Of a DNA stretch of 64,000 bases, positions 1 to 64,000 are shown piece after piece. How positions within the stretch are numbered: the first letter of the stretch is position 1; every line of letters begins with the position of its first letter. The DNA is from Psychrobacter arcticus 273-4 (GTDB taxonomy: Bacteria; Pseudomonadota; Gammaproteobacteria; Pseudomonadales; Moraxellaceae). The notes under the pieces were generated by a model. It did no database searches. It saw nothing but the letters and a program-made list of their open reading frames with translations, and was not told the origin of the DNA. Location of the stretch: NCBI RefSeq assembly GCF_000012305.1, contig NC_007204.1, forward strand, positions 806,001-870,000. Direction: 5' to 3'. The position numbers and the translations under genes were made by a program.

Positions 1-308
1 TAGATGATGAAAAAGCGGGCGGTTTTTACGCTGAGCACGCTGAGCGTCCATTTTATAACGACCTAAAATCTTTCATGATGTCAGGTCCAGTATTGGTATC
101 AGTACTAGAAGGCGAAAATGCTATCGCTAAGCATCGTGAAATCATGGGCGCTACTAACCCAAAAGACGCAGCTGAAGGCACTATCCGTGCTGATTTTGCT
201 AGCAGCATCGATGAAAACGCTGTTCATGGTTCAGATTCAGCAGAATCAGCAGCACGTGAAATCAGCTACTTCTTCAATGAAGAAGAAGTTTGTGCACGTA
301 CGCGTTAA
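1..308 (+). CDS. ndk: Nucleoside diphosphate kinase, C-terminal part (5' end outside window)
   Basis: The reading frame is open from base 3 and ends at the TAA at 306-308, so only about 101 C-terminal residues are present. They contain the family's conserved run [17 protein letters not shown] and the active-site histidine environment [11 protein letters not shown] moves the gamma phosphate between nucleoside triphosphates and diphosphates through that phosphohistidine, balancing cytoplasmic NTP and dNTP pools. The family is about 141-143 residues long, so about 40 N-terminal residues lie before the window. ndk next to rlmN is a common gammaproteobacterial order. Internal ATG codons in this frame are not real starts. 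Confidence 0.95.
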
Positions 309-430
309 TAGCAGCTTTTATTAACAGATTTTATTAACAGCCACTGTTATCCATAATAATAGCGCTGATTAATTATTAGTGTAACGAGACGGCTTATATC
401 TTTTGGTATAAGCCGTTTTAGCTATTATAA

Positions 431-585
431 TATAGTCAGTCCTAAGTAAAAGAAATACAGATGTTATAAAGCACTACTGGGGTTAATTTTTCTTGCTTGC
501 TGTGCCTACGCAGACAGAGGCTGCGAATAATTAACCCCAGTAGCGCTGCACTCTTTTAAAAGTGGATCAATTATAGTCTAACTAT
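431..585. repeat. Palindromic TA-flanked repeat, subtype 3
   Basis: This copy sits in the 477-bp gap between ndk and rlmN, which otherwise shows nothing recognisable. It begins TATAGTCAG and has the family core GCTGTGCCTACGCAGACAGA near 499-518. Its stem arms, CTACTGGGGTTAAT and ATTAACCCCAGTAG, are unlike those of the other copies but pair perfectly with each other. The right border is uncertain (575-587). Confidence 0.75.
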
Positions 586-785
586 GCATTGAAATTTTAA
601 CTTTTCTCCCTCATTATTGGTTTTACTTAGCGTTATCAATCCTTTATCAGTATGTTTCTATCAATTTCTGATAAAAAATGCACTCATAACGGATTGCTCA
701 TGCACTCATACATTAAGTATGTCTAGCAACGCCCATCTCAACAATTGCATCGCTTATATCAAAAAATGCAAAAAGGTTATTTATT

Positions 786-2015
786 ATGTCGACTGTCCAA
801 ACCCCTGTCCAATATCTCCCAGCCAAAACTGCTAACAGCATAAAATTGGTAGACGAGGCGCAGGCAAAAACCAATCTACTAGGCATGACACAAGCACAAT
901 TGGCGGATTACTTTAAGAGTATTGGCGAAAAGCCGTTCCGCTCGACGCAAGTCATTAAGTGGATATATCAGCAAGGGGTGACAGATTTTGAGCAAATGAC
1001 CAATTTAAGTAAGTCTTTGCGAGATAAGTTATCAGCCAATGCCTGTGTGATACCACCAAAGGTTATCCATCGCCAATATAGTGATGATGGTACGCGCAAA
1101 TGGGTATTTGAAGTGACTGGCGGCTCATTGGTTGAGACGGTATTGATTCCGGCAGATGACAGTAAGTTAAATGGTCGCAAAACCTTGTGTATCTCCTCGC
1201 AAGTCGGCTGTGCGCTGGACTGTAGCTTCTGTAGTACGGGCAAGCAGGGCTTTGAGCGCGATTTAACGGCGGCTGAGATTCTCGGACAATTATGGGTGGC
1301 CAATGCTTCTTATATGAGCGATGAAAACGACAGCTTAGAGAATATTGACCATAGTTTATGGGAAAATAATGTCACCAATGTGGTCATGATGGGCATGGGT
1401 GAGCCGTTATTAAACTATCGTCCCGTTGTCAGCTCAATGGAGTTGATGCTCAGTGATCATGCCTATGGTTTATCAAAGCGCCGTGTCACTCTATCTACCT
1501 CAGGTGTGGTGCCAAAAATGTATGAGTTGGCAAAAGAGCTGGACGTCGCTTTAGCGATTTCATTACACGCGCCAAATGATGAGCTGCGTAATGAATTGGT
1601 ACCGATTAACAAAAAATATCCGTTAGAGCAGTTAATGGCAGCGGCGAGAAATTACGTCTTTGACGTGAACCCGCGCCATAAAAAACATGTGACGATCGAA
1701 TATGTCATGTTAGACGGTGTCAATGATAGTAATGAGCATGCTGAGCAACTGGTTGCCTTATTGGGTGATTTGCCAAGTAAGATTAACTTGATACCGTTTA
1801 ACCCATTCCCACATGCAAATTATGATAAGTCGAGTAACAATCGCATTCATGCCTTTAGCAACATATTAAGTGAAGCAGGTTTTGTTTGTACCATTCGCCA
1901 AACGCGCGGTGATGACATTGATGCCGCTTGTGGGCAATTGGTTGGGCAGGTAGCCGATAGAACACGTCGCTCAGCCGCTTGGCAGCAAAGTATTAAAGAC
2001 CGCGAAAATAGTTGA
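786..2015 (+). CDS. rlmN: Dual-specificity 23S rRNA m2A2503 / tRNA m2A37 methyltransferase RlmN
   Basis: This radical-SAM enzyme methylates C2 of A2503 in 23S rRNA and, in the characterised E. coli homologue, A37 of some tRNAs. The 409 residues carry the cluster motif [11 protein letters not shown] (CxxxCxxC) after an N-terminal accessory domain of about 110 residues. The conserved GMGEPLLNY and the C-terminal [13 protein letters not shown], which holds the resolving cysteine, are present. An AAGG about 9 bases before the ATG supports the start. It opens the run rlmN-pilF-rodZ-ispG-hisS-yfgM-bamB-der, the usual gammaproteobacterial order. Family length is about 370-400, so the N-terminus is slightly long. 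Confidence 0.97.
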
Positions 2016-2085
2016 TTAGGTTAATAAAAATGACTGCTATAGCTATCTAACGTAGCTATAGATGAATTAATGTATTAAAAAACCC

Positions 2086-2208
2086 CACTCTCAACTATCA
2101 TAATTTTTGGCGTAGGCTGTGGCTTTAGCCCAGCGTTTTTGGCAAATTGTTACGATTGACTGGGCTAAAAGCACCAGCCTACGATAGCCCATATTAAGTT
2201 GAGAGTCG
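2086..2208. repeat. Nested palindromic repeat, unrelated to the main repeat family
   Basis: About 120 bp with outer inverted ends (CTCTCAACTAT and AAGTTGAGAG) and inner inverted arms, GCGTAGGCTGTGGCTTTAGC and GGGCTAAAAGCACCAGCC, so the whole unit can fold into one long hairpin. It lies in the rlmN-pilF gap and has no coding potential. It resembles the short GTAGGCTGG/GCTTTAGCCC palindromes scattered in other gammaproteobacteria, and could be a MITE or a REP-type element. Confidence 0.6.
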
Positions 2209-2226
2209 CGTATTAAAAAGAATCCT

Positions 2227-2312
2227 ACTATAGTATTTTTTGTAGCCTCTACTATGCAGGCAGCAGCAAGCAAGCAAACAAGAAAAATTTATAGCAGTAA
2301 CGCGTTACTATA
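2227..2312. repeat. Shrunken, degenerate copy of the main palindromic repeat
   Basis: This 86-bp stretch begins TACTATAGTA and ends GTTACTATA. It holds a worn core, with TTTTTTGTAGCCTCTACTAT followed by GCAGCAAGCAAGC and then AAGAAAAATTTATAGCAG, alignable to the full-length copies. Most of both outer arms is missing. Confidence 0.5.
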
Positions 2313-2499
2313 ATATTATTTCTAGTATTGCAGACGGACTATGTTTAGCTGTCTTTTTTGCATCACAATGGTAATAAAATGTAGTCGCCAATGCTAGTAC
2401 TGAGGGAGTGAGACAATTAATGACAACTAAATTGTACTTATGGAGGCTAAATCTATTAAACTGATGCCTCGATGATCGAACGCATTGACTCACAGTTTT

Positions 2500-3447
2500 A
2501 TGATGGCGACCATAATGACTTCTAAAAATTCTTGTCAGTTCAAATATCAAACCTCTCTTTCTCATTCAGTGAGGCAGTTGGGCGCTACCGTTTTTGTTAG
2601 AAAAAGTGCTCAAGGTATATGGCTTGCCAGCACGTTAAGCGCTTTATTGATTTCTGGTTGTCAAAGCACGCCAACCAATGATTTAATAACGGGCACGCTT
2701 TATCAAACCTCAACGCAACCCAATGACAATCGTCAATTGGATCAGCAAGAAATTGCTCGCGTTCGAACGACACTTGCTGCACAATATATCCGCAAAAACG
2801 AGCTCGATGCTGCCCAAAGACAGCTCGAAAAAGCCTTTGCTGCCGATAGCCGTCATGCGCCGGCCTATGATATGATGGGTGTTTTGTTGCAGCAAGAGGG
2901 TAGCCGCCTTAATCTTGAAAAAGCCGAACAATTTTTTAAAAAAGCCATTGTGCTTGATAAAGATTTTGATCAAGCACACAACAATTATGGCGTGTATTTG
3001 TCGCAGATGAAGCGTTACAAAGAGGCAGCAGAGCAGTTCGAAATAGCAGGCGCTGCCCTTGGCTATGAAGGCCGTATTGGTGCGTTAGAAAACTTAGGTC
3101 GTACCTACCTTCAACTAAAGGATCATCCTGCCGCGGAAAAGGCTTTTTTACGGGCTTTAGATGGCAATCGAAACAGCATCATTGCGCATATTGAGATGGT
3201 TGACTTACTACTTGAGCAGCAGCGTTTTCAGCAAGCACAAAGACTCTATGATGAGACCTTGATATTGCTGCAAGGGCAGGGCGTTAGTCCACGCTTGCTA
3301 CTACAAGGTATCAAATTGGCGGCAGCGCAAAAAAACATCGAGACACGCCAACAATTGGCACAGCAACTTTTATCCGCTTATCCATTAAGTGATGAAGCAA
3401 AACAACTAAAGACTTGGCTTAACAATCCAGAGGCACCATGGAAATGA
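2500..3447 (+). CDS. pilF: Type IV pilus biogenesis/stability TPR lipoprotein PilF (PilW)
   Basis: PilF is an outer-membrane lipoprotein pilotin needed for assembly of the PilQ secretin of type IV pili. The protein has a signal peptide with the lipobox LISG-C. After it comes a chain of tetratricopeptide repeats (QYIRKNELDAAQRQLEKAF, then FKKAIVLDKDFDQAHNNYG). The start is uncertain: a TTG at 2485 and ATGs at 2500, 2503 and 2515 are in frame, none with a convincing ribosome site. From any of them the n-region is unusually long (over 25 residues before the hydrophobic core). The stop overlaps the start of rodZ, indicating translational coupling. The position between rlmN and rodZ is the family's typical place. 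Confidence 0.9.
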   Translation: MMATIMTSKNSCQFKYQTSLSHSVRQLGATVFVRKSAQGIWLASTLSALLISGCQSTPTNDLITGTLYQTSTQPNDNRQLDQQEIARVRTTLAAQYIRKNELDAAQRQLEKAFAADSRHAPAYDMMGVLLQQEGSRLNLEKAEQFFKKAIVLDKDFDQAHNNYGVYLSQMKRYKEAAEQFEIAGAALGYEGRIGALENLGRTYLQLKDHPAAEKAFLRALDGNRNSIIAHIEMVDLLLEQQRFQQAQRLYDETLILLQGQGVSPRLLLQGIKLAAAQKNIETRQQLAQQLLSAYPLSDEAKQLKTWLNNPEAPWK

Positions 3448-4259
3448 CCACCCCATTATCAAACACTAACTTTAACGCGCAGGGATCATTTGGTGCCATG
3501 TTGCAGCAAGCTCGCAAAGCTAAGCAAGTTAGCTTGGACGACGCGGCAAATGAATTGTTTATTTTAAAACGTCATCTGCAAGCGTTAGAAAACGAAGATT
3601 TTTCTGACTTGCCGCAAGTGGCGTTTGCACGCGGTTTTGCGATTAACTATGCCAAATATTTGGGTCTCGACCCAGTAAGAATAGCCAGTAGCTTTGATGC
3701 GGCATACCCAAATGAGCTAAAATCGCGTTCAGCCAGTAATACTCAGTCGCTACTGCGTCCGATGGGCACGCTACAGCGTGATACACACAGTCGCATTCGC
3801 TTCAATCCGCTGCTTATCATCGCCGTCATCGGTGTCGTTATTTTAGCGATTTTCCTATTCCGTATGGTCAGTAATGCGAGCAAGGAAAACACTGCGCCGC
3901 CTGTCTCTAGCGCTGAAGATATCTCAGCAGTAGAACAAGCACAAGGCGCCGCCATTAATACCGATGTTACAGGGGTTAGCGCTTCAGGTTCAGCACTAAA
4001 CTTAGGCGGTGGTGACGTTGCCCCCGCCACTTTAGATGTTAAGCTGACTGCTGCTGCTGTGGTCACTATTACAGACGCTACCGGTAGCAGCTTGATAGCG
4101 GGCTCGCAAAATGCGGGTGATTATCAATTATCAGGTATGCCACCGTTTAATGTACAGATCGATAATATCAATAACGTGCGCCTGATGCTTAATCAGCAAT
4201 CCGTCGCTTTAAACAGCTACGCAAATGGTCGCCAAGCCAGTTTTGAATTGGCGCCTTAA
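3438..4259 (+). CDS. rodZ: Cytoskeleton protein RodZ (HTH + DUF4115)
   Basis: RodZ links the MreB cytoskeleton to the wall-elongation machinery in rod-shaped cells. The 273-residue protein has an N-terminal XRE-like helix-turn-helix (about 17-85, with ARGFAINYAKYLGLDP), a basic juxtamembrane stretch, one transmembrane helix (about 122-141, LLIIAVIGVVILAIFLF), a low-complexity periplasmic linker, and a C-terminal DUF4115 domain (about 190-273). The start overlaps the end of pilF by 10 bp. An AGAGG lies 4 bases before the ATG at 3438 and 10 bases before the ATG at 3444, so the second ATG may be the one used. At 273 residues it is shorter than E. coli RodZ (337), through the linker. Confidence 0.9.
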   Translation: MEMTTPLSNTNFNAQGSFGAMLQQARKAKQVSLDDAANELFILKRHLQALENEDFSDLPQVAFARGFAINYAKYLGLDPVRIASSFDAAYPNELKSRSASNTQSLLRPMGTLQRDTHSRIRFNPLLIIAVIGVVILAIFLFRMVSNASKENTAPPVSSAEDISAVEQAQGAAINTDVTGVSASGSALNLGGGDVAPATLDVKLTAAAVVTITDATGSSLIAGSQNAGDYQLSGMPPFNVQIDNINNVRLMLNQQSVALNSYANGRQASFELAP

Positions 4260-4358
4260 TTTATTAACTGATTTATTTTTCAAAGCGAATATTGTTTATT
4301 ATTACCTTCAGTTTTATGGTTATTCTCGTTCTTACTGCTTTCATGAAAGGGTTTGTCT

Positions 4359-5474
4359 ATGTCAACGTCAGCGCCTATTAATCGTCGTCTTACTAAGAAA
4401 ATATATGTCGGTGATGTCGCGATTGGTGGTGATGCGCCGATTAGTGTGCAAAGTATGACCAATACCGATACCTGCGATGTGGCAGCGACTGTTGCCCAAA
4501 TTGAGCGCTGTGTTGAAGCAGGCGCTGATTTGATGCGCGTCTCTACCCCGACGATGGATACCGTTAAAGCATTTGGTGAAATTCGCAAATTGGTCAGCGT
4601 ACCCTTGATAGCGGATGTGCATTTTGACCACAAAATTGCTTTAGCGGTTGCGGCAGCGGGCGCAGATTGTCTGCGTATTAACCCAGGCAATATCGGTAGC
4701 GACGCCAAAGTACGTGAAGTCGTTGCCTGTGCCAAGCACTATAATATTCCTATTCGTATCGGCGTCAATGCTGGCTCTTTAGAAAAAGACATTCAGCGTA
4801 AGTATAAAGAGCCAAATGGTGCAGCAATGCTGGAATCAGCAATGCGTCATATTGATATATTAGAGCGCCTTAATTTTGATCAATATAAAGTGTCTGTCAA
4901 AGCCAGCAATGTGTTTTTGACCATGGATGCGTACCGTCTGATCTCAGCACAGATTGATAATCCGCTGCATTTAGGCGTTACGGAAGCCGGTGTCTATCGT
5001 ACTGGTTCGGTCAAATCTGCCATCGCGCTTGGTGGTTTATTATTGGACGGTATTGGGGATACGATTCGTATTTCCTTGGCAGCCGAGCCAGAAGAAGAGA
5101 TTAAAATTGGTTTTGATATCTTAAAATCACTCAATATTCGCTCTAATGGTGTCAACTTTATTGCTTGCCCAAGCTGCTCACGCCAAGAGTTTGACGTAAT
5201 TAGAGTAATGACCGCGTTAGAGTCGCGTTTAGAAGACATTCGTGAGCCAATGAATTTGTCAGTGATTGGCTGCAAAGTAAATGGTCCGGGTGAAGCAAAA
5301 GAAGCCGATATCGGTATCGTTGGTGCTGCACCAAAATCGCTGGTCTACCGTATGGGCGAAAAAAGCCATCTGATTGATACCGATAATTTGGTCGATGAGA
5401 TAGAAGGGATGGTACGCGCTCATGCAGAAGAATTGGCGAAAAAACGTGAAAATGAGATTATTCGCGTTAGATAA
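4359..5474 (+). CDS. ispG: 4-hydroxy-3-methylbut-2-en-1-yl diphosphate synthase (MEP pathway)
   Basis: IspG converts 2-C-methyl-D-erythritol cyclodiphosphate to HMBPP, the penultimate step of the MEP isoprenoid pathway, using a [4Fe-4S] cluster. The sequence has the TIM-barrel opening [12 protein letters not shown] and LRINPGNIG, and the cluster cysteines in [10 protein letters not shown] and [12 protein letters not shown]. An upstream in-frame TTG at 4353 is possible, but GAAAGG at 4345-4350 sits 8 bases before the ATG at 4359, which I therefore choose, giving 371 residues, normal for the family. It follows rodZ after about 100 bp and precedes hisS, as in most gammaproteobacteria. Confidence 0.97.
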
Positions 5475-5538
5475 TAAAATGTTTTACCAATAAAAATTAT
5501 AGAGCTGTTTGTTAAAATTTAAAGGACACGACCGAACC

Positions 5539-6867
5539 ATGATTAAAGCGATTAAAGGGTTTAATGATATTTTGCCTGCACAGTCTGCAAAATGGCTGTA
5601 TTTAGAGTCAATATTGGCTGATGTGCTAGGCAGATACGGTTATGAGCATATTCGCTTGCCTATCGTTGAGCAAACCGATTTGTTCGCTCGTGCCATTGGT
5701 GGTGCCACGGATATCGTTGAAAAAGAGATGTATAGCTTTACCGACAAGTCTGATCCACCAACGCCGCTAACCTTGCGTCCTGAAGGAACCGCAGGGGCAG
5801 TACGAGCGGTAAATGAGCACAATCTACTACGCGGTGATACGCCCAAACTTTGGTATATCGGTCCGATGTTCCGCTATGAGCGTCCACAAAAAGGGCGTTA
5901 TCGTCAGTTTCATCAATTGGGTGTCGAGAGCTTTGGTAGTGCCTTACCAGATGCCGATGCCGAGCTGATTGCGATGACCCATCTGATGTGGCAAGAGCTG
6001 GGTCTAAAAGATGAGATGCGTCTGCAGTTGAATAGTCTAGGCGAGCGTGATGAGCGTCATGCTTATCGTGAAGCGCTGGTAACCTATCTAACTGATAAGC
6101 AAGAGCAGCTAGATGAGGATAGCAAACGTCGCCTAACCACCAATCCACTACGTATTTTAGACAGTAAAGAAGCCAGCACCCAAGCCCTATTAATAGATGC
6201 ACCCAAACTTGCTAACTTTTTAGGCGAAGAGAGTGTGGCGCATTTTGAGCAAGTGCAAACTTATTTAACAGAGCTTGGCATTGATTTTGAAATCAATCCG
6301 CATCTGGTACGTGGTCTTGATTACTATAACAAAACCGTTTTTGAATGGGTCACTGATAAGCTTGGTAGTCAAGCAACGGTCTGTGCCGGCGGTCGTTATG
6401 ACGGTTTGGTTGGACAGCTAAAATCTATTGATACCCGTGATGCTAAAGCCGATGCTAAAGCCGATGCTAAAGCCGATAGTAAGCCAGTCAAATCTGAGCC
6501 TGCGGTTGGTTTTGCCATGGGGCTTGAGCGTCTATTATTGCTCATAGACGCGGTGGCACCCATTGCTGATATCCCTGCTTGTGACGTCTTTGTGGTCGCC
6601 CATCCTGAGGTTTATAGTGCTGGTATTGGTTATGCGCAAAACCTGCGTTATAGCCGTCCAGATTTGCGCGTCAAAATGGCAAGTGCCACTAGCCTAAAAG
6701 CCCAAATGAAAAAGGCGGATAAGTCGGGTGCTGCATTGACCGTTATTATCGCCCAGCAAGAGATTGATGATAAAACCATTAGTATCAAAGATATGCAAAC
6801 TGGCGAACAAAAAACAGCTGCTCAAGATTGGTTATCGGATAAAGATAACTTTTGTCGCCGTAAGTAG
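5539..6867 (+). CDS. hisS: Histidyl-tRNA synthetase
   Basis: A class II aminoacyl-tRNA synthetase that charges tRNA-His. Motif 2 ([20 protein letters not shown]), the histidine-specific motif [15 protein letters not shown], and motif 3 ([12 protein letters not shown]) are all present, followed by the anticodon-binding domain. The ATG at 5539 lies 12 bases after AAAGGA; the earlier in-frame TTG at 5509 would precede that ribosome site and is rejected. The 442 residues include an insertion at about residues 301-316 made of three 12-bp repeats (DAKA units), between the histidine motif and motif 3. This insertion is unusual and is listed separately. Confidence 0.97.
6439..6486 (+). repeat. 12-bp tandem repeat inside hisS
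   Basis: Three exact copies of GATGCTAAAGCC (6439-6474) are followed by a degenerate fourth (GATAGTAAGCCA). The unit is a multiple of three, so the frame is kept and the protein gains repeated Asp-Ala-Lys-Ala. Confidence 0.95.
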
Positions 6868-6918
6868 CATTGAGTTTAGTATTAGCAATTTAATAACCAT
6901 TTTATCAGGTAAAAGTAT

Positions 6919-7713
6919 ATGGCTCTGACCCCTAATTCGCCGAATGCAGACAACTCAATGCAAGCGTTAAAGCAGTATGGCAGCTATATTGTCACCGCGA
7001 TTTTATTGGCGTTAGCCGCCTATTTTGGCTGGACTTATTGGCAAGATAATCATGCACGTGTGGATACCGTTGCAGCCGATCAATATGCGGATATTCAACG
7101 TCTTAATGCAGAAGTTAGCTTGGCGTCGCAAAATCCCGATCTAGAAGCGGACGCAAAAGCATCGTTAGAGAAGAGTCGTACTCAGCTAAATAAGAACATC
7201 GATACTTTAGTTGGCACCCATGGAGAATCGGTCTATGCTTGGCAGGCTCTGATGATTAAAGCGCGTCAACAAGTCGACAGTGATGATTTTAAGGCAGCAG
7301 GCGAGAGCTTTAAAAAGGCGTTAGCGATTGATTTGGGTGATGCAGGTCTAGAGGCGATTACCCGTTTGCGTTATGCGACCACGCTTTTGGCAGCAGGCGA
7401 TGCAAAAGCGGCATTGACAGAAGCCAGTCGTTACATGCCCAGCTCATTTGAAGCCAGTCAGCAAGAGTTACTTGGTGATATTTATTTAGCACAAGACAAT
7501 ACAGATTCAGCGATTAAATCCTATAATAATGCGTGGAATTTATTACGTGAGCGTCAAGAAACCCGCGCAGTATTGGCATTAAAAATGGAAAGTTTGGGTA
7601 TCGTCCCTGAGCCTATCGCTGAGCAAACCAGCCTTATTCAAGAATCTACGGCAACATCGCAAGCACCAGTGATGGAAGATTCAGTAGAAACTAATACCGG
7701 TGCTGGTGCATAA
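6919..7713 (+). CDS. yfgM: YfgM-like ancillary SecYEG translocon protein (TPR)
   Basis: An inner-membrane protein with a short cytoplasmic N-terminus, one transmembrane helix (about 20-40, YIVTAILLALAAYFGWTYW) and a periplasmic tetratricopeptide domain. The family in E. coli associates with SecYEG and the chaperone PpiD and helps hand exported proteins to periplasmic chaperones. The 264 residues are longer than E. coli YfgM (206), the extra length being a Ser/Thr/Glu-rich tail after about 235. It lies between hisS and bamB, the expected place. The start is supported by CAGGTAAAAGTAT just upstream. Confidence 0.88.
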   Translation: MALTPNSPNADNSMQALKQYGSYIVTAILLALAAYFGWTYWQDNHARVDTVAADQYADIQRLNAEVSLASQNPDLEADAKASLEKSRTQLNKNIDTLVGTHGESVYAWQALMIKARQQVDSDDFKAAGESFKKALAIDLGDAGLEAITRLRYATTLLAAGDAKAALTEASRYMPSSFEASQQELLGDIYLAQDNTDSAIKSYNNAWNLLRERQETRAVLALKMESLGIVPEPIAEQTSLIQESTATSQAPVMEDSVETNTGAGA

Positions 7714-7922
7714 AATTTTAAAACTAGAGGCTTAGTATTAAAAAAGTTAGTGCTGATTTCGATAGATATGGTAATACCTCAAAACGTTCTACAAAGGAAG
7801 TAGCATAATCAGTCAGAAGGATGATGATAACCGACACTTATTTGTACTAGGTTAGTATTGTTTTTTATCACTGATTAAACGCTAATTTATTAATGATTAA
7901 TTTATTTGTAGTGAGACCTATA

Positions 7923-9131
7923 ATGACTCAAGCTATTCGCTTTAACAATACCATCAAAGCCAAAACCATGCGCTCAACGGCCATGCATATAGCCGTAATT
8001 GCAGTGATGACAACTGCGGTCATTGGGTGTAATCGAGGTATCAAGCCAGTCGTCAATGACCCTGTAAAATTGGTACAAATTATCCAACCTGTTAGTGTAT
8101 TGCAGCCAGTTTTTAGTACCGACCTTGGTAATAAAAACGTCAGTAAAAAAGATCCGCTTACTTTGCAAGTTGGCTATGCCAATTCGCAAATCGTTACGGC
8201 CTCGCGCGCTGGTGATCTGGTTGGTTTTGATAAAGCTGGTCAGCGTTTATGGTCAGTGAATGTTGGCGACCAGATTACAGGTGGTGTTGCGATAGATGAG
8301 CTAAGCCAAACCGCTATTATCAGTACTCGTGGCGGTCTGGTTATGGCATTTGATAGCGTAACAGGTGCAAAACGCTGGCAGCAACAGCTTACCGGTTCAG
8401 TGCTAACGCCAGCATTGATCAGCAACAACCGCGTTATTCTATCAGCCAATGATGGTTTTCTGCATGGCTTATCACTACAGACCGGTCAGTCAGTCTGGCA
8501 GTTTGCTACCCAAGTCCCTGTGATTAGTGTACGTGGTAGCGCTGCACCAACGTTATTAGATGCCAAGACAGCATTGCTAGCGACTGCCGATGGACGCTTG
8601 CATGCTGTTACGGTAGATAATGGTTTGCCATTATGGTCAAGACGCGTTGGTGTGGGTACAGGCAGCAGCGAAGTTGAACGTATGAGCGACGTTGATGGTA
8701 TGCCGATTGTAGATAACAATCAGTTATTTGCTATCAGCTATAGTGGTCAGCTACTCGGTATTGATTTGGCATCAGGACAAGTATTGTTTGTTAATGAGCT
8801 TGCCAGCTTAAAAGCGCTTGCAGTCAATAATCAGCAAGTGGTTGCGACGAGCTTAGAGGGTAAAGTGGTTGCTTATAACCGCAGTAATGGTACTGTCTTA
8901 TGGGAAAGTGAAGAATTGGCCTATCGTCATTTGACCAATCCTGTGATGATTGGCAACTATATCGCAGTGGGCGATTTTGATGGAGTGGTGCATTTATTTG
9001 ACCCAGCCACCGGTAAGATTGTCAGCCGTGTACAGACCAAAGGCTCATTGACCAATTTGCAAGTACAAGGCAGCCGCTTGATGACCCAAAGCACCTCAGG
9101 TCAAGTAGCGATTTGGCAGTTGGCGCGCTAA
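7923..9131 (+). CDS. bamB: Outer membrane protein assembly factor BamB (lipoprotein)
   Basis: BamB is a beta-propeller lipoprotein of the BAM complex that inserts beta-barrel proteins into the outer membrane. A signal peptide ends in the lipobox AVIG-C, followed by repeated PQQ-type propeller blades (GDLVGFDKAGQRLWSVNVG; TGAKRWQQQLTGSVLTPAL; NGLPLWSRRVGVG; NGTVLWESEELAYR). The ATG at 7923 is preferred over one at 7893 because it leaves a more ordinary signal peptide; GTGAGACC precedes it. The 179-bp gap after yfgM is longer than elsewhere in the run, so bamB may have its own promoter. Confidence 0.93.
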   Translation: MTQAIRFNNTIKAKTMRSTAMHIAVIAVMTTAVIGCNRGIKPVVNDPVKLVQIIQPVSVLQPVFSTDLGNKNVSKKDPLTLQVGYANSQIVTASRAGDLVGFDKAGQRLWSVNVGDQITGGVAIDELSQTAIISTRGGLVMAFDSVTGAKRWQQQLTGSVLTPALISNNRVILSANDGFLHGLSLQTGQSVWQFATQVPVISVRGSAAPTLLDAKTALLATADGRLHAVTVDNGLPLWSRRVGVGTGSSEVERMSDVDGMPIVDNNQLFAISYSGQLLGIDLASGQVLFVNELASLKALAVNNQQVVATSLEGKVVAYNRSNGTVLWESEELAYRHLTNPVMIGNYIAVGDFDGVVHLFDPATGKIVSRVQTKGSLTNLQVQGSRLMTQSTSGQVAIWQLAR

Positions 9132-9567
9132 TCTTAATGACTTGCAGTCTTATCTAATGAGTATTGTTCCATATGGCTCATTGAATAGGCAGCCTAATAG
9201 TAAAATGAACAGAAAACGCTGCATTGTCAGCGTTTAATGCCTTGTAAAATTGCTTGTTTACATATCGGCTTTCGCGTACGCTATGCGACCGGTGCATTGT
9301 TGGCGTTATCTATATATAATAGCGATAGATAATGTCCATATATGATGCAGTCCTCTGAATATCATTTATTTATTCATTGTAAGATAGCCAAGAACTATTT
9401 TCTGGCTATCGTTTTATCTTATCATTCATTTAAATTTACGGTCAACTGCCACTATTTACTGCTTTATTACAACTATTTGGTATTTTATTATCATAGCAGC
9501 TTTGTAAAAGAGATTTTACCTAAGTAGTCGCATTGTCCGTCATTGTGCCTTTCACTGAGAGTAACCC
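9132..9567. other. bamB-der intergenic region
   Basis: No gene is seen in these 436 bp. Two hairpins are present: AAACGCTG/CAGCGTTT around 9213-9234 without a good T-run, and GATAGCCA/TGGCTATC around 9381-9408. The stretch is AT-rich and short open frames in it look random. Confidence 0.5.
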
Positions 9568-10989
9568 ATGAGTATCAAGCCTGTGGTCGCCTTAATTGGT
9601 CGTCCAAACGTCGGTAAATCCACCTTATTCAATCAGTTCACTAAAAGTCGGCAGGCATTGGTTGCTGATTTGTCAGGATTGACTCGTGACCGTCAATACG
9701 GTGATGCAACCTACGAAGACAAAGCTTTTATTGTCGTTGATACCGGTGGTATTGGTGAAGCGGACGATGGCAGAGGCGATATTGATGATTACATGTCTGA
9801 GCAGTCGTATACTGCCATTCATGAAGCCGACATCATTGTGTTTGTGGTTGATGCGCGCGCAGGAATGATTGGTGCCGATGCTGAGATTGGTAAATTTCTA
9901 CATACCCTTGGCAAGCCTGTCTATGTGGTTGCCAATAAAGTCGATGGCGTGCATGATTCGGCGCCGGCTGAATTTTATGCATTAGGTCTAGGCGAACCAT
10001 ATCCAATGGCGGCCAGTCACGGTCGTGGTGTGGGCAACCTGCTCGAAGTATTGACCGCTGATATGCCTAATCAAGAAAATATCATAGAGCCAAGAGGCTT
10101 AAAGCTTGCTATTATCGGTCGTCCAAACGTTGGCAAATCAACTCTCGTTAACCGTTTATTGGGTGAAGACCGCGTTGTCGTTTTTGATATGCCTGGTACC
10201 ACTCGTGATAGTATTTATATCCCATATAAGCGTGATGGCAAAGATTACGTATTGATTGATACGGCTGGGGTACGTCGCCGTGGTAAAATCGATGAAAAGG
10301 TAGAGAAATTCTCAGTTATCAAAACTTTGCAAGCCATTGAAGATTCTAACGTGACTGTTATTGTTATTGATGCTCATGAAGGTATCGTCGATCAAGATTT
10401 GCATATGATTGGCTATGCATTGGACGCAGGTCGTGCTCTAGTGGTTGCGATTAATAAGTGGGATGGTCTGACTGCCGATCAAAAGAACTATATCAAGATT
10501 GAGATGGATCGCCGTTTTAACTTTATCCCTTATGTAAAAGTGCATCAAATCTCAGCACTACATGGTACGGGTGTGGGTAATTTATATCCGTCTATATTGC
10601 GCGCTTATCAATCGTCTATGTTTGAAGTGTCGACCAACCGTTTGACACAGATTTTGCAAGATGCTGTTACTGCTAATCCACCGCCAACGGTCGCTGGTCG
10701 CCGCATTAAGTTGCGTTACGCGCATATTGGTGGACACAATCCGCCCGTTATTGTGATTCATGGCAATCAGACTGGCTCGTTACCTAAGAGCTATCAGCGC
10801 TATCTTGAAAATCAATTCCGTCAGGTATTTAAGTTAGAAGGCACGCCACTAAACGTAGTCTTTAAACTGAATGAAAACCCGTATGCTAACAAAAGCGACA
10901 CACCAACCAAAGCGAAAACCCAACAGCTGCGTCAACGTGAACGTAATCGTGCGCAGAAATTTACGACAAAAGATAAGAAACCGCGTTAA
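9568..10989 (+). CDS. der: Ribosome-biogenesis GTPase Der (EngA)
   Basis: Der is an essential GTPase for maturation of the 50S subunit. It has the family's two GTPase domains in tandem: G1 motif GRPNVGKST at about residues 10-18 and again at about 188-196, with G3 DTGGIG and DTAGVR, and G4 NKVD and NKWD. The C-terminal KH-like domain follows (about 355-440), ending in a basic tail. The 473 residues are within the usual range. It ends the run begun by rlmN and is followed by a repeat copy and a bidirectional terminator. Confidence 0.97.
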
Positions 10990-11030
10990 TTTTATTAAAT
11001 TCTCACTGTTTTTACGCTTTTTAATTGATA

Positions 11031-11168
11031 TATAGTTGAAATACTTTAAAGTCGCTACCGTATTGCTGGTGTAAATTTTTTGCAGCCTCTGTCTGCGTAG
11101 GCACAGCAAGCAAGAAAAATTTGCACCAGTAGTACGTGTTGTATCGATATTACTTTTCACCGACTATA
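11031..11168. repeat. Palindromic TA-flanked repeat, subtype 1 (138 bp)
   Basis: Begins TATAGTTGAAATACTTTAAA and ends CACCGACTATA. Inner arms GCTGGTGTAAATTTTTT and GAAAAATTTGCACCAG pair around the core, which is read here on the complementary strand. It lies 41 bp after the der stop codon. Confidence 0.93.
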
Positions 11169-11204
11169 TAGAAAGTGACTGGACTATAAAAAGTGACTAG
11201 ACAT

Positions 11205-11237
11205 AAAAAAGACGCCTCCTATCGAGGCGTCTTTTTT
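11205..11237. terminator. Bidirectional rho-independent terminator
   Basis: A perfect 14-bp stem (AAAAAAGACGCCTC / GAGGCGTCTTTTTT) with a 5-base loop lies between the convergent genes der and dacC, with a T-run on either strand. Confidence 0.93.
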
Positions 11238-11286
11238 ATGTTGAACTTCATGATAAAAGCATTATTTTAAAAGGCCATTATTACGC

Positions 11287-12453
11287 TTAAAATAAGTTTT
11301 GTGCCCAGCGAGAAAAACGTTGCCAGATACGGCTCATAAAGCCTGATTGCTCAATATCGCTTGTCGCAATCACAGGCACAGAAGCAACTGCTTTACCATC
11401 GATAACAGCCATCATCTTACCGATTTCTTGACCTTTTTTGATAGGCGCTTCTAAGCTTTCAGGAATATCGATTACAGTAGAGATTTTATTCTTTTGAGTC
11501 TTAGTGGTTAGAATCTGCAAATTATCAGCAGTTACCACTTCTATCTCTTTTGCTTCACCAAACCAGACAGGAACTTTGCTGACAAATTGCCCAGCAGGTG
11601 CTTGAGTGACAGTGGTGAAGTGACCAAAACCCCAGTTTAGCAACTCACGCGACTGGTCAGCACGTGCTTGCTGACTTTCTGTACCCATAATGACAGAGAT
11701 TAGACGCATACCTTCACGGTTGCTTGAGGCTGCCAAGCAATAACCAGCCGCATCCGTATGTCCTGTTTTTAGACCATCAACAGTAGGGTCGGTGGCGAGT
11801 AGCGCATTACGGTTACCTTGAGTAATACCGTTATAGGTAAACTCTTTTTCTGAATAAATTCTGTAGTAGTCGCCGCTGTTTTTGATAATAGCGCGTGACA
11901 GCTTGGCCAAATCTAGAGCAGATGCTTGGTGACCTTCCTCAGGCATACCGGTAGAGTTAACGAAATGGGTATTCTTCATACCAATCTTTTGCGCTTGCTC
12001 ATTCATCAAGATAGCAAACGACGCTTCGCTACCAGCGATATGCTCAGCCATCGCTTTTGAGGCATCATTACCTGATTGGATAATAATACCGCGTAGCATA
12101 TCGATGACACTTGCGCTTTTATTCACTGGTACATACATGCACGACTGGCTATTACTGCCGCGGCACCAAGCATTTGGACTCATTAATACCTGATCGGTTT
12201 CTTTGAGATCGCCTGATGCTAAGCGCTGCTCAATGATATAACTGGTCATCATTTTGGTCAAAGACGCTGGCGGCAAGGCTTGATTGGCATTTTTCTGTGC
12301 CAAAATTTCACCCGTGTTATAGTCCATTAATACATACGCAGTATTTGCCATCTCAGGCTGCTGTATGGCTGCACTTGCCATCACTGCACTCATAGAAATA
12401 CTGACACCCACTACCAGCTGCACCAGCTGTTTTTTCACACGCTTTACTGTCAT
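11287..12453 (-). CDS. dacC: D-alanyl-D-alanine carboxypeptidase, PBP5/6 type
   Basis: A low-molecular-weight penicillin-binding protein that trims the terminal D-Ala from peptidoglycan pentapeptides. Catalytic motifs are SLTK (Ser64, Lys67), SGN and KTG (in KTGHTDAAG). A signal peptide covers about residues 1-29 (cleavage after ASA), followed by the serine transpeptidase domain and the C-terminal PBP5-type beta domain. The last residues (SGFMSRIWQRFSRWAQNLF) form the amphipathic helix that anchors this family to the outer face of the inner membrane. At 388 residues it is of normal length. It could equally be named dacA. Confidence 0.93.
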   Translation of the reverse strand: MTVKRVKKQLVQLVVGVSISMSAVMASAAIQQPEMANTAYVLMDYNTGEILAQKNANQALPPASLTKMMTSYIIEQRLASGDLKETDQVLMSPNAWCRGSNSQSCMYVPVNKSASVIDMLRGIIIQSGNDASKAMAEHIAGSEASFAILMNEQAQKIGMKNTHFVNSTGMPEEGHQASALDLAKLSRAIIKNSGDYYRIYSEKEFTYNGITQGNRNALLATDPTVDGLKTGHTDAAGYCLAASSNREGMRLISVIMGTESQQARADQSRELLNWGFGHFTTVTQAPAGQFVSKVPVWFGEAKEIEVVTADNLQILTTKTQKNKISTVIDIPESLEAPIKKGQEIGKMMAVIDGKAVASVPVIATSDIEQSGFMSRIWQRFSRWAQNLF

Positions 12454-12949
12454 AGATTGTTACACCGCATCATAAAACCAAATGTATCTGCCGCTTATCC
12501 CCAATACCACACCTTTACACAATCGTTGGCAGACTGTGTTAAATCTCAGGTTAAACCATGGATTTTTTGAGAGCAGAGGAGACTAAAGCAACGGACATAA
12601 AATTAACGTCTTATCTTAGCAAAATGCCGCCCGATGGGGAAACGATAAATACAATAAAATAAGACGTTATTAAAAATAGAGTGAGTAATTTTATAAAATT
12701 CACTCATAAAAAAGCTTGCTGCTATCCTTGTTAAATAATAGGGATAGCAGCAAGCTTTTTGTAGCGAGTCATCTAAATAAATAAGCGCTTAAAACTGCCT
12801 TACATAATACTTATTTAACCGCTTTATGTGGATGTTAAAGAGATAAGCCAGTAGATTATTGTCGTTAATTATAGTGGTCTTTATCTATTTAACCTCTTAA
12901 CATGGGTCAAAAAAGTATGTCTATAAAACAGCGTATCAATAAAGGGCTA
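12454..12949. other. Intergenic region upstream of the carboxypeptidase gene
   Basis: No gene seen. It must hold the dacC promoter (minus strand) and the 3' end of the small exported protein gene. It contains the long hairpin described separately, preceded by a second dyad, GAGTAATTTTATAAAATTCACTC, around 12684-12706. Confidence 0.5.
12708..12760. terminator. Long hairpin, probable bidirectional terminator
   Basis: Arms of 19 bp (AAAAAGCTTGCTGCTATCC and its perfect complement) surround a loop of about 14 bases, with A/T runs at both ends. It lies 190 bp from the nearest stop codon, so it may be a stray palindromic repeat rather than the end of a transcript. Confidence 0.6.
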
Positions 12950-13387
12950 CTATTGATATTCAGCATTCGCTAAATCTTCACACAATGCTTTGTTGTCCTG
13001 CTTAGAAAAGCCCATCGTCCAGCTGCGAATACCTTGCAAAATTTGACGGTAATCTTGCTGAGTAGACAAGTATTGGATAGCTGCTTTTGGGTCTTCTAAT
13101 GACGGCATCAACTCATGAAGCTGCACGTTATAAGATTTATAAAAACGCTGCTTTTGCTTGCCATTTAGCATTGGCGGGCATATCTCTGACAGCACTTGCA
13201 TGACCGCAATTTCATGTTTTGTGATATTGATACCGGACAAATCTAAAGGTATGGCTGTCGCAGAATTGGGTGCAGCGTTTGTTGCTTGAGACAGCATCGC
13301 AATAGACGTTATCGATGCTGCCAGCCCGACTTTTGAGGCACTCTTTGCCATCACAGAAGCCATAGATAATATCGATTGATTTTTCAT
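12950..13387 (-). CDS. Small exported protein of unknown function
   Basis: The 145 residues begin with a signal peptide (SKVGLAASITSIAMLSQATNAA, cleavage near residue 39). The mature part of about 105 residues is mostly helical in appearance, with two cysteines (EICPPM and ALCEDL) that could form a periplasmic disulfide, and a QKQRFYKSYNVQLHELMPSL segment. I do not recognise a characterised family; it resembles short exported proteins annotated only in Moraxellaceae. It stands alone, with a long gap on both sides, and no partner is suggested by its neighbours. A ribosome site is plausible upstream of the ATG at 13387. Confidence 0.7.
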   Translation of the reverse strand: MKNQSILSMASVMAKSASKVGLAASITSIAMLSQATNAAPNSATAIPLDLSGINITKHEIAVMQVLSEICPPMLNGKQKQRFYKSYNVQLHELMPSLEDPKAAIQYLSTQQDYRQILQGIRSWTMGFSKQDNKALCEDLANAEYQ

Positions 13388-13821
13388 TCAGTATCACACT
13401 CGCTTATCTTTATTTAATAGTGCTATGTTAATGGGTAAAAAAACAAATGTCACATAATATATTGATTTATGTGTAGAGATATTGTGAGCCAAATAGGGTC
13501 TTCAGCAACATATCCGTATTATAAACCGGTAAGTTACCTCAATATAAAAGTATAAGCTGCAAATGTTGTGGGTTGTAGCCTACTGTAACTTCAGCGCAGG
13601 TTTTTGAGGCTGAAAATAGGGGTCTTGCTATGGATAAATCATTTAAAAAACTAGGGTATTATGCACATGACCTATAAAGAGCGGGTTCGTGTCTATCTAC
13701 GATTAGGGTATAATCGCCCGAAATAATCACAGCTACACCGTATTTAAGTAAATATAATCAGTCAGTATTAACAACCAATACCGCTTTGATTGCAATGCCT
13801 TAAGTATCACCATGCTGTTAT
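13388..13821. other. Intergenic region upstream of the surE remnant
   Basis: No complete gene is seen. A TATAAT at about 13709-13714 (AGGGTATAATCG) could belong to the promoter that once served surE-nlpD. No N-terminal surE coding sequence was recognised. Confidence 0.4.
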
Positions 13822-13957
13822 TAGTCGGTGAAAAGTAATATCGATACAACACGTATTGCTGGTGCAAATTTTTCTTGCTTGCTGTGCCTACGCAGACAGA
13901 GGCTGCAAAAAATTTACACCAGCAATACTGTAGCGACTTTAAAGTATTTCAACTATA
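13822..13957. repeat. Palindromic TA-flanked repeat, subtype 1 (136 bp), abutting the surE remnant
   Basis: Begins TAGTCGGTGAAAAG and ends TTTCAACTATA, the reverse orientation of the copy at 11031. The right end is followed by TA, but the left end is preceded by AT, so the duplicated TA expected on both sides is missing on the left. This fits a deletion or rearrangement that removed surE sequence on that side. Confidence 0.93.
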
Positions 13958-14171
13958 TACGCATCAGTTGCCGTCTGGTTTTATCGCTGTTAATGGTACG
14001 CCGGCTGACGGTATTTATTTGGCGTTAAATGAACTGTATCCTGAGACAGATTTTGACTGTGTGATTACAGGTATTAATTCGGGGTTATTAACAGATATGC
14101 CCATATTGGATATTTGCAAAAATTTGCCCTATCACGTATTAAACGTTAATATTCCTGATGTCGGTATCTGA
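13958..14171 (+). pseudogene. surE: surE remnant (5'-nucleotidase SurE), truncated and internally deleted
   Basis: The frame reads HQLPSGFIAVNGTPADGIYL then CVITGINSG, matching the mid-part of SurE (E. coli has MGTPTDCVYL and VVSGINAG). It then jumps to LPYHVLNVNIPDV, matching SurE about 65-70 residues further on (RILNINVPDL), and stops soon after. The N-terminal third with the metal-binding NDDG motif is missing and is replaced by the repeat at 13822. SurE is a stationary-phase nucleotidase; in gammaproteobacteria surE commonly precedes nlpD, and nlpD is indeed the next gene, so this is a decayed resident gene. It cannot encode an active enzyme. Confidence 0.85.
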
Positions 14172-14255
14172 GACATTAAACGGTATAACAGTTAGCAAAA
14201 TGCTTGTGAGTCACACAAGGGGTTTGTACGTAACATAAAGAATAGGAAATCTTGT

Positions 14256-15074
14256 ATGAAGAAGCTTATGGCTGGATCGCGATTTATCACAGTGGCATTG
14301 ATGGGCACGATGGCTGCTGCCACAGTAACGATGGTAGGCTGTGCCACCAAGCCTACTTATCAATCAACCAACCAAGCGGCACCTAAGATTATTACCAATA
14401 ATCAAGGGGTTCCCAATTATCATCGTGTGCAGCGCGGCGATACGGTCAGTCAAGTGGCGGCGCGCTATCGTCTCAACTATCGTCAAATTGGCGCACTGAA
14501 TGGTTTAGACAGTAAATATACTATTTATAGTGGCCAGTGGCTCAAACTGTGGCAAGGTGAGTCAGTACCCGCGACCAATAACAATCACTATAATGCCTCG
14601 AACAATACCGCTGCGCCTGTACAACCAACCTATACGCATACGCCGCCAGTGACAAGCACCCCTAACTATTCACAAACCCCCGTCTATGAAGTAACGGCAA
14701 ATGCTACTTCAGGTTATGAATATCCTACTCGCAATCAAGTGACACGTAATTTTGACGCCGCATCTGGAACGATGGGCATGTGGTTTGCAGGTAACGCTGG
14801 CGATCCGGTGCAGGCGAGCCAATCAGGTACGGTTCTTTATTCGGGTAACGGTCTGCCAGAGTATGGCAACTTGATTATGATTCGTCATAGCGACAACTAC
14901 ATCACTGCCTATGCGCATAACAGCCAGTTGTTGGTTAAAGAAGGTGATAGTGTCCAACGCGGTCAACGTATCGCAAACATGGGTAATAGTGGTCAGACCA
15001 ACCAAGTGGGTTTGGAGTTCCAAGTGCGCTTAAATGGCAATCCTATCGATCCACGGGCAGTACTAGGGCGTTAA
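14256..15074 (+). CDS. nlpD: LysM and M23-domain lipoprotein, NlpD-like amidase activator
   Basis: A lipoprotein signal peptide ends in the lipobox TMVG-C. A LysM peptidoglycan-binding domain follows (about 50-95, YHRVQRGDTVSQVAARYRL), then a Gln/Thr/Pro/Asn-rich linker and a C-terminal LytM/M23 domain (about 160-272). In NlpD this last domain is inactive and instead activates the septal amidase AmiC. Here the usual zinc-binding histidine before the FxxR strand is absent (QVGLEFQVRLNG), in keeping with a non-catalytic NlpD role. The neighbouring surE remnant supports the name. At 272 residues it is shorter than E. coli NlpD (379), through the linker. Confidence 0.87.
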   Translation: MKKLMAGSRFITVALMGTMAAATVTMVGCATKPTYQSTNQAAPKIITNNQGVPNYHRVQRGDTVSQVAARYRLNYRQIGALNGLDSKYTIYSGQWLKLWQGESVPATNNNHYNASNNTAAPVQPTYTHTPPVTSTPNYSQTPVYEVTANATSGYEYPTRNQVTRNFDAASGTMGMWFAGNAGDPVQASQSGTVLYSGNGLPEYGNLIMIRHSDNYITAYAHNSQLLVKEGDSVQRGQRIANMGNSGQTNQVGLEFQVRLNGNPIDPRAVLGR

Positions 15075-15151
15075 ATTTCTTATTGCTTGGCTATTAAATT
15101 GAATTATCAAAGCCACATTGCCACTTTACTTACGGATACTTGAGACTTTTT

Positions 15152-16456
15152 ATGCGATTAAATAAACACTACCTTGTCTTTTTCCCCGCTCTAGTCATGG
15201 TTGGCTGTACCAGTCAGCAGGCGATGCAGCAACCTAATAAGCCGGTTCGTCAAGGTAATGTGCAAATTGCCCAGACCCAAACCATTCAAGTGAAGCCGAC
15301 CCCAGCACCGGTTATTAAACCGACGCCAGTTGCCAAGCCAAGCTACAATAGTTTTTCTGATTGGAAGTCTGATTTTTCTATGCGCGCGATTTCATCAGGT
15401 CATGATGCTGCTACGGTTCATCGTCTGCTCGATTCTGCTTATTTAAATCAGCAAGTCATATCACTTGACTCAGGTCAGCCAGAGTTTTCAAAAATGCCAT
15501 GGGAGTATGTTGATTCTGCGGTATCAGATGGTCGTGTCAGTACTGGTAAGCGTAAGTTTGCCGAGCAACGCACGTATCTATCCCAGTTGCAGTCGCAGTA
15601 TGGGGTTAATGCAGAGGTAGTCGCTGCGATTTGGGGAATGGAGTCCTCATATGGTGTGGTGACTGGCAATAGCAATATTCCAAGCGCGCTTGCCAGCCTT
15701 GCTTATGATGGTCGCCGTCAAGAATTTGCTGAAACTCAATTATTATCATTAGCGACACTATTACAGCGTGGGGATGTCTCTTGGTCACAGCTAGAGGGCT
15801 CTTGGGCGGGCGGTATGGGGCATACTCAATTCATCCCTGATACTTGGCTTAAGAATGGGGTCGACGGTGATGGTAATGGCCATCGTAATCCATGGTCAAC
15901 CGGCGATGCCTTGGCATCTACTGCCAACTATCTGAGCAATTCAGGTTGGGTACGTGGTTTGGAACCTTTTTATGAAGCGACTATTCCGTCATCATTTGAT
16001 TACTCACTGGTTGGCACTAAGCAGCCTGCTTCTAGATGGGCGGCAATGGGCGTTGATACCATAGCCGATGTGTACTTAGATGCCAATACCGAGATGGAGC
16101 TGTGGTTGCCGGCTGGTAAAGATGGTCCTGTGCTTCTATTGAGTCCAAACTTTGATGTCATCAAGGTCTATAATAATTCATCAAGCTATGCGCTTGGTGT
16201 CAGCTTATTGGGTAAAGCGCTTGTTGGACAAGATGGGTTGCAAAAGTCATGGCCACGCTATGAGCGTCCTTTATCGACGTCTCAAGTACGCAATTTACAG
16301 CAGCGTTTGACCAGTTCAGGCTATGATACAAAAGGTGCTGATGGCATTGTTGGTACCAATACTCGTAAGGCGTTCCAGCGCTGGCAAGCAGACAATGGTC
16401 AGACCCCAGATGGTTTTATTACTCAAGGTAGTGGGTCTTCATTGGCGGGATGGTGA
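15152..16456 (+). CDS. Lytic murein transglycosylase, MltB family, with peptidoglycan-binding domain
   Basis: A lipoprotein signal peptide ends VMVG-C, followed by a Thr/Pro/Lys-rich linker and the SLT_2 transglycosylase domain (about 70-350) with the catalytic glutamate in IWGMESSYG and the substrate motif GSWAGGMGHTQFIPDTW. A C-terminal PG_binding_1 domain (about 370-430) carries LQQRLTSSGYDTKGADGIVG. The enzyme cleaves the MurNAc-GlcNAc bond to 1,6-anhydromuropeptides in the periplasm. The ATG at 15152, after TTGAGA, is preferred to an in-frame TTG at 15140. It follows nlpD by about 80 bp in the same direction, so wall remodelling genes are grouped. It is closer to the MltB family with C-terminal PGB than to short MltB. 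Confidence 0.9.
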   Translation: MRLNKHYLVFFPALVMVGCTSQQAMQQPNKPVRQGNVQIAQTQTIQVKPTPAPVIKPTPVAKPSYNSFSDWKSDFSMRAISSGHDAATVHRLLDSAYLNQQVISLDSGQPEFSKMPWEYVDSAVSDGRVSTGKRKFAEQRTYLSQLQSQYGVNAEVVAAIWGMESSYGVVTGNSNIPSALASLAYDGRRQEFAETQLLSLATLLQRGDVSWSQLEGSWAGGMGHTQFIPDTWLKNGVDGDGNGHRNPWSTGDALASTANYLSNSGWVRGLEPFYEATIPSSFDYSLVGTKQPASRWAAMGVDTIADVYLDANTEMELWLPAGKDGPVLLLSPNFDVIKVYNNSSSYALGVSLLGKALVGQDGLQKSWPRYERPLSTSQVRNLQQRLTSSGYDTKGADGIVGTNTRKAFQRWQADNGQTPDGFITQGSGSSLAGW

Positions 16457-16546
16457 GATAGAGTGAAGTCGCTATTTTTGGACAATCATTATTTTCAAAG
16501 GTTGTTTAAACATAACAATATTAAGAAATAACAATGTTAAGAAATA

Positions 16547-16574
16547 AAAAACTCCGTTTTATAACGGAGTTTTT
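16547..16574. terminator. Bidirectional rho-independent terminator
   Basis: Arms AAAAACTCCGTT and AACGGAGTTTTT with a TTAT loop, between the convergent transglycosylase gene and lpxH. Confidence 0.92.
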
Positions 16575-16616
16575 CATTATATGAGAATGACAGCAGCAGT
16601 TTAGATGTTTAGGTAT

Positions 16617-17477
16617 TTAAATAGTGATATTAAATTCAAACAACCCGAATTCTGCACCATTATTATTGGGTTTTTTATCTTTATTTAAACAGTCATCAGC
16701 TGTCACCGCCCCAATCACTGCACTGACTTTTGGCTGGCGTGTGCCGCTATCTAACAGTCGCCAGTCACCAAGGACGTAGCGTATTTTATCATTGCTGGTC
16801 GGATGAATATCTGGACGATGAGTATGTCCGTGTACTAAAGCATCACTAGCTGTTATTGCTTGTATCACCGCATTTTCATTGACATCCATGATGTAAGCGG
16901 CTTTATTGGCATTATTCTGCTGGCTTTTCTGACGCATGTTATCGGCAATCGCCAAGCGTTTTTCTAGCGATTTACTAAGCAGATACCACTGCGTCAGACG
17001 ATTGCGCATCACTTTACGAAAAAACTGATATTTCTTATCATCAATGCATAAGGCGTCGCCGTGTTCTAAGCGGTAGTTTTTCTGTCCGACGGTTAAGGTA
17101 TATGGCTCATAAATAAGCTCACCACCGAATAAATTACAAAATGGCTGACCTAACAAAAAATCACGGTTGCCATGCATGACCAAAATCTCGCAGCCAGCTA
17201 CGCGCAGTTTTTTTAACTTAACGCTAAGAGGGGTCAACCAATGAGTTTGACGTTCGTCTTTTGATAGTGATAAATAAGCATCATCGCCAATCCATACCTC
17301 AAACCAATCGCCCAAAATGAACAAGCGTTTAAGCTGTGGCAAGGCTAAGCAATCATCAAGCAGCGCCAAAAAAGCCTGCACTAAGGCAGGCTCTTCAGGC
17401 GATAAATGCAAATCGCTAATCAATACTTGCTGCACCTCATGAGGGTGGGTGGTCATTAGGTGATTAAAACTTTGCAT
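16617..17477 (-). CDS. lpxH: UDP-2,3-diacylglucosamine diphosphatase
   Basis: LpxH hydrolyses UDP-2,3-diacylglucosamine to lipid X in lipid A synthesis, at the inner membrane. The metallophosphoesterase motifs are all visible: ISDLHL, GDWFEVWIGDD, HGNRDFLLG and HGHTHRP. The 286 residues exceed the usual 240 by a short N-terminal part and a C-terminal tail (after about 245, ending EFGLFEFNITI). An ATG at residue 8 is an alternative start. It is downstream of ppiB on the minus strand, with 69 bp between, the pair probably being one transcript as in many gammaproteobacteria. Confidence 0.93.
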   Translation of the reverse strand: MQSFNHLMTTHPHEVQQVLISDLHLSPEEPALVQAFLALLDDCLALPQLKRLFILGDWFEVWIGDDAYLSLSKDERQTHWLTPLSVKLKKLRVAGCEILVMHGNRDFLLGQPFCNLFGGELIYEPYTLTVGQKNYRLEHGDALCIDDKKYQFFRKVMRNRLTQWYLLSKSLEKRLAIADNMRQKSQQNNANKAAYIMDVNENAVIQAITASDALVHGHTHRPDIHPTSNDKIRYVLGDWRLLDSGTRQPKVSAVIGAVTADDCLNKDKKPNNNGAEFGLFEFNITI

Positions 17478-17546
17478 TTATCCTTATCCTCATAATTTTA
17501 AACAGTAACGACTCATCACTACTGAGTAATAACTAATGAAGAATGA

Positions 17547-18062
17547 TTACTGAGTGATGATGGTTGCTGAGTTGATAACCACTGGCTCTTTTGGCACGTC
17601 AGCATGCATGCCGAAACGACCGGTTGGTACGCCGCGCATTTTTTCGATCACGTCCATACCGCTTGTTACTTTACCAAATACGGTATAACCCCAACCTTGC
17701 ATGTTTTTGCCAGAATGGTTTAAGAAATCGTTGTCTTTTACGTTAACGAAAAACTGGCTAGTCGCTGAATGTGGATCTTGCGTACGTGCCATAGCAATCG
17801 TACCAGCGTTGTTTTTTAGACCATTGTCTGCTTCATTTTCTACTGGCTTGTTGGTGGCTTTTTCATTCATATCAGCGTCCATGCCGCCGCCTTGAATCAT
17901 AAAACCATCAATAATGCGATGGAAAATCGTGCCATCATAATGACCAGATTTTACATAGTTTAAAAAATTTTCTACTGTTTTTGGTGCTTTTTCTTCGTTG
18001 AGTTCGATAACGATCGCACCCATACTGGTGTCAAGTTCTACTACTGGTGGCATGTCTACCAT
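17547..18062 (-). CDS. ppiB: Peptidyl-prolyl cis-trans isomerase, cyclophilin type
   Basis: A cytoplasmic cyclophilin of 171 residues with no signal peptide. The active-site segment [13 protein letters not shown], the [18 protein letters not shown] block and the DFLNH motif are typical of PpiB. It speeds proline isomerisation during folding. AGAGGAAT, 7 bases before the ATG at 18062, supports that start rather than the ATG three codons later. It lies upstream of lpxH in the same orientation. Confidence 0.95.
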
Positions 18063-18420
18063 GTGATATTCCTCTTTGATTGCAGCGTATTAAATGACGC
18101 TGTCGTGAGTGGTGGTTAAAAAGTTATGGCTAGTCTAACGGCTTTTTTATCCCGTGTCATGTATCAGGCTGTTAATGCGTTTGTAAAAGCTGATAGAATA
18201 AGGCAACTTTACCGATTTTTAATCCTATTTATTAAACGCGCTTAAGCGCTTAATGTGATAACCCACTGTTTTTATGGCTGAGATTCTCATTAGCCGAATT
18301 TATTTTTCTGACTGATTCTTATTTTAACAAATCGTTTTATTTTACTAAATATTTTGAATTTTCCATGAGGCGTGATGGCACGTCGCATGAATTGACCATT
18401 TGCGTTAGGAGCAATGCCCA
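18063..18420. other. Divergent ppiB-glnS intergenic region
   Basis: 358 bp between divergent genes that must hold both promoters. I see no gene, repeat or strong hairpin. The stretch directly before glnS ends TTAGGAGCAATGCCC, a good ribosome site. Confidence 0.5.
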
Positions 18421-20160
18421 ATGAGTGAGCAATCAAGCAACCATGCACAAAAAGACGAACAAAAAAATGACTTTATTCGTAATATCATTCGTGATGATGT
18501 TACTGCGCAAAAGTACCAACAGATTATCACTCGTTTCCCACCTGAGCCAAATGGTTACTTACATTTGGGTCACGTAAAATCTATTTGCTTAAACTTTGGT
18601 GTGGCTGAGGAGTTTGGCGGTGTCTGTAACCTGCGTTTTGATGACACCAACCCTACCGCAGAAAAGCAAGACTTCATTGATAACATCGAGAACGATGTAA
18701 AATGGCTAGGCTTTGAGTGGGCAGGAGAAGCGCATCATGCGTCAGGCTACTTTGACCAGTTGTATGCTTGGGCAGTGCAATTGATTGAGCAAGGCGATGC
18801 GTACGTAGACTTGCAGTCGCCTGAGCAAATCAAAGAAAACCGTGGCTCATTTAATGATGCAGGCACAGCGTCACCACATCGTGATGCCAGTGTCGAAGAA
18901 AACCTGCAACTCTTTGATGATATGAAAGAGGGCAAATATGCTGAAGGTAAAGCTGTTTTACGTGCCAAGATTGATATGGCAAGCCCAAATATGAACCTGC
19001 GCGATCCTGTTGTTTATCGCATCATGCATCAAACGCATCATCAAACTGGTGATAAATGGTGCATTTATCCGATGTATGATTTTGCCCATCCGCTCTCTGA
19101 TGCGCTCGAAGGCATTACTCATTCATTATGTACGCTAGAATTTGAAGACCATCGTCCATTTTATGACTGGGTAATAGAAAAGGTTGGCTTTGAGCAAGCG
19201 CCGCATCAGTATGAGTTTAGCCGCCTCAATGTTGATCATACATTAACCAGTAAGCGCAAATTAAAGCAGCTCGTTGATGAGAATATCGTTAGCAGTTGGG
19301 ACGATCCACGCATGCCGACTATTGCAGGTATGCGTCGCCGTGGTTATACGCCAGAAGGCTTACGTGACTTCTGTGAGCGTGTTGGTGTGACCAAAGTGGA
19401 CAGTGTTGTAGATTTCCGTCTGTTAGAATTTAGCATTCGTCAGTCACTAGAGACGACGACTGCACGTGGCATGGCAGTGCTCAAACCATTAAAAGTGACG
19501 ATTACTAACTTTGCGGAAGCTGTTAGCAGTTGGGAGTCGCAAAAGGCTGATAGCGTTCAAGCTCGCTTTGACGATGCCTCGCAGACTTTATGGCTGACTC
19601 AGCCAAACCATCCTAATGTCGATATGGGCGAGCGAGAGATTCCTTTCACTGAGACCATTTATATTGATCAAGGCGATTATGAGATTGAGCCGCCAGCGGG
19701 CTATAAGCGTCTGTCACCAGAGAAGAATGAGATTCGTCTGCGTAATACCTATGTATTGGCAGTAACTGAGCATATTACTGATGATAGCGGCAATGTGATT
19801 GAGCTAAAAGCAACGATTGATCCAGCTACTTTAGGTAACAACCCTGAAGGTCGCAAGGTGAAGGGTGTTATTCATTGGGTATCAGCGAGCCAAGGTATAC
19901 CAGCGACAGTACGCATGTATGAGCAGTTATTTAGTGTTGAAGACCCAAGTAGCGTTGCTGACGTACATCAAGCACTAAACCCAAACTCGTTGACTGAGCT
20001 CAATGCAGTGGTTGAACCATCATTGGTGAATGCAGATGCTGGTACGCGCTTCCAGTTTGAGCGTGAAGGTTACTTTATTTCTGATAGCGAAGATCATAGC
20101 AGTGATAAGCCAGTATTTAACCAAATCGTGAGCTTACGTGATAGTTATAAACCCGCTTAA
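18421..20160 (+). CDS. glnS: Glutaminyl-tRNA synthetase
   Basis: A class I aminoacyl-tRNA synthetase that charges tRNA-Gln directly. It has the HIGH-like signature PPEPNGYLHLGH, the glutaminyl-specific LRFDDTNP, and the KMSKS-equivalent LTSKRKL, followed by the C-terminal beta-barrel anticodon-binding domains (to residue 579). E. coli GlnS is 554 residues; a short charged N-terminal extension (about 20 residues, SNHAQKDEQKND) accounts for most of the difference. TTAGGAGC lies just before the ATG. Confidence 0.97.
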   Translation: MSEQSSNHAQKDEQKNDFIRNIIRDDVTAQKYQQIITRFPPEPNGYLHLGHVKSICLNFGVAEEFGGVCNLRFDDTNPTAEKQDFIDNIENDVKWLGFEWAGEAHHASGYFDQLYAWAVQLIEQGDAYVDLQSPEQIKENRGSFNDAGTASPHRDASVEENLQLFDDMKEGKYAEGKAVLRAKIDMASPNMNLRDPVVYRIMHQTHHQTGDKWCIYPMYDFAHPLSDALEGITHSLCTLEFEDHRPFYDWVIEKVGFEQAPHQYEFSRLNVDHTLTSKRKLKQLVDENIVSSWDDPRMPTIAGMRRRGYTPEGLRDFCERVGVTKVDSVVDFRLLEFSIRQSLETTTARGMAVLKPLKVTITNFAEAVSSWESQKADSVQARFDDASQTLWLTQPNHPNVDMGEREIPFTETIYIDQGDYEIEPPAGYKRLSPEKNEIRLRNTYVLAVTEHITDDSGNVIELKATIDPATLGNNPEGRKVKGVIHWVSASQGIPATVRMYEQLFSVEDPSSVADVHQALNPNSLTELNAVVEPSLVNADAGTRFQFEREGYFISDSEDHSSDKPVFNQIVSLRDSYKPA

Positions 20161-20225
20161 TTTATCATTAGCGCGATTAATACTTACTTGTAAGAAAATA
20201 CTGAACAATAGTAGTTTGCAAGATT

Positions 20226-20259
20226 ACCCATTTCTAGTACGCTAGGGATGGGCTTTTTT
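20226..20259 (+). terminator. Terminator after glnS
   Basis: Hairpin ACCCATTTCTAG / CTAGGGATGGGC followed by TTTTTT, 65 bp after the glnS stop. Confidence 0.8.
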
Positions 20260-20283
20260 GTGAATAAGCATAAATTTTAATCG

Positions 20284-20419
20284 TAGATGGTGAAAAGTAA
20301 TATTGATACAACACGTATTGCTGGTGCAAATTTTTCTTGCTTGCTGTGCCTACGCAGACAGAGGCTGCAAAAAATTTACACCAGCAATACGGTAGCGACT
20401 TTAAAGTATTTCAACTATA
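20284..20419. repeat. Palindromic TA-flanked repeat, subtype 1 (136 bp)
   Basis: Reverse orientation; begins TAGATGGTGAAAAG (a TC to AT change in the usual TAGTCGGTG) and ends TTTCAACTATA. It ends 18 bp before the ATG of the PLD-like gene, so the repeat supplies nearly all the DNA between that gene and the glnS terminator and may supply or block its promoter. Confidence 0.93.
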
Positions 20420-20437
20420 GATGGTGAGGGCATTAGA

Positions 20438-21184
20438 ATGGCAAAGTTTTTAAACAGCAGTGGTACAACTTATCATTTAGAAGAGTTGATTAAAAATGCG
20501 TCTGACAGATTAATTATTATTAGCCCCTATTTAAAGCTTAATGAGCGTATTAAAGAGCTATTAGAGGATCGTAATCGTCTTAAAATTGATATCCGTATTG
20601 TTTATGGTAAAAATGATTTGCACCCAGAAGAAATCAACTGGCTTAAAAATCTGACTTTTATTCGTACGAGCTTTTGTAAAAACTTGCATGCGAAGTGCTA
20701 CCTTAATGAAAATGAGTGCATCATTACTAGCTTAAACCTTTATGAATTTAGCCAAGTAAATAATAATGAAATGGGTGTGCTGATTTACCGTAACGAAGAT
20801 GCGAAGCTTTATGCCGATACTTATGAGGAAGCCCAGCGCATTATTCGTATCAGTGATGAAGTAAGAATGTCTCTTGAAAAAGTAGTTGAGCCTGATAATA
20901 GAGTCGAGACAAAACTTAGCTCTGATAGCCCATCTCAAAGCTCTACTATAAGTAATCCTACAGAGGTAACAACCTTTAATTACTCTAAACTGACGACGGC
21001 TAAGCTTGCCAAAGAATTGGGATTGAAGACGCAAGAATTAAACGAGAAGTTACTCGCCGCTGGTTATCTACAAGAGCAAGAAGAGGAGTTGATATTGACC
21101 GATGCTGGGCGTGCAGCAGGCGGTACGAGTAAGCGTGGAAAGTTTGGCGAGTTTTGTTTGTGGGATTCAGGGATGGTGATATAA
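20438..21184 (+). CDS. Phospholipase D-like domain protein with C-terminal helical domain
   Basis: The 248 residues open with a PLD-like fold (about 1-150) holding a single HKD-type motif, LHAKCYLNENECIITSLNL. The usual aspartate is replaced here by glutamate. One motif per chain suggests a dimer, as in nuclease members of the superfamily. After a Ser/Thr-rich linker (about 155-185), residues 190-240 look like a winged-helix segment (KLAKELGLKTQELNEKLLAAGY) ending near FGEFCLWD. Substrate is unknown: nucleic acid is as likely as lipid. There is no signal peptide. The gene is monocistronic, directly after a repeat copy. Confidence 0.75.
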   Translation: MAKFLNSSGTTYHLEELIKNASDRLIIISPYLKLNERIKELLEDRNRLKIDIRIVYGKNDLHPEEINWLKNLTFIRTSFCKNLHAKCYLNENECIITSLNLYEFSQVNNNEMGVLIYRNEDAKLYADTYEEAQRIIRISDEVRMSLEKVVEPDNRVETKLSSDSPSQSSTISNPTEVTTFNYSKLTTAKLAKELGLKTQELNEKLLAAGYLQEQEEELILTDAGRAAGGTSKRGKFGEFCLWDSGMVI

Positions 21185-21473
21185 CAATCTCTTTAACTTA
21201 TCAAGTTTTAACCCATTACTGTGTTTTCAAATAATTACTTTGCTACATTCTACTTGGTAATAAAAGGAATAACTGCATTACAATCCGTCACAAGACATTC
21301 ATAACCAGTTTGTTAATATAAAGGAAGTTTTTTGCTGACGTACTTTGAGATATTATGTACTATCCATATAGTATCTAACTGAATAGTATCCAACTGAGTA
21401 TGTTGATAATAATAGAGCGCATGGATAGCCTTTGATAATAGCGTTCATCATGAATATAAATAAGGAATAAAGC

Positions 21474-22112
21474 ATGGCACATTTACGTTTAGGCGATACC
21501 GCACCAAACTTTGACGCGACCACCACAGAGGGTGATATCAATTTCCATGAGTGGGCGGGTGATAACTGGGTGGTTTTCTTCTCACATCCAGCCGATTTTA
21601 CCCCAGTATGCACCACTGAGCTTGGCCGCGCTGCTGCGCTAAATGGTGAGTTTCAGAAGCGCGGTGTGAAGCCAATTTGTATCTCTGTTGACGGTATCGA
21701 TGACCACCATGCGTGGGCAAAAGACATCGGTGAGACTCAAGGTACTGAGCTAAATTTCCCAATCATCGCTGACCCTAATAAAGAAGTCGCTGAGCTATAT
21801 GACATGATGCACCCAAATGCAGACAGCACGCATACAGTACGTAGTGTCTTTATTATTGATCCAAGCAAAAAGATTCGCCTAACGCTGACATATCCTGCCA
21901 GTTGTGGTCGTAACTTTGATGAAATTATCCGCGTTATTGACGCGCTGCAATTGTCTGATGAGTACAACATTGCAACGCCAGTTGACTGGAAAGATGGCGA
22001 TGATGTTATCATTCCACCAAGCGTAAAAAACGAAGATATCGCTGCAAAATATCCAAAAGGTCACACAGAAATCAAGCCATATCTACGTACTACTCCTGCA
22101 CCTAATAAATAA
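21474..22112 (+). CDS. 1-Cys peroxiredoxin (Prx6 type)
   Basis: A thiol peroxidase of 212 residues that reduces hydrogen peroxide and organic hydroperoxides. The peroxidatic cysteine is Cys46 in DFTPVCTTE. The C-terminal region ATPVDWKDGDDVIIPPS is characteristic of the Prx6 subfamily, which lacks the C-terminal resolving cysteine of AhpC. A cysteine in PASCGRNF replaces the threonine usual in that block and could serve as a local partner thiol. A GST gene follows 290 bp later, suggesting a shared stress role, though a terminator separates them. AAGGAATAAAGC precedes the ATG. Confidence 0.92.
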   Translation: MAHLRLGDTAPNFDATTTEGDINFHEWAGDNWVVFFSHPADFTPVCTTELGRAAALNGEFQKRGVKPICISVDGIDDHHAWAKDIGETQGTELNFPIIADPNKEVAELYDMMHPNADSTHTVRSVFIIDPSKKIRLTLTYPASCGRNFDEIIRVIDALQLSDEYNIATPVDWKDGDDVIIPPSVKNEDIAAKYPKGHTEIKPYLRTTPAPNK

Positions 22113-22149
22113 TAAGCTGGAGCATGTCAGTTTGATTAAGATATGATTC

Positions 22150-22184
22150 AAAAAGTCCCATAATGTAAAATTGTGGGGCTTTTT
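22150..22184 (+). terminator. Terminator after the peroxiredoxin gene
   Basis: AAAAAGTCCCA / TGTGGGGCTTTTT hairpin with T-run, about 40 bp after the stop codon. Confidence 0.8.
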
Positions 22185-22400
22185 GCTATTAAGCTTGTTA
22201 TCAGAACCGTCAGCTAAATAAGGCTTTGCTATGATAAGCAGAGTACGTTATAACTATTAAATCAAGCATGGATAATTTGGATATGAATTGTTATCGTTAA
22301 TACTCGATCCAATAGTGCATTTGATACTTGATAACACAACAAACATAATAAAGTACAGCAGCGCTGAGTCGCTTTTAAGCCCACCTTACAAGGAGTTTTT

Positions 22401-23063
22401 ATGAAAAAGTTATACATTACTCGTACCGCACCCAATCCACGGAAGGCACTTATTTTATTGGCGTCAAAAGGTATCGATATTGATGATATGGATGACCTAG
22501 ATGTGATTGATATTGACTTTGCTATCAACGAGCAAATGTCAGAGACATTTACCAAAATAAATCCCATGCAAACCGTACCCGTTTTGACATTAGATGATGG
22601 TACCGTGCTCAATGACTCGCAGGCAGTTTGTGAATATCTCGACCGTGTTTATGGTGAGCGTTCGGTGATGGGCAATGATGTGGTACAGCGTGCGCAAGTG
22701 TGCTCTATGCGCCGTATCGCTGAATTTGAGGTGTTATATAACTTTATGCTCGCCTTTCAGCATAGTCACCCATCAAAAGCCCAGCATGTTGAGCAAGTAC
22801 CAGAATTTGTCGCGCCCTCTATCGCACGTGCTGTCAAAGCCTTGGTATATTTTGATACCATGCTGGACGGTCATGAGTATTTGGTTGGTGACCAACTGAG
22901 CTTTGCTGATATTGTGCTGTATTTGAGTTTGGATTTTGGCAAAGTCCTCCAAGTCAATCCCAATGAGCAGGGCGACAATCTTGCCCGTTTTTACCAGATG
23001 ATGAACGAACGTTTTAGTATTAAAAACATGGCAAAAGCCAAACCCATCCATGAAGAGGATTAG
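22401..23063 (+). CDS. Glutathione S-transferase family protein
   Basis: A 220-residue cytosolic GST. The N-terminal thioredoxin-like half (about 1-85) ends in the glutathione-site segment INPMQTVPVL ... LNDSQAVCEYLD, with the cis-proline and the Asp-Ser pair. The C-terminal helical half has the N-capping-box-like LVGDQLSFADIVLYL. The likely catalytic residue near the start is unclear (TRTAPNPRK), so the class is not assigned. AAGGAGTTTTT lies before the ATG. It is followed by a repeat copy. Confidence 0.87.
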   Translation: MKKLYITRTAPNPRKALILLASKGIDIDDMDDLDVIDIDFAINEQMSETFTKINPMQTVPVLTLDDGTVLNDSQAVCEYLDRVYGERSVMGNDVVQRAQVCSMRRIAEFEVLYNFMLAFQHSHPSKAQHVEQVPEFVAPSIARAVKALVYFDTMLDGHEYLVGDQLSFADIVLYLSLDFGKVLQVNPNEQGDNLARFYQMMNERFSIKNMAKAKPIHEED

Positions 23064-23179
23064 AGCAGTAAGTTTTTAAGAATGTACTGATAAGCAACAA
23101 CAGCTTTGCGTAACGAGGATAACTCCTAATAATGTAAGGCTGTTTTGCTATGGTTAATATCAAAAATAGCGTCAGCAAC

Positions 23180-23317
23180 TATAGTTGAAATACTTTAAAG
23201 TCGCTACCGTATTGCTGGTGTAAATTTTTTGCAGCCTCTGTCTGCGTAGGCACAGCAAGCAAGAAAAATTTGCACCAGCAGTACGTGTTGTATCGATATT
23301 ACTTTTCACCGACTATA
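23180..23317. repeat. Palindromic TA-flanked repeat, subtype 1 (138 bp)
   Basis: Begins TATAGTTGAAATAC and ends CACCGACTATA, 117 bp after the GST stop codon. Confidence 0.93.
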
Positions 23318-23536
23318 TGTGAAATTTACTATGGATGTATAAAATTAAACACTTCGTTACACCCCTATCAGTCATGAGCGCTATAGTGGTCAGATTATTA
23401 CCCTTTGATGAAAGTCGCTATAAATACCCTTTAAGTCATCTGATGGATGTCTCATGTACAATTTTGGCAGTTAGATTTTGTAGATTAAATGGGTTAAAAG
23501 TCGAATTAAAAAGTATAACTGCAAGGTATGATCTTG

Positions 23537-24436
23537 ATGACACTATCTTTTAAATCTGCCCTATTGCCAACTATGCTAGCGATAAGTTTGGCATTAAGTG
23601 CCTGCCAAGATGCTTCCGTTCCAACGGATGCAAATATTGAGGCAGCTGATACTAATATGAGCACCGAAAATGCTGATGTAGATAATAATACTGCCACGTT
23701 AGCTAAGGCGAGTGAGATGAGCGCTGAAGAACAAATGATTGCCAATCTTGCGCGTTATCGTTGGACACTACTCGATATCGATGACAAAAGTGGTGGACCA
23801 GTTATAACGACGCTTGTAGATATTAAGAATCAAGTAACGCTGTTGTTTAAACATAATCAAGGTCACAACACCCTGAATTATGGTGTAGGCTGTAACACTA
23901 TGAGTGCGGGTTATCAACTGCAAGGTCATACACTAACAACTGAAGATAGCATGAGTACTAAAATGCTATGCGAAAATCTAAATAAGGCAGAAAATAGTTT
24001 AGATACCTTGATGCAAGGCACTAGTGAGATAAGTGTTACTGAAGGTGAGAATCCAGTACTAACGCAAGTGACGAGCAATGCTGTGACTTTGACTTGGAAA
24101 GGTAGGCTGACGTCACAAGCCAAGTACAATGGTAAGGGTGAGACTGTATTTTGGGCAGTAAACGCTAACAAAATAGCGTGCGCCGATAATAGCTCAGAGA
24201 TGTGTCTACAAGTGAAACCCATCACTTATAATGATCAAGGGATTAAAACCAGTGAAGGTAAGTGGTCTGCATTTAATGGTGAAATTGATGGCTATCAGTA
24301 TGATGGCAAGCATAATGAAGTGCTAAGAATACAGCGCTACTCGTTAAATCAGGGTGGAGCAGAGGAACAGAATGCAGCCGCTGAAAAGTATGCTTATGTA
24401 CTAGACGCTGTCATTGAAAGCTCAGTGGTAGAATAG
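23537..24436 (+). CDS. Lipoprotein with META and DUF4377 domains
   Basis: A signal peptide ends with LALSA-C, so this is a lipoprotein. After an acidic linker comes a META (HslJ-like) domain (about 65-180: RYRWTLLDID, YGVGCNTMSAGYQLQGHTL) and then a DUF4377-like domain (about 195-275: VNANKIACADNSSEMCLQVK, GEIDGYQY). META proteins are tied to heat-shock and novobiocin resistance in E. coli, but no reaction is known. An ATG at 23528 is also in frame; AAGGT lies 10 bases before 23537. It is preceded by a repeat copy and has no obvious operon partner. Confidence 0.8.
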   Translation: MTLSFKSALLPTMLAISLALSACQDASVPTDANIEAADTNMSTENADVDNNTATLAKASEMSAEEQMIANLARYRWTLLDIDDKSGGPVITTLVDIKNQVTLLFKHNQGHNTLNYGVGCNTMSAGYQLQGHTLTTEDSMSTKMLCENLNKAENSLDTLMQGTSEISVTEGENPVLTQVTSNAVTLTWKGRLTSQAKYNGKGETVFWAVNANKIACADNSSEMCLQVKPITYNDQGIKTSEGKWSAFNGEIDGYQYDGKHNEVLRIQRYSLNQGGAEEQNAAAEKYAYVLDAVIESSVVE

Positions 24437-24457
24437 CGCTGATTAATTATTAATAAA

Positions 24458-24603
24458 TATAGTCGATTCCAAATAAAGTAGATACATCATCTTTTGACGC
24501 GGTACTGGTATAAATTTTTCTGGCGTGCTGTGCCTACGCAGACAGAGGCTGCAAAAAATTCATTCCAGTCCCGCTGTATCATTTTTATACTGGGCTTACT
24601 ATA
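24458..24603. repeat. Palindromic TA-flanked repeat, subtype 2 (146 bp)
   Basis: Begins TATAGTCGATTCCAAATAAA and ends GGGCTTACTATA. The core GCTGTGCCTACGCAGACAGA is identical to the other subtypes, but the arms (ACTGGTATAAATTTTT and AAAAAATTCATTCCAGT) are different. The only other subtype 2 copy is at 55147. Confidence 0.92.
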
Positions 24604-24621
24604 GTGACCTTCAATATTGAT

Positions 24622-24658
24622 AAAAAAAACACGCGACCAGATGGTGCGTGTTTTTTTT
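24622..24658. terminator. Bidirectional rho-independent terminator
   Basis: Arms AAAAAAAACACGC and GCGTGTTTTTTTT between the convergent META-protein gene and ruvC. Confidence 0.93.
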
Positions 24659-24679
24659 ATCATTGTTTTATAAGCATTT

Positions 24680-25264
24680 TTAACGCAAATTTCCTAAGTC
24701 TTCTTCAGTTAAACGCCAGCGACCTTTTTTCTTAGACGCACCGCGCCCGCGCATGGCACTGTTTAATATAAGTTTGTTCATCGAATGGCTTGAGTGCGCA
24801 TGACAGATGGCGCAGGCAAGACCGTCTGCCGCATCTTGTTGTGGTACAAAGTCCAAAGTCAGTATGCGGCACACCATGTCTTGTACTTGCTCTTTTGCTG
24901 CTGCGCCATAGCCGCAAACGGCTTGTTTTATTTGGCGAGCAGTATATTCTGAGACTTCCAAATCCAGTGCTACCATCGCTGCAATGGCTGCACCACGTGC
25001 TTGCCCCAGCTTAAGCGCTGAATCAGGGTTTTCTGCCATAAATACTTGTTCAATTGCCGTATAAATAGGCTCATCTGCATATTTTAGATGATGCTGAGTA
25101 ATACGCGTCAAGCCATTAAAAATACGTTTTAGGCGTTCAGGCATCTCTTTGGTATCGGTACGAATAGTACCTGAATCAATATAGGTGAGCTTATCACCCG
25201 TTTGTTGAAGGATTCCATAGCCGGTCATGCGTGAACCTGGATCAATCCCAATAATAATTGCCAT
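24680..25264 (-). CDS. ruvC: Holliday junction resolvase RuvC
   Basis: An endonuclease that cuts Holliday junctions symmetrically, working with RuvAB. It opens with [14 protein letters not shown], whose Asp is the first catalytic acid; the second carboxylate region is AIEQVF, and the last acidic pair lies in [15 protein letters not shown] longer reading frame begins at 25336, but a GGA 8 bases before the ATG at 25264 and homology to the family N-terminus fix that start, giving 194 residues. A Lys/Arg-rich tail ([11 protein letters not shown]) extends the usual 173 residues. ruvA and ruvB are together 12 kb away, so the three genes are not in one operon. Confidence 0.96.
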
Positions 25265-25416
25265 AGTGTTCCATCTTGCTGACATTTTGTTGTAGGGCTT
25301 AAAAATTAGCCGTAAGTTTGATAGTATAGCAATCAATCCCCATATACATCATATGTTAGCCATTTTAAGTTGCATGGCGCTCAATTTATTGATTTTATTT
25401 TATAGGACGACGCTTT

Positions 25417-26034
25417 ATGGGTCAGATAGTTGGTATTGCCATCGTATGGTTTATTATCGAGATGCTGCTTTGGTATTTGCTTGCTCAATTTACGAGTGGC
25501 TGGTGGGTATTTATGTGGTTCATTATCGCCACCGTCATCGGTATCACGCTCCTGCGTAAAGGCATGGCAGCTCTCAATCCAATGGCACAACAGATGAAAG
25601 CGGGCGGTATGATGAACCCATCGATGCGTCCGCAAGAATCGACTATGATCAAAAGTGTGGCCATGGCAGCGGCTGGTATTTTGCTACTCATTCCAGGTGT
25701 GCTCAGTGACTTGTTGGCGTTACTTGTTATATTGCCGCCAGTGCAGAAAAAGCTCAAAGACTTTGCCAATAATTATGTCATGAACAATCAGCAAAAAATG
25801 ATGGAAATGATGGCTAAGCAGATGGGTGGTGGTCAAAATCCATTTGGTGGCGCAGGTGGTATGGGCGGTCAAAACCCGTTTGGCGGCGCCGGTGGTATGA
25901 ATAACCAAAGTCCATTTGGTCAACAACAAAACCCGTTCGGTAATGTGTTTAAGCAGCATACAACAGTCGATGGTACGGCAAAAACTATTCCTAAAGATGT
26001 GAAAAAAATTACTAAATCTGCTAATGATGAGTAG
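25417..26034 (+). CDS. fxsA: FxsA family membrane protein with Gly/Asn-rich tail
   Basis: A small inner-membrane protein with two N-terminal helices (about 5-45, IAIVWFIIEMLLWYLLAQF and WWVFMWFIIATVIGITLL), a further hydrophobic helix (about 78-108) and a cytoplasmic tail. FxsA was named for suppressing F-plasmid exclusion of phage T7 in E. coli; its normal role is unknown. Here the tail has repeated Gly-Gly and Asn-Pro-Phe units (GGQNPFGGAGGMGGQNPFGG), followed by a Lys-rich end. At 205 residues it is longer than E. coli FxsA (158) because of that tail. AGGACG precedes the ATG. Confidence 0.88.
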   Translation: MGQIVGIAIVWFIIEMLLWYLLAQFTSGWWVFMWFIIATVIGITLLRKGMAALNPMAQQMKAGGMMNPSMRPQESTMIKSVAMAAAGILLLIPGVLSDLLALLVILPPVQKKLKDFANNYVMNNQQKMMEMMAKQMGGGQNPFGGAGGMGGQNPFGGAGGMNNQSPFGQQQNPFGNVFKQHTTVDGTAKTIPKDVKKITKSANDE

Positions 26035-26070
26035 AGTATTAATCCGTAGATATCAAGTTATTTAGCATAA

Positions 26071-26107
26071 AAAAAGCCCCTTTCGTCAATGAGAAAAGGG
26101 GCTTTTT
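26071..26107 (+). terminator. Terminator after fxsA
   Basis: AAAAAGCCCCTTT / AAAAGGGGCTTTTT hairpin. It also lies downstream of the 3' end of 6S RNA on the other strand and could serve both. Confidence 0.9.
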
Positions 26108-26171
26108 AGTAGTTGTAATTCGTTCTTTATAAAGGTAGTACTTATAAATAAAAAAACTACTAACCGAATAT

Positions 26172-26362
26172 AACAACCGAAGTGCCGCCGCAAGATGGTG
26201 ACCCATGAACCGTGAAGTTCAGGGCGGATGCGTCACTGCCTCGGCAGGTTTCCTGATACACCGCAAGCGGTGCAGGCATACACAATGAAGCAATAGGTAC
26301 CACATCCTGGTAAAGCATTATCGGCTCAGGGAATAAACATCTGCTAGCCAACACTTCAGAAT
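26172..26362 (-). ncRNA. ssrS: 6S RNA
   Basis: 6S RNA imitates an open promoter and sequesters sigma-70 RNA polymerase in stationary phase. Read on the minus strand, the sequence has TTCCCTGAGCCGATA, which matches the E. coli 6S segment CCCCTGAGCCGATA. Later come GAACTTCACGGTTCATGGG (compare GAACCAAGGGTTCAAGGG) and the 3' block GCGGCGGCA, also identical in E. coli. The ends pair (CTGAAGTG with CACTTCGG) to form the closing stem. A promoter is visible upstream. The ends are estimated to within a few bases. The gene is not next to a ygfA homologue here, unlike E. coli. Confidence 0.9.
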
Positions 26363-26368
26363 ATAATT

Positions 26369-26397
26369 ATCTTAACCAATGGTTTGAGTGATTGCAA
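26369..26397 (-). promoter_or_regulatory. Sigma-70 promoter of 6S RNA
   Basis: On the minus strand TTGCAA (26392-26397) and TAAGAT (26369-26374) are 17 bases apart, placing the transcript start a few bases before the predicted 5' stem. Confidence 0.7.
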
Positions 26398-26602
26398 GTA
26401 CGATTTACAGATTGCTACGTGGTTTTAATAATGAGCATTATTGCGATGGGAGCTTTATTACATCTACATTTGGTCATAAAGCAATCAACTGTTGGCTAAA
26501 AAGCTCATTTTTCAGCTATTTCAAGATGTGTGCTAATATAGAGAACTTTATACATCCTAATACAGCATTATAGGCGTTCATTCACTTGAGGAGCGGTAAT
26601 CC

Positions 26603-28261
26603 ATGACCAATACCCAGCAACAATCAGAATCTATCGACGACAATCAGGCACAATTAAGTAAGCAGCAAAATAGTGATAATAATAAAAAAGTGCCTCGTGT
26701 TTTAATGATATTAGATGGGTTTGGGCATCGTGAAGACGATAAAGACAATGCCATTGCTGCCGCTGATATGCCAAATTTAGATAAGATTTATGAACAATAT
26801 CCGCATGGATTGATATCAGCGTCAGGAGAAGACGTGGGCTTGCCAGATGGGCAGTTTGGTAATTCAGAAGTTGGGCATATGAACTTGGGTGCTGGGCGCG
26901 TGCTTTACCAAGACTCAACCCGCATTTCGAGTGAAGTCGCCAGTCGTGATTTTTATAAAAATGAAGCCTTGGTAAATGCAGTAAAAGCCGCCAATACACT
27001 GGGTGGTAATGTGCATATTATGGGCTTGCTGTCAGATGGTGGTGTTCATTCAAATCAAGACCATATCGAAGCGATGTGCCATTCAGCATTGGTACATGGT
27101 GCCAAAAATGTCTTTGTACACTGCTTTTTAGATGGACGTGATACACCGCCTAAGTCTGCTGATAAATACATCAATCGTCTTCGTGATCATATCATTAAGC
27201 TTAACGCGCATTATGAGAGTGGTCGTGTACAGATTGCCAGTATTATTGGGCGCTACTATGCGATGGATCGTGACAATCGCTGGGATCGCGTGCAAAAAGC
27301 CTATGAGCTGATTACTGAAGGTAAAGCAGATCGTTTGTCTACTCGTGCTGATGGCGCGGTACAAGCGGCATATAAAGCCCGCGAAACTGATGAGTTTATC
27401 AACCCAACGGTCGTGATTGGGCGTGATGAGGTGCCTTATACTGTTGATGACAATGACGCCCTTATTTTTATGAATTTCCGTGCTGACCGTGCTCGTGAGC
27501 TTGCGCAAGCCTTTGTATTGCCAGATCACGAGTTTTCAGGATTTGCCCGCAATAAGCAGCCAAAACTTGCGGCATTTGTGATGTTGACCAAGTATTCTGA
27601 TGTGTTAGCAGACAATCCTAAAACTAGCATTGCCTATTATCCAACCTCATTGACCAATACCCTTGGCGAATATTTGCAGAGTAAGGGTAAAACCCAGCTG
27701 CGTATCGCTGAAACTGAAAAATATGCCCACGTAACGTTCTTCTTTAGTGGCGGGCGTGAAGATGAGTATAAAGGCGAGACACGTATCTTAGTGCCATCTC
27801 CAGATGTTGCCACTTATGACTTGCAGCCTGAGATGAGCGCCCCTGAGGTGACAGATAAATTGGTAGAAGCGATTGAATCTGGTCAATATGATGTGCTAGT
27901 GGTCAATTATGCCAATGGTGATATGGTCGGTCATACTGGTATCTTTGATGCTGCGGTTCAAGCGGTAGAAGCGCTAGATGTCTGCGTTGGTCGTGTGGCA
28001 GCAGCGGTACATGCCGCAGGCGGCGATATGCTGATCACAGCAGATCATGGCAACTGCGAGCAAATGCAAGACTATGAAAGTGGTCAAGTACATACTCAGC
28101 ATACCACTGAGCACGTGCCACTGATTTATGTGGGTGAGAAAAAAGTACAAGTGCGTAGCGGCGGTAAGCTTAGTGACGTTGCGCCCACTATCTTGGCACT
28201 GATGGATATCGAAGCGCCGAAAGAGATGACAGGTGAAAACCTATTGGTTGCCGCGGAGTAA
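26603..28261 (+). CDS. gpmI: 2,3-bisphosphoglycerate-independent phosphoglycerate mutase
   Basis: GpmI interconverts 3- and 2-phosphoglycerate using two Mn ions and a phosphoserine. The alkaline-phosphatase-like core starts at [12 protein letters not shown], with the catalytic serine in [24 protein letters not shown], and the metal ligands in GDMVGHTG and [11 protein letters not shown]. At 552 residues it is longer than the usual 510, the extra being a Gln/Asn-rich N-terminal extension of about 33 residues before [17 protein letters not shown] lies about 10 bases before the ATG. The other glycolytic genes pgk and fba occur 6-9 kb downstream. Confidence 0.96.
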
Positions 28262-28337
28262 TCCAGTTGTGTTAAGGCGCTAGAAATTTATAATAGTAGC
28301 GTTACATTACTCTTAACTCTTAAAGTAAATTGGCATG

Positions 28338-28372
28338 AAAAGGGAGAGCTATTGATCAGTTCTCCCTTTTTT
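28338..28372 (+). terminator. Terminator after gpmI
   Basis: AAAAGGGAGA / TCTCCCTTTT hairpin with TTTT tail, about 75 bp after the stop codon. Confidence 0.9.
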
Positions 28373-28479
28373 GTTGCTATATTTTGTCTAACATTTCACC
28401 TAAGTTACTTGCAATACTCTCCTATTCTTACAAGGGCGCTTGATGCTATCTTATGGTCTATTATTCAATAATAACCATA

Positions 28480-28617
28480 TATAGTTGAAGTACTTTAAAG
28501 TCGCTACCGTATTGCTGGTGTAAATTTTTTGCAGCCTCTGTCTGCGTAGGCACAGCAAGCAAGAAAAATTTGCACCAGTAGTACGTGTTGTATCGATATT
28601 ACTTTTCACCGACTATA
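28480..28617. repeat. Palindromic TA-flanked repeat, subtype 1 (138 bp)
   Basis: Begins TATAGTTGAAGTAC and ends CACCGACTATA, in the gap between the gpmI terminator and ctpA, about 54 bp before the ctpA start. Confidence 0.93.
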
Positions 28618-28670
28618 ACGATCATATAACAATCATGGCTTAACTTTGGACAAATTTTCAGGTGATTTTT

Positions 28671-30263
28671 ATGCATTTTATCAATCCTATCAGTCCTATC
28701 ATTCGTACATTTTCATTGACCTCTAAAAGAGTAGAGCAGTCAGTGAGCACGATATTCACTTATTCTAACGTCTTAAAGCCGACACTTATTATGGGTCTGT
28801 TGGGCTTAAGTGTGATGACTATGCCAGCACAAGCGGCTGTCAAGGATAGTACTGCAGGGCACAATGCTAGTCGTACGGAAAGCTTACAACTGATCCGTTT
28901 AAATACCGATAATGTACCATTAGACAACGGCGCGGATGATTTATCAGATATTGCTGATATGCTTGAGTCTGCTGATCAAACTGACGATTTAATTGATAGC
29001 GTAGCGGATGAAAGTGTATTGAACAATGAGTCGGCTGTGATTAATACCGACATTCCTGCTGAAGTCGCTCAAGTATCATTAAATGCCATTTCTCCTGAAA
29101 CGTTAAAGACTTTTGTTACTTTGATTGACTTGGTGCGCCGTGAATATGTTGATACGGTCAATGATGAAGAGCTGTTTAATAATGCCATGAGCGGCATGTT
29201 AACCAAGCTCGATAGCCATGCTGAATTTTTGGATGCTGAAGCCTATGAAAATCTGCGTGCTTTTACTGAAGGTGATGTCGGCGATATTGGCATCAAGGTT
29301 GAGTATCAGTCAGCCTTGGGCTATTGGGTCATCACGGAGGTACTTGATGATTCACCTGCCGATAAAAAAGGCATCGCCGTTGGTGATTATCTACACCAAG
29401 TCGATGAGTTTAAGCTTGGCGAAGATGAAGAAAGTAATGATATTGAGCAGCTACTGACAGGGATTGCAGGGACGCAGGTAGATGTGGTGACTTCCAAGGC
29501 AGGACGCCGTAAACATATCACCACGTTACAACGTAATAGTAGCCATCCTCAAATCATTGAAACTCGTTTTGTAGATGGTATGGCCGTTGTTCGGTTGCCC
29601 GCATTTCAAAATAACAGCCGCGAAAAACTGCTGCAAAGTTTGATTGATTTAAATAAACCCGTCACAGGAATATTATTGGATTTGCGTGACAATCCGGGCG
29701 GCGTATTGGCATCAGCTGTGAGCGTTGCTAGCTTATTTATGACAGATACGGATGTGGTGCAGATAAAGAGTCGTCAGGCTGATTCGCGTACGTTATCGAC
29801 CAAAGGTGCAGCATTATTCAAGTCACTGCCAGTAGTGGTACTGCAAAATCGCTACTCGGCGTCAGCGGCAGAAGTGTTGACCAGCAGCTTGCAGGCGCAA
29901 AAGCGAGCCACTATCTTAGGTGAGATCAGTTATGGCAAAGGCTCAGTACAATCAGTGATACCGCTTAATGATGCGCAAGCAGTCAAGCTCACGGTTGCCA
30001 ACTATATGACCGCTTTAGGTAAGAAGATAGACGGTATTGGGGTAGAGCCCGATGTCGCACTATCGGGGAGTGAGAGCACGTGGGAGGAGCAAGCGCTTAA
30101 TTTATTACGAAAGAAAGCGCTTACTTCAGGTATTCAATTTGTATACAGGGCAGCATTAGAGGATCTCTCTAAGAAAAAATCTGATCCTAAAAACAGTGTT
30201 ATTAAGAACAATACTGTTATAAATAATGTTATCGAAAAACCGACATTTAAGGAGAAATCCTAA
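28671..30263 (+). CDS. ctpA: S41 family C-terminal processing peptidase
   Basis: A periplasmic serine protease of the CtpA/Tsp family that degrades or trims proteins at their C-termini. After an N-terminal signal-like hydrophobic stretch (about 40-60, LIMGLLGLSVMTMPAQAA) and an acidic linker, there is a PDZ domain (about 200-275) and the S41 catalytic core, with LDLRDNPGG, the catalytic serine in NRYSASAAEV, and the lysine in ISYGKGSVQS. A GTG at 28662 is in frame, but AGGTGA sits 5 bases before the ATG at 28671. The long region ahead of the PDZ domain is poorly conserved. A Lys-rich C-terminus follows residue 495. Confidence 0.93.
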   Translation: MHFINPISPIIRTFSLTSKRVEQSVSTIFTYSNVLKPTLIMGLLGLSVMTMPAQAAVKDSTAGHNASRTESLQLIRLNTDNVPLDNGADDLSDIADMLESADQTDDLIDSVADESVLNNESAVINTDIPAEVAQVSLNAISPETLKTFVTLIDLVRREYVDTVNDEELFNNAMSGMLTKLDSHAEFLDAEAYENLRAFTEGDVGDIGIKVEYQSALGYWVITEVLDDSPADKKGIAVGDYLHQVDEFKLGEDEESNDIEQLLTGIAGTQVDVVTSKAGRRKHITTLQRNSSHPQIIETRFVDGMAVVRLPAFQNNSREKLLQSLIDLNKPVTGILLDLRDNPGGVLASAVSVASLFMTDTDVVQIKSRQADSRTLSTKGAALFKSLPVVVLQNRYSASAAEVLTSSLQAQKRATILGEISYGKGSVQSVIPLNDAQAVKLTVANYMTALGKKIDGIGVEPDVALSGSESTWEEQALNLLRKKALTSGIQFVYRAALEDLSKKKSDPKNSVIKNNTVINNVIEKPTFKEKS

Positions 30264-30291
30264 TTTATTCTCAATCTTAAAGCAAAGCGCA

Positions 30292-30623
30292 CTATTCAGA
30301 CTGATCTTCTGCACTATCAAGTTTGGTCATACGATATAGTTGAAATACTTTAAAGTCGCTACCGTATTGCTGGTGTAAATTTTTTGCAGCCTCTGTCTGC
30401 GTAGGCACAGCAAGCAAGAAAAATTTGCACCAGCAGTACGTGTTGTATCGATATTACCTTTCACCGACTATAGCGTAAAGATCGAAAAGTCGTCCCCAAT
30501 AATTCAGCGGCTTGGGTTTTATTCCAACCAGTTTGCTTAAGGGCAGTGATAATAATTCGAGGCGGATTTGGCAGGATTCATGGGTTGATAACCAATGTTC
30601 TTGATAAATGGCGTGCTTGATAA
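30292..30623 (-). pseudogene. pilR: pilR remnant (NtrC-family pilus regulator), interrupted by a repeat
   Basis: Minus-strand sequence just right of the repeat encodes PPRIIITALKQTGWNKTQAA followed by ELLGTTFRSLRY, the Fis-type DNA-binding helix-turn-helix that ends NtrC-family regulators and most like PilR (WNKTxAAxxLGxxFRSLRYRLKKL). Left of the repeat the same frame continues YRMTKLDSAEDQSE and a stop at 30292. Removing the 136 bp between 30335 and 30470 joins RSLRY to RMTKL exactly. Upstream the frame has a stop (INP-stop-ILP), and the receiver and AAA+ domains are gone. It is a dead fragment of a regulator for type IV pili. Confidence 0.85.
30335..30472. repeat. Palindromic TA-flanked repeat, subtype 1, inserted in the pilR remnant
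   Basis: Begins TATAGTTGAAATAC and ends CACCGACTATA. Its flanks are the two halves of one codon run: the pre-insertion site reads ACGA-TA-GCGTAAAG on the plus strand, and TA now appears on both sides of TAG...CTA. This is direct evidence of transposition with a 2-bp TA duplication. Confidence 0.95.
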
Positions 30624-31259
30624 TTAGGGTTGAATAAGACCATGGCGAATCGCCAAATGAGTCAATTTCACATCACTATCGACATTTACTTTTTCATAAA
30701 TGCGATAACGATAGGTATTGATGGTCTTTACACTAACAAATAACTGGTCTGCAATTTGTTGAGGACTTTGGCAGTTGACCACCATCATTGCTACTTGCTT
30801 CTCACGATCACTTAATAAGTCAAAAGGTGAGTTGGCATTATCAGATAATAGTACGTCAGCTAACTGTTCAGCAACGTCTTGGCTAAAATAGCGTCCACCT
30901 TGATAGATTTTTTTGACAGCTCGTATCATCTCATCAAGCGGTGTGCCTTTAGTAATATAGCCATTGACGCCCGCTTTAATCAACATTGAAGGATAAGGTT
31001 GAGCTGACATACTACTAACCGCCAAAATTTTGATACCCATATCCAGCTGAATCAAGCGTTTGGTGGCTTCCAAACCGCCAATATTAGGCATATTCACATC
31101 CAGTAATATCACATCAGGACGCAGCTGTTTTGCCAGCTTTATCGCCATATCACCGCTGTCTGCCTCACCGACGACTTCGATATCTGCACTATCTGCGAGC
31201 ATACGGCTAATACCCATCCGCACCAAATCATGATCATCTACTACTAATACTCGAATCAT
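30624..31259 (-). CDS. NarL/FixJ-family response regulator, GacA/UvrY-like
   Basis: A 211-residue two-component regulator. The receiver domain (1-120) has the acidic pair VVDDHD, the phosphoacceptor Asp54 in VILLDVNMP, and the conserved lysine in GYITKG. The LuxR-type helix-turn-helix (about 145-205) carries [14 protein letters not shown] and [17 protein letters not shown]. This matches GacA/UvrY, which control small-RNA genes for stationary-phase physiology with a GacS/BarA kinase. The kinase is not in the window, and uvrC, often adjacent, is absent. Its 3' end runs directly into the pilR remnant. Confidence 0.88.
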
Positions 31260-31665
31260 CGTTATACTCTTTTCTATCTGTCAGAATAAAGGGTGCACTG
31301 CTAACTTTTAATCATCTCAATCAATCTATTTGACCAATAAAATTCATTCACTCACAAAAAAGCCAATATTAAGTGTCATATTTTAATAGTAGATACGCAA
31401 TAGGGTGTCTGATAGCGTCAATATAATTCTATATTGTGCTAATGTTAACTAATATTGCTGTAACATCAAGTAAGTGTAGTAAAATTTGGATGTGGCACTG
31501 AAATGCCATCTAATTGATTTAGCGGATTAAACTTAAATGCAAACCATGATACACTAAAAATACAAAAACTCTATGTGAGTATCTACAAACACACCTATAA
31601 ACGCTACGTACGTAGTTGGCGTCAGCCAGTATGTAACTGACGACAGCACGTAAGCAGGAGGCAAA
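31260..31665. other. Divergent regulator-pbpG intergenic region
   Basis: 406 bp with no gene recognised. It must carry the promoters of both the GacA-like regulator and the PBP7-type gene. The latter has AGGAGG at about 31655, giving a strong ribosome site. Confidence 0.5.
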
Positions 31666-32757
31666 ATGAAGCAACTACCATTAACCAAACAGCAATTAAT
31701 CGCTGCTATGATTTCATTGAGTTTGGGCAGTGTCGCACAAGCCGCACTTACAATTAATGGTAGCGCTAGCTCTGAGTCTAGTGCTCGCCTTAGCTGGGGC
31801 GGTGCCGACAGCTTATCTGAAGCACGCAGTATCATGTCTAAGTCTGGCAGCAGTTCTACAATTAAAAAAGTAGATAACGGTTCGAGCACAACCAATATCA
31901 CTAATACGACCAGTTTTGGTAGTAATAACAACAGTTATAATAATGCCAATAGCTATAACACCACTTATCGTGGCAGTTTTGGCAATAGCAATATGATTCC
32001 GATCAGCACCGATTCGCGCAGTGTCGCGGTTATCGATGCGGAGACTGGCGAATCTATCTATGAAAAAGATGCCGATATCGCGCGTCCAATGGCAAGCATT
32101 ACCAAAGTGATGACCGCTATGGTGGTACTTGATGCTGGTTTGGACATGCGTGAGGAGCTCACGCTTGATCCAGAAGATTTCGTTGGCCCAAAGCGTGCTA
32201 GTTCAAACTTAAAATCAGGCGACCGTCTTAATCGTGCTGAGATGCTATTAATGGCATTAATGAAATCAGAGAACCCTGCAGCAAAAAGTCTTGCCCGTAA
32301 TTATCCAGGTGGCTACAGCGCCTTTATGCGCGCTATGAACCGTAAAGCTCAAGAGCTTGGCATGAGTACCGCTTTCTTTGGTGACCCAACTGGTCTTGAT
32401 AAGCGTAACATTGCTTCATCAAATGACTTGGTTAAAATGGTTCGTGCTGCTGGTAATTATGATGTGATACGTCGTTTTTCGACCACCAAGAGCTATGACT
32501 TTTTTGTCTCTAACTACGCAAGTGGCAACCGCACTTATAAAGCCAATAACACGAGCAGCTTAGTTCGTGATGGCAGCTATCCTATTGGTATCTCAAAGAC
32601 AGGCTTTATCAATGAAGCAGGTCGTTGTGTTGTCATGGAGACGCGCGTCAATAATCGTCCCGCTATTATCGTGATTTTGGGTGCCAATAGCTCAGCAACG
32701 CGTTGGGGTGATGCCAAAAATATCTTAAACAGCTTGGCAACGCGCCGTACGGTATAA
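31666..32757 (+). CDS. pbpG: D-alanyl-D-alanine endopeptidase, PBP7/8 type
   Basis: A periplasmic low-molecular-weight penicillin-binding protein. Active-site motifs are ASITK (Ser144, Lys147), SEN and KTG (SKTGFINEAG). PBP7 cleaves cross-links between peptidoglycan strands. A signal peptide covers about residues 1-27 (cleavage after AQA). Residues 30-110 form a Ser/Asn/Thr/Tyr-rich low-complexity segment that is not part of the catalytic fold and is much longer than in E. coli PBP7. The catalytic domain spans about 115-355. AGGAGG lies 7 bases before the ATG. Confidence 0.92.
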   Translation: MKQLPLTKQQLIAAMISLSLGSVAQAALTINGSASSESSARLSWGGADSLSEARSIMSKSGSSSTIKKVDNGSSTTNITNTTSFGSNNNSYNNANSYNTTYRGSFGNSNMIPISTDSRSVAVIDAETGESIYEKDADIARPMASITKVMTAMVVLDAGLDMREELTLDPEDFVGPKRASSNLKSGDRLNRAEMLLMALMKSENPAAKSLARNYPGGYSAFMRAMNRKAQELGMSTAFFGDPTGLDKRNIASSNDLVKMVRAAGNYDVIRRFSTTKSYDFFVSNYASGNRTYKANNTSSLVRDGSYPIGISKTGFINEAGRCVVMETRVNNRPAIIVILGANSSATRWGDAKNILNSLATRRTV

Positions 32758-32805
32758 GATTACAGCATTAAATCAGCAGTATCAAAAGACATTTATAATA
32801 AAATA

Positions 32806-32837
32806 AAAAGGCTGTTATGCAATATAACAGCTTTTTT
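32806..32837 (+). terminator. Terminator after pbpG
   Basis: AAAAAGGCTGTTAT / ATAACAGCTTTTTT hairpin, about 48 bp after the stop codon. Confidence 0.9.
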
Positions 32838-32874
32838 ATTATGTAAAAAACGTGTTGATATTAAGGAGCGTTAC

Positions 32875-33585
32875 ATGATTCAGCCATCATTCTCTACGGC
32901 TTCTCATGCCATACCTAAGCTATACCTGCTTACTAATGATGATGAGTTTAGCCTTTTATATCACAAACTAGAAGCCGCTTTGGCAACAGGATTGATTGCT
33001 CTCTTACAAATCCGCCGTAAGCACATATTGGCATTGCCTGATGGTGAGTCTCTTCTTTATAAAGAGGCGCTACAAATCGTCAATTTGGCTAAAACTTACA
33101 ATGTGCCAGTATTGATAAATGACAATATCGCTTTGGCCGCAAAGCTTGGTATTGGCGTGCATCTAGGACAGCAGGATGGTGATATTAGCGAGGCAACACA
33201 GTGTTTAGCGCCTAATAAAATTATTGGTCGCACTTGTCATGGCGATGTAGCGCTAGTCAAAGCAGCGAAAAATGAAGGTGCAAGATATGCCGCCATGGGT
33301 GCGGTATTTGCTTCAACGACAAAGCCCAATGCTGCTACAATTTCGCGGCAGCAACTGATAGATGGCTGCCAGCAAGATATCAAAGTATGCGTGATAGGCG
33401 GTTTGACGGCAGAAAACATCTTAGAGCTGGCGGGGTTGCCTATTACTTATATAGCAATCGTTGGCGATATCATGGATTTACCCGTCCATCAAATCGCCGC
33501 GCGTTGTCAGCAATGGCAGCAAGTGCTTAATAAGTGGAATGTACCTGCTGAATACATAAGTAGGCCATTGATCATAAATAGCTAA
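32875..33585 (+). CDS. thiE: Thiamine phosphate synthase family protein
   Basis: ThiE condenses the pyrimidine diphosphate and thiazole phosphate halves into thiamine phosphate. This 236-residue TIM barrel shows LLQIRRKH in place of the usual QLRxK, then LINDNIALAAKLGIGVHLGQ, a GRTCHG block, GAVFASTTKPNA (diphosphate-binding TxTKP) and IGGLTAENI. It stands alone, without thiC, thiG or thiD and without a TPP riboswitch that I can see. Some divergence from canonical ThiE leaves open a related TenI-type role. AAGGAGCG lies before the ATG. Confidence 0.85.
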   Translation: MIQPSFSTASHAIPKLYLLTNDDEFSLLYHKLEAALATGLIALLQIRRKHILALPDGESLLYKEALQIVNLAKTYNVPVLINDNIALAAKLGIGVHLGQQDGDISEATQCLAPNKIIGRTCHGDVALVKAAKNEGARYAAMGAVFASTTKPNAATISRQQLIDGCQQDIKVCVIGGLTAENILELAGLPITYIAIVGDIMDLPVHQIAARCQQWQQVLNKWNVPAEYISRPLIINS

Positions 33586-33848
33586 ACGGCTAAGTACCAC
33601 CACAAAATGTTAATAAGATTGTTGTCAGTTTAAGAAGATAAAATTTGCTTATCGCTAAATTTATCTTAGGTGACATATAAGTACGGACTATAAAACTGTT
33701 AGAATACACCGCCTTAAATTCTTGCTAGGACAGTTTTATAAGACCAGCAACGATAGAATTTGATGAAATAAATTTGCTAAAGAGTATTCAATAAACCGTT
33801 GGCGAAGCATCACACAGATTAATAATAGATGATACATAGGAGCAGATA

Positions 33849-35051
33849 ATGAATTTTTTGCGTATGAGCGAGCTGAGTTTGACCAATAAAGTAGTGTTGA
33901 TTCGTGAAGACCTCAATGTGCCTATCAAAGAAGGTAAGGTCGCTAGTGACGCACGCTTACAAGCCAGCCTGCCGACGATTAAGATGGCGTTAGAGAAGGG
34001 CGCAGCGGTGATTGTTTGCTCGCATTTGGGTCGCCCGACAGAAGGAAGTTCTGAAGCCATTTATTCATTAGCGCCTGTTGCTGACTATTTAAGCGATAAA
34101 TTATCAGCGCCTGTTACGCTTAATAATGACTACCTCGCTCAAGGCGTAGCTATCAAAGCGGGCGAGGTCGTATTGTTAGAAAACGTACGTTTTAATGAAG
34201 GCGAAAAGAAAAATAACGCGGCGCTCGCGCAAAAATATGCTGATTTGTGCGATGTATTTGTGATGGACGCTTTTGGGACAGCACATCGTGCTCAGGCGTC
34301 GACAGAAGGCGTGACCCAAGCGATGCACCAAGCTGGCAAGACGGCTTGTGCTGGACCTTTATTGGCAGCCGAGCTTGATGCATTGAGTTTGGCGCTTGAA
34401 ACGCCAGCACAGCCCATGTTAGCTATCGTTGGTGGCTCAAAAGTCTCTACCAAATTAGAGGTTTTGCATAGTTTGGCTGAGCTCTGCTCGCAGATTATCG
34501 TTGGTGGCGGGATTGCCAATACCTTCTTAGCCGCGCAAGGTCATAGCGTTGGAGCTTCACTTTATGAAGCAGATCTGGTCGATACAGCTCGTGAAATAAT
34601 GGGTAAAACCGAGATTTTATTACCTGAATATGTCGTCGTTGCTAATAAAAATGACATTGATTTTGCAGATTTTACAGGCTCATTGCAAAAGGCAGTTGCG
34701 ACCATCAAGTCTGTTGATAATATCGGCGACAATGACATGATATTGGATATCGCGCCAGACAGTGCTATAAAGTTGGCTGCTGCTATTACCAATGCCAAAA
34801 CTATCTTATGGAATGGTCCAGTAGGGGTTTTTGAAGTGGATGCGTTTGGTCAGGGCACTCAGATAGTGGCAGAAGCGGTCAAAAATAGCCAAGGTTTTTC
34901 TATCGCGGGCGGCGGTGATACGCTTGCTGCGATTGATAAATATCAAGTGGCAGATGGCGTCAGCTACATGTCAACGGGTGGTGGTGCTTTCTTAGAGTTT
35001 GTAGAAGGTAAAGTCTTGCCGGCGGTTGCTGCTTTACAAATTAATGAATAA
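33849..35051 (+). CDS. pgk: Phosphoglycerate kinase
   Basis: Makes ATP from 1,3-bisphosphoglycerate in glycolysis. The N-terminal substrate site has [10 protein letters not shown] and SHLGRP. The nucleotide side carries [22 protein letters not shown] and the hinge [13 protein letters not shown]. Lengths agree with the family (400 residues). TAGGAGC lies about 8 bases before the ATG. fba follows 1 kb later in the same direction but a small lipoprotein gene is between them. Confidence 0.97.
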
Positions 35052-35311
35052 CGTCTTAACGATACTTCAGCAGATGAGTAACATTAGCCGTACAACTTAG
35101 CCTCAATATCTAAGGTACGCTGTACAGATAATATTTTGGCTACTATTCATATCTTATTGTTTTTAAGGCGATAAGTGCGAATTGTCATTGATTATTATTA
35201 AGTGATAATTATTTGTTTCTATACTGAAAATTGTTATTGCATGTCTAATTTGCACTCTATAAAATAGCGCAAACCATGTATTTTATATGCTTTATTTATG
35301 AGGGATTTACT

Positions 35312-35611
35312 ATGTTAAAACGTCATTTATTACTTGCTAGTGTTCTTGCTGGTACTTTTGCAATCACTGCATGTAGCCAAGAAACACAAGATAAAACTGG
35401 CGCTGCTGCTGATTCAGCTGGCGAAGATGCTGCTGCGAATACAGAAGCCGCTGCTGCTGAAGCTGAAGTAGCTGCTCAAGAAACTGGCGATGCTATTGCT
35501 GAAGGCACAAGCAAAGTCGTTGAAGGTACTGCATCAGCCGTTGCTGACGGTGCTAACGCAGTTGCTGACGGCGCAAATGATGTCGCTGTTGATGCAGAAC
35601 AACAATATTAA
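35312..35611 (+). CDS. Small alanine-rich lipoprotein
   Basis: The 99-residue product has a signal peptide with the lipobox FAITA-C, so it is lipid-anchored. The mature part is almost wholly Ala/Glu/Asp/Gly/Val with a loosely repeated A-D-G-A-N-A-V-A unit, probably a long amphipathic helix. AGGGA before the ATG at 35312 fixes the start; an in-frame codon at 35276 lacks such a site. It resembles the short, abundant, Lpp-like or EcnB-like lipoproteins only in composition, so no function is assigned. Confidence 0.8.
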   Translation: MLKRHLLLASVLAGTFAITACSQETQDKTGAAADSAGEDAAANTEAAAAEAEVAAQETGDAIAEGTSKVVEGTASAVADGANAVADGANDVAVDAEQQY

Positions 35612-35732
35612 GCAATATGAAAACACGCAACATAAAGCTCAGGCTATTCATTAATATAGTAGTGACAGGCTGTTAGCTGATGAGTTGTTTTATAAGCTAT
35701 TAAAATATAAAAAAGCTTTGGTGTGAACTGAC

Positions 35733-35760
35733 CCCCATAAGTTGGACACAACTTATGGGG
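35733..35760. terminator. Perfect hairpin, terminator or IS-end remnant
   Basis: CCCCATAAGTT and AACTTATGGGG pair around GGACAC, followed by TATTTTTATGG. The text TGACCCCCATAAGTTGGACA also looks like the terminal inverted repeat of some IS3-family elements, so this may be a leftover IS end. Confidence 0.55.
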
Positions 35761-35873
35761 TATTTTTATGGATCTTAGATAAATGAAATCGACCATCTAA
35801 TTATCCAAACAAGATATAAAAACCAAGCAGACAAACAAATAATCGGCTAAGCGCTACGAAGCGCCGGTAATTT

Positions 35874-35883
35874 TTGCTATAAT
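35874..35883 (+). promoter_or_regulatory. Extended -10 promoter for fba
   Basis: TTTGCTATAAT has TG one base before TATAAT, the extended -10 form. No good -35 is seen. It lies about 170 bases before the fba start. Confidence 0.5.
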
Positions 35884-36051
35884 CACGACGTAATAATGAC
35901 GAGCAAAAAACAGTGTTTTTGTTGGCTTATCATGGAATATCCATTGCAAAGCTAGGTTGCAGTGCAAATGTGGCAGCGTCGTATTGTTAAAAATGATGTC
36001 TTAATCTCATCTTCAAAATACTATTTTTAAAACATAACCAGAGAGCGTTTT

Positions 36052-37089
36052 ATGGCCTTAATATCGTTACGTCAACTTTTGGATCATGCTGCTGAACACG
36101 GCTATGGTGTTCCTGCTTATAATGTCAATAATTTAGAGCAGATGCGTGCCATCATGATGGCGGCTGACGCCTGTGATTCTCCTGTGATTGTACAAGCCAG
36201 TGCCGGCGCACGTAGTTATGCAGGCTCGGCGTTTTTGCGTCACCTGATTATTGCTGCTATTGAAGAGTGGCCACATATTCCAGTAGTGATGCATCAAGAT
36301 CACGGTATGTCACCCGCTATTTGCCAGCGCTCAATTCAGCTTGGTTTTTCGTCAGTGATGATGGATGGCTCGCTTGGTACAGATGGCAAAACGCCAATGG
36401 ATTATGATTACAACGCTAGCGTCACCCGTGAAGTGGTCAAAATGGCTCATGCTTGCGGTGTTTCAGTAGAAGGCGAGATTGGCTGTTTGGGCAGTCTTGA
36501 GACTGGTATGGCAGGCGAAGAAGATGGCTCTGGCGCAGAGGGTGTGTTAGATCATGAGCAGCTATTGACCAGCGCTGATGAAGCTGAGCAATTCGTTAAA
36601 GATACCAATGTTGATGCGCTTGCCATTGCTATCGGTACCAGTCATGGCGCTTATAAGTTCACGCGTCCACCGACAGGCGATATTCTATCGATTGAGCGCG
36701 TCAAAGAAATTCATGCACGTATTCCTAACACGCATCTGGTCATGCATGGCTCATCATCAGTACCGCAAGAGTGGCTAAAAGTCATCAATGAAAATGGCGG
36801 TAATATCGGTGAAACTTATGGTGTGCCCGTTGAGCAAATTGTTGAAGCGATTAAGCATGGCGTACGTAAGGTAAACATCGATACTGATTTACGTTTGGCA
36901 TCAACCGGTGCTATCCGCAAGTTCCTTGCCGAAAATCCTAGTGAATTTGATCCACGTAAATACTTCAAAGCGTCTATGGTTGCGATGTCAGATATCTGTA
37001 CCAATCGTTTTGAAGCATTTGGTTCTGCTGGTCAAGCACATAAAATTCGTCCTATCAGTCTTGAAGGCATGGTCGATTTTTATAAATAA
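36052..37089 (+). CDS. fba: Fructose-bisphosphate aldolase, class II
   Basis: Cleaves fructose 1,6-bisphosphate to dihydroxyacetone phosphate and glyceraldehyde 3-phosphate. The zinc-binding signature MHQDHG, the second metal region [13 protein letters not shown], and [11 protein letters not shown] are visible. The 345-residue length and motif form match the class II subtype used both in glycolysis and the Calvin cycle (FbaA/CbbA type). AGAGAGCG lies ahead of the ATG. The upstream region is a 440-bp gap holding an extended -10 and a hairpin. Confidence 0.96.
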
Positions 37090-37167
37090 GCTTGTTGGCA
37101 AGATAGGCTAATTTAATAACTGCAAAGCAAATTATTTTATTGCAGGTTTTATAAAAGGTGGTGGATT

Positions 37168-37791
37168 ATGATTGGATTGATTAGTGGACAGGTGCAGTAT
37201 TTGATGGCACCGACTGCCTGTGTTATGACCACCTCTGGCATAGGCTATGATATCGAGCTGCCGCTACCGTCATTTTGCCAATTACGACTCAATGAGCAGG
37301 CGAGCATTTGGACGCATTTTCATGTGCGTGAAGATGCGCAGCTGCTTTATGGTTTTATCGATCGTAAAGAGCGCGATGTTTTTCGCCAGCTGATTAAAAT
37401 CAATGGCGTTGGCGCAAAAATGGCATTGGCTATGCTGTCTGCAATGTCAGCTGCTGAGCTAAAAATGCATGTCGAGCAAGAGTCAGAAACTGCATTGACT
37501 CGTATCCCAGGTATCGGCAAAAAAACGGCGCAGCGTTTGTTGATTGAGCTAAAAGACAAGCTGAAAAATATCGAGGTTGACAACAGTAATTTAGAATTTG
37601 CGATTCAGCCTGCACCAATTTCTGCTGAAGATAGTATTATTGCTGAGGTCGAAGGCGCGTTGATGAGCTTGGGCTATAAAGAGAAAGAAGCTCAGCAAGC
37701 GATCAAGGCAGCAAAAAGTAATGGCGAGACATTTGCAGATACACAGAGCTTGTTAAAAGCCACCTTGCAGCAGTTTCAAAGTTTTAAGTAG
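37168..37791 (+). CDS. ruvA: Holliday junction DNA helicase subunit RuvA
   Basis: RuvA tetramers hold the four-way junction for RuvB. It has an OB-fold (1-64, beginning MIGLISGQVQYL), two helix-hairpin-helix motifs (about 72-145, INGVGAKMALAMLS and RIPGIGKKTAQRLLIELKDK) and a C-terminal UBA-like domain (160-205) that contacts RuvB. The 207 residues are normal. AAAGGTGGTGG precedes the ATG. It is followed by ruvB after 172 bp with a terminator-like hairpin between. Confidence 0.97.
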   Translation: MIGLISGQVQYLMAPTACVMTTSGIGYDIELPLPSFCQLRLNEQASIWTHFHVREDAQLLYGFIDRKERDVFRQLIKINGVGAKMALAMLSAMSAAELKMHVEQESETALTRIPGIGKKTAQRLLIELKDKLKNIEVDNSNLEFAIQPAPISAEDSIIAEVEGALMSLGYKEKEAQQAIKAAKSNGETFADTQSLLKATLQQFQSFK

Positions 37792-37833
37792 CGTTATCTT
37801 TATAACAAAGCAGTAATTAAAAAATAGCGATTA

Positions 37834-37864
37834 AAAATAAGCGACATTAGGTGTCGCTTATTTT
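37834..37864 (+). terminator. Hairpin between ruvA and ruvB
   Basis: AAAATAAGCGACA / TGTCGCTTATTTT followed by CTTTTT. If active it would reduce read-through from ruvA to ruvB, which is unusual for this pair. Confidence 0.75.
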
Positions 37865-37963
37865 CTTTTTAGCGCCTGTTTTATGATGTTTCGCATGACT
37901 TATGCGAAGCGTTTGGTTATGCTATTTGTTACCTAATCTTTTAAAAACAATGCTTTAAACATA

Positions 37964-38959
37964 ATGGCAAAAACTATGATGCAAGATCGTTTGATTAATC
38001 CGCTAGAAGGGGCAGCTGATGCCCCTGATGCCAATATTCGACCAGCATTATTGGCGGAATATATCGGTCAGCCCGTCGTACGCGAGCAGATGGAAGTCTT
38101 TATTCAAGCAGCACGTGCGCGTGATGAAGCATTGGATCATACGCTTATCTTTGGACCGCCAGGCTTAGGGAAAACGACCCTTGCCAATATCATTGCTCGT
38201 GAGATGGGTGGCAACCTACGTTCAACATCAGGACCTGTGCTTGAGCGTGCGGGTGATTTGGCAGCGATGCTGACCAATTTGGAAGCGGGTGATGTTTTAT
38301 TTATCGATGAGATTCACCGTTTAAGTCCTGTGATTGAAGAAATACTTTATCCAGCGATGGAGGATTTTCAGCTGGATATCATGATTGGTGAAGGACCAGC
38401 AGCACGCTCTATTAAGCTTGAGTTACCGCCATTTACTTTGGTCGCAGCGACCACGCGAGCAGGTTTATTGACATCACCGTTGCGCGATCGCTTTGGTATT
38501 GTGCAGCGACTGGAGTTTTATAATATTGCGGATCTAACGACCATTGTCAGCCGCGCTGCTCGTTTGATGCGCGTGCCGATGAGTGAGGATGGTGCAGTTG
38601 AGATTGCGCGCCGTGCTCGTGGTACGCCAAGGATTGCCAATCGTCTATTACGCCGTGTACGTGACTATGCACAAGTCCGAGGCGATGGTAGTATCAATGG
38701 TGCTATAGCTGGTAGTGCACTTGATATGCTAGCAGTGGACAGACGTGGTCTTGATCATTTAGACAGACGTTATATTGAAATATTGCATGAGCGTTTTGAT
38801 GGTGGACCTGCAGGCGTTGAAGCCGTGGCAGCAGCGATGGCTGAAGACCGCGGTACGCTTGAAGATGTGATTGAGCCGTATCTGATTCAACAAGGCTATG
38901 TACTACGCACCGCACGTGGTCGTGTATTGACGCAAATGGCGATTGATCAAATGGTATAA
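37964..38959 (+). CDS. ruvB: Holliday junction branch-migration ATPase RuvB
   Basis: AAA+ motor of branch migration. Walker [12 protein letters not shown], Walker [11 protein letters not shown], sensor 1 VAATTRAG and the arginine-finger segment SPLRDRFG are present, followed by a winged-helix domain (about 260-330). The 331-residue length is normal. The ATG has no strong ribosome site; an ATG four codons on is a possible alternative. A strong terminator follows. Confidence 0.97.
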
Positions 38960-38969
38960 AAGTTAGCCC

Positions 38970-39019
38970 AAAAAATGTGCCTGTGTTTAATTAGAATGTT
39001 AAACACAGGCACATTTTTT
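38970..39019. terminator. Bidirectional terminator between ruvB and ubiB
   Basis: Perfect 19-bp arms (AAAAAATGTGCCTGTGTTT and its complement) around a 12-base loop, between the convergent genes. Confidence 0.93.
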
Positions 39020-39084
39020 TGCTTTAATTTCTTATAAGCCCTATTATTAGTTTCAAAGGTATTCTCGTTAAAGGTATTAACGGT

Positions 39085-40746
39085 TTAGGCTAAGATGCGC
39101 CAAACGACTGCCAAAATCGCCAAAAGATAAAAGATAGGTGAGAGCCAACCGATAACTTGCGTTGCAATGGCAATGAAAATAACAAAGCCCGCCAGTGCCA
39201 ACCAATCTCGGCGACGATCGTTTAGCATATCAGCACGAATTTGTTGAATTTCACGCAATTGGCTGTCTTGACGTGACCCTTGTGAAGCAAGGCTCTGTAA
39301 TCCTTGGTCTAACAATTTTGGGATATCTATCGTTGATAATAAAATCTCAGGCAACTGCTGACGTAGCTGTTGCAAATTACGCATCGGATCGAGCTGCTCT
39401 TTAATCCAGCTGCTTAGGATGGGCTTGGCAAGTGACCAGATATCAAGGTCAGGATATAAGTCACGCCCAAGACCCTCGACGTGCACCAAGGTTTTTAGCA
39501 GTAGCATCAACTGTGGCGGGATGCTCATATGATGGCGGCGGGCGATATCTAAGATTTGCATCAACACACCCGCAAAATCGATATCATTAATCGATTTTTG
39601 TAGCATCGGACCGACAGTGCGCTTCATATCGCGCATCAAAGCATGTTTGTCGGTATTTGGTGGTATCCAGCCTGCTCGGCTGACAATATCGACCATCGCC
39701 GTAAAGTTATTATTCATCACGGACAATAACATTCGTGCGACGATAAGCTGATCATCCTTTGACAAGGTGCCCATGATGGCACAATCAAGCCCGATATAAC
39801 GTGGCTCATGACCTAAGTCAACGGCTGCCATATTTGCAGTCAAGGTATTGACTGGCGGCGTCTCTACAAAGACGTTGCCGGGATGCATATCGGCATGGAA
39901 GAAGTTATCACGGAATACTTGGGTAAAAAATATGGTTAAGCCTTTTTCTGCAAGCGCCGCACGGTCATAGCCCAATTGATCAAATATTTCAATTTGCGAG
40001 ATAGGAACGCCTTGAATACGCTCCATGACCATGACGTTTTTGGCGGCATCATAGATTTCAGGCACATACATCAATGCCGAGCCCAAAAAGTTGTTGCGCA
40101 TCTGCGTCGTATTGTCCGCCTCTAACGTCAAATCCAACTCATTGAGCATGACTTGACGATAGTCTTCAACAATATCGATAACATGTATCGCACGTGCGAC
40201 TTCAATACGAGCCGATGCCCAATTAGCCAGTTCACGTAGCAATTCAAAATCTGCAATAATGGTAGTGCGAATATCAGGACGAACCACCTTTACCACCACT
40301 TCACGCCCATCATGCAGGGCAGCGGTATGGACTTGGGCAATAGACGCTGCTGCTAAAGGCTTGACGTCAAAACGCGCAAATAAAGTCCCAATAGATTGAC
40401 CAAGTCCATGCTTGGAGTCTTGGATTTGGGCAATGGCAACATCAGAATCAAAAGATTTAACTTTATCTTGCAGTTGAATAAGTTGCGCAATAATCTCAGG
40501 TGGAACGAGGTCACGGCGGGTTGAGAGCAGTTGTCCCAGTTTTAGGAACAGCGTGCCCATATCTTCAAGCGAGTATTTAATGGCATTGGGCTGATGCTTT
40601 TTACCCCACGCAGCTGGATGCATACGTATTAAACGCACCAAAGGTTGCAGCTGCGGCGCTTCTTCGACAGAAAAATGGGTGTCAATACGATAGGTGGCGG
40701 CAATACGCCAAAGCTCAAGTAAACGGGCGCGATGGGATAATAGCAT
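39085..40746 (-). CDS. ubiB: UbiB ABC1/ADCK-like kinase/ATPase for ubiquinone biosynthesis
   Basis: UbiB is an atypical protein-kinase-like ATPase required for ubiquinone synthesis, thought to help extract lipid intermediates. The family signature KLGQLLSTRRD (KxGQ), the Ala-rich loop PLAAASIAQVH, VVKVVRP, and FFHADMHPGNVFV (catalytic and metal-binding loop) are clear. Two C-terminal transmembrane helices (about 512-550, WLALAGFVIFIAIATQVI and FYLLAILAVVW) anchor it to the inner membrane. At 553 residues it fits the family. It is the last gene of the minus-strand group FFLEELY gene-ubiE-ubiJ-ubiB. Confidence 0.95.
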   Translation of the reverse strand: MLLSHRARLLELWRIAATYRIDTHFSVEEAPQLQPLVRLIRMHPAAWGKKHQPNAIKYSLEDMGTLFLKLGQLLSTRRDLVPPEIIAQLIQLQDKVKSFDSDVAIAQIQDSKHGLGQSIGTLFARFDVKPLAAASIAQVHTAALHDGREVVVKVVRPDIRTTIIADFELLRELANWASARIEVARAIHVIDIVEDYRQVMLNELDLTLEADNTTQMRNNFLGSALMYVPEIYDAAKNVMVMERIQGVPISQIEIFDQLGYDRAALAEKGLTIFFTQVFRDNFFHADMHPGNVFVETPPVNTLTANMAAVDLGHEPRYIGLDCAIMGTLSKDDQLIVARMLLSVMNNNFTAMVDIVSRAGWIPPNTDKHALMRDMKRTVGPMLQKSINDIDFAGVLMQILDIARRHHMSIPPQLMLLLKTLVHVEGLGRDLYPDLDIWSLAKPILSSWIKEQLDPMRNLQQLRQQLPEILLSTIDIPKLLDQGLQSLASQGSRQDSQLREIQQIRADMLNDRRRDWLALAGFVIFIAIATQVIGWLSPIFYLLAILAVVWRILA

Positions 40747-40803
40747 GAGATATAAGTACTCTAAATAAAGTCAAAAATAAGGTAGGCGTTGTAGAAAAAG
40801 GGG

Positions 40804-41499
40804 TCATCTACTATTGGTCAAACGTGCTTGCTCATCTTTGATGGCGGCTAATCTGGCTTCTTCACGTTCGACATCGGCGCGCAGTTTCAGTAGTTGCTGC
40901 TTAAGAACATTTACTTCTGCTGCTTCACTAGTGTCAGGAGTGACATTGCCTGCCACATCATTTGCCCAGTCGCTGACATCGTTAAAGGCGCGTTTGGCGC
41001 TATGACGCCAGCTGCCTTTAAGCTGCGATATCAGTAAATGTAACTGGCTCGCCATCGGCTTACCAATAAATGGTTCAAGCTGTCCGGCGACATCAGGATC
41101 AAAGCCTGCTACCAGTTGATTTAATTGCATAAGCACCTTGTAATCGCCTTCAATAGGCAAATTGCCTTCAGTGCCGCGCATGAGATTCAGTAGCTGGGCA
41201 GGATTAGCAACGGTAATAATACAATCTGGGCGGCTGTGACCAAGACGACCACGCTCAAGACTGGCTTTTTGGCGCTCATTCATAGTGCCACTTTGTTCAA
41301 ATACACTCTCAGTCGTCACCGGCTCAAAACGCAAACGCTCTTGAGTAAATAGCACATCCAAATTTACATCAGGCGTACCCATATTTAGACGCAGCACTTT
41401 GCCAGCAAGTGGCACCAGACCCGCTTTGGTAATCTCATCACTGGCGATGGCCATGTTAATCAGCTTTTCGGCACCAGCCAAAAGTAGAACAGTCAGCAT
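40804..41499 (-). CDS. ubiJ: Ubiquinone biosynthesis accessory factor UbiJ (SCP2 domain)
   Basis: UbiJ is a lipid-binding accessory protein that with UbiK and UbiB supports the soluble ubiquinone-biosynthesis complex. The 231 residues have an SCP2-like domain (about 10-110, VLRLNMGTPDVNLDVLFTQE) and a C-terminal coiled coil (about 185-225, NVLKQQLLKLRADVEREEARL). It sits between ubiE and ubiB as in E. coli. The gap to ubiE here is 250 bp and contains a repeat copy, so transcription of ubiJ-ubiB from ubiE must cross it. Confidence 0.9.
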   Translation of the reverse strand: MLTVLLLAGAEKLINMAIASDEITKAGLVPLAGKVLRLNMGTPDVNLDVLFTQERLRFEPVTTESVFEQSGTMNERQKASLERGRLGHSRPDCIITVANPAQLLNLMRGTEGNLPIEGDYKVLMQLNQLVAGFDPDVAGQLEPFIGKPMASQLHLLISQLKGSWRHSAKRAFNDVSDWANDVAGNVTPDTSEAAEVNVLKQQLLKLRADVEREEARLAAIKDEQARLTNSR

Positions 41500-41596
41500 A
41501 AGGCTCTCGCATGGTTAGTTGAGCGCCTTAAAAGAGCGCATTATTTATCAAGATCCGTTGCCACCACTTTAAGTGATGGTATTTTTTATCACTATA

Positions 41597-41734
41597 TATA
41601 GTTGAAATACTTTAAAGTCGCTACCGTATTGCTGGTGTAAATTTTTTGCAGCCTCTGTCTGCGTAGGCACAGCAAGCAAGAAAAATTTGCACCAGCAGTA
41701 CGTGTTGTATCGATATTACTTTTCACCGACTATA
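41597..41734. repeat. Palindromic TA-flanked repeat, subtype 1, inside the ubi operon
   Basis: Begins TATAGTTGAAATAC and ends CACCGACTATA. It separates the ubiE stop codon (15 bp away) from ubiJ. Its hairpin, if formed in RNA, would lie in the middle of the ubi transcript. Confidence 0.93.
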
Positions 41735-41748
41735 TTTTAATTTAAAGC

Positions 41749-42873
41749 TTAAGCTTTAAAGCCACGATGGACAGCGACGATACCAGCTGTCAGATTGTAA
41801 TAATCACAATTTTCAAAGCCTGCTTGTTGCATCATTTGCTTTAATGTTTGCTGATCAGGGTGCATCCGAATCGATTCTGCTAAATACTGATAGCTCTCAG
41901 CATCATTGGCAATCAGCTTGCCCATAATCGGTAATGCGGTAAATGAATATAAGTCATAAGCTTTAGACAATGGCTCAAAAACCGGTTTTGAAAACTCAAG
42001 CACCAATAAGCGACCACCTGGCTTCAGCACACGGTACATAGATTTTAACGCCGCATCTTTGTCCGTGACGTTACGCAAGCCAAAGCTAATAGTAACCAAA
42101 TCAAAGCTATTATCATCAAATGGTGCTAGGGTTTCAGCATTGGCCAAGACAAAATCTACATTATTACAGCCAGCATTAATCAAGCGCTCACGACCGACCT
42201 CTAACATCGCTGCATTGATATCTGATAACACAACGTGACCATTGCGTCCGACTTCACGGCTAAATACTTTTGCCAAATCACCCGTACCGCCAGCGATATC
42301 TAATACATGTTGACCGGCACGCACGCCAGACAAGCTGATGGCATAACGCTTCCACAAGCGATGAATACCAAAAGACATCAAGTCATTCATGATGTCGTAT
42401 TTTTTGGCAACTGAAGTAAATACATCAGCCACACGCGCTTGCTTTTCCGCTTTATTAACGGTCTTATAACCAAAATGGGTTTCTTCATGACCATCGGTAT
42501 CAGATGTATGCGGATTATTGATGTCATCACGCTGGTTAAAAAGCGTTTGTTTGGTGGCTGTACTCGTTTGTGCAGCGCTATTGGCGTGACTGTTTTGGGT
42601 GCGGTTTTCAGTATTGGCATTTGGCATAGTGGTTTGTTGCCCTTGTGGTGTTCCTATGGGTAAATCTTCAACATGGGTAAAGTCATTATTATTAGCACTT
42701 GTGGTGGTATTTTGAAGTGCTTTCACTTGAGCGGTGATATTTTGGTTATTGGTGATACTGTCTTGAACCAATTTATCTTGTAGATGACCGTTAGTAGTCG
42801 TGATGTTATTAGATAGGTTGCTAGTAGAAGTATGAGCAGCTTGGCTTGCGTTATTATTTACATGATCAGTCAT
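41749..42873 (-). CDS. ubiE: Ubiquinone/menaquinone C-methyltransferase UbiE with long N-terminal extension
   Basis: SAM-dependent methyltransferase acting on the quinone ring in ubiquinone (and, where present, menaquinone) synthesis. The catalytic part (about 131-374) begins ETHFGYKTV, with [19 protein letters not shown], the SAM loop [15 protein letters not shown], and [14 protein letters not shown]. Ahead of it lie about 130 residues of Asn/Thr/Gln/Ser-rich sequence with no homology to UbiE (E. coli UbiE begins at the THFG block after about 10 residues). AGGACA 8 bases before the ATG at 42873 supports that the extension is translated; the only in-frame internal ATG before the catalytic part is at residue 83. 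Confidence 0.93.
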
Positions 42874-42954
42874 CGTGTTGTCCTGTTATTTATTTTTATG
42901 CTTATTTTTAGCCAGATAAAATACTCAGATTTACTGAGATGATGCTTGTTATTA

Positions 42955-43665
42955 TCATACACCAAACGCAGCGGGCTTACCGCCATTATCCACGGCATGC
43001 ACTTCATCAATAACCTCAAGCTCGCGCTCGCAAAACGGTTCGATAAAGCTGCTCACACTTTTTAAGGGTTTCATGGCTTTAAAGCCTGCATCGATAAAAT
43101 CGTAAAGCGGTTGAAAGTTGTAGCGATAGGCGGTGCCTTTAGCCAGAGCAAAGGCTTTTTTGAGCATAAATGAATTCAAGTCTTTGTCAGTACGATAGCA
43201 GACGTCTTTTAAGTTATTAATCTGTACGCGGCGCTCATCCGCTTCATCAACCGTACGGTAAGCGAGCAGCATGTTTTCTTCATTGACCGCTAACTCTTGT
43301 TCGAGTAACCACTGCGCCAAATGTAAGTCAAGCTCAATGGCCAATATAGACGCTTGAATACCCATACTACCGGCTTCTAAAGAAGACTCTTTGGCAAGAC
43401 GTTCTAGTTTCTTAGCTTTAGGAAGGATGCGGCCCAATTGTTCTGCCAATACTTTAAATTCATCACCACCGTACAGCTGCGTTAAAAAATAATCTGCCAT
43501 TAACTGGTTTTTTGGTTGTTCAAATAGTGCGCTATGCGTACGCTTAATACGGGCTTGTTGCCATGACTGTACTTCATTGAGTTTTTTATTCAATGCAGCA
43601 TCTTCATGATGTGGCAGCGCCCAAAAGCGGTTTAGGTGCTGTTGTAAATTGGCTAAAGCAGACAT
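42955..43665 (-). CDS. FFLEELY-motif protein of unknown function
   Basis: A 236-residue soluble all-helical protein. The segment MADYFLTQLYGGDEF corresponds to the FFLEELY motif that names a family widespread in gammaproteobacteria. No catalytic motif, signal peptide or membrane segment is seen. It lies 81 bp upstream of ubiE in the same orientation, so it may be co-transcribed with the ubiquinone genes; that is the only hint about function. The C-terminal residues (VHAVDNGGKPAAFGV) look unstructured. Confidence 0.8.
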   Translation of the reverse strand: MSALANLQQHLNRFWALPHHEDAALNKKLNEVQSWQQARIKRTHSALFEQPKNQLMADYFLTQLYGGDEFKVLAEQLGRILPKAKKLERLAKESSLEAGSMGIQASILAIELDLHLAQWLLEQELAVNEENMLLAYRTVDEADERRVQINNLKDVCYRTDKDLNSFMLKKAFALAKGTAYRYNFQPLYDFIDAGFKAMKPLKSVSSFIEPFCERELEVIDEVHAVDNGGKPAAFGV

Positions 43666-43948
43666 GGCACGTCATCCTATAAAAATAAAAATAATAGTCA
43701 TCAAGTTGATAATAAAAAAGGGATAATAATGGGCTGGTTAGCGCTAAGTTTTCTACTTATGGGCAGCTATTAAACCATGCTCTCAAGATTTTGTTCACCT
43801 TAAAAGAAAATAAGGCAGAATACAAATGCCAAACTGTTACATAGCCACGTTATTTACTAAACGGGCGCAGTGCTATGATAAAACAACTTAGCTATTTAAA
43901 ACGATTATTTTAAACCAATTATTTGATAAGACTATAGCGAGCATAGAC

Positions 43949-45604
43949 ATGAGCAAAAAAAATAATAAAACGGATGTAGAGTCAGCAGAAGATGTGAGCG
44001 CGCCATTTAATGAGCAAGTCGTCGAGCAGAGTCTCATGCCTAATCCTTTGAGCAAATTTTCAATGGATGAAGATGCGCTGCGATTGGCATTGGTCACCGC
44101 CCAGTTTGCTCTGCGAGCGACGCGTCAGCCAGCCGCACCCAGCACTGATAAAGCCGTTGGGCTATTGGTGTTGGTTAATGGTATGGAGCAGGCCGGTAAG
44201 GGAACTGCGGTGACGCAATTGCACCAGTGGGTCGATCCGCGCCTGCTTAAAGTTGAAGCGACCATCGATTATTGTCCCTTAGCGCACCAACCAATTTGGC
44301 AGACGCATACCAAAGCTATGGCGCGCCACGGTGATGTGATGGTATATTTTGGCAACTGGTATGCTGACTTGCTATATAACGTGATGCGAATGGTGACTGC
44401 AGAGAGCGAAAAGTCAGCAAAAAGTAACAAGAGTACGGATGTTAAAGCGCTGCCAATTGGTCAATGGCAAGACTATTTACGCCAGCAGCTGACGGAACTG
44501 CAAGCTTTTGAGCAAGACCTTGTGGCAAATCAAACCAAGCTGCTGAAATGCTGGTTTCATGTCGATATTGAGACTTTGCAAGCAAGACTAAATGACGATG
44601 AGCCAGATCCCAAGTTCTTGTATCAAATTGATTGGCATGATGCGGCGATAGTGGCTAAGTTTAATGAAGTTGCAGCGAGTTTATTACGCCAGCAAGGCGA
44701 TTGGGTCATTATAGATGGCGCAGATAAGTCGCAAGCAGCCCTGCATTTTTGTCATGAAGTCTTACATGCGATGCAAAAGGCATTGGTCAGTAGCGAAGTA
44801 GAAAACAGTAAAGACTCAAACAATACTCACAATCACCAAGTAGAGTCCCAATCAATAAAGTTTAAACCAGTAAAAATACCTAAGTTACTCACCGATATCG
44901 AAGATTCAGATATTGATAAATCTGACTACAATGACGCATTGGCTAAGAAGCAGGCGCGCTTGGCAGAATTATTACGTGCGCGTCAAGGTCAGCATGTGGT
45001 ATTTGCCTTTGAAGGTATGGATGCCGCTGGCAAGGGCGGCGCTATCAAAAGATTGGTGGCGCCACTTGATCCACGCGAATATCAAATTTATAACATTGGC
45101 GCGCCTATGTTGTATGAGTTACAGTATCCTTATTTGTGGCGTTTTTGGCAAAAGCTTCCGAACGAGCAAACAGACCGCATCAGCCGTGTTGGCATTTTTG
45201 ATCGTACTTGGTATGGGCGCGTCTTGGTAGAGCGTATTGAGGGCTTTGCGACTGATGATGAGTGGCAGCGTGCTTATGATGAAATCAATCGCTTTGAGGC
45301 CGCCTTGGCAGCGTCAGGTACCTTGGTCATTAAGTACTGGCTTGCCATCGATAAAAAAGAGCAGCTCAAGCGTTTTAAGGCGCGTAAAGCGACTGCGTAC
45401 AAACAATTTAAATTAACCGATGACGATTGGCGTAACCGTGATAAATGGTCGGATTATGTACAATCTGCCGCCGATATGCTGGCACGTACGGATACCAAGA
45501 ACGCCCCTTGGTGTGTTATCGCTAATAATGATAAGCGCCAAGCGCGTTTAGAGGTTCTAGACCATGCAATCGATCAGCTCTCAGCGTTGCTTGCTATCGG
45601 CTAA
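43949..45604 (+). CDS. pap: Polyphosphate:AMP phosphotransferase (two PPK2 domains)
   Basis: Uses polyphosphate to convert AMP to ADP. The protein has two tandem PPK2 domains, each with a Walker A: GMEQAGKGT near residue 80 and GMDAAGKGG near residue 357. The second also has FDRTWYGRVLVERIEG and looks catalytic. In the first the corresponding lid motif is FGNWYADLL, which lacks the arginine; in the studied Acinetobacter enzyme the N-terminal half is the degenerate one. A Ser/Asn-rich linker (about 275-320) joins them. It is divergent from the FFLEELY gene and followed by a phosphate transporter, linking it to phosphate storage. Confidence 0.92.
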   Translation: MSKKNNKTDVESAEDVSAPFNEQVVEQSLMPNPLSKFSMDEDALRLALVTAQFALRATRQPAAPSTDKAVGLLVLVNGMEQAGKGTAVTQLHQWVDPRLLKVEATIDYCPLAHQPIWQTHTKAMARHGDVMVYFGNWYADLLYNVMRMVTAESEKSAKSNKSTDVKALPIGQWQDYLRQQLTELQAFEQDLVANQTKLLKCWFHVDIETLQARLNDDEPDPKFLYQIDWHDAAIVAKFNEVAASLLRQQGDWVIIDGADKSQAALHFCHEVLHAMQKALVSSEVENSKDSNNTHNHQVESQSIKFKPVKIPKLLTDIEDSDIDKSDYNDALAKKQARLAELLRARQGQHVVFAFEGMDAAGKGGAIKRLVAPLDPREYQIYNIGAPMLYELQYPYLWRFWQKLPNEQTDRISRVGIFDRTWYGRVLVERIEGFATDDEWQRAYDEINRFEAALAASGTLVIKYWLAIDKKEQLKRFKARKATAYKQFKLTDDDWRNRDKWSDYVQSAADMLARTDTKNAPWCVIANNDKRQARLEVLDHAIDQLSALLAIG

Positions 45605-45995
45605 ATAATACAGTGCTGCAAGGACAGTTTTTCTTACGGCTTTGGCGTGCATAGTACACAATAAACGCGGATGATTTATTCCAGAAAAGTACGTGTAATC
45701 GTACTATTAAACAGCTATCTATTCATTTATAGCATTAATTTTTTGCTGTTTTATCTTGAATTTACTATGGCAATCAAAGCGTATGTTGGCTAAAAATAAC
45801 CCTCTACCGTTTGATCTAAGCTGCATATTTCTCAAATCATATATTCACAGTTGCAAATTTTGTCATATCATCATGCATTATGCGTCTATATTTAATATAA
45901 TAGGCGCGTAATAAGCATTGCTATTTATCAAAATAGCCTTGTCTTCTGTTTATTTGTCTTTAGTTTCAATCAGCTTACGCAGGACGTATCAACGT
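45605..45995 (+). other. pap-pit intergenic region
   Basis: 391 bp with no gene seen. A TATAAT lies at about 45895-45900 shortly before the transporter gene. TTTGTCATATCATCATGCAT (from 45860) weakly resembles a PhoB box but does not have two clear half-sites. Confidence 0.4.
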
Positions 45996-47603
45996 ATGGG
46001 TATTAGCAGCAGCTCTACAGAACCAACAAAATCAGTCGGCTCTATGAGAATCAATCTATTTTTTGCCATTTTAATGATTGGAATGACCGCCTACTTTTTG
46101 TGGTGGGGTCTAGATTACACCATGCATCAGCAGACGACGCTGTTTATTGTCGCCACTGCTTTTGGTGTTTTTATGGCATTCAATATTGGCGGTAATGACG
46201 TCGCCAATTCCTTTGGCACCTCAGTCGGTGCAGGGACGTTAACCATCCCGCAAGCGCTAGGTGTGGCAGCGATATTTGAAGTATCAGGGGCGGTACTTGC
46301 TGGTGGTGAAGTGACCGATACCATTCGGAGCGGCATTGTCAATTTAGATGGGTTGTCAGTGACACCTAACCAGTTCATTTATGTCATGCTTTCAGCGCTC
46401 ATCGCTGCCGCATTTTGGCTGTTGTTTGCCACCAAAAAAGGTCTGCCAGTTTCGACCACACACTCGATTATTGGCGGCGTAGTTGGTAGCTCCATTGTGT
46501 TGGGTATCACTTTAGGTGGTACTGAAATGGCGTTATCAACAGTGAATTGGGGCAAGATTGGCACAATCGCCATCTCTTGGGTCCTATCACCGCTACTAGG
46601 CGGCGTTTTGTCTTATCTGTTATATGGACAGATTAAGAAAAATATCATTGAGTATAATGATAAAACAGAGGCGCATATTGCAGTTCTAAAAGACAATAAA
46701 AAGATGCTAAAGCAAACGCATAAAGCGTATTTGGATGGTCTAACCGAGTCTGAGCAATTGGCTTATACGTCAGCGATGTTACGTGACCAAGAAATCTATA
46801 AAGATGATGATTGCTTGGTTGAAGATTTAGAGACGGATTATTACAAAGCACTTTATAAGGTTGAAAACGAGCGCAGCAATCTCGATACCCTAAAAGCACT
46901 TAAGCAATGGGTGCCTATTATTGCGGCTGCAGGCGGTGCGGTCATGGCCTCTTTGGTTATCTTCAAAGGTCTGAAAAACGTCAATAATGGTATGACGACG
47001 TTGCAAGGCTTTTTAATCATGGGGATGATAGCAGCGCTAGTATGGCTTGCGACTTATATTTATACTAAGAGTATCCGCGGTAAACATAAAGAAGACTTGA
47101 CCAAAGCGACGTTTATTATGTTTAGCTGGATGCAAGTCTTTACCGCATCAGCGTTTGCCTTTAGTCATGGTTCGAACGATATTGCCAACGCTGTTGGTCC
47201 GTTTGCTGCGATTATGGATGTTATTCGTACCAATAGTATTTCAACCGAAGCGGCTGTACCTCCAGCAGTGATGCTAACTTTTGGTGTGGCACTGATTGTC
47301 GGTCTTTGGTTTATTGGTAAAGAAGTGATTCAAACTGTCGGTACCAATTTAGCAAAAATGCATCCAGCTTCTGGCTTCTCAGCTGAATTGGCTGCTGCTG
47401 CTGTTGTTATGGGTGCATCGACGATGGGTCTGCCGGTATCGAGTACACATACCTTAGTTGGCGCAGTGCTAGGCATTGGTATTGTGAATAGAGATACCAA
47501 CTGGGCGCTGATGAAGCCTATTGGTTTGGCGTGGATTATCACGCTTCCTGCAGCAGCAAGCATGTCTGCAATCAGTTATATCGTGCTGATAAATATCTTT
47601 TAA
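45996..47603 (+). CDS. pit: PiT-family inorganic phosphate transporter
   Basis: A phosphate permease of the PiT family, driven by proton or sodium gradient. Both family signatures are visible, in the N-terminal (FNIGGNDVANSFGTSVGAG) and C-terminal (FSHGSNDIANAVGPFA) halves, each with the GxNDxxN phosphate-site residues. About ten transmembrane helices are split by a charged cytoplasmic loop (about 220-305, IEYNDKTEAHIAVLKDNKK). A TTG upstream at 45918 is in frame, but AGGAC 10 bases before the ATG at 45996 gives a better start and 535 residues. It follows the polyphosphate:AMP phosphotransferase in the same direction. Confidence 0.92.
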   Translation: MGISSSSTEPTKSVGSMRINLFFAILMIGMTAYFLWWGLDYTMHQQTTLFIVATAFGVFMAFNIGGNDVANSFGTSVGAGTLTIPQALGVAAIFEVSGAVLAGGEVTDTIRSGIVNLDGLSVTPNQFIYVMLSALIAAAFWLLFATKKGLPVSTTHSIIGGVVGSSIVLGITLGGTEMALSTVNWGKIGTIAISWVLSPLLGGVLSYLLYGQIKKNIIEYNDKTEAHIAVLKDNKKMLKQTHKAYLDGLTESEQLAYTSAMLRDQEIYKDDDCLVEDLETDYYKALYKVENERSNLDTLKALKQWVPIIAAAGGAVMASLVIFKGLKNVNNGMTTLQGFLIMGMIAALVWLATYIYTKSIRGKHKEDLTKATFIMFSWMQVFTASAFAFSHGSNDIANAVGPFAAIMDVIRTNSISTEAAVPPAVMLTFGVALIVGLWFIGKEVIQTVGTNLAKMHPASGFSAELAAAAVVMGASTMGLPVSSTHTLVGAVLGIGIVNRDTNWALMKPIGLAWIITLPAAASMSAISYIVLINIF

Positions 47604-47660
47604 AACTTAAGTTTATAGTAATTTAAATTTATAGTAACTTAAGTTTAAGTGGTAAATATA

Positions 47661-47699
47661 AAAAACGCTTATCGATATCATATCGATAAGCGTTTTTTT
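47661..47699. terminator. Bidirectional terminator between pit and alaA
   Basis: Arms AAAAACGCTTATCGATA and TATCGATAAGCGTTTTT around TCA, between convergent genes. Confidence 0.93.
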
Positions 47700-47727
47700 A
47701 TACAAAATCATAAATGTCATTTATGAC

Positions 47728-49368
47728 TTAGTCGGTACCAAATTGCTTACGCTTTTTAGCAAAGAAGCGGTCTAAGCGATCCATGGCGTCTTCTAAATCG
47801 TGTAAGTTGGGTAAAAATACCAAGCGGAAATGGTCATGTTTGTCCCAGTTAAACCCTGTTCCTTGTACCATCAATACGTTTTCTTCCAACAATAAATCCA
47901 TCATAAACTGCATATCATCTTTGATAGGGTAAATCTCAGGATCCATCTTTGGAAAGCAGTAAAACGCGCCTTGTGGCATGGTACAAGAAATACCTTTGAT
48001 CGCATTAAGGCGGGTCACTGCCAACTCGCGCTGCTTGTACAAGCGACCTTTTTTAGAAGTTAAGTCTTTCATGCTTTGATAGCCGCCCATGGCTGTCTGA
48101 ATCGCATATTGTCCTTGAACGTTAGAACATAGACGCATAGAGGCGAGCATATCCAAACCTTCGATAAAGTCAGCGGCGTGTTCTTTGCGACCTGAGATCA
48201 TCATCCAACCGGCACGAAAGCCTGCGATGCGATGCGATTTTGACAAACCATTATAGGACAACACCAGTACTTCATCGGTCAAGGTACTCATCGGCGTATG
48301 TTCCATATCGTCATAAAGAATACGGTCATAAATTTCATCGGCCATAATAATTAAATCATGCTCTTTTGCGACCTCGATAATTTGCAGCAGTACTTCATCA
48401 CTATAAAGTGCGCCTGTCGGATTATTGGGATTAATAACCACAATGCCTTTGGTTTTGCTAGTGATTTTAGATTTGATGTCTTCAATATCAGGATGCCAGT
48501 TGTCTTCTTCATTACAGCGATAATGTACCGCTGTACCGCCTGCTAGATTGGTAGCTGCTGTCCAAAGCGGGTAGTCTGGCATTGGAATCAATACTTCATC
48601 GCCATCATTCATCAGTGCCTGCAAGGTCATGACAATCAGCTCAGAGACGCCATTACCTAGGTAAACATCACGAACATCAACTGCCGATAGAAGCCCTTTT
48701 GATTGATAGTATTGCAATACCGCTTTACGCGCTGAAAAAATCCCTTGCGAGTCTGAATAGCCCGTCGCTTCCGGCAGATTCATCGCCACATCACGCAAAA
48801 TCTCATGCGGTGCTTCTAAACCAAAAGGAGCGGGATTGCCAATATTCAGCTTTAAAATACGTTTGCCTTCTGCTTCCATTTTATTGGCAGTTTGCAACAG
48901 AGGACCGCGAATGTCGTAGCAGACGTTTTGTAATTTATCGGATTTTTTTATTGTATTCATAAAGGGACCACTCATCAGGTTATTTGGTGAAATTTTGCGG
49001 GGAGTAGAGGGTATTGTCGTTGTGTGTGTGATTTGACTGGCACTATGAGCTTGCTCATCGGATTCGACATATACGTTGGTATTGTCTGACGCTATATTCT
49101 TTAAATCGACATCTGATTTGCTGTCACTTTCAAGCTCACCGCGCAATAAATATCCTTCGCTACAGCCTAAAATACGCGCGAGAGTAGGTAGCTTAGATGA
49201 GACAATCCCATTCGTCCCACGCTCCCAATTAGAGATGGCACCACGACTGACTTTAGCGCCAGCAGCAGTCATCGCTTGTGCCAACTGCTCTGCCGTCATT
49301 CCTTTGTCACGGCGCAGCTGTACCAGTCGTTCAGCTTGTGTGCTTTTAGTCTTGTCATCAGCCATCAT
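47728..49368 (-). CDS. alaA: Alanine transaminase (AlaA type) fused to an N-terminal XRE helix-turn-helix
   Basis: Residues about 141-546 match AlaA, a PLP enzyme that makes alanine from pyruvate and glutamate: LQNVCYDIRGPLLQ, LNIGNPAPFG, NPNNPTGALY, ADEIYDRILYD and the PLP lysine in SYNGLSKSHRIAGFRAGW. E. coli AlaA is about 405 residues, so the enzyme is complete. Residues 10-78 are an XRE/HTH_3 domain (ERLVQLRRDKGMTAEQLAQA, VSRGAISNWERG), joined by a linker of about 60 residues rich in Ser/Thr/Asp. The combination recalls the MocR idea (HTH plus aminotransferase) but with an XRE domain and an apparently active enzyme. A set of TGCAAG dyads lies 110-215 bp upstream and may be its operator. 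Confidence 0.92.
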   Translation of the reverse strand: MMADDKTKSTQAERLVQLRRDKGMTAEQLAQAMTAAGAKVSRGAISNWERGTNGIVSSKLPTLARILGCSEGYLLRGELESDSKSDVDLKNIASDNTNVYVESDEQAHSASQITHTTTIPSTPRKISPNNLMSGPFMNTIKKSDKLQNVCYDIRGPLLQTANKMEAEGKRILKLNIGNPAPFGLEAPHEILRDVAMNLPEATGYSDSQGIFSARKAVLQYYQSKGLLSAVDVRDVYLGNGVSELIVMTLQALMNDGDEVLIPMPDYPLWTAATNLAGGTAVHYRCNEEDNWHPDIEDIKSKITSKTKGIVVINPNNPTGALYSDEVLLQIIEVAKEHDLIIMADEIYDRILYDDMEHTPMSTLTDEVLVLSYNGLSKSHRIAGFRAGWMMISGRKEHAADFIEGLDMLASMRLCSNVQGQYAIQTAMGGYQSMKDLTSKKGRLYKQRELAVTRLNAIKGISCTMPQGAFYCFPKMDPEIYPIKDDMQFMMDLLLEENVLMVQGTGFNWDKHDHFRLVFLPNLHDLEDAMDRLDRFFAKKRKQFGTD

Positions 49369-49481
49369 TGTGTAAGCCTTTTTATTTTATAAATCCGTCA
49401 CTAATCAAATAACGAAACCAATTCTATAAGGTAAGTATTAAGCTAATGCTTTAAAAGAGAAATACTTTTAATTAATTCCTA

Positions 49482-49500
49482 ATGCAAGATATTATTGCAT
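49482..49500. promoter_or_regulatory. Candidate operator dyad 1 upstream of the HTH-AlaA gene
   Basis: ATGCAAGATATTATTGCAT, a 19-bp dyad (ATGCAA-7-TTGCAT). It shares its form with the centre of the large palindrome at 49530. A single ATGCAAG half-site also lies between them at 49512-49518. Confidence 0.6.
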
Positions 49501-49529
49501 GTAAAAACTAAATGCAAGTTTTTTATAGA

Positions 49530-49582
49530 TTACAGTGATTTCCACAATGCAAGATTATCTTGCATTGTGGAAATCACTGTAA
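49530..49582. promoter_or_regulatory. Perfect 25-bp inverted repeat with operator-like centre
   Basis: Bases 49530-49554 and 49558-49582 are exact reverse complements around TTA. The centre (49547-49565) is ATGCAAGATTATCTTGCAT, the same 19-bp form as dyad 1; centres are about 65 bp apart. It lies 160-215 bp upstream of the HTH-AlaA start. There is no T-run, so it is not a normal terminator. Confidence 0.65.
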
Positions 49583-49617
49583 CGTCCTAAGAAAATTCAA
49601 CTCAATAAAGCACTATC

Positions 49618-49755
49618 TATAGTCGGTGAAAAGTAATATCGATACAACACGTATTGCTGGTGCAAATTTTTCTTGCTTGCTGTGCCTACGCAGACAGAGG
49701 CTGCAAAAAATTTACACCAGCAATACGGTAGCGACTTTAAAGTATTTCAACTATA
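49618..49755. repeat. Palindromic TA-flanked repeat, subtype 1 (138 bp)
   Basis: Reverse orientation; begins TATAGTCGGTGAAAAG and ends TTTCAACTATA. It lies between the alaA operator region and msrB, 36 bp from the large inverted repeat. Confidence 0.93.
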
Positions 49756-49958
49756 GCTTGTCATTTTTCGATATCAAATCGCCTATAGTATCTGGCACTG
49801 CCATTTGATACAGCAAGTATTCTTGTTATAAGCGTCTTGAATAATAAGATGCTCGCCAACAGATAAAGCTTATCGTTTTTATAAAAAATAGCGATAAGGC
49901 CTCGATAAACCATTACTCACGATAGAGTAGATAATCAGTCATTCCATAAGGATTCGTT

Positions 49959-50384
49959 ATGCAATACAATCAACTGAGCAAAGAAGAAATCAGCCAATTG
50001 ACCGACGCTGACTGGAAAGAGCGCCTGAGTTCTGATGAGTATCATGTGATGCGCGAGAAGGGCACAGAGCGACCATTTACGGGCGTTTATAACGATATTA
50101 ATGATAAGGGCATTTATCGCTGTAAAGGCTGTGGCGCCAATTTATTTGAGTCAGATAACAAGTTTGATGCAGGGTGCGGTTGGCCAAGCTTTGATCAAGG
50201 CATCGACAATAGCGCCATCGATGAGCACGTCGATGACTCACTAGGCATGCGCCGTACCGAAGTTACTTGCAGCCATTGCAGCGCGCACTTGGGTCATGTG
50301 TTCCCTGATGGTCCAAGTGAGACCACTGGCATGCGCTATTGCATCAACTCAGTCGCTATTGATTTAGATAAATCTGACGAATAA
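49959..50384 (+). CDS. msrB: Peptide-methionine (R)-S-oxide reductase
   Basis: Repairs oxidised methionine (R-epimer) in proteins. Two zinc-binding CxxC motifs (CKGCGANLF and CSHCSAHLGHVF) and the catalytic cysteine in GMRYCINSVAI are present, with GCGWPSFDQ between. The 141 residues are normal for a cytoplasmic MsrB, and no signal peptide is seen. AAGGATTCGTT lies before the ATG. The remnant of a glutathione peroxidase gene follows about 340 bp later. Confidence 0.96.
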   Translation: MQYNQLSKEEISQLTDADWKERLSSDEYHVMREKGTERPFTGVYNDINDKGIYRCKGCGANLFESDNKFDAGCGWPSFDQGIDNSAIDEHVDDSLGMRRTEVTCSHCSAHLGHVFPDGPSETTGMRYCINSVAIDLDKSDE

Positions 50385-50501
50385 TCAAAACTGAGGGTGA
50401 GCTAATAAAATAAGAGTGAAAAGAGTAGGGGGTATTGATGTCTCCCTACTTATTATTAATATCGTTAAGCCTATTAAATCCATTAACCACAGCGTCTTAT
50501 A

Positions 50502-50653
50502 TATAGTTGAAATACTTTAAAGTCTCTACAGTATTGCTGGTGTAAATTTTTTGCAGCCTCTGTCTGCGTAGGCACAGCAAGCAAGAAAAATTTGCACCAG
50601 TAGTACGTGTTGTATCGATATTACTTTTCACCGACTATTTTTCACCGACTATA
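50502..50653. repeat. Palindromic TA-flanked repeat, subtype 1, with duplicated right end
   Basis: Begins TATAGTTGAAATAC. The right end TTTTTCACCGACTAT is present twice in tandem (50627-50638 and 50639-50653), so this copy is longer than 138 bp. Confidence 0.9.
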
Positions 50654-50722
50654 GTATCTTACATAACACAGTGTCTAATGTTTGATAGCAATATAAATGA
50701 GTGACTAATTTAAGGATGAATA

Positions 50723-50820
50723 ATGAATACTATTTATGATTTTAGCGCTGAGCCTATCGACGGAACTACGCAAAATTTCTCTGACTATAAAGATTAAGTT
50801 TTGCTAAATTATAAAATGAA
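50723..50820 (+). pseudogene. Glutathione peroxidase remnant (N-terminus only)
   Basis: After TAAGGATGAATA an ATG opens MNTIYDFSAEPIDGTTQNFSDYKD and a stop. This matches the N-terminus of glutathione peroxidase/BtuE proteins (xxYDFxAxxIDGxxxSLxDYKGKVLLIVN). Directly after the stop, GTTTTGCTAAATTAT reads VLLNY, so the GK of the expected GKVLL has been replaced by a stop codon. Nothing after it matches; the catalytic cysteine and the rest (about 130 residues) are gone. Confidence 0.75.
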
Positions 50821-50888
50821 TAAAAACAGATGCTTATAAATTTAATCACTAAAATAAGCAAAAATCCGTGATAAATATGAAATAGTGT

Positions 50889-50916
50889 TTGACAGCCATG
50901 TGTAAATCTATATAAT
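50889..50916 (+). promoter_or_regulatory. Sigma-70 promoter of the tRNA-Val/tRNA-Asp operon
   Basis: TTGACA (50889-50894) and TATAAT (50911-50916) are spaced 16 bases apart, about 80 bases before tRNA-Val. Confidence 0.85.
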
Positions 50917-50995
50917 ACACTCCCACAGCAGCAGAGCTTAGTGACAAACTTAGGGCTCGGTTAATGTAGAATAAATTGCCTAGCAATTGTTCAAA

Positions 50996-51071
50996 GGGTG
51001 ATTAGCTCAGTTGGTAGAGCGTCTGCCTTACACGCAGAATGTCGGCGGTTCGAATCCGTCATCACCCACCA
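50996..51071 (+). tRNA. tRNA-Val (anticodon TAC)
   Basis: 76 bases with encoded CCA. The acceptor stem GGGTGAT pairs with ATCACCC, the anticodon loop is CTTACAC in the stem CTGC/GCAG (GTCTGCCTTACACGCAGA), and GGTTCGAATCC forms the T-arm. Confidence 0.97.
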
Positions 51072-51125
51072 CTATTTTAGCGACGTGGACCTCTTGATAA
51101 AGGTGAAACGCTAAAGATGACCTAA

Positions 51126-51202
51126 GCAGCGGTAGTTCAGTTGGTTAGAATACCGGCCTGTCACGCCGGGGGTCGCGGGTTCGAGTCCCGTCCGCTGCGC
51201 CA
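51126..51202 (+). tRNA. tRNA-Asp (anticodon GTC)
   Basis: 77 bases with encoded CCA. Acceptor stem GCAGCGG pairs with CCGCTGC; the anticodon region CCGGCCTGTCACGCCGG and T-arm GGGTTCGAGTCCC are typical. It is 54 bp after tRNA-Val, in one transcript. Confidence 0.97.
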
Positions 51203-51654
51203 TATTTAAAACTTAGTTTTAATACAAAAGTTTCAACCTCAAGTATTCATACTTGAGGTTTTTTTGTGTCTGAATTTTCTCCTTGAGACCTTTATTTATA
51301 AGAGATATGCATTTTGTCTCTATCAACCATTAAGAAAAGGTCTACTCTTTAATAATTTATTCTCTATAAGTCTGCGTGCATGCACTCTGCTTTTTGAAAA
51401 TCGGTGACCATTTTTTGACCAAGGTTGTTAAAATTTGGTAGTGGAAATTCATATCATTGTTAGATTAGGGTGTGTTGAACATTGTGCATAAAATGTTGGC
51501 AAAAAATAGCGAACGGTTAATCGTTAAGCTCTTACAAAAAAAAGATCTCGTTCGCTATGTATTGGTTGCGTTTGTTAGGCATACTAGTTAACCTCTTTGG
51601 GTTAGTATAACCTTACTAGTTGTCCGAATTTATTATGCCACTACAGGTGTGTTT
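51203..51654 (+). other. tRNA-kinase intergenic region
   Basis: Beyond the tRNA terminator there is no gene. ATAGCGAACG (51506-51515) and CGTTCGCTAT (51549-51558) form a perfect 10-bp inverted repeat, and a second imperfect dyad around 51586-51620 (ACTAGTTAACC ... GGTTAGTATAACC) lies closer to the kinase gene. Either could be regulatory. Confidence 0.45.
51235..51265 (+). terminator. Terminator of the tRNA operon
   Basis: AACCTCAAGTAT / ATACTTGAGGTT with a TC loop and T-run. Confidence 0.93.
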
Positions 51655-54012
51655 ATGAAAGTTGTTGGTCGGTTTGGTAGTATTTCCACCCGTATATTGA
51701 TTATCTTAACATTGGCTTTTTTACTTATTATTTTGATGGTCTATTGGGTCATCGAAACCCAAGCTAAGCCGCGCATACTGGAGATGACCTCAGAGACAGT
51801 GGTTGAAACAGGTAACGAAGCCATTAACAGCATCATGGCGAGTATCAATCATGTCGATGGAATGGCGAAAGCCACCAGTACGATGGCGGGCGGCTTGCCA
51901 AAACAAGACGCCCTTTATAAAGAAACCTTTGGCAATCTCATGCAACAAACGGATCAACGTATTGTAGGCGGCGGTGTGTGGTTTGACCCTAATATGTACG
52001 CTCAGGGCCGAGAGCGGCAGTCGTTTGTATGGGCACGTGATGAGTCAGGCACCATGCAGCCATTAGAGCGTTACAATCAAGCACGCCAAACGCCTAATCC
52101 CTATTATCGTGATTGGTGGTATATTCCTGCGATGTACGCGCGTCATGACCATTGTGTCTGGAGCCGTGCCTATGTCGATCCAGTGAGTAATCAGCCGATG
52201 ATGACGTGCGCCAAGGCTCTGTATGACAGTCGCAATCAAGCTTTTGATGGGGTGGTGAGTTTCAATCTGCTATTGGACAACCTCGGCGATGCCATGAAAA
52301 AGTGGCAAGATAAGCTCGGCGGTTATGTCTTTTTAGTAGACCTAGACAATCGGTTTTTGACTTTTCCAGATCAGTCGAAAGTCATGCATACAACTGAAGA
52401 TAGTCGCCAAGGCGAGGTCATAACGGCACGTCAGTTGGCAGATGCCAACCCTAACTTTGCCCCTATCGCGGACAGTCTAGATAGTATTAATCAGACACTG
52501 ATAGATGAGGCGGTAGCTAAAGATAAAAGCCGTTATACGCTCGCTGCACGTAGTATTCTAAGTACGACCAATCTGGATAAAATCAGCGAGCAAGAGTCCA
52601 AGTTGCTCTCAGCATTATTACTGTTAAATATCGACCAAACGTTTAATTTGGTAGAGAGTCATTTGGTCGATACCATCGCTGTGCCCAATGATTTTGTGTT
52701 GCAGCAGCCCGCCACTGCTTTTGTCTTTCGCATGCCGTTTACGTATTGGAAGATGGTTATCGTCAAGCCTGATAATGACATGATGAGCGTGGCAAATGCC
52801 CTGTCCAATAAACTGATTCAAGCCATGCTGCTGGGTTTCATTCCTATCTTATTGTTGACCGCATGGGTGTTTCGTCGCTATTTTACGCGGCCGCTAAAGC
52901 GCATGGCACAGTCGGTGGCTGATATGGGGGCGTTAATTGAACAAAAAAAATATCAACAATTAAGCGCGCACAAACTGCCTCATTCAAATGTCAGCGAAAT
53001 TCAAATCATCAGTGAGCAGACCAATCAACTGATTGATCGCGTCGTCGAGAATGAAGGCGCACTTGCTGAAATTAATGTTCATCTAGAAAAACAAGTCGCC
53101 GCCCGCACGCAAGACTTACAGCAAGCCATGGATGAATTAAAAGCCTCACAAGTACATCTGGTGCGCTCCGAAAAAATGGCTACGCTTGGCCAAATGGTGG
53201 CAGGTGTGGCGCATGAAGTCAACACGCCGCTGGGCTACGTGCGAAGTAACATGGAATTGGTTGGCGATAATCTCATACGTTTTGATGAGTTGCTACAGCA
53301 TAGCGATCAATTATTGCATGCCTTAAAAGCGCCAACCATCAATCAAGAACAAGTCGAGCAACTGATAGAGCAAACCTTACAATGCTGCGAAGAGATTAAA
53401 GAAGATGAGGTCAGTGAAGATTTGGCAGAGTTGATTAAAGATGGACTTTATGGCGTCGATCAGATTGCTGAACTGGTAGTCGGCTTGCGCAACTTTTCTC
53501 GAATTGACGAATCTAAGGTAAAAGATGTCGATATCAATGATTGCATCAATACCTCATTGATTATGGCGCGCAATAACTTAAAAAATTTAGACGTCAATAC
53601 CAATCTAGCCGAGCTGCCGCTGATTCAATGTAATCCTTCACAAATCAACCAAGTATTATTAAACCTGTTTAATAATGCCGCCCAAGCCATGCCGATTGAT
53701 CATAAAGGGGTATTACAGGTCAACTCGTCTGTCGATAAGGCGCAGCAGCACATCATAGTGAGTGTCAAAGACAATGGTGTCGGTATCCAAGAAAGTACGC
53801 TGGCGCAGATTTTTGAGCCGTTTTTTACCACCAAAAAAGCAGGTGATGGCACAGGGTTAGGGCTGGCCATTACGGCACAAATCATCGAGCAACATGCTGG
53901 AGGCATCGAGGTTAGCTCAAGCGTTGGCGAAGGCACGACGTTTACCATCAAATTACCGATACAGTCTATCGCTCATAAAAACAAACCTCCACAAGCCTTA
54001 TTCGAAAGTTGA
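51655..54012 (+). CDS. Membrane sensor histidine kinase with large periplasmic sensor domain
   Basis: A 785-residue two-component kinase. Transmembrane helix 1 is at about 12-33 (LIILTLAFLLIILMVYWV). It is followed by a periplasmic region of about 345 residues that looks like a double-Cache sensor (GGGVWFDPNMY, YYRDWWYIPAM, GGYVFLVDLDNRFLTFP). Transmembrane helix 2 is at about 385-405, followed by HAMP and a coiled coil. The phosphoacceptor is His520 in MVAGVAHEVNTPLGYV; the ATPase part has the N-box NQVLLNLFNNAAQAM, DNGVGI and GTGLGLAI. An ATG at 51655 after ACAGGTGTG is preferred to the GTG at 51649. The double-receiver gene follows 33 bp later, so they are a pair. The signal sensed is not known. 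Confidence 0.9.
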   Translation: MKVVGRFGSISTRILIILTLAFLLIILMVYWVIETQAKPRILEMTSETVVETGNEAINSIMASINHVDGMAKATSTMAGGLPKQDALYKETFGNLMQQTDQRIVGGGVWFDPNMYAQGRERQSFVWARDESGTMQPLERYNQARQTPNPYYRDWWYIPAMYARHDHCVWSRAYVDPVSNQPMMTCAKALYDSRNQAFDGVVSFNLLLDNLGDAMKKWQDKLGGYVFLVDLDNRFLTFPDQSKVMHTTEDSRQGEVITARQLADANPNFAPIADSLDSINQTLIDEAVAKDKSRYTLAARSILSTTNLDKISEQESKLLSALLLLNIDQTFNLVESHLVDTIAVPNDFVLQQPATAFVFRMPFTYWKMVIVKPDNDMMSVANALSNKLIQAMLLGFIPILLLTAWVFRRYFTRPLKRMAQSVADMGALIEQKKYQQLSAHKLPHSNVSEIQIISEQTNQLIDRVVENEGALAEINVHLEKQVAARTQDLQQAMDELKASQVHLVRSEKMATLGQMVAGVAHEVNTPLGYVRSNMELVGDNLIRFDELLQHSDQLLHALKAPTINQEQVEQLIEQTLQCCEEIKEDEVSEDLAELIKDGLYGVDQIAELVVGLRNFSRIDESKVKDVDINDCINTSLIMARNNLKNLDVNTNLAELPLIQCNPSQINQVLLNLFNNAAQAMPIDHKGVLQVNSSVDKAQQHIIVSVKDNGVGIQESTLAQIFEPFFTTKKAGDGTGLGLAITAQIIEQHAGGIEVSSSVGEGTTFTIKLPIQSIAHKNKPPQALFES

Positions 54013-54045
54013 GAGACTTCCAATAATTTATTTAAAGAGAGCGTA

Positions 54046-54984
54046 ATGCAAAAACCAAAAATCGCTTTTATCGATGATGAGCCACGCATTTTACGAAGTT
54101 TAAAAATGCATTTTCGCCAGTCACATGACGTATTTATTACTACCGATGCCGCTGAGCTGATGGAATATGTCAGCACGAATGAGGTACAAGTGGTCATCAG
54201 CGACCAACGTATGCCAGATAAGCAAGGTACGGAAGTATTGAGTGACATCAAAGCGGCCTCACCAAATACTATTCGTATCTTATTAACTGGTTATGCGGAT
54301 CTGAATGCCGTGATGGATTCTGTGAATGAGGGCGAAATTTATCGCTATATCACCAAGCCATGGCAAAATGATGAACTTAAAAAAATCGTTAATAAAGCCA
54401 CAGAAATTGCTCAGCAAACGCAAGAAATTACGCAAAGTACCATTGAAAACAATGCGACTCAAAATCGTATTGATAGTGGTGCTGGTAGCAAGCGCAATAT
54501 ATTAATATTAGATGACGACGAGAGCGTCTATCAGCAAATAAAAAGTCAGTTTAAGAGTGCCTATACCGTGAGTTGGGCCAGTAATCTTGAACAGGCTGCA
54601 AAGTTATTACAAAAAAAACGCTTTGGCGTCACTATTACGGATTCGACGCTTAATAAAGAAAATATTACACCCATCGTTTATGCTTTGAAAAATATCCAGC
54701 CAGATCTGATGGTTCTTATGTTGACTGAATTCAAAGATGCCCATATGGTCATTGATTTAATTAATAAAGGTCAGGTATATCGTTGTCTACCACGGCCGAC
54801 CAACTTCTCTATCATGAGTATCAGTCTGGATCGTGCTTTTGATCATCATGAAAGATTGGTAGAACAGCCGATACTGGCGGCTCGCCATCATGTCGAAGAG
54901 GTGACAGAATCGGAGGCTTTGAATTTTTCTGAAAGACTTAAGGGCTTCTTTGCCAAGTTCAGAGGTTGGCGTATTATTAGATAG
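54046..54984 (+). CDS. Response regulator with two receiver domains and no output domain
   Basis: The 312 residues carry one receiver (1-125) with DDEP, phosphoacceptor Asp53 in VVISDQRMPDK, LLTGYAD and the TKPW lysine. A second receiver-like domain is at about 150-270 (ILILDDDESVYQ, TITDSTLNKE, MLTEFKD). In the second the invariant lysine position reads CLPRP and the site motif is altered, so it may be degenerate. No DNA-binding or enzymatic domain follows; the tail is about 35 basic residues. Output may be by protein contact. It is co-directional and nearly adjacent to the kinase gene. Confidence 0.88.
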   Translation: MQKPKIAFIDDEPRILRSLKMHFRQSHDVFITTDAAELMEYVSTNEVQVVISDQRMPDKQGTEVLSDIKAASPNTIRILLTGYADLNAVMDSVNEGEIYRYITKPWQNDELKKIVNKATEIAQQTQEITQSTIENNATQNRIDSGAGSKRNILILDDDESVYQQIKSQFKSAYTVSWASNLEQAAKLLQKKRFGVTITDSTLNKENITPIVYALKNIQPDLMVLMLTEFKDAHMVIDLINKGQVYRCLPRPTNFSIMSISLDRAFDHHERLVEQPILAARHHVEEVTESEALNFSERLKGFFAKFRGWRIIR

Positions 54985-55012
54985 AATAGGGCAGGCTAAA
55001 CATACTCTGTCC

Positions 55013-55335
55013 ATGGCTTGAATGGCTGACCATGTGGAAGGATAATCGCCTGCTGTTTCAATGAGCATGCAAACGGCTCGTTCTTTAATCTCAGGAGTGT
55101 AGTTTCGTGTTTTCCTCGGGAGTATAGGTTCATTTTTTCATTGTTGTATAGTCGATTCCAAATAAAGTAGATACATCATGTTTTGACGCGGCACTGGTAT
55201 AAATTTTTCTGGCGTGCTGTGCCTGCGCAGACAGAGGCTGCAAAAAATTCATTCCAGTCCCGCTGTATCGTTTTTATACTGGGCTTACTATATTCTTTTA
55301 GAATGTTGAATCTTCGACAATACTGGGGCAGTTTA
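55013..55335 (-). mobile_element. IS3-family remnant (orfA 5' end), interrupted by a subtype 2 repeat
   Basis: The sequence from ATGGCTTGAATGGCTGACCA (55013) matches the orfA start of the remnant at 55996-56554 (products share YTPEIKERAV, IEAAGDYPSTWSAIQA in paralogue form). The paralogue reads TCATTGTCGTATTCTCTCAG here; this copy reads TCATTGTTGTA, then the repeat, then TATTCTTTTAGAATG. The outer end, CTGGGGCAGTTTA (up to 55335), corresponds to the terminal inverted repeat of the paralogue. The transposase is truncated and dead. Confidence 0.85.
55147..55292. repeat. Palindromic TA-flanked repeat, subtype 2, inserted in an IS3 remnant
   Basis: Begins TATAGTCGATTCC and ends GGGCTTACTATA. The pre-insertion site is TTG-TA-TTCTTTT, judged from the paralogue; TA is now found on both sides of TAG...CTA. 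This is a second independent proof of insertion with TA duplication, from a different subtype. Confidence 0.95.
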
Positions 55336-55447
55336 GTTGAAAGCTGCAATTATGTATTACAGATAATTGTGATGATGTCATCAGTCTGTCACATCAAAAA
55401 CCTAGTATAGCGAGTTATAAATTCTTAAGTATAAAATAGTGGGAAAG

Positions 55448-55783
55448 ATGATGCTCGCTACAAAAAAGCAAAGTGATATAGCAGTTAGTCAGCGAAGTTT
55501 TGATGCCATCATGATGTTAGCAATCACTACGGTCGAAGATGATATTGGTAGTGCACCTACTGTTGATACGCTCTTATTTGATGAGGCGCACCAAGCTTAT
55601 TGTGCCGAGCTTTTGCAGAGTATTATTGAATGGCGAGCACAGAACAACCAAAACCGATTATGTGACACCAATGCTGCCCAAAGCTACGCTTATGCTAAGC
55701 GTGAGGCATTGATAAAAGTTGCAGAGATAAAGCTCTATAATGCACTGCATAAGGGCGATTGTATAAACGAGGAGAGGATATAG
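55448..55783 (+). CDS. Small hypothetical protein
   Basis: A 111-residue soluble, mostly helical protein (SQRSFDAIMMLAITTVEDDI, LLFDEAHQAYCAELLQSIIE). GTGGGA lies just ahead of ATGs at 55448 and 55451; a GTG at 55439 is also possible. No family is recognised and there is no signal peptide. It sits between two IS3 remnants, so it may be cargo or a resident gene of the scar island. A terminator hairpin lies about 165 bp downstream. Confidence 0.5.
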   Translation: MMLATKKQSDIAVSQRSFDAIMMLAITTVEDDIGSAPTVDTLLFDEAHQAYCAELLQSIIEWRAQNNQNRLCDTNAAQSYAYAKREALIKVAEIKLYNALHKGDCINEERI

Positions 55784-55947
55784 TGGTATGTTAACCAAGT
55801 TGATAGTTTTATAAAATTCAAAAAAAGTAAAGCAAGGAAGAGCGTGTTTGTCTAAGTGTTATGATATGACTTAACCAACGCCACACTGTATTGTTATATT
55901 TTCTATACTGGTATAAGTTGTAATTAAGTATAGCTAAGTAAGTCCTA

Positions 55948-55983
55948 AACGAAAGATAACTCTCCGGTTCTTTCGTTTTTTTA
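55948..55983 (+). terminator. Terminator downstream of the small hypothetical gene
   Basis: AACGAAAG / CTTTCGTT hairpin followed by TTTTTT. Confidence 0.85.
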
Positions 55984-55995
55984 CGTTGAGGCAAT

Positions 55996-56554
55996 TGAAC
56001 CGCCCCGACTTTATCGGAGGCTAATTTACTTGAGTCAAGCAGTGATGCCTGACAGGATTAAACTATCATAATACCGTCTTTCAAACTCAAAAAGCGACAC
56101 ATAACCATAGGTTGATGGGGCAATCGGTAGGATTCTGCAGATAGGCTCGATCCCCTAATTATCTTTATAATCATCGATAAACTGAACCATTATTTTAGTT
56201 AGCGGTCGAGCTCCGTCTGGGCGAAAAAAGCCGCCGCCTTACGTATGATTTCGTTGGCTTGCTTAAGCTCTCTATTCTCGCGTTCAAGCACTTTGATGCG
56301 CTGTTAGCTTTGCGCTTGTACAACGGCAGGAATGGTTTGCTCTATGTGCTTTTTATGCCATGAACGCAGGGTTTCAGGCGTGCAGCCAATCTTTGACGCT
56401 ATGGCTTGAATGGCTGACCATGTGGAAGGATAATCGCCTGCTGCTTCAATCAGCATGCGAACGGCTCGTTCTTTAATCTCGGGAGTGTAGTTTCGTGTTT
56501 TCATTGTCGTATTCTCTCAGAATGTTGAGTCTCCGACAATACCGGGGCGGTTCA
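55996..56554 (-). mobile_element. IS3-family element, internally deleted, truncating hsdR
   Basis: Inverted ends TGAACCGCCCCG (55996) and its complement CGGGGCGGTTCA (ending 56554) bound a 559-bp remnant. Minus-strand orfA (from 56504) reads MKTRNYTPEIKERAVRMLIE and the HTH IGCTPETLRSWHKKH, then meets an internal stop after VVQAQS. Beyond it [20 protein letters not shown] and the orfB start FIDDYKDN-stop-GIEPICRILPIAPSTY follow, and the rest of orfB is missing. A complete IS of this type is about 1.2 kb. The flanks (CAAT and GAGC) do not match, so no target duplication survives, in keeping with an adjacent deletion. Confidence 0.88.
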
Positions 56555-57966
56555 GAGCGTGCGAGGAAGGCTCAACCTTATCTGAAAGTGATAAGAAAAA
56601 AGTCATGCCTATGGAGCGCGTCAAGATGATTATGACTCGTAACAAGGATGATGAAAAAGGCATGTGGGACAATCTCGGTAATAAAGACTACCGCAAAGAG
56701 CTGGATAAGCAATTTAAGAATGACAAATCTAACTTCAAGATAGCCATCGTCGTCGATATGTGGCTCACAGGCTTTGACGTGCCATTTCTCGATACCATCT
56801 ACATTGATAAACCGCTGCAAAAGCACAGCCTGATTCAAACCATCTCACGGGTCAACCGTAAGTTCGAAGGCAAAGAAAGCGGCTTAGTGGTTGATTACAT
56901 TGGCATCAAAAAGCAGATGAACCTTGCGCTCTCGCACTATACGGGCGGTCAGATTCAAAACCTAGAAGATATCCAAAAGTCAGTCGTGGTAGTGAAAGAC
57001 CACTTAGACCTACTGGATACGGTCTATCATAAGTTTGACTCTAGTCTTTACTTCAACGGCACGCCACTAGAGCAGCTCAATTGCTTAAACGCGGCGGCTG
57101 ACTTTGCCCTGCAATCCAAAAAGCTAGAAAAGCGTTTTATGGATTTAGCCAAGCGTCTTAAGTCTGCCTATGATATTTGCGTGGGTAGTGAAGCGCTCAC
57201 CAAAGCGCATAAAGACAAAATTCATTACTACTTAGCTATTCGTACCATCATCTTTAAAATCACCACTGGCGGCGCGCCTGACGTTGAACAGATGAACCAA
57301 AAGGTACGTGATCTGGTAAAAGATGCGCTAATGAGTGATGGTGTTGAAGAAATATTCAAGCTGGGTGATAACACCGACGGTGAGATCGATATCTTCGATG
57401 AAGACTACTTAGCCAAGCTTGAGGTGATTAAGCAGCCCAATACCAAGTTAGAGCTGCTACAACAGCTACTCGCAAAAGCCATTGGTGAGCTGAAAAAAAC
57501 CAACAAGGTAAAGGGTGTCGATTTCAGTAAAAAAATGAATGCGCTCGTTGAGAAGTATAACGACCGCGCCGAGCAAGACATACTGCGCGCTGAAGTCATT
57601 GGCGACTTCTCTGATGAGATCATCAAGCTGTATCACGAGCTACGCGAAGAGATGGCGTCGTTTGGCAAGATGGGTATCGACTTTGAAGAAAAAGCATTTT
57701 ATGACATCTTGCTGTCACTGGCGCATAAGTATGATTTTACCTATCCAGAAGCTAAGCTGATTGAGCTGTCCAAAGAGGTGAAAAAGCTCATCGATGAGAA
57801 GGCTAAATACACTGACTGGAATAAGCGTGATGACATCAAAGCGGAGCTACAGTTTGACCTGATGGTATTGCTCGATGAATGGGGTTATCCACCTGTTGAC
57901 TCAAAAGAGGTCTATAAAGAGATATTTGAGCAGGCTGAGAATTTTAAGAGGAGTAGGGTGGTTTAG
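56555..57966 (+). pseudogene. hsdR: Type I restriction enzyme HsdR, C-terminal half only
   Basis: The frame is open from the IS3 end and encodes ACEEGSTLSESDKKK then the helicase segment FKIAIVVDMWLTGFDVPFLD and IQTISRVNRKFEGKESGLVVDYIG. The C-terminal assembly domain of the EcoR124-type R subunit follows. Some 470 residues remain of about 1,000; the nuclease domain, Walker A and DEAD-box motor are missing, as are hsdM and hsdS. The IS3 remnant sits exactly at the 5' break. Since the surviving frame is intact for 470 codons, the truncation is probably recent. Any product from an internal ATG (56605) could not cut DNA. Confidence 0.9.
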
Positions 57967-57993
57967 TTATACTCATACTCATACATAATTTAG

Positions 57994-58131
57994 TATAGTC
58001 GGTGAAAAGTAATATCGATACGACACGTACTACTGGTGCAAATTTTTCTTGCTTGCTGTGCCTACGCAGACAGAGGCTGCAAAAAATTTACATCAGCAAT
58101 ACTGTAGCGACTTTAAAGTATTTCAACTATA
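57994..58131. repeat. Palindromic TA-flanked repeat, subtype 1, at the edge of an IS3 remnant
   Basis: Reverse orientation; begins TATAGTCGGTGAAAAG and ends TTTCAACTATA, with TA on both flanks. The right flank is the orfB remnant of the next element, cut at TTEGWLY; removing the repeat gives GWLY-stop, so orfB was already truncated or lost its end with the insertion. Confidence 0.93.
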
Positions 58132-58860
58132 CAACCAGCCTTCGGTGGTCCAGATATAGGTAATATTTCCAACCCAAGCTTGATTTGGCTGATCGAATTT
58201 GAAATTTTGTTTCAGCTCGTTTTTAAATACTGGCTTATTGTGTTCACTATTTGTTGTCACTTTATATTTCTTTTTATAACGGACCCAAACACCCGCGTCT
58301 TTCATTAATTGAGCTGTTTTTCAACGTCCAACCGGAAAACTTAATGCATTTAATTTTTTCTGTATTCTACGGCTGCCGTAAGTGTGATCACTGGCCTCTG
58401 ATATTTTTTGTATCACTTCAATCATGTCGCCATCATCGGGTGCGAACTTTTTCGCTCCAGAACGCTTTAAGTAACTGTAATAATTACGGATTTTCACACC
58501 AATTAAAGGGCAGATGACACTCACAGGCCAGGTCTTCTTATGCTCAGTAATAAACGAATACTTTATTTCGTTTCTTCTTTAAGTTGACGCATTTCTAATT
58601 GTTCAGGCGTTAATTTGCCATTACCTCTAAAGGCGAGCCCATCATCGTTTTCTGCCTCTCGAATCCATTTACCAAGTAGTCCAGGGCTAACACCAAGGTT
58701 TCTAGCTGCTTCCGCTTTGTTGTAGCCTTGCTCATTAACGAGCGATATTGCATCTAATTTAAATTCTTTTGAATATTTTTTACGTGTTGTCATTCTATTT
58801 CTCCAATTAAGCTTATTATGTCTTAACTGGGGTGTGTGAATTTAGTTGACCACGTCACTA
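58132..58860 (-). mobile_element. IS3-family element remnant (orfA and broken orfB)
   Basis: OrfA (58563-58793, minus strand) is nearly complete, with a transposase helix-turn-helix (KYSKEFKLDAISLVNEQGYN, AEAARNLGVSPGLLGKWI), stopping at QLKEETK. OrfB is broken into a 5' piece (58321-58524: IKIRNYYSYLKRSGAKKF type sequence, HTYGSRRIQKKLNAL) and, after a stop, another piece (58132-58320: VWVRYKKKYKVTTNSEHN, FDQPNQAWVGNITYIWT). The DDE catalytic core beyond TYIWTTEGWLY is missing. It is a different IS3 group from the remnants at 55-56.5 kb. The outer end lies near 58840-58860 (CACACACCCCAGTTAAGAC on the minus strand). Confidence 0.88.
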
Positions 58861-58963
58861 TCTTGTGGCGGGCAATGTCTATGCCTGAATCACAAACTGT
58901 TTGATAAGAAAAACCAGTGTTATACCGTAAAGTGAGCTGATTTAATCTCAAAAAATAAGCAAA

Positions 58964-58990
58964 AAAACCCCAGCTATTAACTGGGGTTTT
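58964..58990. terminator. Terminator after betT
   Basis: AAAACCCCAG / CTGGGGTTTT around CTATTAA, about 80 bp beyond the betT stop on the minus strand, with T-runs on both strands. Confidence 0.9.
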
Positions 58991-59067
58991 ACTTTCTCAT
59001 ATAAAATTTACGCTACATTAGACAACATGATGATAGCTTGCTAACGGTCGTTAAATTTTTAAGTTAG

Positions 59068-61113
59068 TTACCGTTCTAAATGTAAATACTGCATATGACG
59101 CTCATACTGGTTAAGAATATCGACCAATACTTGCTCTTTACTATAGCCAACCAAATCGTACTCTTGCGACCCATCACTCAAGAAGACTTCAGCTCTATAA
59201 TAATATTCGGCAAGTTTGCTTGACGTATTAAGCGTAAAGTTAGGTCGCTCAGCTTTCACCAAATTGACTTCATAAATAAAGTCATCTTGATCGCCATGGC
59301 CGACTTGTAGTTTCAGACCTTCTATTTGCACACTTTCTTGGTCCTTACCTTGATCGATATCTTGACCAATATGCTCAGGATTTCGGACGACCAAAGCTGT
59401 TTTGAGTCCACCTGCTCTTAGCTCGCTTTCAACGTCAGTCATGGCTGGCAATACGATAGTCTGTAAAAAATGCTCAACTTGTGCATGTTTAGGAAAGCTG
59501 ACAATACGTTGCAAGCGTGCTTTCCAGCTTTTGCCATTATCCAGCACATTAGCCGTACCTATCGTACTCGCTTTACGCTTGTTACCCTCTTCTTTCAGCG
59601 ATTTCCACATGGCTATCATATAGAGCACTAAGATAACTGAGAAAGGCAATCCTGCTATAACAGACACTGATTGCAATGAGGAAAACCCGCCAGCAAATAG
59701 TAAGCCTAGCGTGATAAGACCGGTCGCTGCTGCCCAAAACAACCGTAACCATACGGGTGCATCAACACCATTAATCAGCCCTCTTGAGCTCAGATTGGCC
59801 AATACTAAAGCACCTGAGTCGGCTGATGTGATAAAGAATACCAAACCTATGATGACGCCTACAAGAGACAGCACATCACTGTACGGATAGTACTCAAATA
59901 ATGCAAACAGACCCATGGCAGCATCGTTAACCGCGACCTCACCAAGCTCAGTGGCACCATTAGCAACCAATTCTATCGCTGAATTACCAAAGATAGAAAA
60001 CCAAGCAAAGATGAAACCCAGTGGAATAAACATCACGCCAAAGACGAACTCGCGTAAGGTACGGCCACGGCTGATACGTGCGATAAACAAGCCAACGAAA
60101 GGCGCCCATGCAACCCACCATGCCCAGAAAAATACCGTCCAGCCTGACTTCCATTCGGCACCAGCAGCACCATCGTAAGCATAGACATCAAAAGTCTTGG
60201 CAACGATCGTTTGGAAATATTGACCCACGCTTTGGGTGAATGTATTAAGCAGATAAACCGTGTTGCCCATTACCAATATGGCAACCAGAAATAATATAGC
60301 CGCAAGCATATTGAATTCAGACAGGCGACGCACGCCTCTCTCAACACCCGTCATTGCTGATATTGCAGCCGCCACAACAACGCAAACGATGATAATGGTC
60401 TGAACCATTTTACTCGATTCGATACCGAACACATGCGTCAGTCCCGCATTAGCTTGTAGGACACCAATGCCCAAACTGGTCGCAATCCCCATTAGCGTAC
60501 ATACCACGCCAAAGGTATCGATACCATCACCTAGCCAGCCTTTAATTAAGCGCTCGCCAAAGATTGGGGTTAAGGGAGATCGGAGCGCCAGAGGCATATT
60601 TTTGCGATAAGCAAAGTATGCCAACGCCATACCGATCAGTGCATAAATGCCCCAACCATGCAGACCCCAATGTAAGAACGTTTGGGCGACGGCTTGGCGC
60701 ATGGCCTCTTCACTTGCCGGCGCAAGTCCAGCATGTGGCGTGAGGTAATGCATCAAAGGCTCGGAGGCACCAAAGAACAATAAGTCGATGCCAATACCCG
60801 CTGAGAACAGCATGGCTGCCCATGCTAAAAAGGGAAATTGCGCCTTTTCATGGTCTTGACCGAGCTTGATATCACCATATTTAGAGAATCCAACGAACAA
60901 GGCAAAAATACTATAAGCGGCGACTACCAACATGTAATACCAGCCGAAGCTCTCTGATACCCACGCCATGCCAGCGCCGAGCAAAGCCCCACTGTAAGTT
61001 GGAAAAACAATGGTCCAAATGATTAATAAAATAGAAATAACAGCTGAGCCTATAAACACTGTTTTGTTTAGACTCATGGTTTGTGTTGTATCCTCGGAAG
61101 GCGAGCTATACAT
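59068..61113 (-). CDS. betT: BCCT-family choline transporter BetT
   Basis: Takes up choline, the precursor of the compatible solute glycine betaine. The 681 residues have twelve predicted transmembrane helices (about 17-500), with the BCCT glycine-rich block AGIGIDLLFFGASEPLMHY and the tryptophan-rich segment FFWAWWVAWAPFVGLFIARI. A hydrophilic C-terminal domain of about 170 residues follows, as in BetT proteins where it senses osmolarity. The ATG at 61113 has GAGG 6 bases before it; an in-frame TTG at 61125 is rejected. It follows betB and betA on the same strand. Confidence 0.93.
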   Translation of the reverse strand: MYSSPSEDTTQTMSLNKTVFIGSAVISILLIIWTIVFPTYSGALLGAGMAWVSESFGWYYMLVVAAYSIFALFVGFSKYGDIKLGQDHEKAQFPFLAWAAMLFSAGIGIDLLFFGASEPLMHYLTPHAGLAPASEEAMRQAVAQTFLHWGLHGWGIYALIGMALAYFAYRKNMPLALRSPLTPIFGERLIKGWLGDGIDTFGVVCTLMGIATSLGIGVLQANAGLTHVFGIESSKMVQTIIIVCVVVAAAISAMTGVERGVRRLSEFNMLAAILFLVAILVMGNTVYLLNTFTQSVGQYFQTIVAKTFDVYAYDGAAGAEWKSGWTVFFWAWWVAWAPFVGLFIARISRGRTLREFVFGVMFIPLGFIFAWFSIFGNSAIELVANGATELGEVAVNDAAMGLFALFEYYPYSDVLSLVGVIIGLVFFITSADSGALVLANLSSRGLINGVDAPVWLRLFWAAATGLITLGLLFAGGFSSLQSVSVIAGLPFSVILVLYMIAMWKSLKEEGNKRKASTIGTANVLDNGKSWKARLQRIVSFPKHAQVEHFLQTIVLPAMTDVESELRAGGLKTALVVRNPEHIGQDIDQGKDQESVQIEGLKLQVGHGDQDDFIYEVNLVKAERPNFTLNTSSKLAEYYYRAEVFLSDGSQEYDLVGYSKEQVLVDILNQYERHMQYLHLER

Positions 61114-61149
61114 AAAAGACCTCAATAGGTAAAGTTAACTACATTCAGG

Positions 61150-61199
61150 TATTACCTTGTGCGCCGCAATATTTCAACTTTGTAGCGAACAAGGTAATA
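61150..61199. promoter_or_regulatory. 11-bp inverted repeat upstream of betT
   Basis: TATTACCTTGT (61150-61160) and ACAAGGTAATA (61189-61199) are exact complements, 28 bases apart, 37-86 bp before the betT start. It could be a regulator site (for example BetI) or an RNA structure; which one is not clear from sequence. Confidence 0.45.
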
Positions 61200-61249
61200 A
61201 CAATCAGTAGAGCATTAATAATGTCGTTGTTTTAAAAGGTTGGTGTTTA

Positions 61250-61335
61250 TCGAGCAGAACCTTTTATCGAGCAGAACCTTTTATCGAGCAGAACCTTTTA
61301 TCGAGCAGAACCTTTTATCGAGTAGAACTGTTATT
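61250..61335. repeat. 17-bp tandem repeat overlapping the end of betA
   Basis: The unit CGAGCAGAACCTTTTAT occurs at 61251, 61268, 61285 and 61302, then a changed copy at 61319 (CGAGTAGAACTGTTAT) and a worn one (TGAGCAGGG) that lies within the last betA codons. Spacing is exactly 17 bases. Confidence 0.95.
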
Positions 61336-63031
61336 GAGCAGGGCTATAATCCCGCATTGGCTCCGCTCTGAGTGGCGCGCCATTCGCAACGTAATAATCT
61401 ACGGTTGAACGGGGCAGCTGTACGCCTCTCATTTTATCGACAATTTTTTCTGCCATCATAATGGTGGTCGCGTTGAGATTACCACTGATGATGTTGGGCA
61501 TAATGGAGGCATCCACTACTCGCAGGCTCTCAATGCCATGTACCAGCCCTTCGCCATTAACCACTGCATCTTTGTGCTCGCCCATCGCACATGTGCACGA
61601 CGGATGATAAGCGGTCTCGCTGTTTTCACGAACGTAGTCGTCTAACTGCTCGTCAGTCACCAAGTCTTCACTAGGAGAGATGGCACGGCCACGGTACGGA
61701 TCAAGTGCAGGTTGATGCATAATTTCACGAGTGATGCGCATTGCTGCACGGAACTCACGCCAATCTTGATCATGAGACATATAATTAAACAAGATACTAG
61801 GATGGGCACTTGGATCGCGCGAGGTCAGCTTCACGCGGCCACGACTTGGTGAACGCAATGAGCCAACATGCGCCTGAAAGCTATGAGAATCACTGGCACT
61901 GCGGCCATCATAACGAACCGCAAGTGGTAAGAAATGATACTGGATGTTTGGATGGGTAAACGTCTCATCGGTACGGATAAAACCGCCCCCTTCAAACTGA
62001 TTGGATGCGCCAAGGCCAGTACCCTTGAATAACCATTCTGCACCAATAGCGGGCTTATTCCACCATTTATTGGCAGGAGCAATCGAGACCGGTTGGGTAC
62101 ATTCATACTGCATATACAGCTCTAAATGGTCTTGTAAATTGTTGCCCACGCCTGGTAAATCTAACACCACTGGCACACCCAACTCTTTAAGCCACTGTTC
62201 AGGGCCAATGCCTGAACGCTGGAGCAGTTGCGGCGAAGCAATCGCGCCAGAGGACACAATCACTTCACGAGAGGCATAAAAATTCTTGGTCTGACCGCCG
62301 TGCTCGACCTTAACGCCAATGGCACGTTTGCCATCAAACAAAATCACATCGGTCAATGCACCCGTCAAAATCGTCAGGTTGCTGCGCGGCTTGGCCTGGT
62401 CAAGATAGCCTCGTGCGGTTGACGCACGGCGACCATTTGGCGTGACAAAACGATCCATCGGGCCAAAACCTTCTTGCTGATAGCCGTTTAAATCTTCGGT
62501 GCTCGGGTAGCCGGCTTGCACACCCGCTTCAATCATAGCTTGAAACAGCGGGTTAACCCCCGGTTTTGAGGTGGTCATCTCAACAGGGCCGCCCACGCCA
62601 TGATAGTCATTCTCGCCCGCATCACGGTTTTCTAGCTTTTTAAAATAAGGCAGACAATCTGAATAGGTCCAGTCCTCTAGCCCTTCTATTTTGGCCCAAT
62701 CGTCAAAATCCAAGGCATTGCCGCGGATATAGCACATCCCATTAATTAGGGAGGAGCCACCAAGCCCTTTACCGCGACCACAGTCCATGACACGGTTATT
62801 CATATAAGGCTCGGGGTCGGTTTTGTAGCCCCAGTTATAAGTAGTGCCTTGCAATGGCATTGCCAAAGCAGCTGGCATTTGGGTGCGAAAGTCGAGACGA
62901 TGATCTGGACGACCGGCCTCTAGTAGCAGTACGTTAATATCGTCATCTTCGGTCAAGCGTGTGGCCAGCACATTGCCTGCTGACCCTGCGCCAACGATGA
63001 TGTAGTCAAACTCAGGTAATGTTGATGACAT
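61331..63031 (-). CDS. betA: Choline dehydrogenase
   Basis: A membrane-associated FAD enzyme of the GMC family that oxidises choline to betaine aldehyde (and on to glycine betaine). The ADP-binding motif [13 protein letters not shown], the GMC signature [14 protein letters not shown], a C-terminal histidine in [12 protein letters not shown] and the Asn in [11 protein letters not shown] are present. The ATG at 63031 ([14 protein letters not shown]) is preferred over one at 63043 because GGAT lies 7 bases upstream and it fits the E. coli N-terminus. The 566 residues compare with 556 in E. coli. The stop codon falls within a 17-bp repeat array. Confidence 0.96.
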
Positions 63032-63113
63032 AAAAATATCCATAATAGTAAAGTGTATACGTTAGATAAACGCTAAAAATCGAGCCGTAAAAACCAAGTA
63101 TTAAACCGAGGCT

Positions 63114-64000
63114 TTAAAATACAGATTCAAATGCGCCCAGCTCTACTTGAATAGACTTGGTTTGAGTGTAATGCTCAAGCGTTTGAATGCCGTTTTCACG
63201 GCCAATGCCTGAGTGCTTGTAGCCGCCTACTGGCATTTGCGCAGCCGACTCACCCCACGTATTTAACCAGCAGATACCCGCTTCAATTTGAGCGATTACG
63301 CGATGCGCGCGGTTCAAATCAGCAGTCACAACGCCTGCCGCCAAACCATACTCGGTATCGTTGGCACGGCGAATGACTTCTTCTTCTGTCTCGTAAGTCA
63401 ATATTGACATAACTGGACCAAAGATCTCTTCGCGCACAATACTCATATCATCCGTGCAATCAGTAAATACGGTAGCCGCCACATAAGCACCGTCAGCAAG
63501 CGAGCCTGTTGTCACACGTGCACCGCCACACAGTAAGCGCGCGCCGCTCGCTTTACCTTGCTCGATATAACCAAGCACTCTGTCCATATGCGGGAAGCTT
63601 ACCAATGGCCCCATGGTGATACTGTCATCCATAGGATCACCCAACTTGATGCGCTTAACGCGCGTTTGGATGGCTTGCTCAAATTTGGCTTGTAACGCTT
63701 TAGGGATAAATACTCGCGTACCATTGGTACATACTTGTCCCGTACTATAGAAGTTCGCCATCATGGCGATGTCGGCAGCGGTATCAATATCGGCATCGTC
63801 AAATATAATCAGCGGTGATTTACCGCCCAGCTCTAAAGTAACGTCTTTGAGTGAGGACGTTGCCGCTGATGACATGACTTTTTTACCCGTTGGCACGCCA
63901 CCCGTGAATGACACTTTAGCGATGTCAGGGTGCTGAGTAAGCGCTTCGCCAACTTCATAGTTACCCTGCACTACATTAAAGACACCTTCTGGCAATCCCG
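63114..64000 (-). CDS. betB: Betaine aldehyde dehydrogenase, C-terminal part (5' end outside window)
   Basis: NAD-dependent aldehyde dehydrogenase that converts betaine aldehyde to glycine betaine. About 295 residues are present, open to the window edge ([12 protein letters not shown] at the start). The catalytic glutamate lies in [12 protein letters not shown] and the catalytic cysteine in [12 protein letters not shown], with [11 protein letters not shown] and [13 protein letters not shown] further on. About 195 N-terminal residues lie beyond the window. The ORF start inside the window (a TTG) is not the true start. Its order betB-betA-betT suggests betI may be upstream. Confidence 0.95.

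Follow-up and report, generated by a model that had tools for sequence, protein, structure and literature searches.

A gene in Psychrobacter arcticus 273-4 encodes an alanine transaminase, AlaA, that is fused at its N-terminus to an XRE-type helix-turn-helix (HTH) domain and that probably doubles as its own repressor, which would make the fused protein a self-repressing 'trigger enzyme'. The gene lies within a 64,000-nucleotide stretch of DNA, the whole of which is referred to here as the window. The features seen directly are the fusion itself, the active-site motifs that have been kept, dyads that are conserved together with the gene, and a promoter-like overlap at fixed spacing; from these we infer DNA binding, repression, and control by how much of the enzyme is present or what state it is in.

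The fusion open reading frame occupies 47728..49368 on the minus strand and specifies 546 amino acids. Residues 13-79 (49132..49332) form an XRE (Cro/C1-type) HTH, residues 81-137 (48958..49128) a variable linker, and residues 138-546 (47731..48957) the AlaA aminotransferase part. The HTH matches PF01381 over residues 17-74 with 27.2 bits (cut-off 23) and PF12844 over residues 13-79 with 30.1 bits, 0.1 bit short of the cut-off of 30.2; it is also related to phage repressor families (down to E 3.2e-13, phrog_4) and to the P22 C2 repressor 1adr (E 1.9e-4). The Escherichia coli AlaA structure 4cvq aligns over residues 130-537 with an E value of 3.9e-168, and the C-terminal part matches the aminotransferase family PF00155 with an E value of 1.3e-57. 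No NCBIfam equivalog reached its cut-off on the fused protein, the top model being NF006230 with 352.8 bits against 534. The lysine predicted to bind PLP, K377 (codon 48238..48240, minus strand), lies in a GLSK motif found in 144/144 family rows, and the other active-site motifs are kept in nearly all of the 144. The preliminary description of this DNA, which saw an HTH joined to an intact PLP enzyme with its active-site lysine, is thereby confirmed: the protein consists of an XRE HTH and a complete AlaA with conserved active-site motifs.

The fusion is present in all 68 Psychrobacter genomes that were compared (full-length matches in 60/60, and 8 further) and has no internal stops, so that in every one of them an enzyme and a predicted DNA-binding domain, the combination that characterizes trigger enzymes, are found in a single chain. 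Over the 68 rows the HTH shares 93% of its letters with the window protein and AlaA 91%, compared with only 19% for the linker, which implies that the HTH is under the same constraint as the enzyme; the rows within the genus are kin, and their counts are non-independent. A second AlaA was not seen in 60 genomes of the genus, the runner-up among the matches listed having 137 bits and 29% identity. With no second AlaA alongside, the fused protein must, to judge from gene content, serve as the cell's alanine transaminase. A methionine at the position of the old AlaA start (window 48958-48960) is found inside the fusion in 61/68 genus rows. An internal start producing an HTH-less form was considered and rejected; a Shine-Dalgarno-like word accompanies this methionine in just 3 rows, and the methionine is therefore probably a relic of the start of the unfused gene.

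Upstream of the fusion gene, the sequence ATGCAA-N7-TTGCAT occurs exactly at 49482-49500 and at 49547-49565, in agreement with the two 19-bp dyads of the preliminary description. The 17-bp cores of these sites are referred to here as the proximal dyad, TGCAATAATATCTTGCA (49483..49499, minus strand), and the distal dyad, TGCAAGATAATCTTGCA (49548..49564, minus strand). In the 2,650,701-base genome the exact 19-bp form is found in only these 2 places, both upstream of the fusion gene, and a further 8 places match with one mismatch. When up to two mismatches are allowed the window holds 15 matches against 10.15 expected, a number reached by 10/100 shuffles and not significant, and about 10 of the 15 fall in a dispersed repeat.

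A putative promoter overlaps the proximal dyad. Its -10 box, TAATAT (49489..49494, minus strand), lies within the dyad, 17 nt below a TTG-led hexamer, TTGCAT (49512..49517, minus strand), that may serve as the -35 box. The pair resembles the consensus poorly, and a generic promoter scan did not return TTGCAT-17-TAATAT; it gave 2 other candidates, against 2.6 expected from shuffles. In every one (65/65) of the genus rows whose sequence extends 60 nt or more beyond the proximal dyad, the top TTGACA-like hexamer at the allowed spacings of 16-19 stands exactly 17 nt ahead of the dyad's internal TAATAT or TAAAAT. It starts with TTG in all 65, and its last three letters vary (TTGCAT in 34, TTGCAA in 19, TTGAAA in 3, TTGTAT and TTGCAG in 2 each, and five others once each). 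The TTGCAT at 49512 had been noted previously as a half-site of the dyads; the hexamer is indeed there, and this constancy of the TTG and of the spacing makes a -35 box the better reading of it.

The proximal dyad is found in 67/68 genus rows, 65 of them with an exact copy and 2 with a single substitution. The sole row without it (L039, genome G051) comes from a contig that stops 161 nt upstream of the frame, and the loss is possibly due to an insertion or to the end of the assembly. In G051 a sequence unlike that of near relatives stands in the place of the promoter, just above alaA. A distal dyad no more than 120 nt away is present in 65/65 rows, with TGCAAG-N5-CTTGCA exact in 57 and one half changed in 8. 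The distal dyads comprise 24 different 17-mers, and their distance from the proximal dyad, measured start to start, takes 20 values from 44 to 82 nt; helical phasing between the two dyads was looked for and found to be absent across the 65 rows. A blind search for shared dyads, from which 3 of the 68 rows were dropped, returned TGCAA-N7 dyads in 62/65 rows, with a shuffle maximum of 5.

In the window, the distal dyad is centered in a perfect 53-bp inverted repeat (49530..49582) with arms of 26 nt (49530-49555 and 49557-49582) that are 100% complementary and 1 nt apart. The perfection of this repeat was described correctly at the outset, and conservation does not extend to it: of 323 loci searched for a 29-nt piece of it, 3 had the piece, and these 3 come from the genome of the window itself, so the perfect repeat is private to this genome and is kept at the locus in no other. 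In several species the arms of the distal dyads are palindromic beyond the dyad, with letters that differ from species to species. Six extra flanking pairs are present at the distal dyad in 9/63 rows, and re-dealt arms give at most 4; it is as if the hairpins had been perfected anew in each lineage.

XRE-headed AlaA proteins are also found in relatives of Psychrobacter, namely in genera g10 (probably Moraxella), g7, g8, g14 and g16. An alaA match was obtained in 20/22 g10 genomes; at the thresholds used there was none in G108, which is rated 99-100% complete, or in G549. The HTH is present on 19 of the 20 g10 genes, and an exact TGCAA-N7-TTGCA dyad lies upstream of 16 of these 19 and is missing from 3. 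The single HTH-less gene (G118) has no upstream dyad (0/1). The preliminary description had predicted dyads upstream of orthologues that bear the HTH and their absence where it is lacking, and both expectations hold in these counts, the second also in 18 upstream regions of extension-free alaA genes, among which no dyad was shared by more than 3 (shuffle maximum 2). Operator-like sites at the gene's own promoter that are conserved with the fusion (67/68 in the genus, 16/19 in g10) are a further feature expected of a trigger enzyme. In g10 a TTGCA-led hexamer precedes a TA-type hexamer by 16-18 nt in 17/20 rows, including the HTH-less one, a count made without a shuffle control, and in some rows the dyad adjoins the start codon. 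No exact dyad was found in g7, g8, g14 or g16, and a one-mismatch form is present in 3/6 g7 rows.

N-termini read in the family and in chosen members of the order, where 133/155 genomes had an alaA match, revealed four further types of N-terminal domain on AlaA, named MSQKKS, DPNFV, MYFV (MYFVNKK) and P22-Cro-like. The MSQKKS type occurs in g15 (probably Acinetobacter) and in g9 (Alkanindiges, from source names), the DPNFV type in g13, the MYFVNKK type in g11 and the P22-Cro-like type in family f25. No N-terminal domain was seen in six genera (g2-g6 and g12). Twenty further N-termini from the order, chosen because their open frames were long or looked suspicious, were judged by eye; in the class, 21/185 genomes had a match and three N-termini were read. 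Rows L125 (no anchor), L172 (no frame) and G111 (partial match) were left out, and 120 of 936 homologue hits were listed.

The f25 domain resembles P22 Cro (PF14549, with E values of 6e-7 and 6.7e-6, neither match reaching the curated cut-off); XRE domains and P22 Cro are both of the Cro/C1 type. Pfam yields nothing significant for the MSQKKS, DPNFV and MYFV domains, and it is for that reason that DNA binding by these three is something we infer. A search with the MSQKKS domain, limited to proteins of about 260-830 aa, returned 34 hits, all with PF00155. The structural model of an MSQKKS-type protein has a mean pLDDT of 52 and is poor beyond its N-terminal helices (5-11, 13-21, 26-37 and 44-54), for which pLDDT is 81, 81 and 75 over residues 11-40, 60 for residues 41-50 and 56 for residues 1-10; the predicted domain may be called HTH-like and no more. 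A fold search with this model gave only aminotransferases among the best 50 listed. A structure prediction for the MYFV type, made from 2 sequences, had a mean pLDDT of 34 and was unusable.

Several of these domains appear to be paired with sites of their own. Shared dyads, and direct repeats with a period of 9-12, were searched for blindly and compared with 40 doublet shuffles, the counts being inflated by kin rows. This search found AGCAA repeated at 11 nt in 13/14 MSQKKS rows (shuffle maximum 2), ATAGG-N6-CCTAT in 7/7 DPNFV rows (shuffle maximum 1) and GTCAA-N6-TTGAC in 2/4 P22-Cro-type rows (shuffle maximum 1), with no signal in the 4 MYFV rows. The g15 rows that lack the extension share other words, partly AT-rich, in 4/8 (shuffle maximum 2). 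Of the four other domains, two have clear upstream sites of their own, one has suggestive sites, and for one none was found.

The pattern AGCAAAAAGNAAGCA, derived from the first g15 and g9 loci, was put to the test on a set of 74 g15 genomes. Of these, 73 have an alaA match: 52 with the full extension, 20 with none, and 1 (G503) matching from residue 119 only. The pattern lies upstream of alaA in 44/52 genomes with the extension, 95-98 nt before the start, and in 0/20 without it; when 5 genomes that had already been seen are omitted, the counts are 43/50 and 0/17. The whole g15 set holds 49 matches, 44 of them at extended alaA genes, and the reversed pattern gives 1. The other five are in G491, G494, G503, G514 and G517; that of G503 lies 419 nt above the partial alaA match, and that of G514, which is extension-free, is on another contig. 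G491, although rated 99-100% complete, yielded no match to alaA under the thresholds applied and still carries one AGCAAAAAGNAAGCA site. In a scan of 12 genomes, the 8 with the extension have one match each and the 4 without it have none. For the DPNFV type, one match to TAGGGAATANCCTA, beside alaA by coordinates, was found in 6/9 genomes, the alaA-bearing ones being those already seen; of the remaining three, one carries the pattern with a single base changed and two gave no match to alaA. The reversed pattern gave 2 matches.

Enzymes of the AlaA type are twofold-symmetric dimers, and each dimer of the fused protein would accordingly present two XRE domains to fit the two halves of TGCAAG-N5-CTTGCA. 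One bound dyad would cover the -10 box of the enzyme's own promoter and the second would sit 44-82 nt upstream, protein on the dyads would exclude RNA polymerase, and binding would depend on the enzyme's abundance or state (PLP, substrate). Autorepression is preferred as the outcome because the dyad that is kept best overlies the -10 box. The preliminary description had proposed that the transaminase binds these sites and represses or activates its own gene in response to PLP, pyruvate, alanine or glutamate; the comparison of relatives supports the proposal of self-regulation, with repression as the direction that the placement of the sites favors and with these four compounds as candidate effectors. 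The same protein might instead activate its gene, or do both, with the distal dyad activating and the proximal dyad shutting the promoter off. Activators often sit upstream of the -35 box, as the distal dyad does in 65/65 rows with at least 60 nt upstream, but its distance is variable and follows no helical phase, the best conserved dyad overlies the -10 box, and in part of g10 the dyad is next to the start codon, all of which make activation unlikely.

The dyads could also belong to a different regulator, for instance one acting on the divergent msrB-like neighbor, in which case the HTH of AlaA would have another target or none. An msrB-like motif is present in 63/68 genus rows, so the spacer is commonly shared. 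The dyads, however, are located at the promoter of alaA, and the start of the neighbor (49959) is hundreds of bases away; in g7 the msrB motif is upstream in 0/6 rows, yet 3/6 have the one-mismatch dyad. In g15, moreover, a divergent start was seen by eye in 18/18 upstream stretches, with and without the extension, whereas the repeats track the extension alone. A separate regulator is accordingly quite improbable. Least credible of all, and very improbable, is that the inverted repeat is a hairpin, a terminator or the relic of a mobile repeat in which the protein has no part. The perfect 26-nt arms favor such an origin, as does a dispersed repeat that starts about 36 bp from the inverted repeat; no terminator-like site was found there in a generic scan, and it is the 17-bp dyads, not the long repeat, that are conserved in other genomes. 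The dispersed repeat (core AAGCAAGAAAAATTTGCAC) flanks the msrB-like gene on both sides, at 49618-49756 and, inverted, at about 50505-50655, and is present in about 10 places in the window, with further copies near 11108, 13862, 20324, 23257, 28557, 30412, 41674 and 58036.

In a quick tree built from 115 AlaA domains, on which gain and loss are not separable, a single change suffices for each of the DPNFV, MYFV and P22-Cro groups (starred branch), and XRE needs 3 and MSQKKS 5; the data do not reject a single origin for XRE (p-AU 0.54). Taken plainly, five different domains point to five or more capture or swap events, together with several losses in g15, and relatives appear, from sequence association, to have arrived at a similar arrangement with different N-terminal domains and sites. 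It is slightly more likely than not that AlaA is an evolutionary hot spot for self-regulation, with at least five N-terminal domains within one order, most of them with new promoter sites, and with the sites missing where the domain is missing. If this is true, the alanine node is a natural replicate experiment on enzymes becoming their own repressors. One housekeeping enzyme seems to have become a trigger enzyme several times with different parts, and the domain-site pairs, being defined by sequence, lend themselves to testing and bear on the bacterial control of alanine supply. If g15 is Acinetobacter, most of the species examined (52/73 with an alaA match) have an extension that belongs to no Pfam family.

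Among known systems, NadR likewise has an XRE-type HTH. The P22 C2 and Cro/C1 repressors share with the fusion a similar HTH and short symmetric dyad sites, the partner domain here being a metabolic enzyme, and E. coli AlaA (4cvq) is alike over the entire enzyme part and lacks the head, the match starting at query residue 130. PutA, BirA and NadR are described as metabolic enzymes with an added DNA-binding domain that control their own pathways, and PutA as a repressor that binds just the region between its own divergently transcribed genes (PMC8249747, PMC6978683); the present case differs from them in that the enzyme is the AlaA transaminase, the HTH and sites are others, and the sole target seen is the enzyme's own gene. 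By one count E. coli K-12 has five trigger enzymes (PMC8249747). MocR proteins, including GabR, have a comparable layout, in which a GntR-type winged-helix head precedes an aminotransferase domain of fold type I (PMC4944035, PMC5320631), and some of them are stated to lack significant catalytic activity (PMC4944035). The fusion is distinct from them, as the preliminary description had also held: its head is XRE and not GntR (no GntR family among its Pfam matches at E <= 0.001, where HTH_3 and HTH_19 were found), the housekeeping transaminase motifs are kept, and there is no second AlaA. It may be a PLP enzyme that senses outside the MocR family. No report of a DNA-binding AlaA was found among the titles and abstract starts of the open-licence PubMed Central articles listed.

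With regard to a wider regulon, a scan of 40 Psychrobacter genomes gave no other recurring AT-centered dyad among the matches listed, and the pattern read backwards gave 5 matches in the 40. The exact dyad 17-mer was also considered as a diagnostic for the fusion and rejected: it occurs in at least 116 stretches in contigs, and an HTH motif lies no more than 700 nt downstream in 12 of them and not in 104, so that the 17-mer alone is not diagnostic. Eight sites from the scan were inspected, of which 6 lie in stop-bounded frames of at least 237 codons and 2, at L173 near 1480 and at L174 near 1553, are seemingly non-coding. These two have one identical 17-mer, TGCAATTGTGTCTTGCA, which had no Rfam family match; it recurs in many genomes of the genus and seems to be non-coding, the longest open frame through it being 37 codons.
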